NCBI RefSeq assembly: GCF_907165195.1
Contig: NZ_OU015584.1
Location: 2,261,291 to 2,325,290 of the forward strand
DNA: 64,000 nt
Reading direction: 5' to 3'
DNA from: Parvicella tangerina
GTDB taxonomy: Bacteria; Bacteroidota; Bacteroidia; Flavobacteriales_D; Parvicellaceae
Under the pieces are notes generated by a model that ran no database searches, had not been told where the DNA came from, and saw only the letters and a program-made list of their open reading frames with translations. Every line of letters begins with the position of its first letter. Position 1 is the first letter of the stretch. Of this stretch, positions 1 through 64,000 are shown piece by piece. A program made the translations under genes and the position numbers.

Positions 1-15
1 TAATTAGAGTTTTAT

Positions 16-471
16 TTAGTCTTCATCATCGTCATCATCTTCCTTCTCTACTTTCTTTTTGAGGACTTTGCCTTTAGCATCTATCACAACTTCCATTGTT
101 GATTCACCTTTTTCTAATTCCATTTCATATCCAGAGAATTTTGGCGTTTCTATACTTTCAGCAGCTTCAACTTTATATCCATTAAATTCTGCTGACAAAG
201 TTTGTTTTACAGCTGACGGAAGATCACTCTTGCTTACTTCATGTTCTGTTTCTTTCCATTCTCCATCATTTGAGAAATTGGCTGAATATTCTTTTCCATC
301 CAATTTAAATTCGGCTTCCCACTCAGTACTATTTTCTTTTTCCCACTTTACGCGTTCGGCATTGGAGAATTTAGCTTTATAAGCTTCTTGAACTTCTGCT
401 GGAGCACTTTGTGCACATGATACCGCTGTCATACCGATCATCGCTATCATTATAAATACTGTCTTTTTCAT
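16..471 (-). CDS. Secreted PepSY-like domain protein
   Basis: A 151-residue exported protein. Residues 1-18 are a hydrophobic signal peptide ending AVS before Cys19, so it may be a lipoprotein, although the lipobox is imperfect. The rest has two beta-rich repeats of the PepSY-like (BLIP-like) type, with the FSNDGEW and VIDAKGKVL strand patterns, and ends in a run of about ten acidic residues. Such proteins are common in Bacteroidota next to two-component systems; their molecular role is not established. It lies downstream of the kinase gene on the same strand, and the 75 bp gap holds its own promoter with a box shared with the response-regulator promoter, so it is probably a target of that system. 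Ion or metal binding by the acidic tail is only a guess. Confidence 0.8.
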   Translation of the reverse strand: MKKTVFIMIAMIGMTAVSCAQSAPAEVQEAYKAKFSNAERVKWEKENSTEWEAEFKLDGKEYSANFSNDGEWKETEHEVSKSDLPSAVKQTLSAEFNGYKVEAAESIETPKFSGYEMELEKGESTMEVVIDAKGKVLKKKVEKEDDDDDED

Positions 472-496
472 TGGTATTAATTTTTAAGTTATGCAT

Positions 497-531
497 CAAA
501 GTAACAACCCACTTCTGAAGAAAATCTGTAG
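497..531 (-). promoter_or_regulatory. Promoter and response-regulator box of the PepSY-like gene
   Basis: On the minus strand a -7-like element (TTACTTTG, plus-strand 497-504) is preceded by 8 nt and then a direct repeat with 11-bp period (plus strand TTCTGAAG at 513-520 and ATCTGTAG at 524-531). An 11-bp direct repeat is the usual footprint of OmpR-type regulators. The same box at the same 8-nt distance precedes the response-regulator gene. Confidence 0.6.
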
Positions 532-545
532 AAAATTATTATCTC

Positions 546-1787
546 TTATTTTTTAACAGAAATTTTGAAATCGCCCTGCTTATTCGTCACTTCTATTTCC
601 ATGTTTGAAAGATCTACTATCCTTTTCACAATAGATAAACCAAGCCCTGTAGAAGAATCTGCATCGTTACCTTTTTTGAATCTCTCAAAAACCTGTTTTT
701 CATCAATAGCAATTTCCGTAGGATTCGATATGCTAAAATATGATCCGGTTATGATGATATTAATGTTGCTTCCAGAAAGTGAATGCTTGATGGCGTTAGA
801 CAATAAATTGATCACCAAAACATTGGCTAGGATCGAATCCATTTCAACTCTTAACTTTCCTTCCTCCACAATATTGACATTTAGATCCTTCTGCTCTATT
901 AATTGTTCTAATTCTTCTGACTTTTCTTTAATCAGTGAGTTGAATTCAATTTCTGACACATCATTGAATTGCTGATTATCTATTTTTGCCAATAACAATA
1001 GTTTCTGATTCAATTTTGACAAACGCTGTACCGATTGATAACAAGCATATAGCTTATCATAATTCTCTTTTGAGTGTTCCTCCTGTAAAACCTCATCCAG
1101 ATTCATCGATATTATCGAAAGAGGTGTTTGTATCTCATGCGAAGCATTTTCAGTGAATTCTTTAAGTGTTTTATAATCTTTATGCAACTGCTCTGTCAAC
1201 AACTCTAACGAATGCTTCAGATCCTGAAACTCATCAATATCCGAATCCTTAAGATCCAGATGGTCTGTAGAAGTAAATGAAAAAGTCCTCAATTCATCTA
1301 TATTATTGTAAAAGGGCTTCCAGAGTTTTAGTGATAATCGATTGTTAAATACAAGAAGCAATAGAAATATAAGTAGAAGGATCACCCCCATTGACAAAAT
1401 TATGGCAATCATAAAATCTTTACTCTCAATGGTAGAATGCCTTACTTTTATCAAGTAGATTTTTCTGTTAACCTCTTTTACAGAAATCAACTCTCGAAAT
1501 GGCTCCTCTTCTTTTTCTATTGGATCATAAACAAGCACATCTTTGATTCCTTCTTCAATATTTTCGGCAGATTGAATCTCTTCAACTTCAATAACCGGAT
1601 AAATTGAAATGAACTCCGGATTGGTTTTGAGCTGCTCGACAATCCTTAACTCGTCCACACGGAGCTTCTCATCAACCTCATCAGCCATATAATAGGTTAA
1701 AGAAAAAAACAGCAAAATTATCGCAAGAGGAATTACTCCTAGAAGGATCAAAATGAAGTTCCTATTTGTTTTCTTGATCAGCTTCAT
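546..1787 (-). CDS. Sensor histidine kinase (HisKA/HATPase)
   Basis: Membrane histidine kinase of 413 residues, the partner of the adjacent OmpR-type regulator. Two membrane segments (about 11-34 and 124-148) enclose a small extracytoplasmic sensor region of about 90 residues. The HisKA box SHEIQTPLS has its phospho-acceptor at His217. The ATPase part shows the N box (LINLLSNAIKHS) and the G2 box (STGLGLSIVKRIV). The ATG overlaps the regulator stop by 4 bp, so the two are co-translated. The ligand is unknown; many Bacteroidota kinases of this layout next to PepSY-like genes respond to metals or envelope state, which is inference only. Confidence 0.92.
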   Translation of the reverse strand: MKLIKKTNRNFILILLGVIPLAIILLFFSLTYYMADEVDEKLRVDELRIVEQLKTNPEFISIYPVIEVEEIQSAENIEEGIKDVLVYDPIEKEEEPFRELISVKEVNRKIYLIKVRHSTIESKDFMIAIILSMGVILLLIFLLLLVFNNRLSLKLWKPFYNNIDELRTFSFTSTDHLDLKDSDIDEFQDLKHSLELLTEQLHKDYKTLKEFTENASHEIQTPLSIISMNLDEVLQEEHSKENYDKLYACYQSVQRLSKLNQKLLLLAKIDNQQFNDVSEIEFNSLIKEKSEELEQLIEQKDLNVNIVEEGKLRVEMDSILANVLVINLLSNAIKHSLSGSNINIIITGSYFSISNPTEIAIDEKQVFERFKKGNDADSSTGLGLSIVKRIVDLSNMEIEVTNKQGDFKISVKK

Positions 1788-2461
1788 GAATTGCCATATT
1801 TGTATCCAATCCCGTGAACAGTATTCAAATAATCTTCTCCTCCAGCTCTCTCAATCTTTTTACGAAGATTTTTAATATGGGTATAGATAAAATCATAATT
1901 CTCTATGTAATCTAAATTATCTCCCCACAAATGTTCTGCAATAGACTCCTTGGTCAGAACTCTGTTCTTATTGTTGATCAAATAAAGTAACAGCGTTAAT
2001 TCTTTTTTGGTAAGTGGTAATAACTCCCCATTCACATAAGCCTGATTCTCTGAAATATTCACTTTTATCTCATTGAATTGAATATACGTATCACCTTTAT
2101 AAACCTTTCTTCTAACCAACGCCTTTACTCGAGAGTTCAATTCTCCTAAATGAAATGGTTTGGTCAAATAGTCATCGGCCCCCCGGTCTAACCCATTAAT
2201 TTTGTCATCCAGAGAGTCCTTAGCTGACAAAATGAGTACTCCAGAGCTTTCTTGTGTTTTACTAATCATTGGTAGAATACCCATCCCACTACCATCAGGT
2301 AAAGTAATATCCAAGATCACTACATCAAACTGGTGTGAAATGAGTTTATCTTCAGCCTCTATTTTATCTTCAGCCGTAATGACCAACTCTCCCATCTTCC
2401 GAAAAAACTCGGCAACAGTTTCTCTCAAATCCTTTTCGTCTTCTACAATAAGTAGTTTCAT
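1784..2461 (-). CDS. OmpR/PhoB-family response regulator
   Basis: A 225-residue cytoplasmic regulator. The receiver domain (1-115) has the acidic pair at Glu7/Asp8, phospho-acceptor Asp51 in VILDITLPD and the conserved Lys in LTKPFHLGEL. The C-terminal winged helix (about 125-222) has the family signature near GIGYKYG. First gene of a regulator-kinase unit, with the PepSY-like gene behind. A direct repeat with 11-bp spacing upstream of its start suggests autoregulation. Confidence 0.95.
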   Translation of the reverse strand: MKLLIVEDEKDLRETVAEFFRKMGELVITAEDKIEAEDKLISHQFDVVILDITLPDGSGMGILPMISKTQESSGVLILSAKDSLDDKINGLDRGADDYLTKPFHLGELNSRVKALVRRKVYKGDTYIQFNEIKVNISENQAYVNGELLPLTKKELTLLLYLINNKNRVLTKESIAEHLWGDNLDYIENYDFIYTHIKNLRKKIERAGGEDYLNTVHGIGYKYGNS

Positions 2462-2465
2462 AAAT

Positions 2466-2500
2466 CTAAGATATACTGAATTTCTGAAGAAATTCTGAAG
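2466..2500 (-). promoter_or_regulatory. Response-regulator promoter with direct-repeat box
   Basis: The plus strand reads TTCTGAAG at 2482-2489 and again at 2493-2500, an 11-bp direct repeat. Eight nt away lies a degenerate -7 element (minus-strand TATCTTAG, 2466-2473) close to the ATG at 2461. The box and its spacing match the one upstream of the PepSY-like gene. Confidence 0.6.
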
Positions 2501-2678
2501 ATCATTTATAGTTACCGATAACTTTTTTAAAAAAGTTTACCACGCTAATATTTTTTGACTTTTATTTGCCCCGTAAATTTTAAACTAAAGGTTACGGAAT
2601 TTCTATTCCACTAGAAAAAATCAGCTTTCTGCTGGTATTTTACATTTTTAGAATAATCACTTTTAACATTATTAAGCA

Positions 2679-4100
2679 TTGAAAACAATCGAGCGAATTG
2701 TCCCTGAGACATTTGACGCCCAGAATCACTGGTATGAAAAATCATTAAACGCTACCATCCACCCCATGGTAAGCTATTTTTTGAACTTGAGTAAAGAACG
2801 TATCATTAATCGTTATTGCCACTTAAACCCTACGGTTCAGAGAGATTACCTGCAAAGTATTCTTGATTACAAACCAAAATATTACCTGCTTTCTGGTGCT
2901 GACCTTCTTCATGTAACCACAGAAAAAGGAGTTCGACAAATGGTAATTATAGAAAACAACTCTTGTCCTTCTGGTCAGAAGTCTATGCCATTGCTGGATG
3001 AGTTCAATGAGCAAGGTGGTTATAAAACATTCATGGAGCAGACCATCCAACCACTTTTGAAAAAGAACTTTAAGCATGATATTGCTGTCGTTTATGACAA
3101 AAACTACATGGAGGCTTCTGGTTATGCTCATGCGTTGGCTGATCTCACGAAAAAAGAAGTTCACCTCGTTCCGTTCTACAACAATCAAAACAATGACCAT
3201 ATCAGGCTCGAAGATGAGTATCTTGAAATTTCGACAGGAGAAGGCTGGAAAAGGTTGAGTCTTGTTTTTAGGTATCTCACGCAAAAACCATGGAACCGAT
3301 TACCCATCAAGTCAAAAACAATCATCGTCAACCCAACCATTGTATGTTTAGCAGGAGGCAGGAACAAATTAATGGCCTCAAAGGCTTATGCTCAGTTTAA
3401 TGAGGAACTACGCGAAAATCACCTGGAAATACGAACACCAAAAACTATTTGGGATGTAGAGAAAATAGAGATCCCAGGCATCGTGAAATCAATGGGAGGA
3501 AAAGCTGTGGTTAAGAATCCCTACAGCAATGCTGGACAGGGAGTGTACACCATAGTGAACGAACAAGAACTAGACGAGTTTATGGCACAAGATTTTGACT
3601 ATGATAAATTCATTGTTCAAAGTTTAGTGGGTAATTATAATTGGAGTTCCACAACATCCAGTGGTCGCTTTTATCATGTTGGAACGGTGCCCAATAAAAA
3701 AGGTAATTCCTATGTCCTTGATTTTCGAATGATGATTCACGCAACGCCAGGAGGCTATCGTCCCATCAGTATCTACTCACGCAGGGCTAAAGCTCCTTTG
3801 AAGGATACGCTTGAGGACGGTAGGTCATCATGGGACGTTCTAGGAACCAATCTTTCCGTAAAAAAAGGCGAGAACGAATGGGGATCAGACACCAATCGAC
3901 TTCTACTCATGGAGAGAAAGGAATTTAATCAACTGGGAATTGGTTTAGACGATCTTATCGAGGCCTACATTCAAACTGTTCTATCATCTATTGCTATCGA
4001 TAAAATGGCGATTCAACTTATCGGAACGCGAGGAAACCTCAAACGTAAATTATTCAGATCACTTAACGATGATGACTCGCTCATCCACGAAATACTTTAA
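2679..4100 (+). CDS. ATP-grasp-type ligase of unknown substrate
   Basis: A 473-residue soluble protein with an ATP-grasp core. The segment GKAVVKNPYSNAGQGVYTI gives the ATP-binding lysine and glycine-rich loop, FIVQSLVGNYNW matches the adenine-binding strand, and LDFRMMIHATPGGYR fits the metal-binding end of the fold. ATP-grasp enzymes join a carboxylate to an amine or thiol using ATP; the substrate here cannot be told. The only in-frame start giving the whole protein is a TTG. It ends 3 bp before an aspartoacylase/succinylglutamate-desuccinylase-like gene. ATP-grasp ligases and M14-like amidohydrolases often pair up, suggesting linked synthesis and breakdown, or modification, of an acylated amino acid or peptide. 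Confidence 0.7.
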   Translation: MKTIERIVPETFDAQNHWYEKSLNATIHPMVSYFLNLSKERIINRYCHLNPTVQRDYLQSILDYKPKYYLLSGADLLHVTTEKGVRQMVIIENNSCPSGQKSMPLLDEFNEQGGYKTFMEQTIQPLLKKNFKHDIAVVYDKNYMEASGYAHALADLTKKEVHLVPFYNNQNNDHIRLEDEYLEISTGEGWKRLSLVFRYLTQKPWNRLPIKSKTIIVNPTIVCLAGGRNKLMASKAYAQFNEELRENHLEIRTPKTIWDVEKIEIPGIVKSMGGKAVVKNPYSNAGQGVYTIVNEQELDEFMAQDFDYDKFIVQSLVGNYNWSSTTSSGRFYHVGTVPNKKGNSYVLDFRMMIHATPGGYRPISIYSRRAKAPLKDTLEDGRSSWDVLGTNLSVKKGENEWGSDTNRLLLMERKEFNQLGIGLDDLIEAYIQTVLSSIAIDKMAIQLIGTRGNLKRKLFRSLNDDDSLIHEIL

Positions 4101-4103
4101 ATT

Positions 4104-5072
4104 ATGGAAAATACCTTTCAAAATGTGCCAGTTATAAAGAAACTGAAACTGGATGATATTGAGCATAATAGCATCGCTTATCGATGGCTTCATATCGTTT
4201 CAAATGGTATCGGACAGCCTATCTATATTCCTATCATAATTGCTAAGGGGCTAAAAGACGGCCCTACGCTTGGAATTACCGCAGTTGTTCACGGAAATGA
4301 ACTAAATGGCATGTCAGTTATTCAGCGTTTCTTTAACGGAATGGAATTGAATAAGCTTTCTGGAACTGTTGTTGGCGTTCCTGTAGTAAACGTTCCTTCT
4401 TTGATGAATAATGAGCGACACTTTATTGATGGCCAAGATCTCAACCGCATTATGCCAGGCAAGAAGAATGGGAACAGAAGTGAAATCTATGCTCATCGTG
4501 TTATGGAGCGTATCGTGAAACATTTTGATTTTCTATTAGACTTACATACAGCTAGCTTTGGAAGAGTAAACTCTTACTACATTCGAGCGGATCTATCTTC
4601 AAAAATGGCGTATGATCTCGCTTATATGCAAAACCCGTCAATCATTCTTAATGCTCCTCCTACAGATGGAACATTAAGAGGTGCTGCATCAAGCCTTGGA
4701 ATAGATGCAATTACAGTTGAAGTTGGTGACCCGAATCGCTTCCAAAAAGGAATGATCAGGTCAAGCCTCACCGGGGTTTACAACACCCTAGTCTTTCTTA
4801 AGATGTATGAAGACGTGATTGAACACGACAATGAAGAACCTGTGGTCTGTAATAACTCTTATTGGATCTATACCGATCTCGGAGGCATTCTACAAGTACA
4901 TGTGAGTCTCTCTGAACAGGTTTACAAAGACCAAAAAATCGCCACCCTAAGAAACGTCTTTGGACAAATATTAAAAGAATATCATTGTCCTGCGGATGGA
5001 ATCGTAATTGGAAAAAGTGTCAATCCGATCAGTCAAACGGGGAGCAGGATCATTCACTTGGGTATTATTTAA
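4104..5072 (+). CDS. Succinylglutamate desuccinylase/aspartoacylase family hydrolase
   Basis: A 322-residue zinc-dependent amidohydrolase of the AstE/AspA branch of the M14 fold. Zinc ligands are in HGNELNG (His and Glu) and in LDLHTASFG (His); DLNRIMPG is the family substrate-binding signature and TVEVGDP carries the likely catalytic Glu. The C-terminal third resembles the barrel-like domain of this family. It probably removes an acyl group from an amino-acid-like substrate. It follows the ATP-grasp gene with a 3-bp gap, so the two are surely co-transcribed, and converges with the next gene after only 3 bp. Confidence 0.85.
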   Translation: MENTFQNVPVIKKLKLDDIEHNSIAYRWLHIVSNGIGQPIYIPIIIAKGLKDGPTLGITAVVHGNELNGMSVIQRFFNGMELNKLSGTVVGVPVVNVPSLMNNERHFIDGQDLNRIMPGKKNGNRSEIYAHRVMERIVKHFDFLLDLHTASFGRVNSYYIRADLSSKMAYDLAYMQNPSIILNAPPTDGTLRGAASSLGIDAITVEVGDPNRFQKGMIRSSLTGVYNTLVFLKMYEDVIEHDNEEPVVCNNSYWIYTDLGGILQVHVSLSEQVYKDQKIATLRNVFGQILKEYHCPADGIVIGKSVNPISQTGSRIIHLGII

Positions 5073-5075
5073 TAA

Positions 5076-5867
5076 TTACCCATTGACCTCTTTAATGAGC
5101 TTCACGTAATCTTGGTAATTATCAATTTCCAGATCTTCGTTGTCGGCTTTATAATAAGGTTTTCCTAACATCAATATCTCTTCAGCTTCATTAGGATAGT
5201 TCTTTGCTCTGTAGTTATAATAAGCAATTAAACCTTCTTTAAAATAGTATTGCTGAGAGGGTGTCATTTCTGAGAAGTCCAATTCAAACTCAAATTCATC
5301 ATCTTCTTCATCAAGTTTTGCAAGGGCTTCTTTTATTTCATCTTTCCCAGAAGACTTATCGTTTGCATAAACGTAGTGAACACCAAGCATGAGCTGAACA
5401 CCAACATCATCTGGGTCAATTCTTTTCAGCTTCTTCAGGAGTGACTTGGATTTACGATAATCCTTTTCCGTTCCGCCCAATTCGTAATTTTCAATTTGTT
5501 CTGCTACTTCAAACTTGATCTTTTCAATGAAGTCCTTAGCATCTTTTTCGAACAGATATTCCTTATCTTTTCTACGATACTTTGTTAGATACTTTAGACA
5601 TTCTCTGTACGCTTTGGGATAGTCCTCAACGTACTTGTGGTCTCTGCTGATCTCATAATACGTCATAGATGTATACAAATACGGTAACGGATCCCTTTTC
5701 GTTTCATCCTTATCCATATACTTTTCAGCTTTTTTGAGGCATTTTTCATAATCTCCATCTACGTACAACACCAGCAAATCCATATAGTCATTAGCCGTTT
5801 GACTCTGCATGGGCAGCGCTGCAAAGATTGCAATGATGAATAAAAGAGGTGTAGTAAACAACTTCAT
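5076..5867 (-). CDS. Secreted TPR-like hypothetical protein
   Basis: 263 residues with a signal peptide (about 1-22, ending before QTAND). The mature part is alpha-helical with TPR-like helix pairs (for example LLVLYVDGDYEKCLKKAEKY, and the segment with VGVQLMLGVHYVYA) and charged acidic and lysine-rich runs. No enzymatic motif is visible. TPR proteins of this size in Bacteroidota are typically periplasmic scaffolds; no specific partner can be inferred. Confidence 0.7.
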   Translation of the reverse strand: MKLFTTPLLFIIAIFAALPMQSQTANDYMDLLVLYVDGDYEKCLKKAEKYMDKDETKRDPLPYLYTSMTYYEISRDHKYVEDYPKAYRECLKYLTKYRRKDKEYLFEKDAKDFIEKIKFEVAEQIENYELGGTEKDYRKSKSLLKKLKRIDPDDVGVQLMLGVHYVYANDKSSGKDEIKEALAKLDEEDDEFEFELDFSEMTPSQQYYFKEGLIAYYNYRAKNYPNEAEEILMLGKPYYKADNEDLEIDNYQDYVKLIKEVNG

Positions 5868-5994
5868 AATGTTCTGATTTTTTTTTATTTATTCCTAGTT
5901 ACATTATATGAATTACAAAATAAATACCAAATTTATTTTGTTAAATATTTCTTAAACACGATTTTAATTCTAAAAAACTACCGATTCGAACCAA

Positions 5995-6603
5995 TTAGTT
6001 TTCAACTTCATGAATAAAGTTCTTGATCGTTTCAAAAGGTCCATCTACCAAGCCTGCATTGATCACCCAATCAGGCACCTTCCCCCCAGGATCGGTGACG
6101 CCTTCATAAACGATATGGGTAACACCTTCTTTCCTTGTAAACTTCCATTTGGTGGTGGATTCCGTAATTCGAACAACATCTTCAACCTCCTTCTTCACAC
6201 CTTCAATTGCGACTAAGCTGACCTCTGCTTTGTTGGCAGAGTGCTTATTCTTACTTGCTTTGATTATAATATCTCTGTCTAATACTGGCCATGGAGCATC
6301 CATTAACATATAACACAAAACATCATCCGTTTTGGAGGGTATAATACTCGCTTCTTCTACTGTATAACTCCAATTTACGTGATTTTCGAGATCCAAAAGA
6401 AAGTTGACACAATCATCAATTGAGGCTGTGGTTGACGCTACGGCTCTGTAAGTTTTAAGCACTGCATTTTCCTGACTTTTAACAAAAACCTCAATACCAT
6501 CCTGTTTTTTTCGAGACGTCCAATCTCGCTGGGCAAAACCAGTTGTCGTAAAAAATAGAATAACAATAAAAAATGTAACGCTTATTGGAATGTTGACCTT
6601 CAT
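5995..6603 (-). CDS. Exported START/SRPBCC-domain protein
   Basis: 202 residues with a signal peptide (about 1-24, ending GFAQ). The mature protein matches the START lipid-binding helix-grip fold: GIEVFVKSQENAVLKTYRAV at the N-terminal strand, the central segment with YMLMDAPWPVLDRDIIIKAS, and a C-terminal helix (GPFETIKNFIHEVE). Likely binds a hydrophobic ligand in the periplasm; the ligand is unknown. It stands alone, with AT-rich spacers on both sides. Confidence 0.82.
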   Translation of the reverse strand: MKVNIPISVTFFIVILFFTTTGFAQRDWTSRKKQDGIEVFVKSQENAVLKTYRAVASTTASIDDCVNFLLDLENHVNWSYTVEEASIIPSKTDDVLCYMLMDAPWPVLDRDIIIKASKNKHSANKAEVSLVAIEGVKKEVEDVVRITESTTKWKFTRKEGVTHIVYEGVTDPGGKVPDWVINAGLVDGPFETIKNFIHEVEN

Positions 6604-6645
6604 TTGACATCAAATTTGTACATCCCAAAATATAGTCAAAAATTC

Positions 6646-7461
6646 CTAAACGGCTACATCATGCTCTCTTAGGGCGTCATTTAGAGAAGTTTTAAGGTCA
6701 GTACTAGCTTTACGTTCCCCAATAATTAACGCACAAGGAACCTGATAATTACCTGCTGGAAACTCTTTGGTATAACTACCTGGTATTACCACTTTTCTAG
6801 CTGGAACTTCTCCTCTGTATTCTTGCGGTTGCTCTCCAGTTACATCAATAATTTTAGTCGATTTCGTAAGGACTACATTTGCTCCTAAAACAGCCTCCTT
6901 CCCTACTCTTACTCCTTCTACAACTATGCAACGACTACCTATGAATGCACCATCTTCAATGATAACCGGACTAGCTTGAAGCGGCTCTAAAACTCCTCCA
7001 ATTCCAACTCCTCCACTCAAGTGGACATTTTTTCCGATTTGAGCACATGACCCAACCGTTGCCCAAGTATCTACCATCGTACCCTCATCTACATAAGCTC
7101 CAATATTTACATAAGAAGGCATCATGATTACTCCTTTACTGATATAAGCTCCATATCGGGCAACTGCATGAGGAACTACCCTAACACCAAGTTCTTTATA
7201 ATTGGATTTCAGTGCCATTTTATCGTGAAACTCAAAGGGTCCGACCTCAATCGTTTCCATTTTTCGAATGGGAAAATACATAACAACTGCTTTCTTCACC
7301 CACTCATTCACCAACCAATCAGTACCGTCAGGTTCTGCTGTTCTTAGTCTTCCTTTGTCTATTTCTTCAATTACTTGCTCAATAGCATCCGTAACGACTT
7401 TATCTTTAAGCAATGTTCTATCCTCCCAAGCCGCTTCAATAACTTTCTTAAGTTCACTCAT
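6646..7461 (-). CDS. dapD: 2,3,4,5-tetrahydropyridine-2,6-dicarboxylate N-succinyltransferase
   Basis: DapD transfers succinyl from succinyl-CoA to tetrahydrodipicolinate in the lysine/diaminopimelate pathway. The 271-residue length fits the family. An N-terminal helical domain is followed by left-handed beta-helix hexapeptide repeats (SKGVIMMPSYVNIGAYVDEG, then repeats with GSCAQIGKNVHLSGG and IGSRCIVVEGV). An upstream in-frame GTG would add 11 residues, but a promoter -7 element (7483-7490) lies inside that extension, so the ATG at 7461 is chosen. The neighbours are unrelated to lysine synthesis. Confidence 0.95.
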   Translation of the reverse strand: MSELKKVIEAAWEDRTLLKDKVVTDAIEQVIEEIDKGRLRTAEPDGTDWLVNEWVKKAVVMYFPIRKMETIEVGPFEFHDKMALKSNYKELGVRVVPHAVARYGAYISKGVIMMPSYVNIGAYVDEGTMVDTWATVGSCAQIGKNVHLSGGVGIGGVLEPLQASPVIIEDGAFIGSRCIVVEGVRVGKEAVLGANVVLTKSTKIIDVTGEQPQEYRGEVPARKVVIPGSYTKEFPAGNYQVPCALIIGERKASTDLKTSLNDALREHDVAV

Positions 7462-7482
7462 TGTGTTGTCTTTTTGTAATTT

Positions 7483-7490
7483 CAAAGATA
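7483..7490 (-). promoter_or_regulatory. dapD promoter -7 element
   Basis: The minus strand reads TATCTTTG, a full match to the Bacteroidota -7 consensus TAnnTTTG, 22 bp from the dapD ATG. No clear TTG is seen at -33, so recognition may rest mainly on the -7 box. Confidence 0.5.
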
Positions 7491-7521
7491 GCACTCGTAA
7501 ACTTTTATAAATTCATTACTT

Positions 7522-9261
7522 TTGAATGTTTTGAAAACGTTATCAACGATACTTCTTATTCTGCTCTCAATTAGCTACTTAGGTCAATCTCCCCTAGTAT
7601 ATAACCAAGGGATGATCTACAATGATGCCCTAATTCATGTGAATGGTGATTGGGAGAATCAACACAATAGCACCCTACTAACGAATCACGGTGAAATATG
7701 GTTAAGAGCGGATAATAATAACGGTGATTTCTATATTTCGGACTCAGCCCTTGTTAGTGGCGGTGGTGTGTATCGATTAGAAAATGACTGGTCAAACTCA
7801 GGTGTTTTCATAGCTGACCGTAGCCATGTATATCTCGATGGTTCAAATCAACTCATCACTGGTGACAGCGTCACACAATATTTTGACTTAACACTCGAGG
7901 GAAGTGGTGTTAAATCACAAACGATCCATTCGGAAGTCGAGCATCAGCTCAATCTGAACAATCTAGAACTTGCTACACAGAATTTTGAAATGTACGTCTC
8001 CAATAGCTGGGATAGCGCTATTATTCACCAAAGCACCTACCTCAGTGAAGGTTTTGTAAGCAGCCTAACCGGTGGATTGTTAATTCGTAAAACGGATAGT
8101 ACAAAAACGTATCTATTTCCTGTAGGTTCCTCAGCGAATGGTCATCAGTTCAGACCAGTTACCATCGAGAATCAATCACTAAATTCGGAGCGCGTGGGTG
8201 TACGAATGATTCCAGAAGACGCGACATTAAATGGGCTGGATAGAGAAGAGAAAGACAGTCTAATCTGTTTTATTAATGATGATTATTATCATGAAATTAA
8301 AGCCGTAGAAAATCTAGACCAGAGTAACATCACGGTTTACTATGACCCAAACCTTGAACCGAATTGGAATATTTTAGCTCAATGGAATACGCCTAGTTCT
8401 AATCGGTGGAATATGCTTAACACCAACGGTTCATCACTGTACAGTTACTCAGGTCGTACAGTGAGTAATCACAACAACTTCAGTAATGATTACTATGCTT
8501 TGGGATACTACAACGAATTTTCGCCCAATATTTATGGCGATACGATTATTTGTGACACCACTGCTCTTTACACCTATTCAACAGACAGTTACTCTTCCTA
8601 TTCATGGGTAGCTACCAACACTAATGGAACTATTACCAATAGTAACCAAGAACAAATTGAGTTATTTTGGCCGAATGACCCAAACACTGAACTATCGTTA
8701 ACTACAACCGATAGTTATGGATGTGTTTCTCCAGCAGCTACTATCTCCATTGCTATTGACCATATTTCCGCTAGTTATGATACTATAGCTGTAGGTGGTG
8801 CAGGAACCATTATTTTCGAAAACACCAGTCTTGGAGCGGATGACATTGAATGGACTATTGGAGATTACATTTCTTACAACGATCAAGAGGAATTTACTTT
8901 CACCGATATTGGAACTTATGATGTACAGTTGATTGCGACTAACAACCTGGGGTGCTCTGATACTACAACTGGTGTTTTAGAAATCCCAGCTCTCTTTTGG
9001 GTACCAAACGTTATTACTCCAAATGGCAACGGAGAAAATGACCTTTTTTATATCGATGCCCTGGGCGTAGATGAGTATCGTTTGATTATCTATGATCGTT
9101 GGGGACTAAAAATGTTTGAAAGCACCAACGCGGCATGGGACGGTAAGAACCAAACCAATAATCAGCCCGTACCAGAAGGAACCTATTATTTTATTTACAC
9201 CGCAATTGACTACTCTGGTGTGAGACATGAGTATACAGGTCCAATTTCGCTATTCCGATAG
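7522..9261 (+). CDS. T9SS type B secreted protein (gliding-motility-associated C-terminus)
   Basis: 579 residues starting at TTG with a signal peptide (about 1-22). The first 350 residues are beta-rich and repetitive. PKD-like sequence follows (GTYDVQLIATNNLGCSDTTT). The last 90 residues are a classical type B sorting domain, with VPNVITPNGNGENDLFYI, then IYDRWGLKMFES and PVPEGTYYFIY. Such domains direct outer-membrane passage by the type IX secretion system and surface attachment or release; porQ in this window shows the host has T9SS parts. Its binding or adhesive role is unknown. The 3' end overlaps the convergent SpoIID-like gene by 12 bp. Confidence 0.9.
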   Translation: MNVLKTLSTILLILLSISYLGQSPLVYNQGMIYNDALIHVNGDWENQHNSTLLTNHGEIWLRADNNNGDFYISDSALVSGGGVYRLENDWSNSGVFIADRSHVYLDGSNQLITGDSVTQYFDLTLEGSGVKSQTIHSEVEHQLNLNNLELATQNFEMYVSNSWDSAIIHQSTYLSEGFVSSLTGGLLIRKTDSTKTYLFPVGSSANGHQFRPVTIENQSLNSERVGVRMIPEDATLNGLDREEKDSLICFINDDYYHEIKAVENLDQSNITVYYDPNLEPNWNILAQWNTPSSNRWNMLNTNGSSLYSYSGRTVSNHNNFSNDYYALGYYNEFSPNIYGDTIICDTTALYTYSTDSYSSYSWVATNTNGTITNSNQEQIELFWPNDPNTELSLTTTDSYGCVSPAATISIAIDHISASYDTIAVGGAGTIIFENTSLGADDIEWTIGDYISYNDQEEFTFTDIGTYDVQLIATNNLGCSDTTTGVLEIPALFWVPNVITPNGNGENDLFYIDALGVDEYRLIIYDRWGLKMFESTNAAWDGKNQTNNQPVPEGTYYFIYTAIDYSGVRHEYTGPISLFR

Positions 9262-10431
9262 ATAGAAACTGAGCATCCGGTAATCGATCAAATGCACTCC
9301 AGTGTAATAGAAGTGGAGAACATCTCTGAAACTATACCCCATATCACACATATTCATGGCACCTTCTTGAGAAAGACCAACACCATGACCAAAACCTTTT
9401 CCTTTGAGAATGATCTTACCGTCCTCTTCTTCCACACTGAAGTAAGTACTTTTCAACTTAAAGTCTGATCTCACATCCGTCAGCAGTATATGATACTTCC
9501 AGTCGACAAAATACTTTGCCCTACTCTCCTGTTTCCAATTTACCAGATCATTAACCGCAGCAGTATCATTAATTGGAAAATCATATAGCTTTTTGAGGTC
9601 TTTTAAAAAGTCGTCCTTATCAAAACTCTTCGACCAATGATAATTATACTTTCCTTTGGAAAAAGGATCTTTAACACTTCTTAGATAAGACACTTTTTTA
9701 CTCCAAACATACTCTGAGTGTGACGTTTGCCCACCGCTATTTGAGTAGAACGCAGCTGAAATTAGCCGCATCTGATCATCTACTAACACCAGATTTGCAG
9801 TCTCCTGGACGGCTTCTTCAATGTTCGGATTTCGATACATCTTACCCAAATAAACCTGACAATTGGTGAGATCTGTCATCATAAAACCTTCATGCAAGAA
9901 TTTTCGTTGATTCTTCATAGCATAAGTTCTGCTGATGATCGCCTGCACTTTGTAATACTCTTTGCTCTGATAATTTCCAGCTTCAGACTCCAGCACTCCC
10001 TCCAAATAATGTTGCATGGTCACCAAACTAACCACATCCAATTTTCCTTCCCTAGAGAAGCATTTTATCCCACCAAAGTATTTACGCTCTTTAGTGGATG
10101 GATTACTACCTTTTATAGCGTAATGGCTATCTGAACTAAAGCTTTGAATGGAGATTTCTGCAAACTTCCCAATAGTTTCATCAGGAACCTTAACCGTAAT
10201 TGATTTATCCGAGTTTACCTTAAGTGAAACGGTTTCAAACTCTTGCAAATGATAAAGTAACGAATCGTTTTTGTCGTAAATTCTATAAGAGTTATCCGCT
10301 GGTTTAAATGTAATTGAGTACAAGCTAACGCTTCTAAAGATGCCTATCTCAAGGATTTGATCATCGCCACAAAATGCTGTTTTACCAGTCATGAAGATTA
10401 TCAAGGTCAGTATGAGAAGACTTTTAGGCAT
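9250..10431 (-). CDS. SpoIID/LytB-domain protein
   Basis: A 393-residue exported protein with a signal peptide (ending near FCGDD). It has the SpoIID core: the helix EYYKVQAIISRTYAMKN, the motif with FYSNSGGQTSHSEYVWSKK, and the C-terminal GKGFGHGVGLSQEGAMNM loop. SpoIID of Firmicutes is a lytic transglycosylase acting on denuded glycan strands; Bacteroidota homologues are assumed to trim peptidoglycan but are little studied. The ATG at 10431 is preferred over an upstream TTG (10449) because it leaves a standard signal peptide. Confidence 0.88.
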   Translation of the reverse strand: MPKSLLILTLIIFMTGKTAFCGDDQILEIGIFRSVSLYSITFKPADNSYRIYDKNDSLLYHLQEFETVSLKVNSDKSITVKVPDETIGKFAEISIQSFSSDSHYAIKGSNPSTKERKYFGGIKCFSREGKLDVVSLVTMQHYLEGVLESEAGNYQSKEYYKVQAIISRTYAMKNQRKFLHEGFMMTDLTNCQVYLGKMYRNPNIEEAVQETANLVLVDDQMRLISAAFYSNSGGQTSHSEYVWSKKVSYLRSVKDPFSKGKYNYHWSKSFDKDDFLKDLKKLYDFPINDTAAVNDLVNWKQESRAKYFVDWKYHILLTDVRSDFKLKSTYFSVEEEDGKIILKGKGFGHGVGLSQEGAMNMCDMGYSFRDVLHFYYTGVHLIDYRMLSFYLSE

Positions 10432-10593
10432 TGTCTGCAAAGAAATCAATATTCAAGCCATTATTTATCGTCTGGATTAGTTTTTATTTAACATTAAATC
10501 GTACATAACCTTGTGGTGGAAAAATTTAGCTTAAATTCACCCAATCGACCATCACATTTTTTTACTTTCGTAAGACAAACAAAAGAACCAATT

Positions 10594-11988
10594 ATGACAC
10601 TTATTAAATCCATTTCCGGTATACGAGGGACTATAGGCGGACAGCCAGATGATGGACTTACCCCCTTAGACATTGTTAAATTCACATCTGCTTATGGAAC
10701 CTGGCTCAAGACCAACAACCCAGACATTAGTCGAATGAAAGTAGTTGTGGGTAGAGATGCTAGGATATCTGGTGAAATGGTAAAAAACATCTGCATTGGT
10801 ACACTTCAGGGGCTAGGTATTGATGTTGTAGATCTCGATTTTTCCACAACACCAACAGTTGAGATCGCAGTACCTCTGGAAAAAGCACAAGGAGGTATCA
10901 TCCTAACCGCTAGCCACAATCCTAAACAGTGGAATGCGCTAAAACTATTGAATGAGAAAGGAGAGTTTATCTCTGCCGAAGATGGTCAGCAACTGCTTGA
11001 AATTGCACAAAAAGATGCATTCAGTTATGCGGAAGTAGATAATCTAGGAAAAGTAACTAAAGACGATACTTACCTTCAAAAGCATATTGATATTATCAAA
11101 AACTTGCCTTTAGTTGATGTTGATGCTATTTCGGCTGCTAACCTTACAGTAGCTTGTGATAGTGTAAATAGTACTGGAGGAATTTTCGTGCCCGAATTGT
11201 TAAGACAACTCGGAGTAAAAAGTGTTATTTCTTTATTTGATCAACCCACTGGTGAGTTTCCTCATAATCCAGAGCCGCTTCCAGAAAACTTAAGCACAAT
11301 TGCTGAAGAAATCCAAAAACAAAAAGCAGACCTTGGAATTGTTGTAGATCCAGATGTAGATCGATTGGCCTTTGTTTGTGAAGATGGCAGCATGTTTGGA
11401 GAAGAATATACGTTAGTTGCAATCAGTGACTATGTGCTATCCCAAACAAAAGGAAATACAGTTTCCAACCTATCGAGCACAAGAGCCCTAAGGGATGTGA
11501 CTGAAAAACACGGTTGCACTTACACAGCAGCTGCCGTAGGTGAAGTTAACGTAGTCACTAAGATGAAAGAAACCAACGCCATCATAGGCGGTGAAGGGAA
11601 TGGAGGAATTATCTACCCAGAGGTACATTACGGAAGAGATGCATTGGTAGGAATCGGATTGTTCTTGACCCAGTTAGCCAAATTTGGAGGTAAAGTTTCT
11701 GCATTAAAGGCTACTTATCCAACTTATACCATCTCGAAAAACAAAATACAATTAACACCCGAAATCAATGTAGATGAGTTGTTATCCAAGATCCAGACGA
11801 AATACAAAAATCAGCCTATCAATACTATAGATGGAGTAAAAATTGAACTTGGTAAGGAGTGGGTACACATGCGAAAAAGCAACACTGAACCGATCATTCG
11901 AATCTATGCAGAGAGTGAATCTGCTCAAAAGGCGAATGAGCTAGGAGAACGATTTGTTAAAGAATTGGGAGAACTTGCGAGTCTGTGA
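10594..11988 (+). CDS. glmM: Phosphoglucosamine mutase
   Basis: Converts glucosamine-6-phosphate to glucosamine-1-phosphate for UDP-GlcNAc, peptidoglycan and surface glycans. From the ATG at 10594 the product has 464 residues, normal for Bacteroidota GlmM. All four phosphohexomutase signatures are present: the phosphoserine loop ILTASHNP (Ser107), the metal loop DPDVDRLA, the sugar-specificity loop GEGNGGIIYPEVHYGRD and the phosphate-binding RKSNTEPIIRIYAES. An in-frame ATG-like extension upstream (27 residues) lacks conservation and is not used. The next gene follows 3 bp later. Confidence 0.93.
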   Translation: MTLIKSISGIRGTIGGQPDDGLTPLDIVKFTSAYGTWLKTNNPDISRMKVVVGRDARISGEMVKNICIGTLQGLGIDVVDLDFSTTPTVEIAVPLEKAQGGIILTASHNPKQWNALKLLNEKGEFISAEDGQQLLEIAQKDAFSYAEVDNLGKVTKDDTYLQKHIDIIKNLPLVDVDAISAANLTVACDSVNSTGGIFVPELLRQLGVKSVISLFDQPTGEFPHNPEPLPENLSTIAEEIQKQKADLGIVVDPDVDRLAFVCEDGSMFGEEYTLVAISDYVLSQTKGNTVSNLSSTRALRDVTEKHGCTYTAAAVGEVNVVTKMKETNAIIGGEGNGGIIYPEVHYGRDALVGIGLFLTQLAKFGGKVSALKATYPTYTISKNKIQLTPEINVDELLSKIQTKYKNQPINTIDGVKIELGKEWVHMRKSNTEPIIRIYAESESAQKANELGERFVKELGELASL

Positions 11989-11991
11989 TCA

Positions 11992-12672
11992 ATGAACTGT
12001 CCCAACTGCAGACACCCAATTGCTTCAAGCGAGGTTAATGTTCAAAAAGATATTGCTCACTGTAGCTCGTGCAATCATGTTTTTAAGATCTCCGAAAACA
12101 TTGAAGCTGCTGAAGACGATATTCTACTCGAGAGCTTTGATCCGGCAGTAACACCTGATGGGGTTCATCATGAAATCAAAAGTGATGGTGTATACATCTC
12201 CATAAAAACAGGTAGCGCAAAAACTGCATTTATATTAATCCCCTTTACCCTAGCATGGTCTGGATTCTCGCTGGGAATGTTATATGGAAGACAAATTTTA
12301 TCTGGTGAATTTGATTTGGTCATGTCAATTTTTGGTCTTCCCTTCTTAGCGGGTTCGATCTTATTAATAGGAGTTGTCTTGAATTCACTTGCAGGAAGAG
12401 CAACGTTGCATCTGACTAATTCTGGAGGCACTTATTTTCACGGTGTAGGAACATTGGGTATAAAGAAAAAATGGCGTTGGGAGGAAACAGTACAAATTAT
12501 TGATACCATCTCAACAGTTCGATACCCAGGCAGTGGTACCAGAGCCATCAAAATTGAAGGTCCATCAAGAATATCTGTTGGTAGTGCAATTAAGGATGAT
12601 AAGGTAGATTATTTCTATTACGCACTTCGATACTATTTTGATCAGTACAAAAGAAAAAAATACATTTACTAA
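11992..12672 (+). CDS. Zinc-ribbon membrane protein, unknown function
   Basis: 226 residues. The N-terminus is a zinc ribbon (CPNCRHPI and, 20 residues on, CSSCNHVF), followed by an acidic linker and two hydrophobic segments (about residues 80-100 and 107-130), then a soluble beta-rich C-terminus. It begins 3 bp after glmM and is probably co-transcribed. No function is recognised; this layout is common in uncharacterised membrane proteins. Confidence 0.7.
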   Translation: MNCPNCRHPIASSEVNVQKDIAHCSSCNHVFKISENIEAAEDDILLESFDPAVTPDGVHHEIKSDGVYISIKTGSAKTAFILIPFTLAWSGFSLGMLYGRQILSGEFDLVMSIFGLPFLAGSILLIGVVLNSLAGRATLHLTNSGGTYFHGVGTLGIKKKWRWEETVQIIDTISTVRYPGSGTRAIKIEGPSRISVGSAIKDDKVDYFYYALRYYFDQYKRKKYIY

Positions 12673-12683
12673 AAGCGATAACA

Positions 12684-13055
12684 ATGAAATTAGGTGCATT
12701 TTCGGTTAGTCTTGCCGTTAAAGACTTAGCAGCTTCGAAAACATTTTACGAAACATTGGGATTTACCAAGTTTGGAGGGGATTTAGAAAAGAATTACCTC
12801 ATCATGAAAAATGGTGATACGTTAATTGGTTTATTTCACGGCATGTTTGAAGAGAACCTCCTGACGTTTAACCCAGGGTGGGATCAAAACGCACAAAACC
12901 TTGAAAACTATGATGATGTTAGAAAAATTCAAAAGGAGTTGAAAGAAAAAGGAGTCAACCTGATCGGAGAGACCGATGAGAATAAAACTGGCCCTGGCCA
13001 TATTATGGTTGCAGATCCTGATGGTAACGTCATTCTAATCGATCAGCACATCTAG
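12684..13055 (+). CDS. VOC-superfamily (glyoxalase/bleomycin-resistance-like) protein
   Basis: 123 residues with two beta-alpha-beta-beta-beta modules: FSVSLAVKDLAASKTFYETLGF and, at the end, GPGHIMVADPDGNVILIDQH. VOC proteins bind a metal and act as lyases, dioxygenases or binding proteins; the substrate cannot be read here. It follows the zinc-ribbon gene by 11 bp. Confidence 0.85.
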   Translation: MKLGAFSVSLAVKDLAASKTFYETLGFTKFGGDLEKNYLIMKNGDTLIGLFHGMFEENLLTFNPGWDQNAQNLENYDDVRKIQKELKEKGVNLIGETDENKTGPGHIMVADPDGNVILIDQHI

Positions 13056-13095
13056 GGCTATTCACCACTTTTTCGTTGAAAAGTATACCGCTGCC

Positions 13096-13128
13096 TTGTT
13101 TTATCCTTCCTTTTTCTGGGTAAGTTTG
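13096..13128 (+). promoter_or_regulatory. Possible promoter of the NlpC/P60 gene
   Basis: TAAGTTTG at 13121-13128 fits the -7 consensus; the nearest upstream TTG (13096-13098) is 22 bp away instead of 19. The element sits in an imperfect palindrome (AAGTTTGTTTAAACTT). Confidence 0.35.
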
Positions 13129-13149
13129 TTTAAACTTATCTAACTAGAC

Positions 13150-13911
13150 ATGTCATACGGTTTCGCAAAATTAGCTATCATTCCTATCAGAGCTGAGGGT
13201 TCTGATAAGGCGGAGATTATATCTCAATTATTATTTGGAGAGCACTATGAAGTGCTGGAAGAAGCCGAAAAATGGATAAGGATTAGAAACCATTTTGATC
13301 AATATGAAGGTTGGATATGCCGAAAACAATTCTTCGAAATCACAGGTAAAGAATTTGATGAATTAGGAATTAACGACTTTCCCATGTGTGCTAGTCTTAC
13401 GGGGCAGGTTACGCTTGCTGATGAAAACACAAATATCACCAGAGGAGCTGTACTTCCCTACTACCATCAGGGGTATATTAGAATTAGAGATCAACGTGCA
13501 AAATTTACAGGAGACCTGAATCAAACGAGTGCTGACAAAATAATGGAATACGCCTTAAGCTATCTCAACACACCTTACCTATGGGGAGGTAGAAGTCCAT
13601 TCGGAATTGACTGTAGTGGGTTTGCTCAAATCGTTTACAAGCTGTGTGGATACAAACTACCACGTGATGCTTACCAACAAGCTGAACACGGATATGACGT
13701 TCCTTTTGTAGAAACTTCAGAGCCTGGTGACCTTGCTTTCTTTGATAATGCAGAAGGACATATTACACATGTGGGAATCATTACTGAACCCGGCAAGATC
13801 ATCCACGCCTCAGGCAGCGTAAAAATTGACCTCTTGGATAGCGAGGGGATCTTTGATCAGGAATTGAAAAGATACACCCATAAACTTCGCCTAATCAGAC
13901 GAATTATATAA
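13150..13911 (+). CDS. NlpC/P60 family cysteine peptidase with SH3-like domains
   Basis: A 253-residue cell-wall peptidase, probably a gamma-D-glutamyl-diamino-acid endopeptidase. Residues 1-125 look like two bacterial SH3 modules (WIRIRNHFDQYEGWICRKQF). The catalytic domain has Cys155 in FGIDCSGFAQIVY and the catalytic His in GHITHVGIITEP. No clear signal peptide is seen, so it may be cytoplasmic, as in murein-peptide recycling, or use another export route. Confidence 0.88.
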   Translation: MSYGFAKLAIIPIRAEGSDKAEIISQLLFGEHYEVLEEAEKWIRIRNHFDQYEGWICRKQFFEITGKEFDELGINDFPMCASLTGQVTLADENTNITRGAVLPYYHQGYIRIRDQRAKFTGDLNQTSADKIMEYALSYLNTPYLWGGRSPFGIDCSGFAQIVYKLCGYKLPRDAYQQAEHGYDVPFVETSEPGDLAFFDNAEGHITHVGIITEPGKIIHASGSVKIDLLDSEGIFDQELKRYTHKLRLIRRII

Positions 13912-14027
13912 GGAGACTTTTGTCGGTTTTTAATTTTGTTTCATAACTCATTTCCAGCATTTTATCCAATTTTATTGAAATCACATCTTTTATCTCCTAT
14001 ATTTAGGATAGGTAAAACTGGATTAGT

Positions 14028-14660
14028 GTGAAAAAACGCTTTTTTGAAATAGGCTATATTGCTGTTTGCTTGTTCGTGAGCAGCGTCTTCCTATTGAGTA
14101 GTTTTAGCAATTACACTGCTCCCTGTAAAGATGAGGCTCCACTTACAGCGCAATACACCTTTGCCTTTACTTTGCAGCCAGGACCAAATTCTGGTCTGAT
14201 CACGTATTGGATGGTTACTGTTCACAATGACAAGATCGTTTACAAAACACCCATGACCGAAAAGAACTTTATCTTATCCATGAAAGGAGAAATGTACTCG
14301 AAGGCCAACCCAACTGGCATCAATTTGTTTGAACAAGCGGTGCAGTCTGATTCATGCTTTTACCAGTACTATTGGGAAAAAGAAGAATGCAACCCTTTAG
14401 ATTATTATCGTCTTGATGACTTATGGACATTGCGTTACAACCGAAACCCAGAATGTCCTGAGGGGTGCACTCCTGCAAAAGGAATGCGTGTGGATGGATT
14501 AGCCGCAAACAAAACTTACCCTAGTGATGCACAGATGGCAATATTACAAGATTATGGAGTAAGCCATTACACAGGCTTTTTTTATGGTGATGACATGTTC
14601 AGAATCTTTACGGATATCAATGATCCTAATTGGGTCAACAATTATGAAAATGCGCAATGA
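14028..14660 (+). CDS. Hypothetical secreted protein
   Basis: 210 residues from a GTG start, with a hydrophobic export signal (about 10-30). The mature part contains six to eight cysteines (CNPLD, CPEGC), suggesting disulfides, and aromatic-rich segments. No family is recognised. It is followed by adenine deaminase after 84 bp. Confidence 0.6.
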   Translation: MKKRFFEIGYIAVCLFVSSVFLLSSFSNYTAPCKDEAPLTAQYTFAFTLQPGPNSGLITYWMVTVHNDKIVYKTPMTEKNFILSMKGEMYSKANPTGINLFEQAVQSDSCFYQYYWEKEECNPLDYYRLDDLWTLRYNRNPECPEGCTPAKGMRVDGLAANKTYPSDAQMAILQDYGVSHYTGFFYGDDMFRIFTDINDPNWVNNYENAQ

Positions 14661-14744
14661 TCCACATTCATCTGTTGCTTTTGAGCTACACGAGAGCTCT
14701 TTTCTTCCCTTCTTTATCCTTATCATTGCCCTAAACTCAGCTGT

Positions 14745-16370
14745 ATGAACATGATAGAAGGGAAAATTGTAGATGTCATCAAAAAAGAAATCTTTGAGGG
14801 TAGCATCCATTTTAGCGAAGGAATTATCACTCGAATTGACCGACATTCGGTATCAACTGATCATTATATTATTCCTGGCTTTGTCGATGCACATGTTCAC
14901 GTTGAAAGTTCGATGTTAACACCCAATGAATTTGCAAGGTTAGCCGTATGTCATGGAACCGTAGGCACAATATCAGACCCTCATGAAATTGGAAATGTAC
15001 TGGGTAAAAAAGGTGTGGAATTCATGATCGAAAATGGCTTAAAAACTTCCTTCAAATTTCATTTTGGGGCACCTTCATGTGTCCCGGCAACAGTTTTTGA
15101 AACAGCAGGAGCAACCATTACTGTGGATGATATTGAGGAGCTTTTCAAATTACCTCGGGTAAACTACCTGGCCGAAGTGATGAATTACCCTGGTGTGATT
15201 AATCGAGACCCTGAGGTAATGGCTAAGATTGATTTAGCTCATCGTCTGGGAAAAGTCGTTGATGGTCACGCCCCAGGAGTTATGGGTGAAGCTGCCATCA
15301 AATATATAGAAGCTGGTATTACAACAGATCATGAGTGCTTTACAAAAGAAGAGGCCTTACATAAATTAAGACACGGCATGAAGATCATCATAAGAGAAGG
15401 AAGTGCCGCCAAAAACTTCGAAGCCCTATACGAACTTATTGATGAGTATCCAGATTTGATCATGTTATGCTCAGACGACAAGCATCCTAATGACCTCATG
15501 CGAGGACATATCAATCATTTAGCAGCAAGAGCTATTGCCAAAGGCTGTGACCTCTTCAACGTACTCAGAGCAACGAGCAAAACACCTATTGAGCACTATG
15601 ATATGGACATTGGACTGCTTAGACTAGGTGACCCAGCTGATTTTTGCATAGTTAGGGAGTTAAAGACCTTTGAGGTGTTGCAAACGTTTATTGATGGAAA
15701 CCTGGTTGCCGAATATGGTCAGTCGTTTATCAAGAAACATCAAACTGAAACCCTGAATAACTTTAATTGCTCTCCAATCAAACCAGAACAACTTAAGATT
15801 GCTTCACACAACTCAGCTGAGGTTAATGTTATTGCTGTTGAAGACGGGCAACTAGTTACTGAAAAAACTACTGCAGAGCTTCAGTCTGTTAACGAAGAGC
15901 TGCAAGCAAATGTAGATAAAGACATTCTTAAGATAGTAGTCGTCAACCGCTATTTTGACGCTCCTCCAGCATTAGGTTTTGTTAAGAATTTTGGTTTAAA
16001 AGAAGGAGCTATTGCAAGTTGTGTAGCACATGATAGTCATAACATTATAGCAGTAGGTACTAATGACAACGACCTGACAAATGCAATAAACCTGATCATC
16101 CATGAAAGAGGAGGTATCTCTCTGGCTCATGGAGCAGAAAAACACGTTGTAGGCCTTCCGATTGCAGGTATTATGACCGATCAGGATGGTTACGAAATTG
16201 GAAGAGAGTATGAGATATTAGATCAGCGGGCAAAAGAACTGGGCGCTACCCTATCTGCACCCTATATGACCTTATCATTTTGTGCACTGCTTGTCATCCC
16301 AAAAATAAAATTATCAGACAAAGGACTGTTTGATGGAGAAAAGTTTGAGTTTGTGAAGCTGATAAATTGA
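14745..16370 (+). CDS. ade: Adenine deaminase
   Basis: Hydrolyses adenine to hypoxanthine and ammonia in purine salvage. 541 residues, amidohydrolase fold. The metal-binding HxH is in PGFVDAHVHVESSMLTPNEF; further ligands and active-site residues lie in VDGHAPGV, TTDHECF and LCSDDKHPNDL. The C-terminal part has the Ade-specific sequence with LAHGAEKHVVGLPIAGIM. It overlaps the next small membrane gene by 4 bp. Confidence 0.93.
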   Translation: MNMIEGKIVDVIKKEIFEGSIHFSEGIITRIDRHSVSTDHYIIPGFVDAHVHVESSMLTPNEFARLAVCHGTVGTISDPHEIGNVLGKKGVEFMIENGLKTSFKFHFGAPSCVPATVFETAGATITVDDIEELFKLPRVNYLAEVMNYPGVINRDPEVMAKIDLAHRLGKVVDGHAPGVMGEAAIKYIEAGITTDHECFTKEEALHKLRHGMKIIIREGSAAKNFEALYELIDEYPDLIMLCSDDKHPNDLMRGHINHLAARAIAKGCDLFNVLRATSKTPIEHYDMDIGLLRLGDPADFCIVRELKTFEVLQTFIDGNLVAEYGQSFIKKHQTETLNNFNCSPIKPEQLKIASHNSAEVNVIAVEDGQLVTEKTTAELQSVNEELQANVDKDILKIVVVNRYFDAPPALGFVKNFGLKEGAIASCVAHDSHNIIAVGTNDNDLTNAINLIIHERGGISLAHGAEKHVVGLPIAGIMTDQDGYEIGREYEILDQRAKELGATLSAPYMTLSFCALLVIPKIKLSDKGLFDGEKFEFVKLIN

Positions 16371-16741
16371 ATAAAGCCTTTCCCATACTGTTTATTCTTA
16401 CTGGATGTTTTGCGATTCTCGGGGCACTATACACATGGGGAGATGGCAATATCTTTAACCAACATGAATTAGCTAAGATCTTAATCCCTTGGGCAGATCT
16501 CATACTAACTGGCCCGTTATCGCTTGTTAGTGGCATTGGAATGCTCAAAGAGAAAAAATGGGGCACTCAACTGGCTCTCGTTACCAGTGGGATATATATT
16601 TTCGGATCGGTGCTCGTATTTATCACGATTATTTGGAAAGCAGACTTTGATATCCTTTTGATTGTACCAGCTGCATCTGGTTTTGTAATTGCGGTACTTT
16701 ATGTTCTTGAAGAGTTAAATCAGAGTTCTTCTTCACCCTAA
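16367..16741 (+). CDS. Small four-helix membrane protein
   Basis: 124 residues beginning at a TTG overlapping the ade stop (TTGA). Four hydrophobic helices are visible (about 4-24, 38-58, 65-87, 92-112) with few charged residues. No family is recognised. Translational coupling suggests expression with adenine deaminase, but a transport role is speculation. Confidence 0.6.
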   Translation: MNKAFPILFILTGCFAILGALYTWGDGNIFNQHELAKILIPWADLILTGPLSLVSGIGMLKEKKWGTQLALVTSGIYIFGSVLVFITIIWKADFDILLIVPAASGFVIAVLYVLEELNQSSSSP

Positions 16742-16777
16742 AGAGTTCGCTCAAGAATTATAGAAATCTTTGCACTC

Positions 16778-17239
16778 TCACTCAAAATAATCTTCGAAAG
16801 TAGCATAATGCACGTATAGATCATTAATTAGTTTGTCCCCTTGATCCATATCCTTTACCTCCTTCAAACTATCAATAGTCTCCCAGTAAGGAATTAGCCA
16901 CTCGTGAAGAACATTGTGAGCTTCTCCTGTCATGGTACACTCTTGCACAAGAGTCTTACATAGGTCATCTAACTTCTGACCTAACTCTTGATGAAGTGTA
17001 TCACTAGTTTCATCATAAAAAATAACTAGCTCCATTTGTTCATCGATGTTCTCCATCATACCTGGTGGAACTTTCCACTTCTTATCACCAACAAGGTGTA
17101 GCCCGTCCTCAACAGTTTCTTGAGTCGGAGTTTGTGATTCATTTGAAGGATTCTCTGGAGCGGAGCTCTCCTGACATCCCGCTAAAAGTAAAACACTTGT
17201 TATGGCAATTGATAGAAAACTATTTTTCAATGTAATCAT
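16778..17239 (-). CDS. Hypothetical lipoprotein
   Basis: 153 residues with a good lipobox (VLLLAGC). After a Ser/Thr/Pro-rich linker the mature domain is helical and acidic, with two cysteines (DDLCKTL, VQECTM). It seems to be a single-gene unit. No function is recognised. Confidence 0.65.
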   Translation of the reverse strand: MITLKNSFLSIAITSVLLLAGCQESSAPENPSNESQTPTQETVEDGLHLVGDKKWKVPPGMMENIDEQMELVIFYDETSDTLHQELGQKLDDLCKTLVQECTMTGEAHNVLHEWLIPYWETIDSLKEVKDMDQGDKLINDLYVHYATFEDYFE

Positions 17240-17330
17240 CCGACTTAATTTTGATTGTCTAATTTAAAACCCAAATCCCATGTCAACTTCAATTTTGACA
17301 AAAAATTAACAAGAATAATTCTTTTTAGAC

Positions 17331-18023
17331 TCAAATCCGCAAAAGAAGCATAGGATCAGGACAAGCATCCATGTAGTAATTGATCTCTTCTTTGCTACAC
17401 ACACCAGGGAAGTCTCCAAAGTGATCTCCCATGTCTAATATTACTTGGAAGTGCAGGTGTGGAGCGTAATCTCCATTCACCAAGGAGTCTCCCAGTTGAC
17501 CGATCACTTCTCCTTGCTTAAACTCCTGCCCCATTTCTAAGTCTGGTATCGACAAGATGGATAGATGACCGTAAAGTGTATAAAAAACGAGATCGTCAAA
17601 AGAGTGTTTGAGTATAATCGTTGGGCCATAGTCTCCATGAAAAGAGTTATTCGCAAAGCTGTGCACCTCTCCATCCAAGACTGCTAAAACATCCGTTCCT
17701 GCAGGGGACCAAACATCCACTCCAAGGTGAATATTCCGTTCATGTAATGGACTATTTGGATTCTTAAAATGTCGACTACGCTGATATAGATTCCTGACCT
17801 CTAGATAACCTCCATAGGCCACTTGTCCTCCTTCCCTATCAATTAACTGCTGGATATAGCGCTCCATAGCTTCTGCTGAGGTGATATCTATCTCTCTTAA
17901 GTCTGGGTTCCCAACAGAAAGATCAATAGGGACATAATCTCTCTTCTTCACGGAATCATCAATCACAAACAATTCATCCGTTATTTGCTCACAAAACCTT
18001 CTAAATGCGTTGTTTCTTTTCAT
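17331..18023 (-). CDS. M23-family (LytM-like) metallopeptidase
   Basis: 230 residues. The LytM core has HLGVDVWSPAGT (zinc His and Asp), then YGHLS and APHLHFQVI (His-x-His). There is no evident signal peptide or coiled coil, and the conserved N-terminus (RRFCEQITDEL) resembles the group often annotated simply as peptidase M23. It may act on murein peptides or regulate another enzyme. Transcribed alone. Confidence 0.85.
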   Translation of the reverse strand: MKRNNAFRRFCEQITDELFVIDDSVKKRDYVPIDLSVGNPDLREIDITSAEAMERYIQQLIDREGGQVAYGGYLEVRNLYQRSRHFKNPNSPLHERNIHLGVDVWSPAGTDVLAVLDGEVHSFANNSFHGDYGPTIILKHSFDDLVFYTLYGHLSILSIPDLEMGQEFKQGEVIGQLGDSLVNGDYAPHLHFQVILDMGDHFGDFPGVCSKEEINYYMDACPDPMLLLRI

Positions 18024-18094
18024 TACTTGTAAAGTAACAAAAAATGAATCTTTATCGAGTAAAAATGGACTTTATTTATAATTATACGGCAGAA

Positions 18095-18610
18095 CTACAA
18101 CACTTCGGTCGCCATTTTAATTAATGGAGGCTCAATGATAAGACCTCTTTTGGTAGCCTCCGTTTTGTTAACCGAAAACATCAACTTATTTTGATCAACC
18201 TCAAAGTTGATACAGAAGTCTTTACCCTTAGTTTCAGTCGTGACGATGACCGTGTTATCCTCTCTAGTAGAATTGACAAAAGCTCTCAAACGACCTTCTA
18301 GTCCCTTTTCAATTATTACCATATCGGAAGCCGTATAATCATCCTTGTTTTGAAAATGAACAAAATTGAGCGTTCTCCCATCTACGACTTTTCCCGCATA
18401 AGAAGAGTTAAGTACGTTGAAAATCTCAAAAGAAGCGGAATCCGTTCCTAGAATAGCAACCTGATAAGTTTCTTTATCATTTGGTTCTTTTAATTCTACG
18501 TTCTTTATAATGTTGTAAACAAACATTGACTTCAACTTGGCTTGTTCTAATTGTGCAAAGCTATTAAAGGCGAACAAGAAAGAGAAAAACATCAAAGCAA
18601 CTGATCTCAT
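18095..18610 (-). CDS. YfiR-like (DUF4154) periplasmic protein
   Basis: 171 residues with a signal peptide ending NSFAQ. Features of the family: an early KSMFVYNIIKNVEL segment, a Rossmann-like strand with YQVAILGTDS, and the C-terminal NFEVDQNKLMFSVNKTEA. In Pseudomonas YfiR inhibits a diguanylate cyclase in the periplasm; in Bacteroidota its partner is unknown and none is encoded nearby. Confidence 0.8.
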   Translation of the reverse strand: MRSVALMFFSFLFAFNSFAQLEQAKLKSMFVYNIIKNVELKEPNDKETYQVAILGTDSASFEIFNVLNSSYAGKVVDGRTLNFVHFQNKDDYTASDMVIIEKGLEGRLRAFVNSTREDNTVIVTTETKGKDFCINFEVDQNKLMFSVNKTEATKRGLIIEPPLIKMATEVL

Positions 18611-18742
18611 AGCAAGTAGTTTAGTGAACTCTTAAAAGTAAGCAAAATTTCCCAATCCTTTACTAATTTGAACCTAATTCTTATTTAGGGGTATGAGTTT
18701 ATGGAAATTCAAAGAAATTACATCTCTAAAAGAAAAAGCATT

Positions 18743-20626
18743 ATGAAAAATTTAGTCCTCTTCCTTTCTTTCGTTCTATTCGGAATAAATACAATAGCTC
18801 AGCACACGCTAAAAGGAGTTGTTTATGATGACCAGAACCAGCCTGTTCCCTTTGCCAACGTAATGATTAAGTCAATAACAGATGATCAACTGATCAAAGG
18901 ACAAACTTCTGACCTCAATGGAGCGTTCCTATTTGAACGGATCTCAGAGAGTAAAGTCAAACTGGTAGTAAGCTCAGTAGAGTTTGAACCTTACGAGAAA
19001 ACAATTGATTTTAAGAAAGAATCAACGGTGGAAGTGGAAGTTCATCTCAAAGCAGGAGCTAAACTCGAAGAGGTAATGGTCATATCAAGAAAAGAAGTTC
19101 ATAAAGTTCAGTCCGTATCCGCTTATAAAATGAGTAGTGCAAATGTTGTAAGTGCGTCCTATGGTTATGCAGGCGGTTCAATCGGGAATTATAACCCCAA
19201 CTACAACACAGAAGCTTACGATCACATTGAAGAAAATGGATATAAATCTGTCACGAAAGAACCATTATCTACCTTGAGTATAGATGTAGATCGTGCTTCA
19301 TACAGCAATGTGAGAAGGTACATCAATGACGGGCAATTACCACCTAAAGATGCCGTGAGAGTTGAGGAGATGATCAATTATTTTTCTTACGATTACGAAA
19401 CTCCTTATGGAAATACTCCGCTAAAAGTAACGACTACCTATACAACTTGTCCGTGGAATACAAATCACAACCTTGTTCATATCGGCTTAAAGTCAAAAGA
19501 AATAGATATGGATGAAGCCCCAAGCAACAACCTAGTTTTCTTGTTAGATGTTTCAGGAAGTATGAACAACCCAGACAAGCTCCCTTTACTCAAAAAAGGA
19601 CTGGGGTTATTGGTGAATGAAATGCGTCCTGACGACAAAGTTTCTATCGTAGTATATGCGGGCGCTGCGGGAGTAGTTTTGGAGCCGACTACCGGAAAAA
19701 ACAAAGAAAAAATCTTGGAATCGCTAAACAATCTATCTGCAGGAGGTTCTACTGCAGGGGGTGCAGGAATAAAATTGGCATACAAACTCGCCAAAGAGAA
19801 CTTTATGAAAAATGGAAATAACCGAGTGATATTGGCAACAGACGGTGACTTCAATATTGGGGCATCAAGTGATGGCGAAATGGTAGAATTGATCGAATCG
19901 AAAAGAGATGACGGCATCTTTTTGACTGTATTAGGTTTTGGAACTGGAAATATTAAGGATTCGAAAATGGAAAAGTTAGCTGATCACGGAAATGGAAATT
20001 ACGCATACATTGATAATATTCTCGAAGCAAAGAAGACATTAGTCAATGAAATGGGAGGAACTTTAGTAACCGTTGCCAAAGATGTTAAATTCCAGTTAGA
20101 GTTTAATCCTACTCATGTGAAAGAATACAGACTGATTGGTTATGAGAATAGGCTACTTGAGGCTGAAGACTTTAATGATGATACAAAAGATGCAGGAGAA
20201 CTTGGTGCTGGACACTGTGTTACGGCTATTTATGAGATCATACCAGCAGGATCATCCGAAAGTCATACAGATATCGACCCTCTCAAATATCAAGAGGAGC
20301 ATGATTCTGAAAACGCACACACTGACGAACTCCTGACTGTTAAAGTGAGGTATAAACTCCCTGATGAGAAGAAATCCACCAAATTAGAACTACCTGTCAA
20401 GGCGAATCGAATAGATTTTAGTCAAACCAATGAAGATGTTAGGTTTTCAGCAGCGGTAGCGGCCTATGGCATGCTTCTGAGAGACTCTAAGCACAAGGGA
20501 GAGAGCACTTATGAGATGGTCATGAAGTTGGCTAGAGATGCCAAAGGAGAAGATCGAGACGGCTATAGAGCTGCGTTTGTTCAAATGGTAGACATGACTC
20601 AACTATTAGACAAAAGAGATTCGTAA
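18743..20626 (+). CDS. von Willebrand factor type A protein with carboxypeptidase-regulatory-like domain
   Basis: 627 residues from the ATG at 18743, which leaves a normal signal peptide ending IAQ. Domains in order: CarboxypepD_reg-like beta-sandwich (about 25-105), a linker, a vWF-like N-terminal region, a vWA domain with MIDAS motif LLDVSGSMN, and a C-terminal DUF3520-like part. This is the YfbK-like secreted vWA family; the role is unknown, likely metal-dependent protein binding at the cell surface. Confidence 0.88.
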   Translation: MKNLVLFLSFVLFGINTIAQHTLKGVVYDDQNQPVPFANVMIKSITDDQLIKGQTSDLNGAFLFERISESKVKLVVSSVEFEPYEKTIDFKKESTVEVEVHLKAGAKLEEVMVISRKEVHKVQSVSAYKMSSANVVSASYGYAGGSIGNYNPNYNTEAYDHIEENGYKSVTKEPLSTLSIDVDRASYSNVRRYINDGQLPPKDAVRVEEMINYFSYDYETPYGNTPLKVTTTYTTCPWNTNHNLVHIGLKSKEIDMDEAPSNNLVFLLDVSGSMNNPDKLPLLKKGLGLLVNEMRPDDKVSIVVYAGAAGVVLEPTTGKNKEKILESLNNLSAGGSTAGGAGIKLAYKLAKENFMKNGNNRVILATDGDFNIGASSDGEMVELIESKRDDGIFLTVLGFGTGNIKDSKMEKLADHGNGNYAYIDNILEAKKTLVNEMGGTLVTVAKDVKFQLEFNPTHVKEYRLIGYENRLLEAEDFNDDTKDAGELGAGHCVTAIYEIIPAGSSESHTDIDPLKYQEEHDSENAHTDELLTVKVRYKLPDEKKSTKLELPVKANRIDFSQTNEDVRFSAAVAAYGMLLRDSKHKGESTYEMVMKLARDAKGEDRDGYRAAFVQMVDMTQLLDKRDS

Positions 20627-20650
20627 CAGTCTCTTTTAAGTTGTTATTAA

Positions 20651-20683
20651 AAAAAGGCTCTTTCTTAACCAGAGAGCCTTTTT
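20651..20683. terminator. Bidirectional intrinsic terminator
   Basis: Perfect stem of AAAAAGGCTCT with AGAGCCTTTTT around a 10-11 nt loop, lying between the convergent vWA and NUDIX genes. T-runs on both strands let it serve both. Confidence 0.85.
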
Positions 20684-20686
20684 CTA

Positions 20687-21115
20687 TTATAACGCAATTT
20701 TTGTGAGCGCTTTTTTCAGAATTGCAGCATGGTCAAAAGCTAAATTCGGCAAGTTATTCAGGTTGAACCACTTTACTTCACTAGCATCATCCGCAGCCTT
20801 AGGATTAACATTTTCCATTCTTACTTCCGCATAAAAAGCAATGGTAACGACTCTTTTCCTCGGGTCTCTTTTTGGGTCACCAAATGCGTAGAGTTGATTT
20901 AATGAAGGAAGTCTTATTCCTGTCTCCTCCCACAGTTCCCTAATTGCCGCAGTCTCCAGATCCTCATCATGATCCACAAAGCCCCCAGGTATCGCCCAAT
21001 GATCTTTGAACGGATCATTCTTACGTTTTATTAGGAGTACAGACAAATCACAATCCAATGAGCTTCCAAAGACTACCACATCCACTGTCACGTCTATTCT
21101 GGGATAATCAGCCAT
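20687..21115 (-). CDS. NUDIX hydrolase
   Basis: 142 residues from the ATG at 21115. The Nudix box is complete: GGFVDHDEDLETAAIRELWE followed by ETGI. The N-terminus (VTVDVVVFG, LLIKRKNDPFKDHWAIPGG) resembles the ADP-ribose pyrophosphatase/NrtR-like group, but the winged helix of NrtR is absent. It probably hydrolyses an ADP-sugar or other nucleoside diphosphate. Confidence 0.88.
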   Translation of the reverse strand: MADYPRIDVTVDVVVFGSSLDCDLSVLLIKRKNDPFKDHWAIPGGFVDHDEDLETAAIRELWEETGIRLPSLNQLYAFGDPKRDPRKRVVTIAFYAEVRMENVNPKAADDASEVKWFNLNNLPNLAFDHAAILKKALTKIAL

Positions 21116-21223
21116 CACATTATTTTAAGTAAAAATACTACTCATTTCAATACAAGTACTCAAACAACCACAGACTTTGGTACATTTTTGGCTGATAACT
21201 TCATAACTCAAAATGACTTTACT

Positions 21224-21628
21224 ATGAAAAGTAACTTATTACACCAGTTATGCATCCCCTTTTTAGTGTTCTCAATAATGTTTTTTTCCTCCTGTGTAGA
21301 TTTATCGTTGAATTCAAACAACCTTACCACTGAAGAGGTGAATAATTTTCATGTTGTAAAGGCTGGACTACAGAACACCACAAAAACAGAATATTATGAG
21401 TATATCTGCTCAGAAGACACCAACCACTTGACTATAAGTGGCCCAGTAAACGATGGATTAGTTGGTTTTACCATAACAGATGATCAAGGAGATATCATCT
21501 TTAATCAAAAACTATCCGGTTTTACCGTGTTTGATGAAACCATCGTAGGCACCTCTGGTATCTGGACCATTAAACTGGATTATCAAAAGGCTGACGGCAG
21601 CATAGATCTCCAATTGAGCAGTTATTAA
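21224..21628 (+). CDS. Hypothetical lipoprotein
   Basis: 134 residues from the ATG at 21224, which gives a lipoprotein signal (MFFSSC). The mature part is a small beta-rich domain. The last host gene before tRNA-Asp. No function is recognised. Confidence 0.6.
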   Translation: MKSNLLHQLCIPFLVFSIMFFSSCVDLSLNSNNLTTEEVNNFHVVKAGLQNTTKTEYYEYICSEDTNHLTISGPVNDGLVGFTITDDQGDIIFNQKLSGFTVFDETIVGTSGIWTIKLDYQKADGSIDLQLSSY

Positions 21629-21690
21629 TCAGGTTAAACTTTTGATTTTTAATCTTTTTTATTTTTCCTTAAAAAAAGTAGCAATTATTC

Positions 21691-21720
21691 TTGCGCAATC
21701 AACTTAAGGATGTATATTTG
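21691..21720 (+). promoter_or_regulatory. tRNA-Asp promoter, textbook Bacteroidota type
   Basis: TTG at 21691-21693, exactly 19 nt, then TATATTTG at 21713-21720. Transcription would begin near 21727, about 75 nt before the tRNA; the leader holds a CTGGC/GCCAG hairpin. Confidence 0.85.
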
Positions 21721-21801
21721 CACTCGCTTTAACAAAGCAAGAAACAAATTACTTAAATCTGGCTGTTGCCAGAACTCGAAATAATTGGAGTCAGTAATTT
21801 T

Positions 21802-21875
21802 GGTCTGGTAGTTCAGTTGGTTAGAATACCTGCCTGTCACGCAGGGGGTCGCGGGTTCGAGTCCCGTCCAGACCG
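21802..21875 (+). tRNA. trnD: tRNA-Asp (GTC)
   Basis: A 74-nt cloverleaf: acceptor GGTCTGG pairs with CCAGACC, D loop AGTTGGTTA, anticodon arm CCTGC-CTGTCAC-GCAGG with anticodon GTC, variable GGGTC, T arm GCGGG-TTCGAGT-CCCGT, discriminator G as expected for Asp. CCA is not encoded. Its 3' end is the attachment site used by two islands; the functional gene is kept intact by the att copy of E1. Confidence 0.98.
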
Positions 21876-21877
21876 CT
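21862..21877 (+). repeat. attL of E1 (tRNA-Asp 3' end)
   Basis: TCCCGTCCAGACCGCT, made of the 3' half of the T arm, the acceptor strand and two flanking bases. The same 16 bp occur at 36531-36546, and 15 of them at 60940-60954. Confidence 0.92.
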
Positions 21878-21901
21878 CAGTACTAAGGTACAAAAAGCAC
21901 G

Positions 21902-21928
21902 AAAAGCCGTACTAGTTGCGGCTTTTTT
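21902..21928 (+). terminator. Terminator behind tRNA-Asp, supplied by E1
   Basis: Stem AAAAGCCG/CGGCTTTT with a 9-nt loop and a T tail, about 26 nt downstream of the tRNA. It lies inside E1, so the island supplies the tRNA's new terminator. Confidence 0.75.
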
Positions 21929-21956
21929 GTTTTCCACAATCACCACCAAAAAAAGC

Positions 21957-21977
21957 AAGGGGAACACATAGGGGAAC
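21957..21977 (+). repeat. E1 left arm-type repeat
   Basis: Contains GGGGAACACATAGGGGAAC preceded by AA, itself two GGGGAAC units. An identical copy in the same orientation is at 36393-36413. The likely binding site of the E1 integrase or excisionase. Confidence 0.75.
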
Positions 21978-22066
21978 TTTTAACTAGATGTTAAGAAGTA
22001 CACAAACTCAAAAATGGCTTTATACTTCTTTCTATGTATCTTAGTTCAGTTTAAAAAAATACAATT

Positions 22067-25000
22067 TTGAGTTTAACGGATGCACATAAAGGTTATGAAT
22101 TTCAAGACTTATTATGTTCTTATTTTATCCTAGATGAGGTATTGAAGGGGAACAATTGCCAATTTCAAATTGACACAAAATTATTTTCTGAAGATAGATT
22201 TGATGATTTAACAATTTTCAGTGGTAATGGTGTCTACCGAAAACAAATAAAATATAGCGACAATATCTCTGACAAAGAACTCTCCAAAAATGATTTGAGT
22301 TCTGACAATTATGGTTTAGCAATTGATGCTCTTTACAATTCATATAAATCTGAAACTTCAAACGAGTTGAGGGAATTAAGAATTTGTTTAGGGTGGAATA
22401 AACCGACTGATGAATTAACCAATATTCTTCAAAGAGAATCAACTTCACCTGAAAGCTTTAAAACACACAAAACTGAACTATATAAAATAAACGTTGATAA
22501 ATTATGGCCTGAAGAAACAGGTCCTATCGACAAATGGAAAAGGTTTAAGAAAGCATCATCCGAAATTGATAGAAACGAGTTTATTAAGTTTTGTAACCTC
22601 CTAATTATTGAGGTTAACTTACCAAAGTCTAGCATCGACATTTATAATCCAGGAGAGTTAGAATCAATTGTACTCGAGCAAATGGACCGCTTAGGAATTG
22701 GCATGTTTCCTAACGAACAATTATCTCCTGCTAGCAGTATTCTAGATTTGACCCACAAAATTAAATTACTAAGAGCCAACAATGGCAGCATAACTGAAGT
22801 TGAAATTTTAGACTATCTAAGAATTAATAGAGACTATGGTTCAATCAATCAAAAAATACCAGTAGACAAAGAGAAGAACATTATTCACGAGAGTCATACC
22901 AAGAGTATTATTAAGAGAATATTTGAGAATCGAAAATCAAAAATACTTGCTGAGCCTGGGGCTGGTAAATCTTGGTTCATTTCTAATATTGAAGAACAAT
23001 TAAACGAGCAGAAAATTCCAGTCATTAGGCATTTCTGCTATACGGATTTGGAAGATGAATTGCAAACTGAAAGAATCACCTTAAATCGCTTTTATGGAAA
23101 CTTAGTTTCGGAAATTCTTGAAGAATTTCCATTCTTGAAAAATGTAAAACAAAGGCTTTTTAGCAGCAATTTAGAAGAGTTAAATCTTTTGCTGAAGGAG
23201 GTTCCAATACCAACAATATTAATTATTGATGGTTTGGACCATATTGATAGAATATATGGGTTGTACGGTCATGGCATATCACCTGATGAGGTTAAAATTA
23301 TTGAAAAAATAAGTGAATTAGAATTAGGCGACAATGTATCAGTCGTTCTTTCTTCTCAACCTATCAGCAGTGTCAAGGCATTAGATGAATATAAAGACTT
23401 AAGTCTACCTGAATGGAAACAAAACGATGTTAAAGACTTAGCTAATCGTTTTGGACTCTCCGTGACCAACACAACTGAAGATATAGTTGATTTACTATTC
23501 AAAAAAAGTGAAGGGAACGCTCTTTATCTTACATACCTCATCAAGGAGGTTGCCAAAATGCCTCAAGTCAGTTCTGAAACAATTCAAAAATTACCCACAC
23601 ACTCTAATAACTTAAATGATTACTATGAATATCTCCTTTCAAAACTAAATGAAGATAAACAGGTTCCATATATTCTAGCAGGGTGCAGTTTTAGAGTGAC
23701 AACCAATGAATTAAAAGAAATCACTGGCATCGGTAACTATGTGATAGAGCAATTAGAGGATATTTCGAGTGTTATTAAAACGAATATATCAAGAGGTGGT
23801 CATTTAATTTATCATGAAAGTTTCAGGAGATTTTTGATAGAGAAGCTCAAGGAAAAAGATGTAGATGTATCCAAAACGATTTACACCCCTATTATTAATT
23901 GGTTCGAAAACAATGACTTCTTTAAATCTTCCAAAACCTTCAGGTTTTATTTGCCATTGTTATCATTGGCGGGTAGGTTCGATTTAATCATTAATAAAAT
24001 CACAATCACATTCATTACGGATAGCCTTTATTATGGTCACTCACTTCAAAGTATTCAAAAAAATTGCGACCTATTTTTAAAAGCTATTTTTAAAACTCAA
24101 GATTTCCCTAAATTAATTATCCATGGAGAATTAAGGAGAGTTCTTGAAAGCACTGAAAATGAGTACTACGAATCATTTATTTCCTATTTTGAAGCATTAG
24201 GGCATGTTCATGGATTTGATTCAGCTTGTGACTTCTTATCCTTTGAAGGCGTACCTACACTTGATGAATCTTTAGGTATCAGTGCTTGTTTTTTAATTGA
24301 GTCTAATGGAACTCCTGCGCCATGGCACCTTTACGATGAGTATTTCTCCAATTATGAATTTGAAGATTTTTCCTTAAATGACTGGAAATACTATGTGCTT
24401 TATTTATGTAATCTAAAGGAATTAGAAGATATAGGAAAAATCGTAGAATATCTTTTTGAAATTGGTTATTGGGAACTTATTAAGGAGATAAAAAATAGCG
24501 TACTTAAGACTAGTGATAAAGAATTTATAAAGCAGACTATTCCTTTTTTCGAAGAAAAAAAGCCAGCTCCAACAAAGATTCAAGAGAATCAAAGTTTGGT
24601 TTATACAACCGCTATAGAGCTTACTTCAAAACTGCTGGAACTAGAACATGTTTTTGAGAAGGAACAATTAGTATTTCAAAAGTTTGAATCTGAGATATCA
24701 AAGTTAATTCAATGTGATGACGACCAAACTATAAATGAAATAATTGGTTTATTAGAATACAATAATTGGTTCTACAACTGGGTAATATACTCTATTCGTC
24801 TAAAACAACTTTGCAAAAAAGAAAATGTTCAATCCTCTGAAATTGTCACCCTTTTTGAAATCCTAAATCTAGATACAGAACCTTTTAAAGGCACTCCTAG
24901 AACCATTGACTTATATCAATTACACGAAACTATTCTCAAGTCGATTGACCAAGGTTTAGAATTAATAGATGAACTACCACTTTGGGAAAAGGTCACAACA

Positions 25001-27733
25001 ATTCTACTAGAAGTTGCAGATTCAATTACGACAAGTCTTCAAAATGACCCTGGTGGGCCATTAACAGCTTCAAAATTACTGAGACTTCTTGACAAGCATA
25101 AAACGGAGAATAACTTAGAACTTTTCAGTAGAATTAATAAGACTATCATTAATGATAAGGAAAGCTATTATTTACATCATTACGTTTCAGAATTCTATTT
25201 TCAATTATCCAAATTTCAATCTTTAAGAAACGAAATCGAAAACTCTCAATCTTTCAGAACTGGAATTGAATTCATGATTGGCTACACGCATAGAAAAGAT
25301 TCAACAATTGAGGAATTATTGAATGGTGTAAATGGAGTTTTAAATGTCGATAGAGAAGCAGCGCATCAGTGGATACTAAAACTTAAACCTCTTGTCGATT
25401 CAGTTGTGAACCATACAGATGGTAAAGGCACAAAGCATTTCCCTGTAAGATGGTTTAAAGATTACTTGAGCATAGCTCCTAGCGAAGCTATTTTATACCT
25501 ACTGAACAACCTTAAGTACCCTAAAATTGACTGGAGATTAGAAGATAATTTAAGACTAGGAATCATCGCTAATGAAGAGAAACATCTTGTCAATTCATTT
25601 AATTCTAGAACAATTCCATTAGATGACGATGAGTCCTTTTTTAAATCACGTCTAAGAAGTTGTCAAGAATTAGAATCATTGGATAAAGATTCAGGACGTT
25701 CTTTACTAATATCGCTCTGCTTCTCGATTCAGAGAAAAACTGATTTAAGGCTTAGCCCTGAACTAATTGATGAGTTTAAAAAATGTTGTGAGAACTATCA
25801 AATTAATGTTCCAGATGAACTTAACTCGTTTTCAAATTATTCAAAGAAGAAAAACAGAGTCAAAACTGTTCATGATTATATCAAAGAAATAGCACCATCT
25901 CGTAAAGAATTATCCGAAATGAATTCTGATGAAATTTCAGAGTACTTCGAGAAATATAATGTTACAGAACGAGAAATATTATCATTAAAATACTACTTCG
26001 AATCAAAAGGTTCATTTGAAAATGATGACAAGAAAATCATAATTGCGTTACTACCGAAGAATAAACATTATGTAGAGGGTGAATCAAAAGAACTGCTTAC
26101 TGATTGGATATTCGAGAATAACTCGGAATACAGTACATTTTACTGGGTAGCTCGGTTTGTCGTTGACACTGGAGGTTGGTATGAAAGATTAATCAATCAG
26201 GATGCGTTTCAAAGAGCATGCAGTAATAATGAAGAACAATCAATAAATTTTCTATTTGAGCTATTATACAAGGAGTTTAATGGGAAATATTATACATTAA
26301 GAATAGCTTCTTCCAACTTACTAAAAGCCTTATCCAGGCTACAAAAATATAAATGCACTGCACTTGAAATGTGGCAAAACCTATTCGATTCTATTAATTA
26401 TAGGCTACCATCCGTAGAAGAAATTGATTGGACTGAAGAATTAGAGAACAGCCACAATTTAGATGAGGATGAAATACTCATATGCATTCTTCTGTCAAGA
26501 CTAAGAAGTCCAGCATTAAACAAACACCTTGTAGTCTATGAGGGAATTTACCAATTATTCAAATTTCAACCCGATAAATTAATTAAACCAATTAATTGGT
26601 TTTTTAGTAATTCGAAATTATTCTATGAAACAGACGTATATGTTATTCTTGAATTGATAAGGTATTTTAAGGAAATTGAAGAGGCTTACCCCCAACATTT
26701 TAAAAAATCAATTGAAAAGCTATATCCGAAGCGTCATTTTCTAATTGATTTTATTATCGAAGAACTTTTTCCAAACCTAAAGGGTTATCGTATTCTTTTT
26801 GAAGAATCTAATTTTCACACGGTTGATAATGAAATGTATGAGAGCTACTTAGAATTAAATATTAGACATAGACTTTTAGAAGACATAGGCTACAATCTCA
26901 GAGGAGTATTTGGAAAATATTACAAATCTGTAGGTAAACTTTGTAATGATGATTATAAAATAATGTATAATCGCTCCAAAGATATCCTAGCACCTGCAAT
27001 CTGTGGTCCAGACCATCTATTATCATTAATTAACAAGCAATTTTATAATAGTTATTTTGACGGTGATTACATACATCCCAATCAATTATTTATAAGTATT
27101 CGAGTTAGATTAGAACTATTACTTTCACAAGAGAAATCATTAATCTCAAGACCTAATTTTCAATTTCCTAAAGATGAACTAGGCTTTAAGAAGAAAAAAG
27201 AAATACAATATGCTTCTGAGGATTGGGTAAGAATTGGAAGTTATGAAGAGCAGTTAATTCTAGGCTACAAAAGGGAAGACTTTGAAAAACATATTAGATA
27301 TGCTGGTTTAACATTTGAAGACTCGAAAGAAAATGATTTTCCATTCTCATCTTATAGAATAAATCCTGAACATTTATGGAGTCCCGAGAAATGTGACTAT
27401 GAAATTGAAAGTAATATTGTTTGTTCCTTCATCCAAACTCATGATACCCTTGAAAATTATAGACTATTATGGCTTAACCCTGTTTTAGTTAGAATGTTAG
27501 GGCTTTCTGGATGTAAAAAGTTCGAACACCTGCAAGCTGTGAACGAAGATGGGGAGGTTATATTAAAGTACAATGCATGGAAGAGCAACCCTATTGGAAC
27601 AGGGTATAGTAATGGACCAGAAGATGAATTGCCGACACTAAAAGGAGCAGAGTTATTAATAAGAAAAGATTACTTTGATAAACTATGCAGTTTCTTTGAC
27701 TCTAAGCCACTATTTAGTCAGCTAGTAATATAA
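22067..27733 (+). CDS. Large STAND NTPase with N-terminal Cap4-like nuclease (Avs-like)
   Basis: 1888 residues, the first gene of E1. The N-terminus (GYEFQDLLCSYFILDEV, RFDDLTIF with Asp46/47, and Gln60-Ile-Lys62) has the D...QxK pattern of Cap4/DUF4297 PD-(D/E)XK nucleases. A STAND NTPase follows: Walker A AEPGAGKS (295-302), Walker B ILIIDGLDHID (Asp388), then a winged-helix-like region. The remaining 1200 residues are helical-repeat-like, as in sensor regions. This order and size match antiviral STAND (Avs) proteins, in which phage protein binding to the C-terminus triggers the effector. Only a TTG start is available; a stop lies five codons upstream. An HNH gene follows 5 bp later. Family membership is inferred; the recognised target is unknown. 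Confidence 0.75.
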   Translation: MSLTDAHKGYEFQDLLCSYFILDEVLKGNNCQFQIDTKLFSEDRFDDLTIFSGNGVYRKQIKYSDNISDKELSKNDLSSDNYGLAIDALYNSYKSETSNELRELRICLGWNKPTDELTNILQRESTSPESFKTHKTELYKINVDKLWPEETGPIDKWKRFKKASSEIDRNEFIKFCNLLIIEVNLPKSSIDIYNPGELESIVLEQMDRLGIGMFPNEQLSPASSILDLTHKIKLLRANNGSITEVEILDYLRINRDYGSINQKIPVDKEKNIIHESHTKSIIKRIFENRKSKILAEPGAGKSWFISNIEEQLNEQKIPVIRHFCYTDLEDELQTERITLNRFYGNLVSEILEEFPFLKNVKQRLFSSNLEELNLLLKEVPIPTILIIDGLDHIDRIYGLYGHGISPDEVKIIEKISELELGDNVSVVLSSQPISSVKALDEYKDLSLPEWKQNDVKDLANRFGLSVTNTTEDIVDLLFKKSEGNALYLTYLIKEVAKMPQVSSETIQKLPTHSNNLNDYYEYLLSKLNEDKQVPYILAGCSFRVTTNELKEITGIGNYVIEQLEDISSVIKTNISRGGHLIYHESFRRFLIEKLKEKDVDVSKTIYTPIINWFENNDFFKSSKTFRFYLPLLSLAGRFDLIINKITITFITDSLYYGHSLQSIQKNCDLFLKAIFKTQDFPKLIIHGELRRVLESTENEYYESFISYFEALGHVHGFDSACDFLSFEGVPTLDESLGISACFLIESNGTPAPWHLYDEYFSNYEFEDFSLNDWKYYVLYLCNLKELEDIGKIVEYLFEIGYWELIKEIKNSVLKTSDKEFIKQTIPFFEEKKPAPTKIQENQSLVYTTAIELTSKLLELEHVFEKEQLVFQKFESEISKLIQCDDDQTINEIIGLLEYNNWFYNWVIYSIRLKQLCKKENVQSSEIVTLFEILNLDTEPFKGTPRTIDLYQLHETILKSIDQGLELIDELPLWEKVTTILLEVADSITTSLQNDPGGPLTASKLLRLLDKHKTENNLELFSRINKTIINDKESYYLHHYVSEFYFQLSKFQSLRNEIENSQSFRTGIEFMIGYTHRKDSTIEELLNGVNGVLNVDREAAHQWILKLKPLVDSVVNHTDGKGTKHFPVRWFKDYLSIAPSEAILYLLNNLKYPKIDWRLEDNLRLGIIANEEKHLVNSFNSRTIPLDDDESFFKSRLRSCQELESLDKDSGRSLLISLCFSIQRKTDLRLSPELIDEFKKCCENYQINVPDELNSFSNYSKKKNRVKTVHDYIKEIAPSRKELSEMNSDEISEYFEKYNVTEREILSLKYYFESKGSFENDDKKIIIALLPKNKHYVEGESKELLTDWIFENNSEYSTFYWVARFVVDTGGWYERLINQDAFQRACSNNEEQSINFLFELLYKEFNGKYYTLRIASSNLLKALSRLQKYKCTALEMWQNLFDSINYRLPSVEEIDWTEELENSHNLDEDEILICILLSRLRSPALNKHLVVYEGIYQLFKFQPDKLIKPINWFFSNSKLFYETDVYVILELIRYFKEIEEAYPQHFKKSIEKLYPKRHFLIDFIIEELFPNLKGYRILFEESNFHTVDNEMYESYLELNIRHRLLEDIGYNLRGVFGKYYKSVGKLCNDDYKIMYNRSKDILAPAICGPDHLLSLINKQFYNSYFDGDYIHPNQLFISIRVRLELLLSQEKSLISRPNFQFPKDELGFKKKKEIQYASEDWVRIGSYEEQLILGYKREDFEKHIRYAGLTFEDSKENDFPFSSYRINPEHLWSPEKCDYEIESNIVCSFIQTHDTLENYRLLWLNPVLVRMLGLSGCKKFEHLQAVNEDGEVILKYNAWKSNPIGTGYSNGPEDELPTLKGAELLIRKDYFDKLCSFFDSKPLFSQLVI

Positions 27734-27738
27734 TTGTT

Positions 27739-28575
27739 ATGGCCCAGAACTCTATAAAGAGAAAAACAAAACAAAAGCTTGAAGAAAAGCAACCGTACTG
27801 CATCGTTTGCTTGGAGGCAAAAGAGGCAAAATCTATTGAGCACATAGTGTCCGAATCTTTTGGAAATAAAACATATCTATTAGAAAAGGGCGCATTATGT
27901 GATGAATGTAATAACCTATTCTCAAAATTTGAAGAAACTGCTTTGAGTAGAACTGTGCTTGCCATGGAACGGGCTCGATTAGGAATGGCTTCCAAGAAAG
28001 GTAAAACGGCAAAGGGAACGTTCGGAAAACTAAAAGTTGAGGGGAATGATGAATTCAAAAAAAACTTTATTACAGCCTATGGATTAAAGAACGAGGATAT
28101 CGTTGATTTTAATCCTGAAACTGGAGAGTTTAAACTTCATATACCTTCATTTGAAAAAAGTGCTGTCGCAACAGGGAAATTACTTTTAAAAACGGGAATT
28201 GAATCAATTTACCAATCGAGAAGAACAATTTATAATGAGTGCGACTTTACTGATTTACGAGAGCACTTACTTGGAATTAATAATACAGATTGGCCCTTTA
28301 TTACAACTTCTTTAGAGCTCGACCATTTTTCTTGGGTTCCTTTCGGTAGAGAATTACCACCACTAATTAAAAAACAAATAAGACTTTGGTATAGTAATAC
28401 GAGTGATGGTATTTTATTTAAGTTTAAGTATGGTGCAATTCCTATGATTATCAACCTAACTAATAGAGATTTGGAATGGGTTGCGGATTATACCTATGAA
28501 CAGAATGATAAGAGGGTTTCTATCTATCCAGAACATTTCAGAAAGAAAGTAGATAAACTTCTTAGTGATGATTAG
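27739..28575 (+). CDS. HNH endonuclease-like protein
   Basis: 278 residues. An N-terminal zinc-HNH motif: Cys21-x2-Cys24, Glu34-His35-Ile36, Cys54-x2-Cys57-Asn58, the HNH-5-like arrangement. The remaining 200 residues are unassigned, with aromatic-rich beta segments. It begins 5 bp after the STAND gene and must be co-expressed with it; it converges with an XRE gene with 4 bp overlap. It may be a second effector, a partner or a regulator of the STAND protein, or an unrelated nuclease carried along. Confidence 0.75.
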   Translation: MAQNSIKRKTKQKLEEKQPYCIVCLEAKEAKSIEHIVSESFGNKTYLLEKGALCDECNNLFSKFEETALSRTVLAMERARLGMASKKGKTAKGTFGKLKVEGNDEFKKNFITAYGLKNEDIVDFNPETGEFKLHIPSFEKSAVATGKLLLKTGIESIYQSRRTIYNECDFTDLREHLLGINNTDWPFITTSLELDHFSWVPFGRELPPLIKKQIRLWYSNTSDGILFKFKYGAIPMIINLTNRDLEWVADYTYEQNDKRVSIYPEHFRKKVDKLLSDD

Positions 28576-28847
28576 CGCATGCCTAAAATATTCAATCCTT
28601 CATTTAATATTCTTTTTAGTTCATTTGCTTCTCCTTGAGATATTATCCCTCCTTTAGTTGGCTCGAACATCTCTCGTATATCGACATCTAGAGCTTCAGC
28701 CATCGATAATAATAATGGAATGGTCGGATAATTCTTCTCTGTACTGATATTTGAAATTGTCGTCATAGAAACACCAACCTTATTGGCAAGGTCCTCTCTG
28801 GACACCCCCTTTTCTTTCATTATGTCTTTTAATCTCAGTATTGCCAT
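28572..28847 (-). CDS. XRE-family HTH regulator
   Basis: 91 residues with a Cro/CI-type helix-turn-helix (LKDIMKEKGVSREDLANKVG, then VSMTTISNIS) and a short C-terminus. It is divergent from the 103-residue gene, with repeated AAGTA/TACTT half-sites between them, so it probably represses both directions. It may control E1 maintenance genes or the defence operon. Confidence 0.85.
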   Translation of the reverse strand: MAILRLKDIMKEKGVSREDLANKVGVSMTTISNISTEKNYPTIPLLLSMAEALDVDIREMFEPTKGGIISQGEANELKRILNEGLNILGMR

Positions 28848-28870
28848 AGTTGAATATTTTGTCCAAAAAT

Positions 28871-28967
28871 AAAGTAAAACTTTACATTAACAAAATAAAA
28901 ATCAAATATAACTTGCTTTAAAATAAAATAATACTTTACTTTGTTCTATAATAATAAAGTAATACTT
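28871..28967. promoter_or_regulatory. Operator region with AAGTA/TACTT half-sites
   Basis: Palindrome GTAAA-AC-TTTAC at 28874-28885, two tandem TACTT at 28932-28941, and palindrome AAGTA-A-TACTT at 28957-28967. The divergent spacer between an XRE gene and a small gene is a natural site for repressor binding. No strict TAnnTTTG is seen. Confidence 0.45.
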
Positions 28968-28972
28968 GATTT

Positions 28973-29284
28973 ATGAATACACAAAATGAGACAATGGTAA
29001 TCGCTAAAACTATCCTAGACCAAATCAAATCTTTGGATAGATGGTTCTTAATGGCAGTTGGAGCACACAATTATGCTGCTCTTAGTACAGATGAAAAAAG
29101 AGCTGGAGGATTAGAATTCAAAGTACGTGGGTTGCACCACACAGGATGGTGTAAGATTGAACTTACTTATTTGGACACTTATAGAATCTACTTCATTAAT
29201 AAGAAAAGAGAAATAGTGAAGGCAGTAGAAGAATGTTATTGCGACCAACTAATTCAAATTCTGGATTTCGTGGAGGGAAGATAA
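28973..29284 (+). CDS. Small plasmid/phage-type protein of unknown function
   Basis: 103 residues. The pattern (hydrophobic helix with WFLMAVGAHNYAAL, then GGLEFKVRGLH, then KIELTYLDTYRIYFIN) resembles a small family found on many plasmids and phages whose function is unknown. The similarity is recalled, not computed. Confidence 0.6.
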   Translation: MNTQNETMVIAKTILDQIKSLDRWFLMAVGAHNYAALSTDEKRAGGLEFKVRGLHHTGWCKIELTYLDTYRIYFINKKREIVKAVEECYCDQLIQILDFVEGR

Positions 29285-29355
29285 TCCCTCCATGTTTCAA
29301 ATTTAGACTATACCATTAAATCAAAACAAGCAACAAACACAGAAACCCGCATAAA

Positions 29356-30033
29356 ATGGTTGAAATGTTTCAAAATATTCAGAATCCTAAAATTGATACA
29401 AAAATGAAAGTTTTTTACTTCTATTCAAGAATTTCGACATCAACTCAAAAGGCAAATCGCCAGATTGAGAACTTTAAAGTTCATGATGGATTCAATCCAT
29501 CGAAAGTTTATATCGACAAGATTCAAGGTAATGTTCCTTTTATGCAACGACCAGAAGCTTCAAAGTTGTTTGATGTAGTTACCTCATCGGATGAGACGGT
29601 GATTCTTGTTGTAGACAGCATTGACCGATTAGGAAGAAACTTGTTGGATGTGTTGAAGACGATTGAGCTTTTTTCGGCAAACGGAATCTCACTTAAATCT
29701 ATCAAGGAAGGATTCACGACACTCCTAGATAATGGGAAGGAGAATCCAACTGCTAAACTTGTGATAAGTGTGATGGGTTCCATTGCCGAAATGGAACGTC
29801 AGAGAATCAAGGAAAGAACTACTGAGGGAATTGCTATTGCTCGGGCCAACGGAAAATATCAAGGACGGAAATACGGTAGTGTACAAACAACGGAAAAACT
29901 ACTTCAAAGACATTCTGACATTGTGAAGAAACTAGAAAAAGGATTGACAATTCGAGAAATAGCACAAATTACAGGTAAATCGACTGCTACCATTCAAAAA
30001 GTAAAAAAAACAGTAATTGTTAATGAACAGTAA
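29356..30033 (+). CDS. Serine recombinase (resolvase/invertase family)
   Basis: 225 residues; an internal ATG at 29404 is an alternative start. The catalytic domain has the nucleophile Ser in YFYSRISTSTQ and the conserved VDSIDRLGRNLLDVL. A C-terminal helix-turn-helix (LTIREIAQITGKSTATIQ) follows. Small size means a resolvase/invertase, not a large integrase. It could resolve E1 dimers or invert a segment; no inverted recombination sites were recognised. Confidence 0.88.
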   Translation: MVEMFQNIQNPKIDTKMKVFYFYSRISTSTQKANRQIENFKVHDGFNPSKVYIDKIQGNVPFMQRPEASKLFDVVTSSDETVILVVDSIDRLGRNLLDVLKTIELFSANGISLKSIKEGFTTLLDNGKENPTAKLVISVMGSIAEMERQRIKERTTEGIAIARANGKYQGRKYGSVQTTEKLLQRHSDIVKKLEKGLTIREIAQITGKSTATIQKVKKTVIVNEQ

Positions 30034-30043
30034 TATTAAACCA

Positions 30044-30292
30044 TTAATCGAAGTCTTTAAAGAACTCTTCAAATGACACATTGAGAGCCTTTAATATTTT
30101 AATCAAGGTATTGAACTGAATGTTTCCTCCAGTTTCATATTTACCGTACTGAGCTCTGTTGAATCCATTCTCATATGCAAAGTATTCATAATTAGAATAA
30201 CCTGCTTTTTTTCGGAAATGCTTAAGACGTTCACCTAATTTTTCTAGGTACAATTCTTCGAGATTCTTTTCTTCTTTTTTACTGTTTTTCAT
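30044..30292 (-). CDS. XRE-family HTH regulator
   Basis: 82 residues from the ATG at 30292; the longer reading frame upstream is hydrophobic and unlikely. HTH segment LGERLKHFRKKAGYSNYEYF, then FNRAQYGKYETGG. Convergent with the serine recombinase (10 bp gap) and divergent from the secreted-protein gene. Confidence 0.75.
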   Translation of the reverse strand: MKNSKKEEKNLEELYLEKLGERLKHFRKKAGYSNYEYFAYENGFNRAQYGKYETGGNIQFNTLIKILKALNVSFEEFFKDFD

Positions 30293-30402
30293 AAACCTGT
30301 TTAACAGCAGTAAAAGAATGAAGAGCCTGTTAAAAATGTTACTGGTCATAATACTCCTTGTTATAAGCAGTATTTTATTCAATTATTAATAAATTTGTCA
30401 CT

Positions 30403-32235
30403 ATGAAAAATCTTCTAATCATACTATTAACAGTGATTTCAATACGATTCAGTTTTGGACAAGATGTAAATATTGACAACTACCAGAATGATTGCGATAG
30501 CGGTCTCGAAATGCCAGCAGTAACTCATGTTCTATCAAATAAAAGCCTTATTACACTCACGGAAATAGTAGAAAAAACAAAAATTGGTGCGAAAGAATAT
30601 AGCCCAAAAGGTGAAAAGTCATTTTTAATGACTTTGGCTGATAGCACAATGAAGTTGGAAAAGGTAATTCACATAAAAAGTGACAATTATACAACTGGAG
30701 CCCTAATTAATTCCAACGAATCTGATGAGGTTGTCATTGTTGGCACATTCTCGGGTACGAGTATTACAGTTAATGATAAAAAATATGGAGTTATTGACCC
30801 CACTGAAGGAATACATACATTCCTGATTAGGTTTGATAATGAAATGAATATCTCTTATGTAGAACTGATTGAGTCTAATGGGCGTATGACAGAACCGATA
30901 GCTGTTGAAATAACAAACGATGGTAACGTCTTCATAGGCTTAAAATTTTCGCAAGGTGGGATTACAACTGGATTGACTCACATCGAATCACACACCACCG
31001 ATGAATTCGATTATGAGCACATCTTAATTTCATATAATAAGGTAGGTGAACAGGTTTTCTATCAATCCTTCTATAATCCAAAAGGGGACAACAGAAACAT
31101 ATATATGACCGACATTGAAATAGATGGAAATGATGTGTATGTTCTAGGAAATTTTAAGGGTGAAGTACAGCTCGATAATAGTACTATTGGAAAGTGGAAT
31201 ACTAATAGCGTTTTCCTGTCTGCATACAACAGAATTGGCGTTCGCAAGAATTCAACAATAATAAGCAATGCAGAAGCTTTTGATATCGAAATTTTACAAG
31301 GAAAGTACTATCTACTTGGCAAAACCTCAATTCAAGGAGAGGACATTATGAGTTATCATCCAAATTTTAACAATGAAGGAAAGGACCTATACGGGACTTC
31401 TCAAATAACCGCAAATAAGAATGATGTCGCTTCGGTATTTTATTTGAATGAGAAGATGTCGCTCATAGGATGTTCATACACAGATATCAAATTAACAAGA
31501 CCGTCTTTGATTCACCCCGGTGTTGACTTCTTGGTTACAGCTAGCAAGACTTACATAGCACTCGATAAAAAACTGAATGTTTACACACATACTGGGAGAC
31601 CTGAAAATTCATGGTTCCTACCATCAACTGTGAGCCCTACTTTGAATCAAGTCCAGAATAAAGTATTTCTGTCAGGTTATTATCATGGGGAATACGGCAT
31701 TAAAATCGGAGATAAAAATGAGTTAGTTTGCACTAATCTTCAATATCCAATTTACAAAATAACCTTGGTAGATAGTGCATATTGGGAAACTGCTGGAGCT
31801 TATGTGAAAGAAGAAGAAGAGACTTCTCTTGGTGACTATTGGACCGAATCAATAAAAGCTGGACTAGATTATTTTGTCATAAGACTAAAATTGGTCAACG
31901 TTGATTGTTACGAAGGCCATGAATGCACTTTTACTTTTACTGATGGGGTTAACCAATATGAAATGTTCTGGAACCTTGCTGATTGGTACACTAAAGATGA
32001 CCAAGAACTTATTGGGGGCTACGCAATTGATTACCCTGAAGAAATGGATTGTTACTTCTCATTCATCGATAAATACGGTAAATCAAGCTACAAGGATTGT
32101 ATCGGGAAAATATTTGATGTTAAGTTGAATGGAATTATGATTGAATCACCTGATGATTTAAAACCATGCAGTAGTTCTGAAGATATGATTATCACAGGGT
32201 GCGCCTATATCCACTGCATGGTTTTGGTTGATTAA
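30403..32235 (+). CDS. Large secreted protein of unknown function
   Basis: 610 residues with a signal peptide ending FSFGQ. The body is beta-rich with repeated blade-like strands (VFLSAYNRIGV, IYMTDIEIDGNDVYVLGNFK), suggesting a beta-propeller, and the C-terminus has clustered cysteines (CYEGHEC). No C-terminal T9SS sorting domain was recognised. An exported protein on a mobile island could alter the host surface or bind phage or mating partners; this is speculation. Confidence 0.6.
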   Translation: MKNLLIILLTVISIRFSFGQDVNIDNYQNDCDSGLEMPAVTHVLSNKSLITLTEIVEKTKIGAKEYSPKGEKSFLMTLADSTMKLEKVIHIKSDNYTTGALINSNESDEVVIVGTFSGTSITVNDKKYGVIDPTEGIHTFLIRFDNEMNISYVELIESNGRMTEPIAVEITNDGNVFIGLKFSQGGITTGLTHIESHTTDEFDYEHILISYNKVGEQVFYQSFYNPKGDNRNIYMTDIEIDGNDVYVLGNFKGEVQLDNSTIGKWNTNSVFLSAYNRIGVRKNSTIISNAEAFDIEILQGKYYLLGKTSIQGEDIMSYHPNFNNEGKDLYGTSQITANKNDVASVFYLNEKMSLIGCSYTDIKLTRPSLIHPGVDFLVTASKTYIALDKKLNVYTHTGRPENSWFLPSTVSPTLNQVQNKVFLSGYYHGEYGIKIGDKNELVCTNLQYPIYKITLVDSAYWETAGAYVKEEEETSLGDYWTESIKAGLDYFVIRLKLVNVDCYEGHECTFTFTDGVNQYEMFWNLADWYTKDDQELIGGYAIDYPEEMDCYFSFIDKYGKSSYKDCIGKIFDVKLNGIMIESPDDLKPCSSSEDMIITGCAYIHCMVLVD

Positions 32236-32576
32236 TAAAACCTTTCTTTTTTAGGGTCGAAGAGATTTCCAAGCCTTTTGAGAGATTTTATAACCTCTTC
32301 ACGCTTGAATCTCACTAAACGTTCACCTAAATAGTAGGGAGTCAATTCTCCCTGATTTACCAAGTTAGATACAGTTCTTAAGCTTACACCTAGTAGCTCA
32401 GCAACTTCTTCCTTGGTCATAATTGGGTGAGGATGGTTGAGATTGACTATTTCATTTTTTAGCTCCTCAATTTCTTTTAACGCATCCTCAAGTAGTCCAA
32501 TAAGGGCTTTAAAGTGTACCCCTCTTGGAATGTCCGAATCATCTAAATCTATATAATTCATTTCGAGCAACTCCAA
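32232..32576 (-). CDS. Excisionase-like HTH protein
   Basis: 114 residues; the C-terminal half is an excisionase-type winged helix (MTKEEVAELLGVSLRTVSNL, VNQGELTPYYLGERLVRFKR). Such proteins (HTH_17/MerR-like) bend DNA at att sites. It is the likely Xis of E1. Its stop overlaps the convergent secreted-protein gene by 4 bp. Confidence 0.8.
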   Translation of the reverse strand: MELLEMNYIDLDDSDIPRGVHFKALIGLLEDALKEIEELKNEIVNLNHPHPIMTKEEVAELLGVSLRTVSNLVNQGELTPYYLGERLVRFKREEVIKSLKRLGNLFDPKKERFY

Positions 32577-32654
32577 GGGTATTCCACCTTGAATTCACTA
32601 TTACTACAAAACAGCCGTTTTTTCGAATACGAGTCAAGGGGTGCAATAAAAAAA

Positions 32655-32816
32655 TCAGACTTTTCTTTTTAAAGCTTCCTGCAATTGGTTGATATACCTA
32701 TAATAAAGCTTGATTGAATCTGAAGACAAGGTTATTGGAGTTTTAGACAATTCACCTGTCCTTTGTGCATATTCTATGAGGTTCATCAATTGTCGTGGTG
32801 TTAGTATTATTTTCAT
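32655..32816 (-). CDS. Small 53-residue protein
   Basis: An ATG-to-TGA frame with a plausible helical protein: MKIILTPRQLMNLIEYAQRT at the start and YRYINQLQEALKRK near the end. It lies behind the 5' end of the excisionase-like gene on the same strand; its basic, helical character fits a DNA-binding accessory. Unrecognised. Confidence 0.45.
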   Translation of the reverse strand: MKIILTPRQLMNLIEYAQRTGELSKTPITLSSDSIKLYYRYINQLQEALKRKV

Positions 32817-33314
32817 ATTCTTCTCTTTTACATAATAAATACACTAGCCAATGATGAGGTCTCTTTTTTTTCAAAAAAATGGCCCAAAAATTTTTAAAGC
32901 CAACCGTGGCCATTTAAAAGGTATTTTGATTATTCCCACTGTAAACTGGGATACGTTGGTTGACTTTGACTTTCGTCTCTCATGGGGAGGGGTGAGATGA
33001 GGGAGGCCTCCTGTTTATAATTTTCCAGAAAATAGCCCTAAAGATGAGAAGGACACAGTAGAAAGCTCTGAAAAGTTAAGAAATTCCGTGTTTACTTAAA
33101 TTCTCATACTGTAATAGCGTGTGAATCAATCACATCAAAGGCATTGTTAAAATGGCATAGATTAAGATTAAACCATATCTAAACCTTGATTTCAGCCTGT
33201 TTATAGGGTATCTTTGTATGTAGGAGGTATTTCTCCTGTATGTTCAATGTATTTACTTCATAGAACAGTGCGACTCCTCTGAGTCAGCAATAACGTGTCG
33301 CAAAATTTAACACC
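32817..33314. other. Non-coding region of E1 with inverted repeats
   Basis: About 500 bp with no credible gene. It holds AAATGGCC/GGCCATTT arms near 32878-32920, AGGAG/CTCCT near 33220-33236, GACTC-CTCT-GAGTC at 33272-33285 and TGCGAC/GTCGCA at 33269-33302, just before the ribbon-helix-helix gene. An origin or operator function is possible. Confidence 0.4.
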
Positions 33315-33497
33315 ATGACACATTTAAAATCTGAAGTTATTAGCCTCCGATTAAGCGAAGCTGATAAGAAAAAACTTGCGTGGTTATCTGAACGTACTGT
33401 TGGAAGTATGTCAGCCACAATAAGACTATTGGTAATTAATGCTTACCGTGAATTGAATAACAAGAAAACTCTGCCAATTCAGGCTAGAGAAAAATAA
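33315..33497 (+). CDS. Ribbon-helix-helix-type small protein
   Basis: 60 residues: a strand (KSEVISLRLSEADKKKLAWL) followed by two helices (MSATIRLLVINAYREL), as in Arc/CopG proteins. It lies just behind a dyad-symmetric region and ahead of the polymerase-like gene, so it may regulate copy control or mobilisation. Confidence 0.65.
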   Translation: MTHLKSEVISLRLSEADKKKLAWLSERTVGSMSATIRLLVINAYRELNNKKTLPIQAREK

Positions 33498-33593
33498 GAT
33501 TATTCATGAAAAACAAAGTACAACTTAAAGATTTGATTATCTGCACAGGACAGTCAATGATAACCCCACTTGGGGAGCACATCATTGGCTTAT

Positions 33594-35039
33594 ATGGCAA
33601 AGAAGAAATACAAAAAGTACATTAAGATTGTTCTTCCTACCCAGTTGGTAGAAAAGCTTAATAATCATCTCGAAACTAACCCTCCATCATTTGAGTATCA
33701 GATTGAGACATTCTTTGGTATCATGTGGGACATTGTTCAGAGAGAACATGAACATGAGAACGGTATGACTCCAATGTCATCTACAATAATGCAGGCAAAA
33801 TATGGTGGAGGAAATCAATATCTGAAACACATTGATTATTTAAAGAAAATAGGTATTCTATATGTTAACGATTTCCACGATAAAAACCTTCACCAATGCA
33901 AGCGGTTTACAATAATCTCACCGTATCAAATTAGTTGTTCTAAGGACCTAGTTGATATAAAAATAGATACCAATTCATATTTGGGTAAGTACATCATTAA
34001 TCGAAGGGCAAAGGAGATTAAAGCTGCTAAATCCGTCAGCATTCCATCACATATCAGAAAATTGAGAAATCACTTTTATGAAATGAAATATGATGGTGAC
34101 AAAGCCATTGAAGAACTTGAGAGTTTAAGACATTCTCTAAGTGGTGCTCAATTCATCTCACATGTAAATGACATTAATTCAATAGCTAATAGCGATAATA
34201 AGTTGAGATTCTTTATTAGAAACGAGCACCATGGTAGAGTTTATACTAATATTACTTCATTGGGTGCTTTTTTGAAGAAACACATTATTTCTGATGATAG
34301 GCTAATTCAAATTGACCTTAATAACTCTCATCCTGTTCTTTTTAATATTATTCTAAATCACATTGAAAACCTTATAGATGAAAGAATAACATTAGATAAA
34401 TACCTTACACTATCTTATGTAAATAAGTGTATAAAAGATGCTGTATGCCTCATCTATAAAGAGATACAGAAGAATCCAATATGGGTTAAGAATTTAAGAT
34501 ATGATATTTCTCAATACAGATTTTACACTGCGAGGGGAATTTGGTATGAGCACATATCCGACATATACAATAATCACTATAGTACTGACTTATTTGATAG
34601 GGCTAAAGCTAAATCAATCTGGATGGCAATGGCCTATTCCAGTAACTATTCAAAAGAATACAACATATGCAAAATCCCATTCGAGAAGGAGTTTGTTGCT
34701 ATCGGGAAAATATTAAGAATCCTGAAACAAAAGGAATACAATCAGTTCGCAATACTTATGGACAGAATAGAATCAAATCTATTCATAGATTGTATCTGTA
34801 AAGAGCTGTGTGATAATGACATTATCCCATACACCATCCATGATTGTTTAATTGTGCCTGAGAAGCATTTAGATGAGGTTAGAGCTGCGATAAACAGAAT
34901 TATGGAGCAACACCTAGGATTCATACCGTCACTCAGTGAGGAGGCTTTAAATGAGATTCATTATAAACCAAAATATGAACCCTTGGACATTGCCAGATTA
35001 ATTCGTGAGTTGGAAAACAATAAGATGGAAGTTGATTAA
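33594..35039 (+). CDS. Protein with family A polymerase palm motifs (putative replication protein)
   Basis: 481 residues from the ATG at 33594; an upstream TTG extension is not needed. The first 200 residues include helix-turn-helix-like and coiled parts. The C-terminal half carries motif A (IQIDLNNSHP, Asp241), motif B with exact Pol I spacing (Arg336-x3-Lys340-x7-Tyr348-Ser349) and motif C (TIHDCLIV, His416-Asp417), plus a preceding ILMDRIESNLF helix like the pre-motif-C helix of Pol I. There is no 3'-5' exonuclease domain. A primer-extending or primase-like replication protein of the island is the best guess. It overlaps the integrase stop by 4 bp. Confidence 0.6.
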   Translation: MAKKKYKKYIKIVLPTQLVEKLNNHLETNPPSFEYQIETFFGIMWDIVQREHEHENGMTPMSSTIMQAKYGGGNQYLKHIDYLKKIGILYVNDFHDKNLHQCKRFTIISPYQISCSKDLVDIKIDTNSYLGKYIINRRAKEIKAAKSVSIPSHIRKLRNHFYEMKYDGDKAIEELESLRHSLSGAQFISHVNDINSIANSDNKLRFFIRNEHHGRVYTNITSLGAFLKKHIISDDRLIQIDLNNSHPVLFNIILNHIENLIDERITLDKYLTLSYVNKCIKDAVCLIYKEIQKNPIWVKNLRYDISQYRFYTARGIWYEHISDIYNNHYSTDLFDRAKAKSIWMAMAYSSNYSKEYNICKIPFEKEFVAIGKILRILKQKEYNQFAILMDRIESNLFIDCICKELCDNDIIPYTIHDCLIVPEKHLDEVRAAINRIMEQHLGFIPSLSEEALNEIHYKPKYEPLDIARLIRELENNKMEVD

Positions 35040-36346
35040 GCTGATTTAGAGCCTAGGTAATTATTTAGCTTTTCCATGGACTCCTCAATGTCGGCTTTGC
35101 TAATATTAATGTATCTCTGTAATGTGGAGGCTTTCTTAATCCCAACAATCTCCATTACAATATGAGGTGGAATTCCAGCTCGAAGACAATTCGTAATAAA
35201 AGTCTTTCGAGCTGTATGAGTTGTTACGAGCTCCCAGCGATATTTGTCTTCACGGACCAATTCTGCACCCTGCATGTAAACAATCTCGATAATTTCATTA
35301 AATCCTGAAATCTGAGCCATAAGCTTGAGGTTTTCATTCTCATTCTGGTTCATCAACTTTGGTACTTTATAATCGTATTTCAATATGATTGAAGATGCAT
35401 AAGGATGAAGACTGAGATAAATAACTGACTTTGTTTTCTCAGTAACTAACTGGAGTTTATTATTTATGATTTTACTCGGGTCCAGTTGGTAATAATCTCC
35501 GTGTCTAATCCCGCATAAGCATCTGAAAACGAAGGCATCTCTAGTTTTTTCTAAGGCTTCCTTAACTCTAGCGTGATTACAAGGTCTAATGTTGTATTCA
35601 TTTAAATCTACAAGTGAGAAATCAATATCCATCAGTGTGGTCAAATCACGACTACTGAGTGCGAAGGGTGCGAAATACTTTTGGTCAAATCCCTTTATTT
35701 GTTCGAAAGCATTCGACTTAGTATAACCTCTCTCGTACGCCCACCGACAAAACCCTTTTATTATCTCTATATTCTTATGAATGGAATTGTCCTTGGTATA
35801 TCGGTTTCTTCCTTTGGCATCTTTAACATTTAAAGCCCATCTTTTATAATTTTCAGCAAAAGTCATGTCTATGTTCTCAAATTCCAATTTGAACTTCGTA
35901 TCCTTTGTAAAATCAATCAACGAATTCAACACATAGCCTTTTTTCCTCCATGTACCTTCACTTCTTACAACCTTTAGAGAATCAATCCACTTAACACACC
36001 AAATATCCTCGAATGCAAGGGTTTCATTAGAGTTTTTTCGATTTCTTTCAATATCTAATTTCTCATCCAAAATCTCTTTAATGTCTACAAATGACATTGA
36101 ATCATCAGCCAAGTAATTATACACCGCCTCATCAAAATGGACTTGAATCTTATTTAAAACCTGATTTATGCGAGAATAGTTCTTTCTAGCTTTCAGAACT
36201 TTCTTTTCATCATTATCCCAATGGTTTGGATTTACCTTTATACCCGTAGAGTATTTGAACATCTTACCTCGAATTCTTTTACAAAGCATTATTGTTGTTT
36301 CTGAATCCGTTTTCTTGTCTTTTAAATAAAAATTTGTCTTTTTCAT
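35036..36346 (-). CDS. Tyrosine recombinase, integrase of E1
   Basis: 436 residues. N-terminal arm-binding and SAM-like domains (DIWCVKWIDSLKVV) precede the catalytic domain with Arg in RCLCGIRHGDYYQL, HTARKTF (His, Arg) and the nucleophile in LQRYINIS. The box normally reading GH is VGIKK, so the third conserved histidine is replaced. It sits about 185 bp from attM, as expected for the cognate integrase of E1. Confidence 0.9.
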   Translation of the reverse strand: MKKTNFYLKDKKTDSETTIMLCKRIRGKMFKYSTGIKVNPNHWDNDEKKVLKARKNYSRINQVLNKIQVHFDEAVYNYLADDSMSFVDIKEILDEKLDIERNRKNSNETLAFEDIWCVKWIDSLKVVRSEGTWRKKGYVLNSLIDFTKDTKFKLEFENIDMTFAENYKRWALNVKDAKGRNRYTKDNSIHKNIEIIKGFCRWAYERGYTKSNAFEQIKGFDQKYFAPFALSSRDLTTLMDIDFSLVDLNEYNIRPCNHARVKEALEKTRDAFVFRCLCGIRHGDYYQLDPSKIINNKLQLVTEKTKSVIYLSLHPYASSIILKYDYKVPKLMNQNENENLKLMAQISGFNEIIEIVYMQGAELVREDKYRWELVTTHTARKTFITNCLRAGIPPHIVMEIVGIKKASTLQRYINISKADIEESMEKLNNYLGSKSA

Positions 36347-36392
36347 ACCTGCTTAATTTTGTTAATATCTTTTAGGCAAAACAACTGTATTT

Positions 36393-36413
36393 AAGGGGAA
36401 CACATAGGGGAAC
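36393..36413 (+). repeat. E1 right arm-type repeat
   Basis: Identical over 21 bp and in the same orientation to 21957-21977 (core GGGGAACACATAGGGGAAC). Lies between the integrase start and attM. Confidence 0.75.
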
Positions 36414-36530
36414 ATTTAGCTTTCCTCTAGTTGCTTACTAATACATTTTAATGCCGATAAAAATTTTGTAAACTTCTCTACATCCCATATTACATGGGAA
36501 ATAAGAAGTAATGAGAGGTATAAGGGAAGT

Positions 36531-36546
36531 TCCCGTCCAGACCGCT
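36531..36546 (+). repeat. attM, junction of E1 and E2
   Basis: TCCCGTCCAGACCGCT, identical to attL. It lacks the 5' part of a tRNA and is only an att copy. A TTGAC-GAAA-GTCAA hairpin follows directly (36547-36560). Confidence 0.9.
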
Positions 36547-36570
36547 TTGACGAAAGTCAAAACACATCAA

Positions 36571-36610
36571 AACCGCTTAAATCTCAGTATTTAAGCGGTT
36601 TTTTGTTTTT
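36571..36610 (+). terminator. Strong terminator behind attM
   Basis: A perfect 12-bp stem AACCGCTTAAAT/ATTTAAGCGGTT with a 6-nt loop, then a T-rich tail. It lies at the left end of E2 and would serve the tRNA in a host that carried E2 alone. Confidence 0.85.
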
Positions 36611-36648
36611 ATACCCCTTCATAAAATTCAAGAAATCACACCCAAGTT

Positions 36649-36695
36649 GGTACCAAATTCGGTAACAGTCCAATTAAATTGGTCAACTGTTACCG
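36649..36695. repeat. E2 left arm-type repeats
   Basis: GGTACCAAATTC followed by GGTAACAGT (36649-36669), then an inverted ACTGTTACCG (36686-36695). A further CGGTAACA lies at 36785-36792, just before the integrase start. A 20/21 match of the first is at 60862-60882. These are probable integrase/Xis arm sites; those near the gene may also autoregulate it. Confidence 0.7.
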
Positions 36696-36796
36696 ATTTA
36701 CTCCGAACACCCCATTGTTAAAGGGTTTAAGAGAATAGTATTTGTTGCTTTTTAATAGAATTTGACACAGAAAACGAATGAAATCGGTAACACTAA

Positions 36797-38056
36797 ATGT
36801 CAAACAATATGAAAACAACGCAAACATTCAATGTGCTGTTCTGGATTTACAAATCAAGAACCAAGGTAAACGGCCAGGCTCCCATCTATTGCAGAATTAC
36901 AGTAAATGGTAAGCGTACACAATTTTCGGTAAATCGGGATATCGATCCTAAAAGGTGGATACCGGCTGCCGGAATTGCTAAAGGCACTTCAGAAGAAGCC
37001 CGCACATTAAACGCCTACCTGGACATGGTCAAAGGAGAAATCCACAAACACTATAATCGTTTACTGGCCAGTGGTGAATTCATCTCTGCAGACACAGTTA
37101 AGAATAGCTATCTCGGATTGGGTGAAGAACAAAAAAGCCTGATAGAAACTTTCGAGTATCACAATGATCAGATGAAAGAACTGATTGGGGTTGATGTAGT
37201 AAAAGCTACACATACTAAGTTTGAAACAGTCCTCAAAAAATTGAAGCTCTATCTCAAAAAACAATACAAGCGTTCCGATATACAACTGCAGGAGCTCGAT
37301 CATAAATTCATTGTTGACTTTGAATATTTCTTGAAGGTTGATCAAGATATTGGCCATAATACCGTAATGAAATATATCCGGAATTTGAAAAAAGTGATGA
37401 ACATGGCTGTAATGAATAACTGGCTCGTTAAAAACCCATTCAATAATTTCAAATGTTCAACCAAGAAAGTCAAGCGTGAAATCCTTACAGAAAAAGAACT
37501 GCAAACACTATCCGAGAAAGAATTTCCCATCCAACGCTTGGAAGAAGTTCGCGATATTTTCCTGTTCTGCTGTTTCACAGGTTATGCTTTTGTGGATGTA
37601 GAAAAACTTAGACCCTCAGATGTTGCTTTGGGTATTGATGGTGGCAAGTGGATCTTTACTAACCGGAAAAAGACCGGCACCACTTCCAATGTTCCTCTTT
37701 TGCCTCCGGCACAAGAGATCATTGAGAAATATGCAGAGCATCCTTACTGTATTTCAAAAGGAAAATTACTACCGGTTAAGAGCAATCAAAAAATGAACGC
37801 CTACCTGAAGGAAATTGCAGATGTCTGTAGTATCTCCAAAAAGCTAACCATGCACATTGCCCGTCATACCTTTGCAACAACGGTTACCCTTTCCAATGGC
37901 GTTCCCATTGAAACGGTTTCCCGATTGCTGGGTCACACCAAATTGGCAACTACTCAGATTTACGCCCAGGTGTTGGAACATAAGGTGAGCAGTGACATGA
38001 GTATTTTAAGAGAAAAGTTTGACAAGGAACAAAAAGAAACAAAAATTGCAAATTAG
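36797..38056 (+). CDS. Tyrosine recombinase, IntDOT-like integrase of E2
   Basis: 419 residues. An Arm_DNA_bind/SAM_5-type N-terminus (YKSRTKVNGQAPIYCRITVN) and a catalytic domain with HIARHTF (His353, Arg356), LLGHTKLATTQIYAQV (His and nucleophile Tyr389) and a beta-hairpin Lys (RKKTG). The segment normally holding the first catalytic Arg reads CFTGYAFVDVEKL, without Arg, as known for IntDOT of CTnDOT, which tolerates mismatched core sites. That could explain the att copies differing at their edges. Confidence 0.92.
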   Translation: MSNNMKTTQTFNVLFWIYKSRTKVNGQAPIYCRITVNGKRTQFSVNRDIDPKRWIPAAGIAKGTSEEARTLNAYLDMVKGEIHKHYNRLLASGEFISADTVKNSYLGLGEEQKSLIETFEYHNDQMKELIGVDVVKATHTKFETVLKKLKLYLKKQYKRSDIQLQELDHKFIVDFEYFLKVDQDIGHNTVMKYIRNLKKVMNMAVMNNWLVKNPFNNFKCSTKKVKREILTEKELQTLSEKEFPIQRLEEVRDIFLFCCFTGYAFVDVEKLRPSDVALGIDGGKWIFTNRKKTGTTSNVPLLPPAQEIIEKYAEHPYCISKGKLLPVKSNQKMNAYLKEIADVCSISKKLTMHIARHTFATTVTLSNGVPIETVSRLLGHTKLATTQIYAQVLEHKVSSDMSILREKFDKEQKETKIAN

Positions 38057-38757
38057 GGATTGTAGTAGCTCTTTTTTCCAATAAACTCTTTGCCACTTTT
38101 TAAAACGAAAGTTGTTTCAGAAGTATCACTCCTGAATGAAGAAACAAATTTCTTGTTAAGGACTACAGATCTAGAAATTCGTATAAAGTTATCTGGCAAC
38201 AAATGATGCACCTCTTTAAGTAGAATTCTAATTAACCTCATTGTGCCTTCAACTGTGTGTATTTCGCAGTAATAACCGTCTGCTTTTATCCATTCAATTT
38301 GATCATTTTCAAATAAATGTGATGTTTTGCCTTCTGGTATACAAATTTTATTTGGAAAATGTAGAGACTCCAAAATTGCATACATTTCCTTGGTGGGTGG
38401 ATTTCTATGCTTTAAAGAGCGGTTGACAGCTTGGAACAACCTCTCTTCAGAATAAGGTTTAAGCACATAGTCTAGTGCAAAAACTTCAAAAGCCTTGACA
38501 GCAAAATGATTATATGCTGTAATGAAAATAATAGTTCCCTTATATTCCTCTTTAATTTCGTTCAAAACCTCAAATGAGGTCATGTCCTTTAGTTGAATAT
38601 CCATCAGAAGTATATCGGAATCCGTGGAATCAATTAATTTAATAGCTTCAGATCCAGATGAAGCACTTCCTATCAAATCTAAATCTGAGTGATCATTAAC
38701 AAAACTCTCAAGTCTTCTTCGAGCCGCTCCTTCATCCTCAATAATTAATGCTTTCAT
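38053..38757 (-). CDS. LytTR-family response regulator
   Basis: 234 residues: a receiver (Glu7/Asp8, phospho-acceptor Asp53 in LLMDIQLKD, Lys in VLKPYSEERL) and a C-terminal LytTR DNA-binding domain (CEIHTVEGTMRLIRILLKEV, FIRISRSVVLNKKFV). It overlaps its kinase gene by 4 bp and converges with the integrase gene (4-bp overlap). The likely target is the divergent secreted-hydrolase operon. Confidence 0.93.
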   Translation of the reverse strand: MKALIIEDEGAARRRLESFVNDHSDLDLIGSASSGSEAIKLIDSTDSDILLMDIQLKDMTSFEVLNEIKEEYKGTIIFITAYNHFAVKAFEVFALDYVLKPYSEERLFQAVNRSLKHRNPPTKEMYAILESLHFPNKICIPEGKTSHLFENDQIEWIKADGYYCEIHTVEGTMRLIRILLKEVHHLLPDNFIRISRSVVLNKKFVSSFRSDTSETTFVLKSGKEFIGKKSYYNP

Positions 38758-39803
38758 AGGTCCAAATCACTTATTTCACAAACTACAAAGTCTTCTTCTT
38801 CATATAGATTTATCGTAGATAATTTATTATGATGACTGATTCTCTGTTGAACAATTCTTAAGCCAGTTCCAAATTCTATGTTTTTCCTCAATCGAGAACC
38901 ATTATTCTTAACCCTGATTTTATTCGCACTTATTTCAATGACAATTTTTAAAGTTCGGCTAAATCCTTTAAAACCATGAATTATTGCATTTTCTAATAGA
39001 GGTTGTAATATTAAGGGTGGTATGTCTCTTTTCCCTAGATCAACGTTTTCGTCAATTTGAAAGGTAATTTCCAATTGATCCTCGTAGCGCATTTTCTCAA
39101 TTGATAAATATTTTTCTAAAAACCCAAGTTCTTCTTTTATGGTAATTAAGGCTTGTAGATTGCCCTCTAAGGAGAATCTGAGAAGATCGCTCAATTCAAT
39201 TATTACCTTCTCAGCTTTTTTCGGGTCTTCATTCACAAGTGCTGTTATTCCATTAAGTGCATTAAAAAGAAAGTGTGGATGCAATTTAGACTCCAAAGCC
39301 TGAAGCTTCACTTCTTTCAATTGATTTTCGAGTTCCTTTTGTTTAATCAGAGTTTTTGCCCGTTTATTAACATACTCAACGGCAATATAGATGGCCAGCA
39401 AGAAAAAATAGTTTTTGGCAATATTGTGAAAATCGGTATAGAAGAACCTATGAACAGCATCAGGGAAGGAATCTAGCGCAAGGTTATCTGACCAGAGCGC
39501 AATTTGAAGAAAAATAAAAACTATATAAATAGTAGTATATGTAATACCATGGATAATAAAAAGTGGTATCTGAAGGCCAATTCTTAGTTTCCTTATTCGC
39601 GAAAATACGGGTAGAAGAAATAAGTAAATGAGTAATATACCTATAGTCAGAGAAGTAATAGGATAATAAAATACATCATCCCAATCAAATTTACCTGGCA
39701 AGGTATATTTCACATAAAGTAATTGGAAGAAATTTATGAACACAATAATAATCCAGCTGATTAAAGCTACAGATCCTTGATTTATGTTTTTGTTCTCTTC
39801 CAT
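38754..39803 (-). CDS. LytS-like sensor histidine kinase
   Basis: 349 residues with four membrane helices in the first 150 residues, a short coiled coil, then a His_kinase domain with the dimerisation motif KLHPHFLFNALNGI (phospho-acceptor His177) and an HATPase with LLENAIIHGFKG and GTGLRIVQQRI. There is no extracytoplasmic sensor domain, so the membrane part itself probably senses. First gene of the kinase-regulator pair. Confidence 0.93.
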   Translation of the reverse strand: MEENKNINQGSVALISWIIIVFINFFQLLYVKYTLPGKFDWDDVFYYPITSLTIGILLIYLFLLPVFSRIRKLRIGLQIPLFIIHGITYTTIYIVFIFLQIALWSDNLALDSFPDAVHRFFYTDFHNIAKNYFFLLAIYIAVEYVNKRAKTLIKQKELENQLKEVKLQALESKLHPHFLFNALNGITALVNEDPKKAEKVIIELSDLLRFSLEGNLQALITIKEELGFLEKYLSIEKMRYEDQLEITFQIDENVDLGKRDIPPLILQPLLENAIIHGFKGFSRTLKIVIEISANKIRVKNNGSRLRKNIEFGTGLRIVQQRISHHNKLSTINLYEEEDFVVCEISDLDL

Positions 39804-39953
39804 TTAACAAAATTAGGCTTTCTAGATTACGAGCCGTAAAGACTTAATTCAAAATTAACGAGTCTCACTTCAAAAAAAACACACTTCATATCATTACCAA
39901 TTTATTCTAATAATTTTTAATGAAATTTCCTCTTGAACATTTGAAATCGAGAT

Positions 39954-40373
39954 ATGAAAGTTCTTAACACTTTGTTTCTGGTATTTATTGTCGTTGGTTC
40001 ATATGCGCAATCTAACGATTCTCTTGCTGTTGTTTCAACCACTGAAAAATATATTCAAGCATTTTATCAGAGTAATCCAGATTGGCTAGAGGAAGTTTTG
40101 CATCCAGAACTTATTAAAAGAACAACTAAGTCCTATGGGGACTCACAAGAATTCATTATAACAAATGGAAAGATTGTAATGGTTGAACTTTCAAAAATTT
40201 TTAATTCAAAAGGACAATATAATAACCTGAGTTCTGCAGAAATAGAAGTTTTGGATATAACTGGAAATATGGCCACCGTTAAGCTATTAGCTGAAAAATG
40301 GGTCGACTATTTACATCTTGTAAAACTTAATAATGAATGGAAAATAGTCAATGTAATTTGGACAATGATATAA
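39954..40373 (+). CDS. Secreted NTF2-like (lumazine-binding-type) protein
   Basis: 139 residues with a signal peptide (ending GSYAQ) and an NTF2 cone fold pattern: TTEKYIQAFYQSNPDWLEEV then MATVKLLAEKWVDYLHLVKL and EWKIVNVIW. Such domains bind small molecules in the envelope. First gene of a five-gene run, divergent from lytS-like; the next start lies 8 nt beyond its stop. Confidence 0.8.
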   Translation: MKVLNTLFLVFIVVGSYAQSNDSLAVVSTTEKYIQAFYQSNPDWLEEVLHPELIKRTTKSYGDSQEFIITNGKIVMVELSKIFNSKGQYNNLSSAEIEVLDITGNMATVKLLAEKWVDYLHLVKLNNEWKIVNVIWTMI

Positions 40374-40381
40374 TCGTAAAT

Positions 40382-40816
40382 ATGAATAAAGTAAAAGCAA
40401 TTTTGATAGCTACGGCAGTAGCATTTGTAGTAATGTTCACCTTAGGAGGAGTATGGAATGCACTAATACTTGAAGATTTTTATATATCGAACTCTCCAGA
40501 AATTTTGAGACCTGCTGAGGAGTTTAACCTTGGAGTGATAGCATTAGGTTATCTTATTCTAACCCTTATAATGGCTTTTATAGTGATGGTGAACATGGGC
40601 GAAAACCCAAAATTTGTAGGAGGATTTATGTTTGGAGCTACATTTGGTCTCGCTGCGACTCTTCCATTATACCTGATACTGTTCGGTAGATGGGACTTTT
40701 CTCTAAACTATGCCATGGTAGACACTGGTTGGCATTTTTTTGAACAAGGAATAGGAGGTTTACTAATGACCGCACTTTACTTTAAGCTATATAATCCAAA
40801 AAATATTAATGACTAA
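40382..40816 (+). CDS. Small four-helix membrane protein
   Basis: 144 residues from the ATG at 40382, with four hydrophobic helices (about 6-25, 50-72, 82-102, 117-137). The second gene of the cargo operon; its stop directly abuts the S9 peptidase ATG. It could be a sensor-related or immunity-like membrane partner, but nothing specific is recognised. Confidence 0.7.
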   Translation: MNKVKAILIATAVAFVVMFTLGGVWNALILEDFYISNSPEILRPAEEFNLGVIALGYLILTLIMAFIVMVNMGENPKFVGGFMFGATFGLAATLPLYLILFGRWDFSLNYAMVDTGWHFFEQGIGGLLMTALYFKLYNPKNIND

Positions 40817-42814
40817 ATGAAATTGAACCTTTTATATCCTTTCCTGTTCTGCGCTTTTCTATTAAAAAGCTGTGGTGTAAATGCTCAGTTGGAAAACGAT
40901 TCTAATCTTATTCCTAGAAATGTAATTTTTGATCTTAAGGATCGCAAAGAATTGGTCAAATTATTACCGAATGGATCAACCATCTTCTATGTCAAAGGCG
41001 CATATCAACCTATTCCAGACAATAGAATCTTTTTTAGAAATAAAGCTGATATGCAAAAAGAGTTATCCATCACTTTTACTGGCGCTGTTGGAGACTATAA
41101 GATATTGAACAATTCTCAGATATTAGTTAAGTTGCTGAGTCCACAGGGGCAATCAGTAGAGTTATATTCTTTTAAAGACTCTAGTTCTAATATAATCTTT
41201 AAAGATTTGTATAGAAATATTCGCTGGCTTGCTTTTTCTGAAAATAATCAGTCTGCAGCGTTTGTTGCAATGCCTTTCAATGCAAACCCGATACTTTTCA
41301 CCTATAACTTTGGCACAAACAAAATGGATACCTTGTCCAATGTCGCACAAGGTCATTACCCCTTGTTTTTTGATGATAGTTTGAATGTAGTTGCCGGTGA
41401 AAGAATTGACCAAGAAACAGGAGATAAAATTCTTGCTTACTATAAAAATGGTGAATGGAATGAATTGGTCTCATACAAATGGTCTGCAGAACGATTTCTT
41501 CGACCTGGGCTCAAATCAATAGTTGGCGTAAGTTCAGATGGACAAGAAATTTATTACACTGACAATTCCAATACGGATAGAACGGTTTTGAAATCGTTTG
41601 ATATTGTCTCTGAAGAATCAAAATTATTGATTACAGAGCAAAAATCTGACCTAATGATAAATACATTCATTCTAAATAGCGCATCCGGAAAACCAATAGC
41701 CATGGCAAATCACTATGCCAATAGATCATGGAACGTAATAGACTCAAAATATGAGAAGGATTTTGAAATTTTAGAACAAAAATTTTCTGATTTTCAAGTT
41801 CTAGACATTAGCCCGGACTCAAGATATTGGATCATTGAGGAAATGACAGGTGGTGCGAATGTATCATATATATATGATCAGGAACTAAAGACACATAAGC
41901 GACTGTTTACGGATCATGATGTATTAGAAAAATGTCCTCTTATAAATAGATTTTACAATACTATTGAGTCATATGATGGTTTAGAATTACCAATTCAGTA
42001 CTATCTGTCTGAGAAGTTTGATGAAAATAAAGATGGTATTCCAGATCAAAAAATGCCTGCTATTGTTTATGTCCATGGAGGTCCATGGCAAGGATGGATG
42101 GAGGACTTTTGGCTAATAACAAGACACTTACAACTTCTAGCGGACAGAGGCTATCTTGTAGTTTACGCTCAATTCAGAGGATCTTTAACATATGGGAAGG
42201 AATTCCTAGATGCAGGAAATAATCAATGGGGTGATGGAATGGTCAAAGACAAAGTTACGATTGCCAATTGGCTTGTGGAAGAAAAAAATATTTCAAAAGA
42301 TAAAATTGGCATCTTCGGTTGGTCTTATGGTGGATATGCCGCTCTAGCGGGGGCAGCTTTTTCTCCTGAAACCTATGCCTGTGCTATCAGTTTATACGGG
42401 CCAACATATCTAGATGCTCCACAAGCAGAAAACGCCTTTGGATATTCGCCCAACAGTTTACAGCGAATAGCTGATGTAACTACTGATAAAGGAATGGAAC
42501 TGGCCTATAAACATTCTCCTTTGTATGCTGTAGATAAGATTAATATCCCTATTCTAATGTCAACCGGAGCTAAAGATGATCGCGTTCCTCAAATGCAAAT
42601 GGATAAGATGGCTGAGGCCTTATATAAAAATGATAAAGAGGTAACTTATTTTGTATATCCAGAAGAAGGTCATGATTATGTAACAAAGGAGGCTTGGACA
42701 ACTTTTTGGAGCATTACTGAGCAATTTCTGAGTACCCATTTAGGAGGAATGGCTGAGCCTAAAAACAATGAAGATTATTCAATTTTAGATATGAAATATC
42801 AATCAGAAAATTAA
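40817..42814 (+). CDS. S9 family (prolyl-oligopeptidase-type) peptidase
   Basis: 665 residues. A lipoprotein-like signal (FLLKSC) precedes a beta-propeller (about 40-390) and an alpha/beta hydrolase domain with Ser503 in FGWSYGGYAAL, Asp587/588 in AKDDRVP and His619 in EEGHDY. DPP4/acylaminoacyl-peptidase-like enzymes cut N-terminal di- or acyl-peptides in the periplasm. Starts immediately after the previous stop codon. Confidence 0.9.
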   Translation: MKLNLLYPFLFCAFLLKSCGVNAQLENDSNLIPRNVIFDLKDRKELVKLLPNGSTIFYVKGAYQPIPDNRIFFRNKADMQKELSITFTGAVGDYKILNNSQILVKLLSPQGQSVELYSFKDSSSNIIFKDLYRNIRWLAFSENNQSAAFVAMPFNANPILFTYNFGTNKMDTLSNVAQGHYPLFFDDSLNVVAGERIDQETGDKILAYYKNGEWNELVSYKWSAERFLRPGLKSIVGVSSDGQEIYYTDNSNTDRTVLKSFDIVSEESKLLITEQKSDLMINTFILNSASGKPIAMANHYANRSWNVIDSKYEKDFEILEQKFSDFQVLDISPDSRYWIIEEMTGGANVSYIYDQELKTHKRLFTDHDVLEKCPLINRFYNTIESYDGLELPIQYYLSEKFDENKDGIPDQKMPAIVYVHGGPWQGWMEDFWLITRHLQLLADRGYLVVYAQFRGSLTYGKEFLDAGNNQWGDGMVKDKVTIANWLVEEKNISKDKIGIFGWSYGGYAALAGAAFSPETYACAISLYGPTYLDAPQAENAFGYSPNSLQRIADVTTDKGMELAYKHSPLYAVDKINIPILMSTGAKDDRVPQMQMDKMAEALYKNDKEVTYFVYPEEGHDYVTKEAWTTFWSITEQFLSTHLGGMAEPKNNEDYSILDMKYQSEN

Positions 42815-42819
42815 ACGAA

Positions 42820-44325
42820 ATGAAATTATTTTTAACTCTTGCTCTATCGGCTTTTGCAAGTTGTATCGTTGCTCAGACATATATCGGTGAAGTTCATACC
42901 TCAGAAGGATTTCAATACATGAAATTAGAACTCAAAAAAGACAGTACGTTTATTTCTTTTCCTTATGAATTCAGACAAACTTTTGAGTTTGACAAAAAAG
43001 CTGAGTTACATAAAGCCATAAAAGTCAATGCGCGAGCAGAAAATAGGGAATTTACTTTTAGTAAAATAGGTGCTGAGTATATCGAATTGAACACCGACTT
43101 TACTGGAATAAATCAATCTATAAAATTGGTTAAGCAATTGCCGCCCCTTGAAAAAACAAAACTATCTAGTTATTCGGGTAATTTTATAGATAACAATGGG
43201 AATCGCGTAATTATATATGTTCGCAACGGATATTTACATTTGATGTCCCCTTATACTGAACAGACCGTATCATTAAAGCCTGTTGGGGAAAATAAATTTT
43301 GGAGTACTTCTGGAGAAACAACTGTTTTTAACGAGGATAGTGATATTGGCTTTAGGTCAATAACAATAACCAATAGGTTTGGACAATCCATTCAGCTTCA
43401 AAGATCCCATGAATATACGGTAGTAGAAGAATGGGTAATGGTGGATAATGATTCTCTCTACGTAAACATTTTCATCCCAAATCTGGAAGGAAAGAAACCC
43501 GCTTGTCTTTTATTGCCTGGAGGAGGTGACCGTTCTCAAATGGAGAACTTTGAATATGAAGCACGTCTTTTTGCCTCTTATGGTATAGTGGCTATGACAT
43601 TCGATAAAGGAAGTGTTGGTAAATCTAAAGGTCAAAGCTTTGAAAATTACACGTTCAAAGAAAAGGCGCTTCGTTATCAGCAACTGTTCAAGCATCTCCA
43701 GTTCCATAGTGAAGTAGATTCAAAAAAGACAGGCATACATGGACCCAGTGAAGGTGGTCGCCTGGCATTAATGATGGGAATAAATCTTGGAAATGAAGTA
43801 GCTTTTATCAATGCAACAGCAGCTCCTTTAATGACGTCCTTGGAGGGGCAATTATACGCTGCTAATCATTATAGTAGAAATTTGGGCATGTCAGAAGACG
43901 AAATAGTTACCACCTTAATGATTTGGAAAAATTATTACTCAGGTATTTTGAATGAGAAAATTGACACTACCCATTTTAACACAATTCGTGAATTGCGAAA
44001 CAAATACCAGCAGGCTTTCTTACCTCCTCCGAGTGAAATCATCCCTTTATCTCCAAGGAAAGAAGACTTAATTGACAATAGTGTGGTGACAGATGCCAGC
44101 AAGCTGGTAAGTCCTGTTTTTCTTCAATACGGTGAAAATGATGAACGCGTGGATCCTGTACGATCACTGCAAAATTTTTATCAGAACATTTCAGAGAATT
44201 TGAATATCACAGCTGAGTTGTATAAACGTGGAAATCATTCCATGATGACACCAGAGTTTCAAATATGCAGCGGCTATTCATACGATAAAATAAAGTGGTT
44301 AAAATCAATTGGTATAATAGAATGA
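42820..44325 (+). CDS. Secreted alpha/beta hydrolase
   Basis: 501 residues with a signal peptide (ending IVAQ), a beta-rich N-terminal half (20-200) and a serine hydrolase domain with Ser310 in IHGPSEGGRLAL, an Asp in GENDERVDP and His in GNHSMM. Substrate unknown; esterases or peptidases of this layout are common in Bacteroidota. Five bp behind the S9 peptidase gene; its stop overlaps the next start (ATGA). Confidence 0.87.
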   Translation: MKLFLTLALSAFASCIVAQTYIGEVHTSEGFQYMKLELKKDSTFISFPYEFRQTFEFDKKAELHKAIKVNARAENREFTFSKIGAEYIELNTDFTGINQSIKLVKQLPPLEKTKLSSYSGNFIDNNGNRVIIYVRNGYLHLMSPYTEQTVSLKPVGENKFWSTSGETTVFNEDSDIGFRSITITNRFGQSIQLQRSHEYTVVEEWVMVDNDSLYVNIFIPNLEGKKPACLLLPGGGDRSQMENFEYEARLFASYGIVAMTFDKGSVGKSKGQSFENYTFKEKALRYQQLFKHLQFHSEVDSKKTGIHGPSEGGRLALMMGINLGNEVAFINATAAPLMTSLEGQLYAANHYSRNLGMSEDEIVTTLMIWKNYYSGILNEKIDTTHFNTIRELRNKYQQAFLPPPSEIIPLSPRKEDLIDNSVVTDASKLVSPVFLQYGENDERVDPVRSLQNFYQNISENLNITAELYKRGNHSMMTPEFQICSGYSYDKIKWLKSIGIIE

Positions 44326-44762
44326 AACGAGCGTGCACTTTATTGATCTTGCTTTTTGGGCATTTTTCATTCTGCCAGTCGGACATTGACTCTTTGAACA
44401 CCACTGAGCAAGAAATATTATCCGTAAACAGAGAGATGGAATCAGAATTTAATAATGGAAATTATTCAAAGGTTGGTGAATTCTATGCGGATAGTGCCGC
44501 CATGGTAGGGAACAAAGTGGAAGTGATCGGAAAAGAGAATCTAATAGCGTATTGGGGGAAATTTGAAAATGCCCATAAGTGGAAATTGGAAAATATTGAA
44601 ATAACCGTTTTAAGTCCTGATGTGGTATTACAGAGAGGATATTCGAATATATCATATTATAGCGGTAATGTACTTCAAACAGCGCGTTCTATTTTCTCAT
44701 TAGTTTGGATCAGGACGGAAGATGGATGGAAAATATTAGTGGATCATTTTTCTCCTAGATAA
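44322..44762 (+). CDS. Secreted NTF2-like (DUF4440/SnoaL-type) protein
   Basis: 146 residues from the ATG at 44322, which overlaps the hydrolase stop. Signal peptide ending SFCQ, then the NTF2-like pattern EILSVNREMESEFNNGNYSK, and GWKILVDHFSP at the end. It closes the operon, giving NTF2-like proteins at both ends; they may carry the products of the two hydrolases. Confidence 0.8.
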   Translation: MKRACTLLILLFGHFSFCQSDIDSLNTTEQEILSVNREMESEFNNGNYSKVGEFYADSAAMVGNKVEVIGKENLIAYWGKFENAHKWKLENIEITVLSPDVVLQRGYSNISYYSGNVLQTARSIFSLVWIRTEDGWKILVDHFSPR

Positions 44763-44818
44763 GAAATTTAACGCATGACACATAAGTCATAACTGTATGA
44801 ACTTTAAAACCAATTAAC

Positions 44819-45361
44819 ATGGATGACTTTTTCAAAAAAATGATTTCCAATATGCCAGAAAAAACAGGTAAAACTCTGGAGGAATGGAAAGAAATTCTGT
44901 CAAAAAGAACATTCTCAAAACATTCTGAGGTGGTGAAATTCCTAAAATCTGAATTTGGTGTAACCCATGGCTTTGCTAATACAATCGCTAGTCTAAATAA
45001 AGAAGAAAATCATTCTGAAGAAGATTTAGTAACAACTCAATATAAGGATAAAAAGGAACTAATACCAGTTTACAATGCGCTAATCGATTTTGTAAAATCA
45101 TTGGGCTCTGATATTACAATCACACCCAAAAAAGGCAGTGTAAGCATTATACGAAAAAGACAATTCCTTCTTATCAAACCCGCAACGAAAACTAGAATAG
45201 ATTTAGGGTTTAAATTGAAAGATAAACCCATTACAAAAAGACTGGAAAACTCTGGTCCTTTTGGGACTATGTGCACACATAGAGTTCGCGTATCCAATAT
45301 TTCTGAAATTGATAACGAATTAAAAAAATGGATTATTGAATCGTATGAGAAGTCAATTTAA
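44819..45361 (+). CDS. DUF4287/DUF5655-domain protein
   Basis: 180 residues. The N-terminal DUF4287 helix pair (MPEKTGKTLEEWKEILS, GVTHGFANTIASLN) and the C-terminal DUF5655 (VYNALIDFVKSLG, KKGSVSIIRKRQFLLIKPA). Common cytoplasmic protein of unknown activity. It is 56 bp behind the secreted operon and may be a separate unit. Confidence 0.85.
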   Translation: MDDFFKKMISNMPEKTGKTLEEWKEILSKRTFSKHSEVVKFLKSEFGVTHGFANTIASLNKEENHSEEDLVTTQYKDKKELIPVYNALIDFVKSLGSDITITPKKGSVSIIRKRQFLLIKPATKTRIDLGFKLKDKPITKRLENSGPFGTMCTHRVRVSNISEIDNELKKWIIESYEKSI

Positions 45362-45477
45362 TAATCCTTCGAAACCCTAGTTTATTCTACAATGTGTTTT
45401 ATTCTTCAGATAAATTCATGGATCAACTTTGAAATGTTGCTTGACGTTGTTAGCTAGTTTAAAATAATAATAATCTA

Positions 45478-46314
45478 GTGTGGTACAATAATCTCCTGTC
45501 TGAATTCGACAAAACGCTTTCAGATTATCAGATAGAAATTGATGATATTCTTAAACTATCTGAAGTCTGCACACAATATTCAGAAATCACAATCGGGAGA
45601 CTACGAAAAAAGTTCCTTGAACAGGATCAAGTTACTGTCGCTGAAGAAATCAACTTCTTCAAAAACATCAAGCCACTTTTTGTCTCTCGTTTGATTTATC
45701 ACATCAACGTGTACAACATTGAAACAAATCGGCCTAATGGCTCCATTAAGATCAAGCGTAAATATCTCCAGTTGGAACTCAACAAACTCAAAAACTACTT
45801 TGACGAAAACCTTGAGTTTTATCGGTACTATCGCACCGGAAGCAACTACCTTGATCACAAATATTTTGTTCGAGGGAAACAAGATATCCGTTTAAGCCTG
45901 GACGCTCATGTGTACGAACTGGATCCCGAATTCTGCACCAGCCACGATTTCAAAATTTCAACCATTCTGGCTAACGATCTCCTTCAAGTGCATTTAGAAA
46001 ATGAACTCATGAAACTGGATTTCAACTCTGCCATCAGAGATACCGAACTGGTCCCTAAGAATATGATGCGTTGGACCGGCAGTAAAGTTTCACTAATTGA
46101 ACTCATGTATGCACTCCACCAATCCGGCTCCTTCAACAATGGCCAGACTGACATTAAAAGCATAGCCGCCTACTTTGAAAAGATCTTCGATATCGAACTT
46201 GGAAACTACTACCGAACCTACCTCGAACTACGCATCAGACATAACCCAACCAAGTTCCTTAACACGCTTCAGGATAGTCTACTTCGGAAGATGGAAGAAG
46301 ATGATGAAAAATAA
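45478..46314 (+). CDS. rteC: RteC-domain protein
   Basis: 278 residues from a GTG start; a member of the RteC family, the DNA-binding activator of excision genes in CTnDOT. Helical and basic throughout, with the conserved FVSRLIYHINVYNIE near the middle and YFEKIFDIELGNYYRTYLEL near the end. In CTnDOT, RteC acts under RteAB and turns on xis genes. Here no RteAB is seen; an excisionase-like gene follows 2.5 kb downstream and is the natural target. Confidence 0.88.
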   Translation: MWYNNLLSEFDKTLSDYQIEIDDILKLSEVCTQYSEITIGRLRKKFLEQDQVTVAEEINFFKNIKPLFVSRLIYHINVYNIETNRPNGSIKIKRKYLQLELNKLKNYFDENLEFYRYYRTGSNYLDHKYFVRGKQDIRLSLDAHVYELDPEFCTSHDFKISTILANDLLQVHLENELMKLDFNSAIRDTELVPKNMMRWTGSKVSLIELMYALHQSGSFNNGQTDIKSIAAYFEKIFDIELGNYYRTYLELRIRHNPTKFLNTLQDSLLRKMEEDDEK

Positions 46315-46327
46315 TTTTTTTCAAAAA

Positions 46328-46355
46328 ACCTTTCCTTTTGGAAACTAATATGTTA
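46328..46355 (+). promoter_or_regulatory. Shared upstream motif, copy 1
   Basis: ACCTTTCC followed by TTTTGGAAACTAATATGTTA, with a TTTCC/GGAAA dyad. A close copy at 48080-48106 precedes another gene (common ACCTTT..TTTTGGAAA.TAA.A.GTTA). Possible operator or regulator site; ATG 50 bp downstream. Confidence 0.5.
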
Positions 46356-46404
46356 CAATTGGATATAAGAAGTACTGTAAAAATTAATTGTTTTAAAAAC
46401 ATTC

Positions 46405-48075
46405 ATGCCACGTATCAAAATTGACAATATACCAATACTCACTGTAGATTATGAACACTTCAGAAAAACACACTGGAAATCACTATCTGATTACTTAATA
46501 AATAAATATGGTAAAGAGGAATTCACTGATGCTATTGAAGTGGAAGCTATTTTATTAGATGCCTTTCAATATTTGGTTAATCAGTTCAGAAATATTTTGC
46601 TTGCTGAGAAACGATTTAGTTTTTTTCTCTATGTGTATTGGCTTCATGAACAATCTGTCAAGGTATATCTCAAAACTTTAGGGGGCTACGAATTGGAAGG
46701 AATCAAGGCTAATGAATTTGCATTAAACAGAAGAATACTGAAACTAATAGCCGAACAAGGATGTGATATTGATTTCGAATGGGGAAAATTTCCCAATGGA
46801 CAAGAGGTTCTAGAAATGGATGTCAAAATAGAAGAACTTCTTTATTTGGGAACATGGATGTATTCAATTGCTGATATGATTGCTTATCAAAAGATGGTTG
46901 AAGAATGCAAGAAGATTGAGTTTGATGAAGATGATATGCTCGTAGTGGATTGGCAATATCATTATGGAGAAGCATATAAAGAACTATTTCCTCAGCTTGT
47001 TGAAGATTACCAAAAAGGAACGTTTGATGAACAGGCTGTTGCAGAGCTTAAAACAGCAATTGAACAATGTTTTGATATTGATTACAATTATGCAGGTGGT
47101 ATAATATTCGAAATTCAAAGACATCATAATGCGGATAATCCAACACTCCAAACTATACAACCTCATGTCCTCCCACTTAATTTGGTTAATTATAGCAAAT
47201 GTTCTCAAGCTACTGCAGAATCCTTTTACAATGGTCTTACAATAAATAGACAAAACAAACTGTCGATAGAAGACGCAATACTGAAACCCCATTCAGTTAG
47301 ACGATATATGTTTCGTCCCATTCTTATTTACATGATAGGTGGTGAAGATCGAGCACTTGTCGGTCGTGAAAAGTTTGCTGAAAGTGTAATGGTTCTTGGT
47401 ACAAACGCGATTCATTGGAATGCTGTTCCTGAAGAATGGCTTTCAAATAAATGTTTCAGGAAATTCGTTGATAAAAAGGCGCGTGAACATGATCGAATAC
47501 TGGAAGATAAAATTGAAGCGATTCTAAAAGAAAAAGGACTTCTCTACACACGGAACATTAAGTCATTCAAACAATTTTCAGGGGATAATCTTAGAATAGA
47601 TAATCCGACTTGTGGAGAAATTGACTACATAGTTGTCAACCTGTCAATCAAAAAGATTTTTATTGCCGATTCCAAGTACAACCGGGTACGTTATGAAGCT
47701 GTAGGGTTTCGCATGGATTATTCAAATTTCATAAAAACTTACGAATCGCAGCTCGAAAGAAAAATTAGGTGGGTCACAGCTAATTTGAATATAATCCGGG
47801 ATCACTTGAAGATTATAAATGGTCTTGAGGATCTTGAACTGGATGAATTTTCTATTGAAGGAATTTTCTTTATAAACACTCCAACTTTTTACATGTTTAA
47901 TGGAAAGTATAAGGCAATTACTTTAAAGCAAGTACCAGAATTTGTTGAAGGTAAATATGAATACCCTGAATTGATGCTCATTAAAGAAGAAAAAGGTTAT
48001 GAGATGTTCATGATGGTAAGACACCCATACTTTCAAAAACCGCTGATAATAGAAGATCCTGAAGATCAAGAATAA
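46405..48075 (+). CDS. Uncharacterised protein with C-terminal PD-(D/E)XK-like nuclease motif
   Basis: 556 residues, no signal peptide. Residues 1-370 are helical and unrecognised. Near 405-440 lies a nuclease-like signature: PTCGEIDYIVVN, then IFIADSKYN (E-I-D ... D-S-K), followed by a helix with RMDYSNFIKTYESQLERKI. This fits the core of the restriction-endonuclease fold. With its position between rteC and a shared-promoter partner, it may be an anti-phage or DNA-processing enzyme; evidence is motif level only. Confidence 0.55.
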   Translation: MPRIKIDNIPILTVDYEHFRKTHWKSLSDYLINKYGKEEFTDAIEVEAILLDAFQYLVNQFRNILLAEKRFSFFLYVYWLHEQSVKVYLKTLGGYELEGIKANEFALNRRILKLIAEQGCDIDFEWGKFPNGQEVLEMDVKIEELLYLGTWMYSIADMIAYQKMVEECKKIEFDEDDMLVVDWQYHYGEAYKELFPQLVEDYQKGTFDEQAVAELKTAIEQCFDIDYNYAGGIIFEIQRHHNADNPTLQTIQPHVLPLNLVNYSKCSQATAESFYNGLTINRQNKLSIEDAILKPHSVRRYMFRPILIYMIGGEDRALVGREKFAESVMVLGTNAIHWNAVPEEWLSNKCFRKFVDKKAREHDRILEDKIEAILKEKGLLYTRNIKSFKQFSGDNLRIDNPTCGEIDYIVVNLSIKKIFIADSKYNRVRYEAVGFRMDYSNFIKTYESQLERKIRWVTANLNIIRDHLKIINGLEDLELDEFSIEGIFFINTPTFYMFNGKYKAITLKQVPEFVEGKYEYPELMLIKEEKGYEMFMMVRHPYFQKPLIIEDPEDQE

Positions 48076-48079
48076 ATTT

Positions 48080-48106
48080 ACCTTTTACTTTTGGAAAGTA
48101 AGAGGT
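48080..48106 (+). promoter_or_regulatory. Shared upstream motif, copy 2
   Basis: ACCTTTTACTTTTGGAAAG then TAAGAGGTTA; its TTACTTT/AAAGTAA arms form a 17-bp dyad. Matches the motif at 46328-46355; ATG 29 bp downstream. Confidence 0.5.
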
Positions 48107-48134
48107 TATTATTAATCAGCACAATATTTAAACT

Positions 48135-48674
48135 ATGGAAAGAGAAATTTATATAAGACATGCGGGCGTATATTTCGGCAATTTGACTTTTTATTATGAG
48201 AATTATTTTAATGGAACCGTACATGTTTCCCGGAAAACACCGCGTCAGGTAACCGTTGAGAATTTCACAGAAGTTGACTTGGTTGAATTACATTCTAGAC
48301 TTGATCGCTTTGAACATAAGCAGGTTTCCCCAGAACATTTGCTTGATCTGGACAAGTCCTTTGTACTGCACTACTTTAGTGATGAGATTGAATCCAATTC
48401 AATTGATCCAAGAGACCTGAATGTATTCCCAGCAGAAGATATTTATTTTCATAAGACACTTTTTGATCAGGATAGAGGAGTTATTGGTTCAGTAAAGATC
48501 ACGGTGAATTGCTCTAACCAAACAAAGAACTATTACTTTAAACCGCTTTGTCCGGAACTTAAGTCATTTGAAGAAAGATTTCAAAGGCCTTTTAATCAAA
48601 TAAATCGTCACATCCTTTTTGAGTTCCTTCATGAAAACGTCAGACCACATTTCCCAAATGCATTCTTCTGGTAA
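48135..48674 (+). CDS. Uncharacterised protein, likely partner of the nuclease-like protein
   Basis: 179 residues, soluble, aromatic-rich beta segments (YIRHAGVYFGNLTFYYENYF, the C-terminal ILFEFLHENVRPHF). No known family is recognised. It lies 60 bp behind the nuclease-like gene and shares an upstream motif with it, which suggests co-regulation. Confidence 0.55.
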   Translation: MEREIYIRHAGVYFGNLTFYYENYFNGTVHVSRKTPRQVTVENFTEVDLVELHSRLDRFEHKQVSPEHLLDLDKSFVLHYFSDEIESNSIDPRDLNVFPAEDIYFHKTLFDQDRGVIGSVKITVNCSNQTKNYYFKPLCPELKSFEERFQRPFNQINRHILFEFLHENVRPHFPNAFFW

Positions 48675-48687
48675 GAAAATTCTTACC
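48670..48687. repeat. Palindrome over the stop of the 179-residue gene
   Basis: GGTAAGAA-AA-TTCTTACC. Too tight (2-nt loop) for a good terminator without a T-run; more likely a protein-binding dyad ahead of the excisionase-like gene, for which RteC is an obvious candidate. Confidence 0.4.
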
Positions 48688-48780
48688 CAACCTACACCCA
48701 AGTTGTGAATAAACCTCATTAAACCGCCACAAATTTGTCTCCCCGATTTCAAAACGGGCTAATTCAAAACAAGACAAATT

Positions 48781-49056
48781 ATGGCAGCAACAGTTTTAAC
48801 AACAGAAGACCTGCAGGAGTTTAAAGTAGAGCTCCTGGAGGAATTTAAAGAACTACTCAAATCACAATCCACACTTCAGCCCAAAAAGTGGCTACGTTCT
48901 CCTGAAGTGCGAGAACTACTTAATATCTCCCCAGGTACACTCCAAAATTTACGAATTAACGGCACACTTCCTTACAGCAAAATGGGTGGAGTGATCTACT
49001 ATGAGTATGCTGACATTTTGAAAGTCATGCAATCAAACAGAATACATCATAAATGA
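48781..49056 (+). CDS. Excisionase-like HTH protein
   Basis: 91 residues: an N-terminal acidic coil (LQEFKVELLEEFKELLK) and an HTH_17/excisionase domain (WLRSPEVRELLNISPGTLQN, then LRINGTLPYSKMGGVIYYEY). This is the size and layout of Xis2c-type proteins of Bacteroides elements. It is followed 3 bp later by the replication-like pair. Confidence 0.85.
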   Translation: MAATVLTTEDLQEFKVELLEEFKELLKSQSTLQPKKWLRSPEVRELLNISPGTLQNLRINGTLPYSKMGGVIYYEYADILKVMQSNRIHHK

Positions 49057-49059
49057 TGC

Positions 49060-49707
49060 ATGAACTATATCAAACAACTAACAGCAGCTATGGAACGCTT
49101 CGCTTCAGATGATCGGTTAAACCCAACCCATGTGAGTTTGTACCTGGCATTGTTCCAATACTGGAACCTCGCCCGGTTCAAAAATCCTGTATCCATCAGT
49201 CGGGATGAAATCATGCGCTTATCAAAGATCGGATCCAAAGTAACGTATCACCGGTGCATAAAAGATCTGCACAACTGGAGTTACCTCCAGTATGATCCTT
49301 CACACAATCCTTTCAAAGGTAGTCATGTATACATGTTCAATTTTTGTACTAGCTCTGAACAAGCACAGATACACAACAGTTCCAAAAATGGACAAGTTGT
49401 AGGACAAGCAGTGGTACCTTCTAAAACAATAGAAACATCTATAAACGATAAACAGAATAAACGCCCTTCCCTTCAACAAATCAAAGATTTTTTTGAAAAA
49501 GAAAAGTGCATTGAGCCTGTCGAAATGGAAGCGGAAAAATTCTTTAATTACTATAGTGCCACCGGTTGGAAAATTGGAAAATCACCTTTGGAAGATTGGG
49601 AAGCTGCAGCCCGGAACTGGATCATCAAAGCAAACGAAACTCCACTTGTTCAGAATCGGGACAACCTCAACGCAACAACAGACAAGAACTATGACCAACC
49701 CTTATAA
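49060..49707 (+). CDS. Replication-initiator-like winged-helix protein
   Basis: 215 residues. Winged-helix N-terminus (LNPTHVSLYLALFQYWNLAR, ISRDEIMRLSKIGSKVTYHR), a variable linker, and a C-terminus (AEKFFNYYSATGWKIG, WEAAARNWI) typical of phage and plasmid DnaD/replisome-organiser proteins. It overlaps the downstream ATPase gene by 17 bp, an initiator/loader pairing. Confidence 0.72.
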   Translation: MNYIKQLTAAMERFASDDRLNPTHVSLYLALFQYWNLARFKNPVSISRDEIMRLSKIGSKVTYHRCIKDLHNWSYLQYDPSHNPFKGSHVYMFNFCTSSEQAQIHNSSKNGQVVGQAVVPSKTIETSINDKQNKRPSLQQIKDFFEKEKCIEPVEMEAEKFFNYYSATGWKIGKSPLEDWEAAARNWIIKANETPLVQNRDNLNATTDKNYDQPL

Positions 49708-50314
49708 AATAGTAGATGACATCAAGCATTACGACTTTAATGCGTCCTGGATATTCCTGGAGAAGATGGGCAAATCTCGCTACGGTAAATCATTCAGATT
49801 GTACAAAGAAGATCGGGAGGTCATTTACAAGTTGCTCATCTATGCGATCCGGGATGAAGAAAACTGCAAAAAACACAAGATCGATCCCAACAAAGGAATC
49901 CTGCTTACCGGTCCGGTTGGCTGTGGCAAAACCTCCTTAATGACCCTGATCAAATTATTCATGCCTCCGGAACATGGTCACATCATGAAACCTGCCCGGG
50001 AAGTCGCCTTTGAGTTCAACACCCACGGAAACGAGATTATCCAACGCCATTCACGCTTAAACTCAACCTATTGTTTTGACGATCTGGGCGTAGAGCAGGT
50101 TATGAAACACTACGGTAACGATTGTAATGTCATGGCCGAAATCCTCCTGAGTCGTTATGACCTCTTCATTAACCACAAAACCAAAACCCACGCCACTACA
50201 AATCTCAACGCAGGAGAACTCGAAAAACTCTACGGCAACCGGGTAAGATCACGGATGAGGGAGATGTTTAACCTCATAGCCTTTGACAAAAAGACTTCGG
50301 ATAAGCGAAAATAA
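49691..50314 (+). CDS. DnaC-like AAA+ ATPase
   Basis: 207 residues from the ATG at 49691. Walker A GPVGCGKTSL, Walker B YCFDDLG, a sensor-like THATTNLN and an arginine-finger region NRVRSRMREMFN. This fits helicase-loader ATPases of the DnaC/DnaI group. Together with the preceding gene it may drive replication of the excised island. An upstream in-frame ATG at 49493 lies inside the preceding gene and was not used. Confidence 0.85.
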   Translation: MTNPYKIVDDIKHYDFNASWIFLEKMGKSRYGKSFRLYKEDREVIYKLLIYAIRDEENCKKHKIDPNKGILLTGPVGCGKTSLMTLIKLFMPPEHGHIMKPAREVAFEFNTHGNEIIQRHSRLNSTYCFDDLGVEQVMKHYGNDCNVMAEILLSRYDLFINHKTKTHATTNLNAGELEKLYGNRVRSRMREMFNLIAFDKKTSDKRK

Positions 50315-50348
50315 TATCCAGAAAATCTAAATAATGCTCCTGAATAGA

Positions 50349-50356
50349 TATATTTG
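50349..50356 (+). promoter_or_regulatory. -7 element before the GHKL/methyltransferase cassette
   Basis: TATATTTG, a full TAnnTTTG match, ends 5 nt before the XRE start codon. A -33 TTG is missing at the usual distance. Transcription would begin at or near the ATG, so the transcript may be almost leaderless. Confidence 0.5.
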
Positions 50357-50361
50357 TAATT

Positions 50362-50601
50362 ATGGCAATTCAAACAACTGAAATGACAGAACTAGGTGAA
50401 TTTTTAGCAAGGAAATCAATCAACAAAGCAGAAGTTTCACGCAGAACAGGCATTAGTCAATCACGTCTTAGTGAATTGGCTCTGAACCCTTCGACAAAAC
50501 TTCAGGCGAAAGAGCTTTACCTGATTGCCCTTGCAATAGATATTGAACCTGGTGAAGTCCTGAATGAGGTATGTAAGCATTTAAAACTACAAACAGACTA
50601 G
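50362..50601 (+). CDS. XRE-family HTH regulator of the cassette
   Basis: 79 residues, one Cro/CI HTH (FLARKSINKAEVSRRTGISQ followed by SRLSELA). It ends 1 bp before the ATPase gene, so it is co-transcribed with the cassette, as controller proteins of restriction-modification systems often are. It probably sets expression timing. Confidence 0.85.
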   Translation: MAIQTTEMTELGEFLARKSINKAEVSRRTGISQSRLSELALNPSTKLQAKELYLIALAIDIEPGEVLNEVCKHLKLQTD

Positions 50602-50602
50602 T

Positions 50603-53026
50603 ATGGCACAAGTATCATTTACAGTTTCCGCGCGTACCGCCAAATTAATAGGGCAGGAAAATTTTGCAACAGCTGAGGGAGCAATTGTTGAACTTGTCAA
50701 AAATTCCTATGATGCTGATGCTAGAAACTGCATCATCATATTCGAGAATCATAACGAATCAAGTGAAAAGCCAACCATTTATATTATTGATAATGGTATT
50801 GGAATGACTAGTAAAATCATCAAGAATCAGTGGATGAAAATTGGTACAGATGATAAGTTGGAAAATTACTTATCTGATGGAGGAAGGGTGAAAACTGGAG
50901 CCAAAGGAATTGGAAGATTTGCACTGGATCGTCTTGGATTGTCTTCTGAAATGAAAACTCTGTCCAAAGAACCTGTTGAAGCATCTGTCTGGAGTGTAAA
51001 ATGGAGTGATTTTGATAAAGCGGGCGTGGCGATCAATGATGTTAAGGCTGAATTGGATGTAGTTGAAGGCTTGAATATTCAGACCGAACTCGCAGAGCAG
51101 TTTTCTGATTTTGAGGCCCTTAAAAAAGTTATTGAACAAACAAAATTTGAATCTGGTACCATGTTGAAGATTCATCCGGTAAAGGACAAATGGGAGGAAG
51201 ATTCGATCAAAAGTCTATTTGACAATCTGGAAGTACTTATTCCACCACAAGAACAACCAGAATTTGACGTACACCTTTTCTCAACATCTCAACCAGATGA
51301 GTATGGTCAAGTAAACAGTGCTTATTATGACGACTTTGATTACAAAATAAAAGCTCACTATTTGGCTGATAAAGACCAAACCATTGAGTTTGAGATTACC
51401 AGAGACGAGTTGGATGTTGATTCACTTGAAAAGTCATTCTCTGAAGTCTTTGAGAATGATTTGATGAAAAAATCACCGTACACTTTACCTGAAATCAAGA
51501 AGAAAACCTTTAAGATCAAGAAAACGGTTAAAAATCTTCTTGGTTCATCAGACACACTTGACGAAAAACTAATTGAGCAAATTGGTGAATTCGACTTCAC
51601 ATTTTACTTTCTCAAGAATGTTATTGATTCAAAGGATAAAGTTAGATTCCCCTACAAAAATATTTCATCTGCCAATCGAAAAGCATGGTTAGAGAAGTTT
51701 GGTGGTGTAAAAATTTTCCGTGATGATTTCCGGGTCAGACCATATGGTGAAAATGGACAGGATTGGTTAGGGTTAGGAGAAAGACAAAACAAAAGTCCTG
51801 GTGGTGTTGCACAAAAAATTGGTGGCTATAGAATCGGATCGAACCAAATAGCAGGAACCGTGAACATTTCACGGATCGCCAATTCAAATTTTCAAGACAA
51901 ATCCGGGCGGGAAGGAATTCAGGAAAATGACGTTTTCGAGATATTCAAGAACATACTGATTGAGATTATATCAGTTTTTGAGAAAGACAGAAATGTGATC
52001 ATGTATTGTTTATCTGAGTTGGCCAAGAAGAAGTTCAAAGATGAAGAAGAGAAACGGAAAGCACAAGAAGAAGCTGACAGAATTCTGAGAGAAGAGGAAG
52101 AAAAAAAGAACTCAGAAAGTCAAGATAAGGAGCCATCAGATACTGATGATGCAACAGATGGTAATGAAGACTCTGGAAAAAAAGATGGACCTACGGAATC
52201 TGAGAAACTACTCGCCAAAGCAGCAAAGATTTATGAGCAAGAGTTAGAGGATAAAGATGAAGAAATTAGGTTATTGAGAGGATTGGCAAGTGTAGGTCTA
52301 ATTATTTCCTCATTTGCACATGAATTGAAAAGTTTGAGATCTCGACTAACACCTAGAACAGACTTTCTGCTTAGAGAGTTAAAAAAATACATAGAGGAAA
52401 AAGATTTGCAGGGCATCAATGAGCAGGACAATCCTTTCTACATGATCAAATTAATCAAAGAAGAGGACTTAAAACTGAAGCATTGGCTGGAGTATTCTTT
52501 GAGTACCCTTAAACGAGATAAGCGTACCCGAACTAACTTGAACATTGGCGAATATTTTGAACGATTTAAGGCTACCTGGCATCAAGCGCTGGAGCAACGT
52601 AAAGTCCAGATAGAGCTTAAAGGGAACAAGGACACGCAGAACATAATCAGGGCATTTGAGGTTGATTTGGATGCGATTTTCAATAATCTTCTTTCCAACT
52701 CTCTTAGTGCTTTCAAGGAAAAGAAAGGGAATTATCAAAGGAAAGTGGAGGTTGAGTGGAAAAGTACGGATGATCATGTAGCGATTACCTTTACGGATAA
52801 CGGTTGTGGACTTGCCAAAGAGTATCAGGATAGTCCGGAGAAAATATTTGCATACAACGAATCATCAAAGCGGGATCGAAAAGGGAACAAAATTGGAACG
52901 GGAATGGGATTGTATATAGTCTCATTAGTAATAGATGATTACAACGATTCTAAAGTTGAACTGCTCCCTTCTAAAGATGGCTTTTCCATAAGGGTTATAA
53001 TGCCAAAAAGAAAAAATAGTAAATAG
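50603..53026 (+). CDS. Double-GHKL ATPase: MORC-like N-terminus plus histidine-kinase-like C-terminus
   Basis: 807 residues. N-terminal GHKL domain: N box VELVKNSYDADA (Glu30, Asn34, Asp37), DNGIGM (63-68), and TGAKGIGRFALDRLG near 100-114, the Hsp90/MutL/MORC style. Then a conserved QDKSGREGIQEN segment and a charged coil (about 475-560). The C-terminus is a second, kinase-like unit: FAHELKSLR (His573), IFNNLLSNSLSAF, DNGCGL and GTGMGLYIVSLVI. The protein could hydrolyse ATP as a clamp and pass phosphate from His573 to the receiver encoded 1 bp downstream. No membrane segment is seen. MORC-like ATPases beside restriction-modification genes have been predicted before; the kinase half and receiver are the unusual part. 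Confidence 0.8.
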   Translation: MAQVSFTVSARTAKLIGQENFATAEGAIVELVKNSYDADARNCIIIFENHNESSEKPTIYIIDNGIGMTSKIIKNQWMKIGTDDKLENYLSDGGRVKTGAKGIGRFALDRLGLSSEMKTLSKEPVEASVWSVKWSDFDKAGVAINDVKAELDVVEGLNIQTELAEQFSDFEALKKVIEQTKFESGTMLKIHPVKDKWEEDSIKSLFDNLEVLIPPQEQPEFDVHLFSTSQPDEYGQVNSAYYDDFDYKIKAHYLADKDQTIEFEITRDELDVDSLEKSFSEVFENDLMKKSPYTLPEIKKKTFKIKKTVKNLLGSSDTLDEKLIEQIGEFDFTFYFLKNVIDSKDKVRFPYKNISSANRKAWLEKFGGVKIFRDDFRVRPYGENGQDWLGLGERQNKSPGGVAQKIGGYRIGSNQIAGTVNISRIANSNFQDKSGREGIQENDVFEIFKNILIEIISVFEKDRNVIMYCLSELAKKKFKDEEEKRKAQEEADRILREEEEKKNSESQDKEPSDTDDATDGNEDSGKKDGPTESEKLLAKAAKIYEQELEDKDEEIRLLRGLASVGLIISSFAHELKSLRSRLTPRTDFLLRELKKYIEEKDLQGINEQDNPFYMIKLIKEEDLKLKHWLEYSLSTLKRDKRTRTNLNIGEYFERFKATWHQALEQRKVQIELKGNKDTQNIIRAFEVDLDAIFNNLLSNSLSAFKEKKGNYQRKVEVEWKSTDDHVAITFTDNGCGLAKEYQDSPEKIFAYNESSKRDRKGNKIGTGMGLYIVSLVIDDYNDSKVELLPSKDGFSIRVIMPKRKNSK

Positions 53027-53027
53027 A

Positions 53028-53657
53028 ATGTATAGACTCGGATATATAGATGAAGATGAAGGTCAAAGAAATTCCTTCTATCAATTTCTAAAAGATGATT
53101 TTGAAATAATCTTGTTCAGCATCACGGATGAGACTGAATTAGATTCCTTGGTTGAAGAAATCTTCCAATCTGGTATTGATATGCTCGTTCTGGATTTTCG
53201 TTTGGACGAAACAGGGTTAGTAAATTTCAATGCAGATTCTCTAGTAGATAAAATTCAGGAACGGAATCTTTACTATCCGTTAGTTATTCTGACTTCCCAT
53301 GAAGAGGATGCAATGGATCATATTTCTAATGCGAATTTGATTAATGGTAAAGAAGAGATGCTCGGTTCAAAAGTTCAGCTTTTCAAGCAGAAGCTGAACA
53401 AAATTGTAAGTGGTTACCAAGCCAAAGTGATGGAAGCAGAATCTGAACTAGAAACACTTGAGGAGAAACGTCAGAATGAAGGTTTAGATGCAAAAGAAGA
53501 AGATAGATATGTTGAGTTAAATAGTTATTTGGACAAGACCATGACCGCAAAGAGTCGAATTTCAAGAACGTTTTATTCTGAAGACACTAATAAGAAACTT
53601 GACGATTTAATTGAAAAGACTTCAGAAATACTATCAAAAATTGAAAAAGAGAAGTAA
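53028..53657 (+). CDS. Receiver-domain protein with C-terminal coiled coil
   Basis: 209 residues. N-terminal receiver: Asp8-Glu9-Asp10 acidic cluster, Asp56 in MLVLDFRLDETG, and VILTSHEED at the Thr/Ser position; the conserved Lys is not evident. Residues 125-205 form a long charged coiled coil instead of a DNA-binding domain. It is thus a candidate phospho-switch between the GHKL protein and the nuclease or methylase. Its stop overlaps the HNH start (TAATG). Confidence 0.75.
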   Translation: MYRLGYIDEDEGQRNSFYQFLKDDFEIILFSITDETELDSLVEEIFQSGIDMLVLDFRLDETGLVNFNADSLVDKIQERNLYYPLVILTSHEEDAMDHISNANLINGKEEMLGSKVQLFKQKLNKIVSGYQAKVMEAESELETLEEKRQNEGLDAKEEDRYVELNSYLDKTMTAKSRISRTFYSEDTNKKLDDLIEKTSEILSKIEKEK

Positions 53658-54271
53658 TGTACCCTTTTAGAGAAAATACACCCGAACATAGACCAGGGAG
53701 AGCAGTATGTGTACATTTCTCTTCCTATCGTACCACACTCAGAGAAGACTTTCAGAAGCGTTGTGGTTATTGTGATGATTCAGATTTATTGAGAATAAGA
53801 AGTTTTGCAATTGATCACTTTATTCCTCAGAACCCAGTTGGTTTTTCGCACACCATTCCACCAAATGACTATTATAATCTGGTATATGCTTGTAGTTATT
53901 GTAATACCTATAAAACCAATAAATGGCCTACACTGGATGCAGCCATATCAAATGATGGAACTATTGGATTCATTAAACCAACTGAGCAAGATTATACGGA
54001 TCGATTTCAAAGATCCAAAGAAGGAAGAATAATTCCAGTGGATAATACCGACACTGTTGCTAATTATATTAGATCAGAACTGAAGCTATGGCTTCCTATC
54101 CATGAAAGAATGTGGAAACTTGAAAAGGTCAAAAAGTTGAACAACGATATAACAAATGCCCTTGCTTCAATGGATGATGGGGATTTAAAAACTGAACTTC
54201 AAGCCATTCACTACCAAGTATTATTGATTTTGACAGAAATCCAAGACAGTATTTTTATTGCAAATGAATAA
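53657..54271 (+). CDS. HNH endonuclease
   Basis: 204 residues. Complete HNH zinc motif: Cys36-Gly-Tyr-Cys39, Ile52-Asp53-His54-Phe, then YNLVYACSYCNTYK. A likely DNA-cutting subunit. It overlaps the receiver gene (1 nt) and the methylase gene (8 nt), so the three are translationally coupled; the likely restriction part of the cassette. Confidence 0.88.
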   Translation: MYPFRENTPEHRPGRAVCVHFSSYRTTLREDFQKRCGYCDDSDLLRIRSFAIDHFIPQNPVGFSHTIPPNDYYNLVYACSYCNTYKTNKWPTLDAAISNDGTIGFIKPTEQDYTDRFQRSKEGRIIPVDNTDTVANYIRSELKLWLPIHERMWKLEKVKKLNNDITNALASMDDGDLKTELQAIHYQVLLILTEIQDSIFIANE

Positions 54272-56096
54272 GGACGTACAATCATATTTAAAGTCATATT
54301 CGTTTGACCCTAAAAAGATCAATCGACTGATTGTATCTAATTTTTTGTTTTACAATAACTTGTACAACGTTGATAATAGAATTATAAGCGCGCTCCATAT
54401 CACAAATGATTCAGAGGATTACAATGAACTACTTAAATTTATAAACCTCCATAAAATTCAGACCATAGAAAATCTGATTGAGGTATTTGAATTTGTTGTT
54501 TCTCCTGAAGAAAAAGTAGTGACCGGAGCGATCTATACTCCAGAACCTATTCGTGATTTTATTCTTGATCAAACCCTAAACGATCATACAGAACTAGCAA
54601 CAATTAAAGTATGTGATCCTGCATGTGGATGTGCGAGTTTCCTTTATTCAGCAAGTCTTAAAATTCATGAATTAACAGGCCGCCCACTTTCAGAAATTTA
54701 TGAAAACAATATTTTTGGTTTAGATATTCAAAATTATTCAGTTGAACGATCTAAAATTCTACTCTCCCTGGCAGCAATACTCAATGGTGATGATCATGAA
54801 GAGTACACATTCAACTTGTTTACAGGCAATGCTTTAGACTTTAATTGGTCCGCGGTAACTGACGAATTCTCAGGATTTGATGCAGTTGTTGGAAACCCTC
54901 CTTATGTATGCTCAAGAAACATAGATCCAGAATCTAAGGATCTTTTGGAAAAGTGGTTTGTTTGCTCAACAGGCCATCCGGATTTATACATACCATTTTT
55001 TGAAATTGCCATAACCAACTTGAAAGAAGGAGGGATTCTCGGTTATATTACCATGAACACCTTTTTTAAAAGTATAAACGGAAGAGCGTTAAGAGAATAC
55101 TTATCACAATACAAGAACAGTATTATTGATTTTGGTGGGCATCAGGTATTTGATTCAAAATCGACCTATACATGTATTTGTCTGATTAGGAAGCAATCAT
55201 CTGAAATACTTAGATACACAAAACTTAATTCAGTAGATGACCTTCAAAATACGTTAGAGTACGACAGTATTGATTTAGAATTGCTTGATCATTTTGATGG
55301 TTGGAACCTACAAGAAATTGAACTTTTAAACCGCATTGAAAATGCGGGCATCCCTCTAGGCAAAAAGTTCAAAACACGTAACGGAATTGCAACCCTCAAA
55401 AATAACATCTACATATTCACCCCCATTGATGAGGATGAGGACTTTTACTATCTACAAAATGGTAAGGTGTATCAAATAGAAAAAGAGCTTTGCACCGACA
55501 TTGTGAACTCCAACAAATTCACTAAAATTGAATCTGTAGAAACAATACTTCAGAAGGTAATTTTCCCATATAGATATAATGATCAAGAAATTGAGGTGAT
55601 TGATGAAAAAGAGCTTTCATCATCTTATCCAAGAGCATACAAATATCTGAAAGACAAACGCAAAATTCTTGCTACACGTGACAAAGGGAAAGGGAAATAT
55701 GAAAAATGGTACGCATATGGACGCAATCAATCGTTGGAGAAAATGCGCTACAAGTTATTCTTCCCTCACATTTCAGCTGATATCCCCAACTTTGTAGTAA
55801 ATCAAGAAGAACATCTCTTGTTCTATAACGGCCTAGCCTTAATAGCGGAAAATCGTGTCGAGTTATTACTGATGAAAAAACTTATGAGTTCTCGCCTGTT
55901 TTGGTTCTATGTTACCAAGTCAAGTAAGCCATACGGTTCTGGTTATTATTCTTTAAGTAGAAACTACATCAAAAAATTTGGAATCCCTGAATTCACAGAT
56001 GACGAAATTCAGTTCATCATAAACCAAGACAACCAGGAAGAATTAAATGATTTCATTGATAATAAGTACGGAATTAATACAGAAATACTAGTTTAA
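54264..56096 (+). CDS. Eco57I-class N6-adenine DNA methyltransferase
   Basis: 610 residues from the ATG at 54264. Motif X-like GAIYTPEPIRDFI, motif I VCDPACGCASFL, motif III-like NIFGLDIQNYSV, motif IV VVGNPPYVCS. The 250-residue C-terminus (RNGIATLKNNIYIFTP, then YGRNQSLEKMRYKLFFPH) is a TaqI-type target-recognition domain. There is no nuclease motif, unlike fused Eco57I enzymes; the cutting role would belong to the HNH protein. It probably modifies adenine in a specific site. Confidence 0.92.
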   Translation: MNKDVQSYLKSYSFDPKKINRLIVSNFLFYNNLYNVDNRIISALHITNDSEDYNELLKFINLHKIQTIENLIEVFEFVVSPEEKVVTGAIYTPEPIRDFILDQTLNDHTELATIKVCDPACGCASFLYSASLKIHELTGRPLSEIYENNIFGLDIQNYSVERSKILLSLAAILNGDDHEEYTFNLFTGNALDFNWSAVTDEFSGFDAVVGNPPYVCSRNIDPESKDLLEKWFVCSTGHPDLYIPFFEIAITNLKEGGILGYITMNTFFKSINGRALREYLSQYKNSIIDFGGHQVFDSKSTYTCICLIRKQSSEILRYTKLNSVDDLQNTLEYDSIDLELLDHFDGWNLQEIELLNRIENAGIPLGKKFKTRNGIATLKNNIYIFTPIDEDEDFYYLQNGKVYQIEKELCTDIVNSNKFTKIESVETILQKVIFPYRYNDQEIEVIDEKELSSSYPRAYKYLKDKRKILATRDKGKGKYEKWYAYGRNQSLEKMRYKLFFPHISADIPNFVVNQEEHLLFYNGLALIAENRVELLLMKKLMSSRLFWFYVTKSSKPYGSGYYSLSRNYIKKFGIPEFTDDEIQFIINQDNQEELNDFIDNKYGINTEILV

Positions 56097-56273
56097 ATGG
56101 ATAATAAAGAACTATCAAAATCAGATTGGGAAATGATCACAGAATCATTGGGATATACCAAATTACGGGTTGGTGAATCACAAGATTACCCCGACTATGA
56201 ATCTAAACAGAAAAAGATCCACCAGATTGAAGCGTTGATTGCAAAGGTTAACGAGATCAAGAAAAGATCATAA
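56097..56273 (+). CDS. 58-residue protein ending the cassette
   Basis: The ATG directly follows the methylase stop (TAAATG). The product is charged and helical: MDNKELSKSDWEMITESLGY at the start, KQKKIHQIEALIAKVNEIKK near the end (coiled-coil heptads). Tight coupling supports a real gene and a role as partner or regulator of the methylase or receiver coil. Unrecognised. Confidence 0.65.
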   Translation: MDNKELSKSDWEMITESLGYTKLRVGESQDYPDYESKQKKIHQIEALIAKVNEIKKRS

Positions 56274-56909
56274 TCCTACACACGCAGGTTATAAGGTATT
56301 CGGCTTGCCTTCACCCCATTCACAAAAGCATATCTGCAAGGGTATATAAACTCCCTCTGGTCGCCCTTGCATATACCCCTCATAACGCTTAGTCGTCACA
56401 ATTCCTTTGTAAGCTATTCGGTTGCTTTTGTTCAGTGGTTCAGTCTGCACCTCATCCGCAGCTACTCTGCCACCCCACCCCCCTTAAAAGGTTCTGCAAA
56501 AGGCAGGAATATTAATTGGGGTGTCACCGCTGCTCATTGTTTGTGCTCGCCTGCGGGTCGCTGCGGGCTGATCGGGCTGATCACAGTTTTTGAATCCTGT
56601 TTGTCCAGTAGGATAAGCAATGAAATTGTTTATCCCACTTCCCAAACCCCACGCAAGAGTATGTCAATTGCTCATTCCGTAAACTGCATTCACAACCGTC
56701 ATACACTTGCCTTTCCCTACACACTCAAAAACTCCGCCAGCCCTGCTGTAAACAGTAGCATCCAGCTGTCCCCCTCTGGGTTACTTTGCTGTCTCCACCC
56801 TTGCTCCACTCGCAGGACGGCTCGCGCGCGCACTTCAGTCAGCCATTCCGTAGGGCTACATGGCTTCCTTCCGTCTGATCCAGCGCTTGCTCAAGGCTGT
56901 ATAACCTGC
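56274..56909. other. Non-coding, GC-rich region of E2 with inverted and tandem repeats
   Basis: About 640 bp richer in GC than the flanks. Overlapping inverted repeats GCAAGGG/CCCTTGC (56336-56342, 56364-56370) and GGGTATAT/ATATACCC (56340-56347, 56371-56378), and tandem GGGCTGATC near 56573-56590. The plus-strand open frame from 56367 looks spurious. Origin or transfer site possible. Confidence 0.4.
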
Positions 56910-58190
56910 TTATCCATCCGCACGGGAAAAAGCCATAGATTTCAATTCCTGTTCTGCTTTTGATATTCCATACTTCGTTGCAACATTTCTCCAATTCCGA
57001 ACAGCCGATTTAACCCCTTCAATAATTTCAATTGCCTGATTTTTGTTTAACCGGAAATAAGAGCAAACTTCTAAAGCAAGATTGAGATCCAGCGCATTAT
57101 CATCCTCCGAAATATTCAGCTTAAGGCCGGTACCTGTTTCAACGGGATTGATATCATATGCAGGTGAAAGAATCCACCCCCCGTTAGTCAGAATAAATCC
57201 ATGATTGCGTAAATGATCATCTGTATTTGCTACACAAATACTAAATACTATGCGTCTCCAAAGTTGCTCCAGATCTTCATTTACATTCGCTCCTTGTGTG
57301 GTGATAAATTCCACCAGTTCAAGGTAACTAACACCTTCGCCATGATCTTCACCGTCCACATGTCCTAGCAAGGTCATTGCTGAGGCAAAATGGATGCGTT
57401 CTCCAGTTGAAGTACGATCAAACCGTTTAGTCAAAAATGTATGGTTATTGGTCGTAAATTTTTTCGCCTGAGCTTCAGCCATATTCACTCCAGCAGCAAT
57501 AGCCAGTTCATAGGTAACTATCTCCCATCCTCCAATATCAGATTGATCATTCTTACTTGGGAATTTAGCAATCCATAGGTGATTGTCATTATCCAAAACA
57601 CTTGCTTTTGGACGTGCACCACCTAATGAAGAACCGGGAGCAACCAACATGCTTAACCATTTCAGGTACTCTGGATCATTGATTACATCATCATCTTCCA
57701 AACGCAAGCTGATTTGTTCCAGGTCCCGAATAGATGTCCATGGTGGGCTGGCCATTGCCTTATTATCATTTAAGAAAGATCCATCAGGATCCAATTTGAA
57801 ACGTAATCCTCCCATGCGGTGCCCGTCATAAACACCCAATAAATAGTCCGTTTCAAATAAGCTATGCTGTGGTCGTCCTTCCTCTCTGGATAGAGCAGCC
57901 TCTCTTCTTCGCATTAGAATACGTCCCCATCTGTCAGGAGATGAATCCAAAAACATCCCGAAATTATGTTTCTCCTGATCATTTAGGTATTGCATTCCTG
58001 CATACAGTTGTAAGTCAGGGTCGAGCAATTGAGCATGTCCAGATTGCAACCAGTCATTATCATATTCAAAAGAAAAAATCTCTTTTCCTCTCAATAGTTC
58101 AGCATACACCACTCCCATGTACACAGGACCATTTAGTTCGCGCCAATCTGCATAGACATGCACTGCTCGTTTTTTATCTGTCTTGGCCAT
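56910..58190 (-). CDS. hipA: HipA-family kinase toxin
   Basis: 426 residues. HipA N-terminal (YMGVVYAELLRGKEIFSFEY) and kinase-like C-terminal domains, with SSLGGARPKASV (ATP-binding loop), WIAKFPSK, the catalytic segment VANTDDHLRNHGFIL and YDINP (metal-binding Asp). In E. coli HipA phosphorylates glutamyl-tRNA synthetase and induces dormancy; the target here is unknown. Its ATG lies 3 bp after the hipB stop. Confidence 0.92.
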   Translation of the reverse strand: MAKTDKKRAVHVYADWRELNGPVYMGVVYAELLRGKEIFSFEYDNDWLQSGHAQLLDPDLQLYAGMQYLNDQEKHNFGMFLDSSPDRWGRILMRRREAALSREEGRPQHSLFETDYLLGVYDGHRMGGLRFKLDPDGSFLNDNKAMASPPWTSIRDLEQISLRLEDDDVINDPEYLKWLSMLVAPGSSLGGARPKASVLDNDNHLWIAKFPSKNDQSDIGGWEIVTYELAIAAGVNMAEAQAKKFTTNNHTFLTKRFDRTSTGERIHFASAMTLLGHVDGEDHGEGVSYLELVEFITTQGANVNEDLEQLWRRIVFSICVANTDDHLRNHGFILTNGGWILSPAYDINPVETGTGLKLNISEDDNALDLNLALEVCSYFRLNKNQAIEIIEGVKSAVRNWRNVATKYGISKAEQELKSMAFSRADG

Positions 58191-58193
58191 GGT

Positions 58194-58508
58194 TTACTTC
58201 TTTTTTGGAGCTCGTTCATTCGTGCTCAAATTTGCATCCTGTATTTTTCTTCCCAATTCATCATCTTGGGCAACTAATAATAGGTCTTTTTCCAATCCCA
58301 GTACAACAAGTACTTGCAGATATAATCCGATACTCACACTTTCAGACCCCTTCTCAATTGAATGTAACGTAGGTCTGCTTATGTTTGCGCGTTCAGATAC
58401 TTGTGCTGTACTAAGTTTTCTTCTTAGCCGTGCGAGCTTAATATTCTCCCCTAATTCTCGTAATAACTTCTTATGTTTCGGTAGTAAAACTGGCTTTTGT
58501 CGTCCCAT
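58194..58508 (-). CDS. hipB: HipB-like XRE antitoxin/repressor
   Basis: 104 residues with HTH segment LARLRRKLSTAQVSERANIS, then RPTLHSIEKG. It precedes hipA by 3 bp in the standard antitoxin-first order. Basic tail (NERAPKKK). Likely binds HipA and represses the operon through the repeats upstream. Confidence 0.9.
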   Translation of the reverse strand: MGRQKPVLLPKHKKLLRELGENIKLARLRRKLSTAQVSERANISRPTLHSIEKGSESVSIGLYLQVLVVLGLEKDLLLVAQDDELGRKIQDANLSTNERAPKKK

Positions 58509-58518
58509 AATGCAAAAT

Positions 58519-58557
58519 AGTATTTACAAATATATGCTTTTTTGTAAAAAGTATTTA
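58519..58557 (-). promoter_or_regulatory. hipBA promoter and operator repeats
   Basis: Minus-strand TATATTTG (58527-58534) is a consensus -7 element, flanked by direct repeats AGTATTTA (plus strand 58519-58526 and 58550-58557) with a 31-bp step. HipB bound there would cover the promoter. Confidence 0.55.
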
Positions 58558-58645
58558 TCATTATAACTGAAATATTCATAAATACAAATAATGCTTCACC
58601 TCACCAATCCTCAAAATATACCTTAGTCAATATTAGCCCCGTTCA

Positions 58646-58731
58646 CCAAACGGCAAGGTCAAGCCCTCCGGGTTTTAACATAAATCTCCAACTTGCAGAT
58701 AGTATTTATGCTAAAAACCTTGCCTTATTGG
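58646..58731. repeat. Nested inverted repeats in E2
   Basis: CCAA..GGCAAGGT (58646-58659) pairs with ACCTTGCC...TTGG (58717-58731), enclosing CATAAAT (58679-58685) and ATTTATG (58704-58710). A long cruciform or structured RNA is possible; it lies between hipB and the small-protein operon. Confidence 0.5.
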
Positions 58732-58791
58732 TTCACTTACCGCTTTTGGTTGCCTAAGCATTATTTTAAGGCGTTTTGTATTTTAAGTCAT

Positions 58792-58822
58792 AAAAAAAGG
58801 GATACCGTTTCAAGTACCCCTT
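58792..58822 (-). terminator. Terminator of the small-protein operon
   Basis: On the minus strand AAGGGGTAC, an 8-nt loop and GTATCCCTT, then a run of seven T; one G-U pair in the stem. Lies 23 bp behind the last small gene. Confidence 0.75.
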
Positions 58823-58844
58823 CCGTCAAACAATATAGCAGATT

Positions 58845-59024
58845 TTATTCCGCTCCACAGTCTGAAACCTCAGCTTCAGTTTCCCATTTCAGGTCAATAT
58901 CCAAACACTCCGTATCAACTTCCGGTTTTTCCGTTTGATCGATATTGATAGTGATTTTGTTCACCTTTCCGGATAATTCCGAACCAGCTTTGAATCGTGG
59001 ACGTCTGCACCTTGATGCGAACAT
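58845..59024 (-). CDS. 59-residue acidic protein, last gene of the small-protein operon
   Basis: Starts 8 bp behind the preceding stop. A basic N-terminus (MFASRCRRPRF), then SGKVNKITINIDQTEKPEVD and an acidic end with EAEVSDCGAE. Chosen over an overlapping 75-codon frame because it keeps the tight spacing of the operon and ends before a terminator. Unrecognised. Confidence 0.5.
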   Translation of the reverse strand: MFASRCRRPRFKAGSELSGKVNKITINIDQTEKPEVDTECLDIDLKWETEAEVSDCGAE

Positions 59025-59032
59025 CCGTAGTT

Positions 59033-59284
59033 TCAGTTTTTGTCATCTTCTTTTGATTTACGATTAAACACTTGTCTCGAGCGTAGTCGAGAGAATTTAC
59101 TCTTGATCCTTTTCCATACCCACTTGCACAGCTGCGTAACAAGGAAACTGGCCACCGCTCCCACGGCAGCCAGTATAATCGTCCTGGTTACATCCAACGA
59201 ATTCAGTTGTGGGAGTATGGCCAGGATCGTTCCTCCGATCGTGCCGGCAATGGTATCATTCTCTATGTGATGCATACCTGCCAT
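59033..59284 (-). CDS. Small holin-like membrane protein
   Basis: 83 residues: two hydrophobic helices (about 11-28 and 33-53, the second with RTIILAAVGAVASFLVTQLC) and a strongly basic tail. The layout resembles holins or phage-like membrane proteins, but this is not a homology claim. Third gene of a four-gene operon. Confidence 0.6.
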   Translation of the reverse strand: MAGMHHIENDTIAGTIGGTILAILPQLNSLDVTRTIILAAVGAVASFLVTQLCKWVWKRIKSKFSRLRSRQVFNRKSKEDDKN

Positions 59285-59290
59285 ACGATC

Positions 59291-59539
59291 TTATTCGCAA
59301 TCCGAATCTTCGGTTACTGCAGCCTGGCTCATTGCCGTGGCCACAGATCCTCCAACAATCAGATAACCACCAATAGCCGTAACGGCTGCAGGCAGTGCAA
59401 TTGGAGATGCTAAAATGGCGGTTCCGGCTGCTGCCACAACCAAACCTACTGTGCGTAACTTCTTAAAGAAGGGTGGTGTATCCTGTCCGCATCTTTTGAA
59501 GAATGATTTCAATTTATCTTTCGATTTACCTCTATTCAT
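59291..59539 (-). CDS. Small glycine/alanine-rich membrane protein
   Basis: 82 residues: a basic N-terminus (KSKDKLKSFFKRCGQD) and two hydrophobic, small-residue-rich helices (VGLVVAAAGTAILASPIALP, AAVTAIGGYLIVGGSVAT). Possibly membrane-inserting. Gaps of 8 and 6 bp to its neighbours show one transcript. Confidence 0.6.
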   Translation of the reverse strand: MNRGKSKDKLKSFFKRCGQDTPPFFKKLRTVGLVVAAAGTAILASPIALPAAVTAIGGYLIVGGSVATAMSQAAVTEDSDCE

Positions 59540-59547
59540 AACTTCGA

Positions 59548-60297
59548 TTATTGAACTTCAACGATACTCAACGCATTGTAGGCACCATTCTTAAGCGTGT
59601 ACTGGTTTCCGTTCACTTCCTGGAAAAATTCTACCATCAAAAGGAACAGATCAGTACCGGCACCAGCTGCAGCGGCTACAGGTGTCAATACCACATTCGT
59701 TGAGGTCGCGTCAATCGGAAGATTGACCGCGTTGGTCTCCTGAACATCAGTATCACCGGTAGCAAAATCAACCTTTGCCCAGGCTCCTCTCAATGTGATA
59801 TGAGTAGCTCCTGAAGGAGTATTCAGATCATTGATCGGGATGAGGTCATCTAAGGTGATCACACCCGTTCCCAAATCGACACCAAAAGGATTGAACAAGA
59901 TTGATCCCAGGATAGCCTTGTCGTTAAAGTTGAAACCTTTCAGCAAGGCTTTTGCTGCAGGAACAGCAATTCCAACTCCAACGTTCCTTGCACCTCTCAC
60001 ACTGGTTCCGTCCAGGTTCTTGATCTGCGTCATGAGCTTGGTCAGGCGGGAAGTAACACGGCTATCTGATGCATTCTGCATCATGGTACGAATAGCATCC
60101 CTGAGCAATTTTCCTGATCTTGCAGAGCCACCAAATTCAGATCCGTTTTCACGTGTACGTTCAAACGCTGGATCATTTTTGATACGAGAAGCATCAACGC
60201 CTCCCTTTTCTCTGGCCAGATATCCATCTTTGCTTTTGTAGAAGGAAATATCTCCGATTTTTCCCTCCAGCTTGATTATGCCTTTCTGTCTTGCCAT
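59548..60297 (-). CDS. Uncharacterised mobile-element protein, first gene of the small-protein operon
   Basis: 249 residues. N-terminus GIIKLEGKIGDISFYKSKDG, then DPAFERTRENGSEFGGSA, a basic helical region, and a beta-rich C-terminus with alanine and valine runs. It resembles proteins frequent in Bacteroidota islands, reminiscent of DUF6266-like sequences, of unknown function. No signal peptide. The cluster with two membrane proteins may be a contractile, pore or surface module, but nothing proves it. Confidence 0.65.
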   Translation of the reverse strand: MARQKGIIKLEGKIGDISFYKSKDGYLAREKGGVDASRIKNDPAFERTRENGSEFGGSARSGKLLRDAIRTMMQNASDSRVTSRLTKLMTQIKNLDGTSVRGARNVGVGIAVPAAKALLKGFNFNDKAILGSILFNPFGVDLGTGVITLDDLIPINDLNTPSGATHITLRGAWAKVDFATGDTDVQETNAVNLPIDATSTNVVLTPVAAAAGAGTDLFLLMVEFFQEVNGNQYTLKNGAYNALSIVEVQ

Positions 60298-60512
60298 AAT
60301 TCGTGTTGTTGATAATTACAGGTCCGTTTTCTGGCCGACCATTTCACCAGTGCACAACACAAAATTCAGGGCAGCACGCTACATTTGAAAATTTCCCGTT
60401 CCGCATATAACCGCCTCAGGGCACTTATTCCGAAAAAGAACTTCTGTACAGCCTTTTAGAATGAATATCTTTGCTATATCAACCATATGGGTTAAGTATG
60501 GATAAAGTATGA

Positions 60513-60713
60513 ATGAGCCGACTTAAACGGATATGTATTTACCCAAAGGATGTACAACGAATTACAGGCAGAAGTGAGCGATACGGACGAAAGCTGTTAC
60601 AGCAGATTAGAAGGCATTTTGAGAAGGATCAGCACCAGTTCGTTACTATAAAAGAGTTCAGTGAATACACAGGGATTAATGAAGCCGAAATCGAACAATA
60701 CATCCTGGACTAA
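60513..60713 (+). CDS. Small HTH-like protein
   Basis: 66 residues: ICIYPKDVQRITGRSERYGR and a second helix pair KEFSEYTGINEAEIEQYI. A winged or simple helix-turn-helix; common as a short gene in Bacteroidota mobile elements. The last gene before attR; it could influence excision. Confidence 0.6.
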   Translation: MSRLKRICIYPKDVQRITGRSERYGRKLLQQIRRHFEKDQHQFVTIKEFSEYTGINEAEIEQYILD

Positions 60714-60861
60714 GGCTAAAAATCAGCCTTGAATTTCCCCCGCTTAAATCTCATAAAATTTACTTCAATTTATTGCGTTTTAGCTATGCTAAAACATTGA
60801 TTTTCATTAAATTTGTACTGTTCAAGTTCTTTAAAAGTCAATAATATCGTGCAAACGATGA

Positions 60862-60882
60862 GGTACCAAAATCGGTAACAGT
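60862..60882 (+). repeat. E2 right arm-type repeat
   Basis: GGTACCAAAATC followed by GGTAACAGT; 20 of 21 bases match 36649-36669 in the same orientation. Lies 57 bp before attR. The rest of 60714-60939 holds no gene. Confidence 0.7.
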
Positions 60883-60939
60883 TTTAAATTACTCGGATTT
60901 AAGTATTTGATAAATAATACATTAGTATATTGGTCAAGG

Positions 60940-60954
60940 TCCCGTCCAGACCGC
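60940..60954 (+). repeat. attR of E2
   Basis: TCCCGTCCAGACCGC, 15 bp, preceded by G as in the tRNA (so 16 bp match attL on that side). The following base is C, not T. It restores the original host 3' flank. Confidence 0.88.
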
Positions 60955-60964
60955 CAACAAAATC

Positions 60965-60997
60965 AAAGCTTCATCTTTTGATGGGGCTTTTTTTTTG
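60965..60997 (+). terminator. Original host terminator of tRNA-Asp
   Basis: AAAGCTTCATC, a TTTT loop and GATGGGGCTTT form an 11-bp stem with two G-U pairs and a long T tail. Before the islands entered it would have lain about 10 nt behind the tRNA. Confidence 0.8.
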
Positions 60998-61135
60998 ACT
61001 TTATAAATTGGCTGTATAGCCCTAAAGCATTAAGATATCCCTATATGGCTGTAGGGCTAGAAACCCTCGAAGAGTATCAATTTCTTTGGGGGTTTTGATT
61101 TTGGATTGTCGAGTAAGTTATGGAGTTTAAGACAA

Positions 61136-61312
61136 TCAAGTCGTTTGGAAACGCTTGTTAAAACAAACCTCCTTTCCTACCCCTTTTAGCACAATCAGCA
61201 CCGTGTAAATCAAGATCTTAGCATCCAGTGCGAGTGATCGGTTCTCAACGTAAAGTATATCGTACTTGAGTCGAGCTACCATTTTAAGATAAGTTTTAGT
61301 AAAAACGGGCAT
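61136..61312 (-). pseudogene. Remnant of a polyprenyl-glycosylphosphotransferase (sugar transferase) gene
   Basis: A 58-codon frame whose A overlaps the porQ stop (TGATG). Its core, KMVARLKYDILYVENRSLAL then DAKILIYTVLIVLKGVGKE, matches the very C-terminus of WcaJ/EpsL-type sugar transferases (the YDxxYVENRSxxLDxKI pattern). Catalytic and membrane parts are missing, so it cannot be an active enzyme; a decayed or rearranged gene is likely. It could still be translated as a small peptide. Confidence 0.6.
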
Positions 61313-62385
61313 CACTCAAACTGGCGATATAAATTATCGATCTGAACAGGTTTGCCAACTCTTTTGGAAATGGTAATTTGGTTTGAGGTTCCTGAAATAT
61401 GATACTTCGCCAATCCATAGCTCAAATAGATGGACTTTACCTTGAGTCCAAGCCCCATAGAAAATCCCGTCATTCCTGTTTTTGATCCAACTTTCATGGT
61501 TTGGCGCTGCATATGATTATAACCAACTCTGATGTGAAAATTCTTACCTAGTAATAGTTCTGTACCTACTGTGATGTGATACATAAACTTGGTTAACATT
61601 CCGGGAGGTTTCAATTCTACTGTCTCTCCTGTCAACTGATCAACGGTTGTACTATTAGCTTCATCAAAATAGACCAGATTCCATTTTTGAAGATTATCAT
61701 AAGTTAGTGAAAATCGAAAAGGAGCATGCGTCAATTTTTTGCTCAATCCAATAGCAATGTTGAACGGCAACCTTTCCCGGTTACCCGAGGTATAACTTTT
61801 GAGTTGCATTCCAGCATTCTTGACAATCAAACCAGCTCCAAAGTTCTTAGCCGTGTCAATGTAACTCGCTGCCAGATCGAAAGCAAAACCAAAAGCATTA
61901 TAACTTTCCAAAAAACTACCCACCATTTTAAATTGCCCCCCCACTGAAATCTTTTGGGTTAAGGGTCTTCCATAACCAACTCCCAAAACCAGATCACGTG
62001 CTCCAAATGTTCCTCCAGTTCGAGTTCCGTCAATTTCCGCATATTCAAACCTTCCGTAATCTGCATAGAGCAACGATGCATTAAACGTTCCGACATTCTT
62101 GAAGTGTCTTGTATATGAAGTGTAACCAAAATTGGCATCAGCAAAATAATTGATGTAATTGAGGTTTACCTGACCATGCATGTTAGGATTCAACAAAGCA
62201 GGGTTAGCTTGTCCTAAATTAGCATCATCGTCTTTTACACCAAGTAAATAACCACCCAATGCCTCAACTCTGGCACTATTATTAAAATCCAACACCTGAA
62301 ACGTTTGTCTCCCCCCGATCTGAGCAGAAAAGACACCTCCCCATAACAAAGGTATAAGCCATATATGTTTTAAAGCAAGGTGCAT
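61312..62385 (-). CDS. porQ: Type IX secretion system protein PorQ
   Basis: 357 residues from the ATG at 62385, with a signal peptide ending VFSAQ. A FadL-like outer-membrane barrel pattern: QTFQVLDFNNSARVEALGG at the N-terminus (PorQ signature), then alternating strands with NLGQANPALLNP. PorQ helps attach the A-LPS anchor to T9SS cargo with PorU/V/Z. The cargo protein at 7522 is a candidate client. Confidence 0.88.
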   Translation of the reverse strand: MHLALKHIWLIPLLWGGVFSAQIGGRQTFQVLDFNNSARVEALGGYLLGVKDDDANLGQANPALLNPNMHGQVNLNYINYFADANFGYTSYTRHFKNVGTFNASLLYADYGRFEYAEIDGTRTGGTFGARDLVLGVGYGRPLTQKISVGGQFKMVGSFLESYNAFGFAFDLAASYIDTAKNFGAGLIVKNAGMQLKSYTSGNRERLPFNIAIGLSKKLTHAPFRFSLTYDNLQKWNLVYFDEANSTTVDQLTGETVELKPPGMLTKFMYHITVGTELLLGKNFHIRVGYNHMQRQTMKVGSKTGMTGFSMGLGLKVKSIYLSYGLAKYHISGTSNQITISKRVGKPVQIDNLYRQFE

Positions 62386-62484
62386 GAATACAAAGAAACG
62401 GAATTTATTACTAAATAGTATGTATAAAAAAAGCCCCAGCGACAACTGAAGCTTTACTTTGAAGTAACAAGTACTATTAATTAT

Positions 62485-63657
62485 TTACTTATTCAGTACC
62501 ATTTCTAATTTAGACACCACGTTCATTTTCATTCCCATGGTATTCATATTGGTGGTTACTGTTCCATAGACTTTATCGAACATTCCGTTCTGATAATCAA
62601 ATTTAGAAGTTACATCACATCCCATGTCTGGCGCCATTGACTTTGAAGCTCCAATTGCTTCAGCATCCGAACCTGGCATTCCAAAACCACCCATATCCAT
62701 TCCTCCCATTCCCATATCGTCTCCTGTGCTCATTTCGTCATCAAAATCCTGCATATCCATATCCATTCCCTCCATATCAGTATTCATGTCCATATCAAAA
62801 TCACCATCATTATCAGAATCACCATCTTCGAACTGAGTATCCATACCCATTCCAAAAGAAGAGCTACCATCTCCTGAGGTTCCAGATGCACTACCGTCAA
62901 ACATATCTTTTGATTTGTCTGTACTCATGGTATGGTGCAGCGAAGCCACTCCAGCACTCATATCATTGACTTTTACAACCGTTTCATACATGCCAGCACC
63001 TACTTTCACCTCATCATTCAAATTTACATCTCCCTCTGGTAAGGCCAATAATTCTAGAAAGTCATACGGTAAAACATCAATCATATCCGTCTCTTCAGTC
63101 ACTTTTACTTCTACTGTGGAGGTATTCTTAATCTCTTTTACGCTGTAACCGGCTTTCAATGAACCTGTTTTAGGATCGAACTCCGCATAAGCATCTACTT
63201 TCATATTACCAGCTTGCCCTCCTGCAGAAACACTGTTTGCATCTGCACTTCCATAAGCCAATACGTTTGATGAACCCGAAGTGATTAAATAGATTTTTTT
63301 TAGGAAAGTGAATTTACCTTTCGCATCAACAGTTACTTCACTTTGCAATGCCTTTTGGGGAAGATCATTCAGGGAAGCCAGGGCATTTCCTTTTGAGTCA
63401 ATAACGCTAAAATTAACCAAATACAGCATCCCCGTAGCTTTTCCATCCGAAGCAACTGAATTAATATACAATACAAAGTCTGTCGTTGTTTTGAACTGTT
63501 CTTTCATTTCCATCCCCATCATGGAGGTAGAAACATCATCGTTCACGACTGCTGTAAAATGATAGGCAGCTCCAGATTTCCATTTGTAGCTGAGTTCTGT
63601 AGCAAATGACGAAAGAGCGGTCAGCGCTACCATAGCTGAGAGTAATAGTCTTTTCAT
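62485..63657 (-). CDS. Exported DUF6263-like protein with Met/Asp/Gly-rich insert
   Basis: 390 residues from the ATG at 63657, with a signal peptide ending SFATE. The beta-rich body (ELSYKWKSGAAYHFTAVVND, DVLPYDFLELLALPEGDVN) is interrupted in its second half by a low-complexity stretch of Asp, Met, Gly and Ser (about 270-345), for example DDEMSTGDDMGMGGMDMGG, possibly metal-binding. The family name is recalled, not verified. Confidence 0.65.
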   Translation of the reverse strand: MKRLLLSAMVALTALSSFATELSYKWKSGAAYHFTAVVNDDVSTSMMGMEMKEQFKTTTDFVLYINSVASDGKATGMLYLVNFSVIDSKGNALASLNDLPQKALQSEVTVDAKGKFTFLKKIYLITSGSSNVLAYGSADANSVSAGGQAGNMKVDAYAEFDPKTGSLKAGYSVKEIKNTSTVEVKVTEETDMIDVLPYDFLELLALPEGDVNLNDEVKVGAGMYETVVKVNDMSAGVASLHHTMSTDKSKDMFDGSASGTSGDGSSSFGMGMDTQFEDGDSDNDGDFDMDMNTDMEGMDMDMQDFDDEMSTGDDMGMGGMDMGGFGMPGSDAEAIGASKSMAPDMGCDVTSKFDYQNGMFDKVYGTVTTNMNTMGMKMNVVSKLEMVLNK

Positions 63658-63735
63658 ATCTTTATTATTTACGTATAAGTTGCTTGGAAACAAAGTCTGT
63701 ACCAAACGTTCACATATTACTCTCAAATATACGAA

Positions 63736-64000
63736 CTAGTTTGATGAATTCACGGAATCGATAAACATCAAAATCTCTGCATCGCTTTTACCTAAGATAT
63801 TGGTCAGGTAATTTTTAGCATCTTGGGCAAATGGATCGTTGGGGTATTTCTCGATCAGTTGGTTATACATCGATTTAGACTTTTCCAGTTCACCATTTAC
63901 TTCATACAGACGGGCAATATTTGCCATATACTTGGGTGTATCTTCTGTTTCGGGGAATTCATCCACCAACTTTTGCATGATGTTGATTGCTTGTTGTGGC
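63736..64000 (-). CDS. TPR-containing protein, C-terminal part (runs off the window)
   Basis: Open to the window edge; only the C-terminal 88 residues are seen. Two TPR-like repeats (MANIARLYEVNGELEKSKSM, YNQLIEKYPNDPFAQDAKNY). Codons up to position 64000 keep the TPR pattern, so the ATG at 63978 is internal. Followed by the DUF6263-like gene on the same strand. Confidence 0.7.
   Translation of the reverse strand, partial: PQQAINIMQKLVDEFPETEDTPKYMANIARLYEVNGELEKSKSMYNQLIEKYPNDPFAQDAKNYLTNILGKSDAEILMFIDSVNSSN

Follow-up and report, generated by a model that had tools for sequence, protein, structure and literature searches.

What could be achieved by keeping a histidine kinase, a receiver protein, a nuclease and a DNA methyltransferase together in one run of genes? 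This question is raised by a locus of Parvicella tangerina, contained in the 64,000-nucleotide stretch of DNA that we analysed (hereafter, the window). A sequence-only reading had described six genes in one direction, separated by a few base pairs at most, and had proposed a restriction-modification system in which cutting may be gated by phosphotransfer. The same six co-directional ORFs and spacings were recovered here, with successive gaps of +1, +1, -1, -8 and 0 bp, where the -8 assumes that the methyltransferase starts at the ATG at 54264 (Table 1). PADLOC, run on the window, called no defence system at the cassette. The answer that we modestly favour is that the locus is a self/non-self DNA defence cassette made of two interchangeable modules, in which a MORC-like sensor would gate a nuclease by His-Asp phosphotransfer.

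Table 1. Genes and key codons of the cassette, in window coordinates.
Feature	Positions	Strand	Basis or remark
XRE/Cro-type regulator (XRE), 79 aa	50362..50601	+	HTH_26 3.3e-9 (Pfam); optional fifth gene
MORC-type double-GHKL histidine kinase (HK), 807 aa	50603..53026	+	Pfam, solved-structure profiles, AlphaFold2 (AF2), Foldseek
Codon of the predicted phospho-acceptor His573 (HK)	52319..52321	+	Invariant in 77/77 non-redundant homologues
Receiver protein (REC), 209 aa	53028..53657	+	AF2 pLDDT 88.8; Foldseek TM 0.70-0.76
Codon of the predicted phospho-receiving Asp56 (REC)	53193..53195	+	Invariant, 85/85
PtuB-like HNH nuclease (HNH), 204 aa	53657..54271	+	HNH 2.2e-7 (Pfam); PtuB1 model 1.3e-14
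Eco57I-class N6-adenine DNA methyltransferase (MTase), NPPY motif	54264..56096 (ATG) or 54258..56096 (TTG)	+	Eco57I 3e-30
58-aa protein, non-core	56097..56273	+	Homologue in L040

The kinase consists of a GHKL domain (residues ~1-220), a transducer (~221-442) and a coiled coil (~443-564), followed by DHp (~565-640) and CA (~641-807) domains. Pfam places HATPase_c_3 at 23-139 (1.5e-19) and HATPase_c at 687-802 (4.5e-17), and the profiles of solved structures match MORC3 over 25-195 (1.8e-6) and HK853 over 557-778 (5.9e-17). All five parts are visible in the AlphaFold2 model built from 46 sequences (pLDDT 81.5), the coiled coil being long. In Foldseek searches, the top matches of the first half of the protein are MORC2 (also in its DNA-bound form), SMCHD1 and MORC3, and those of the second half are ZraS, HK853 and CpxA. 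These approaches agree with the MORC-like GHKL domain and second kinase-like domain proposed earlier, and the predicted structure confirms HK as a MORC2/MORC3/SMCHD1-like ATPase joined to a DHp-CA kinase. Within the 77 non-redundant homologues, the first GHKL domain keeps the catalytic Glu30 and Asn34 in 76, as an ATP-hydrolysing MORC/MutL-type site requires, and the N-box residues Asn695 and Asn699 of the kinase are kept in all, as is His573 of the DHp helix. In three of 94 loci HK is split into two ORFs (L052 ~9520-9650, L055 ~9500-9680 and L080 ~9480-9530), with the frameshifts falling in the coiled-coil linker, which is A-rich (A-runs of 6-10) and connects the MORC half to the kinase half; they could stem from slippage, from decay or from an error in assembly.

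By sequence alone, REC matches Response_reg with E=0.0079, which is below the Pfam cut-off, so the receiver assignment rests on the AlphaFold2 model and on invariant residues. The model, predicted from 48 sequences after leaving four rows from plasmid records out of the structure-prediction alignment, shows a (beta-alpha)5 receiver at residues 1-114, with Asp8, Asp56, Thr89 and Lys108 at the expected strand ends, and it superimposes on solved receiver domains (TM values in Table 1). What follows are long helices (115-150 and 155-171, that is ~115-171, and 185-208) and no DNA-binding output domain, in line with the earlier description of a receiver lacking such a domain. In 85 non-redundant sequences whose mean pairwise identity is 27%, Thr89 is as invariant as Asp56 (85/85), Lys108 is kept in 83 and the acidic pair 8/9 in 84; the only columns at 95% or above are Asp56, Pro84, Thr89, Lys108 and Leu144, three of the five belonging to the canonical phosphorylation pocket. 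Both relay residues lie where they had been predicted, and HK and REC together display what defines a two-component pair, namely a phospho-accepting His in a DHp domain, the receiver Asp, acidic pair, Thr/Ser and Lys, and both folds. In mutual information between HK and REC, the block of DHp and receiver helix 1 seemed enriched (1.2% vs 0.5%), but ~5.6% of arbitrary blocks reach this value; between REC and HNH the mutual information is slight. The output domain of REC has probably been replaced by the helical tail, with REC acting through the neighbouring HNH.

Pfam matches supported the nuclease, methylase and regulator assignments of the sequence-only reading. The HNH protein, which resembles the PADLOC PtuB1 model (Table 1) and weakly matches the NCBI TIGR02646 and PtuB models, carries a Cys36/39/79/82 cluster, Asp53-His54, Asn74 and Asn83; His54, Asn74, Asn83, Lys86, Cys36 and Cys79 are 100% conserved, and no separate target-recognition domain was seen in the protein. 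The MTase matches the PADLOC MTase_II model over its full length (3.5e-101), and its solved relatives are an adenine-specific MTase entry (8cxz/7lni, 1.7e-21), M.BseCI, BrxX and M.TaqI; the NPPY motif is 99-100% conserved. An XRE homologue, probably a control protein, is present in 15 of 95 loci and stands almost always directly 5' of HK. The 58-aa protein gave no profile matches, and its gene occurs in two loci, the window and L040, where it lies between XRE and HK. L040 is a metagenome-assembled genome and the closest relative of the window (HK 68% identical); there, HNH alone is frameshifted (5766-6168), with HK, REC and MTase intact.

The sequence-only reading had named in advance the outcome that would speak against it, homologous neighbourhoods in which these genes are dispersed. 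Based on an alignment of the MORC half, a scan of 84,980 species genomes returned 499 sequence-confirmed relatives (two peptide patterns), the best 80 of which were fetched; together with 10 viral contigs, plasmid loci and the window they made a survey set of 95 loci. This sample was picked by similarity, and its frequencies therefore apply to relatives of ~29% identity or more, not to all paraMORC kinases. All of the best 80 of 499 carry the cassette, or whatever part of it their contig covers. Iterated profiles found HK in 94 of the 95 loci, REC in 92, HNH in 90 and MTase in 84, and in 88 loci HK, REC and HNH are consecutive and co-directional in a fixed order. The seven exceptions are contig ends (L051, L062, L091 and L101) or broken ORFs (HNH in L040, HK in L070 and REC in L119). 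By profile, the MTase adjoins this trio in 81 of 88 loci, mostly downstream, with upstream positions in L005, L042 and L122-L124; L125 and L127, both prophage loci, carry a different N6_Mtase upstream, and in L126 an upstream MTase match falls below the cut-off. Since HK, REC, HNH and MTase are kept while XRE occurs in 15 loci and the 58-aa gene in two, the system comprises four genes: the six ORFs of the earlier description are real, but the conserved core is smaller than the unit it proposed.

The hosts include Bacteroidota, Campylobacterota, Myxococcota, Thermodesulfobacteriota, Verrucomicrobiota, Ignavibacteriota, Alphaproteobacteria, Deinococcus and archaeal bins, and the four genes stay together as a block across phyla (Bacteroidota, Campylobacterota, Proteobacteria, Deinococcus, Verrucomicrobia, archaeal bins) and in prophages, so that the sequence-only reading survived the condition it had set for itself. 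The conservation of the active residues strongly indicates selection on the relay, the nuclease, the methylase and both ATPase activities. Flanking genes are mostly mixed and include scattered integrase, STAND and restriction genes and few defence genes, and scans of these flanks for a fifth conserved gene found none. In L127-L129 the cassette adjoins an integrase, and in L125 it is carried by a P2-like prophage between replication gene A and the portal gene, a position that we take to be the old/tin defence-cargo site of P2. Among Escherichia coli genomes there was no close DNA match to the prophage versions. A plasmid of Klebsiella variicola (L006:5986-9560) has a kinase annotated in three pieces and is probably a decayed cassette.

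Does the cassette then work as a classical type II pair? Under this explanation HNH would cut the site that the MTase protects, and HK and REC would only tune its timing or its amount, for instance while the system establishes itself in a new host. A methyltransferase and a nuclease do share one operon, their genes being adjacent and overlapping in most loci, and an XRE control gene accompanies them in some. The co-evolution data point elsewhere. In Mantel tests, pairwise distances correlate between HK and REC (0.74), HK and HNH (0.65) and REC and HNH (0.59), whereas those of the MTase correlate with HK, REC or HNH at an r of only 0.09-0.13; after correction for HK, a partial correlation persists between REC and HNH (0.22, p 0.005) but not between HNH and MTase (0.01, p 0.35). 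HK, REC and HNH co-evolve and the MTase does not. Two large classes (~612 and ~525 aa) account for most MTases, next to a few small classes, and well-supported branches of the HK tree force at least 11 switches between classes, throughout which HNH kept its association with HK and REC. As HNH and MTase do not co-evolve, the resemblance to a classical type II pair is reduced, and the PtuB-like nature of HNH, with no separate target-recognition domain seen, argues in the same direction. From this decoupling we infer that HNH is not site-specific, with the reservation that one motif could in principle be common to different MTase classes. We consider a type II pair unlikely: of the restriction-modification system with a relay that had been proposed for this locus, the gene block and the relay residues are kept, and the type II appearance is weakened.

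The reverse swap is seen in L130 (1731-7933), from a genome of the same taxonomic order as the window but of another family. Its MTase and XRE are 56% and 72% identical to those of the window, and their partners are an HK with 27% identity, a receiver protein that is longer and, where HNH would stand, a different protein of 251 aa. No solved relatives were found for these replacement proteins, and L130 apparently pairs another effector type with the same modification module. Taken with the MTase switches, this exchange indicates that sensor-effector and modification are separable modules.

The phosphorelay-gated defence that we favour would use these modules as follows. In the first, the N6-adenine MTase, at times with the XRE control protein, would mark host DNA and is the likely sole sequence-reading part. 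In the second, the paraMORC half of HK (GHKL and transducer) would probably clamp DNA in an ATP-dependent manner, like MORC and MutL ATPases, and would respond to invading or unmodified DNA; its movement, transmitted by the coiled coil, would switch the DHp-CA half, which would autophosphorylate His573 and hand the phosphate to Asp56 of REC. Phosphorylated REC, via its helical tail, would then release or activate HNH, and DNA would be cut. The parts of this scheme are not equally firm. Phosphotransfer from HK to REC is very likely, and an anti-phage or anti-mobile-element role only slightly less so; that the output of REC acts on HNH is fairly probable, and that phosphorylation activates rather than inhibits is a reasonable expectation held with somewhat less conviction, while the assignment of the MORC half as the DNA sensor is favoured by a small measure. 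It is tempting to go further and to see here a distinct class of restriction, in which specificity would reside in an exchangeable adenine MTase and a MORC-type clamp would command a silent HNH through the phosphorelay; this idea is tentative and may well prove too strong.

The sign of the relay could also be the opposite. Phosphorylation might hold REC on HNH and keep it silent, so that loss of the kinase, of ATP or of the MTase would free the nuclease, as in a guard or addiction system. REC and HNH co-evolve beyond what HK explains, the helical tail of REC would suit the holding of a partner, and the genes are found on mobile elements, with HNH alone broken in L040, a pattern that resembles the decay of toxin or restriction genes. 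Against this, the MORC ATPase and the kinase are both catalytically intact, which fits a triggered sensor no less well, and we judge the inhibitory version improbable, a shade more so than the type II pair. Alternatively, the relay might address something else, such as transcription or the nucleoid, with HNH and MTase as a separate neighbour. No REC-HNH fusion was found among the 95 loci and the contact between the two proteins is putative, but HK, REC and HNH keep a nearly invariant order and co-evolve, and REC has no DNA-binding output domain, so we regard such a target as very unlikely. Finally, chance neighbourhood in a mobile region, which the RteC and integrase genes of the window might suggest, is ruled out for practical purposes by the neighbourhood survey, as 88 of 95 loci, spread over many phyla, contain the block, with mixed flanks.

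Several known systems resemble parts of the cassette. The sequence-only reading noted that MORC-like ATPases had been predicted near restriction-modification genes; this holds, and closer precedents exist in a 2021 study and in Detocs. Iyer, Abhiman and Aravind (2008) described paraMORCs (GHKL and S5-like domains) in restriction-modification operons, and noted in paraMORC1 a conserved extension at the C terminus and a possible co-occurrence with HNH nucleases (PMC2292703). The window HK is like them in its N-terminal GHKL and transducer ATPase, with motifs intact, and in its operon with restriction-modification genes; that paper mentions no receiver gene, its passages devoted to these proteins do not call the extension a kinase, and the role it proposed was DNA looping with helicases (PMC2292703). 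Bellieny-Rabelo et al. (2021) reported soluble kinases of the form HATPase_c_3, HEF_HK and HATPase_c beside receiver-like genes near restriction-modification systems, mainly with C5-cytosine methylases and Vsr; their study, which was computational only, speculated on regulation of restriction-modification and proposed descent from paraMORCs (PMC8011034). The architecture is shared, with a kinase of HATPase_c_3, DHp (His followed by an acidic residue) and HATPase_c beside a receiver gene and a link to restriction-modification, but in contrast to that set the present cassette is fixed and carries an N6-adenine (Eco57I-type) MTase and a PtuB-like HNH instead of a C5 methylase.

Profile searches place the window outside the two families of that study. 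PF19191 (HEF_HK) had no match in the window HK at E up to 1 and is absent from the families listed for 45 homologues, and at most one kinase homologue is a member. Similarly, PF19192 (Response_reg_2) had no match, at E up to 1, in the window's own genome and five plasmid records, and is absent among the families listed for 48 receivers. Judged by these profiles, the window is outside the HEF_HK and Response_reg_2 families as defined, with the same architecture. Distant plasmid relatives from Campylobacter, Hymenobacter and Enterobacter have a longer response regulator, and two of the three stand beside a C5 methylase: L007:5971-9148, L008:2117-5496 and L009:5968-9190 each encode a paraMORC-kinase and a response regulator of 331-385 aa, the regulators share a C-terminal domain (EMYIxP, TGDI, TPACDI) and give no match to PF19192, and the C5 methylases adjoin in L007 and L008.

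Detocs is described as an established defensive two-component system (PMC11249213). The cassette is like it in using a two-component relay, and unlike it in that the cassette receiver has only a helical tail and no PNP is encoded. The best-described effector of Detocs is an ATP-cleaving PNP, and the system is not known to include an MTase, HNH or MORC ATPase. The cassette shares a PtuB-type HNH effector with Septu (PtuAB) and retron Ec78, but has neither a PtuA ABC-type ATPase nor a retron, its ATPase being a MORC-type GHKL kinase. Similarly, BREX and DISARM also combine an N6 MTase (PglX or DrmMI, relatives of the cassette's) with a separate effector module and a modular MTase; in contrast to them, no PglZ, BrxC or DrmA-type proteins are present in the cassette or its direct neighbours in the window. 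The DefensePredictor paper has a figure of predicted, unvalidated systems in which the abbreviations HATPase and REC are listed; this entry is probably Detocs-like, since TPR and a purine phosphorylase domain are named alongside. The open-access literature, to which our search was confined (subscription papers and preprints lie outside it), contained no published HK-REC-HNH-MTase system. What was known before comprises paraMORC/HNH operons, a paraMORC-kinase and receiver near C5 restriction-modification genes, and Detocs; the wiring of DNA cutting to a phosphorelay is what our analysis predicts.

If correct, this prediction would unite two-component signalling and restriction-modification, which are normally separate fields, and would give bacterial MORC-like ATPases, kin of the chromatin silencers of animals and plants, a testable job as DNA sensors. 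In addition, a nuclease would become the second type of effector in phosphorelay-gated defence, and the output of a two-component system would be DNA cleavage rather than transcription. The swaps of the MTase hint at a logic like that of BREX, where the exchange of one gene can alter specificity. As the cassette is widespread, judging by the 499 relatives of its MORC half, the answer would be relevant to many genomes.

Around the cassette, the window contains an excisionase-like gene, an RteC-type gene and integrases, and a HipA/HipB-like toxin-antitoxin pair lies directly downstream on the - strand (56910-58508). Farther away, a protein of 1888 aa that contains a STAND-like AAA domain is followed by an HNH_5 protein (22067-28575), a short distance downstream of a tRNA-Asp gene (21802-21876); this looks like another defence locus that PADLOC did not recognise.
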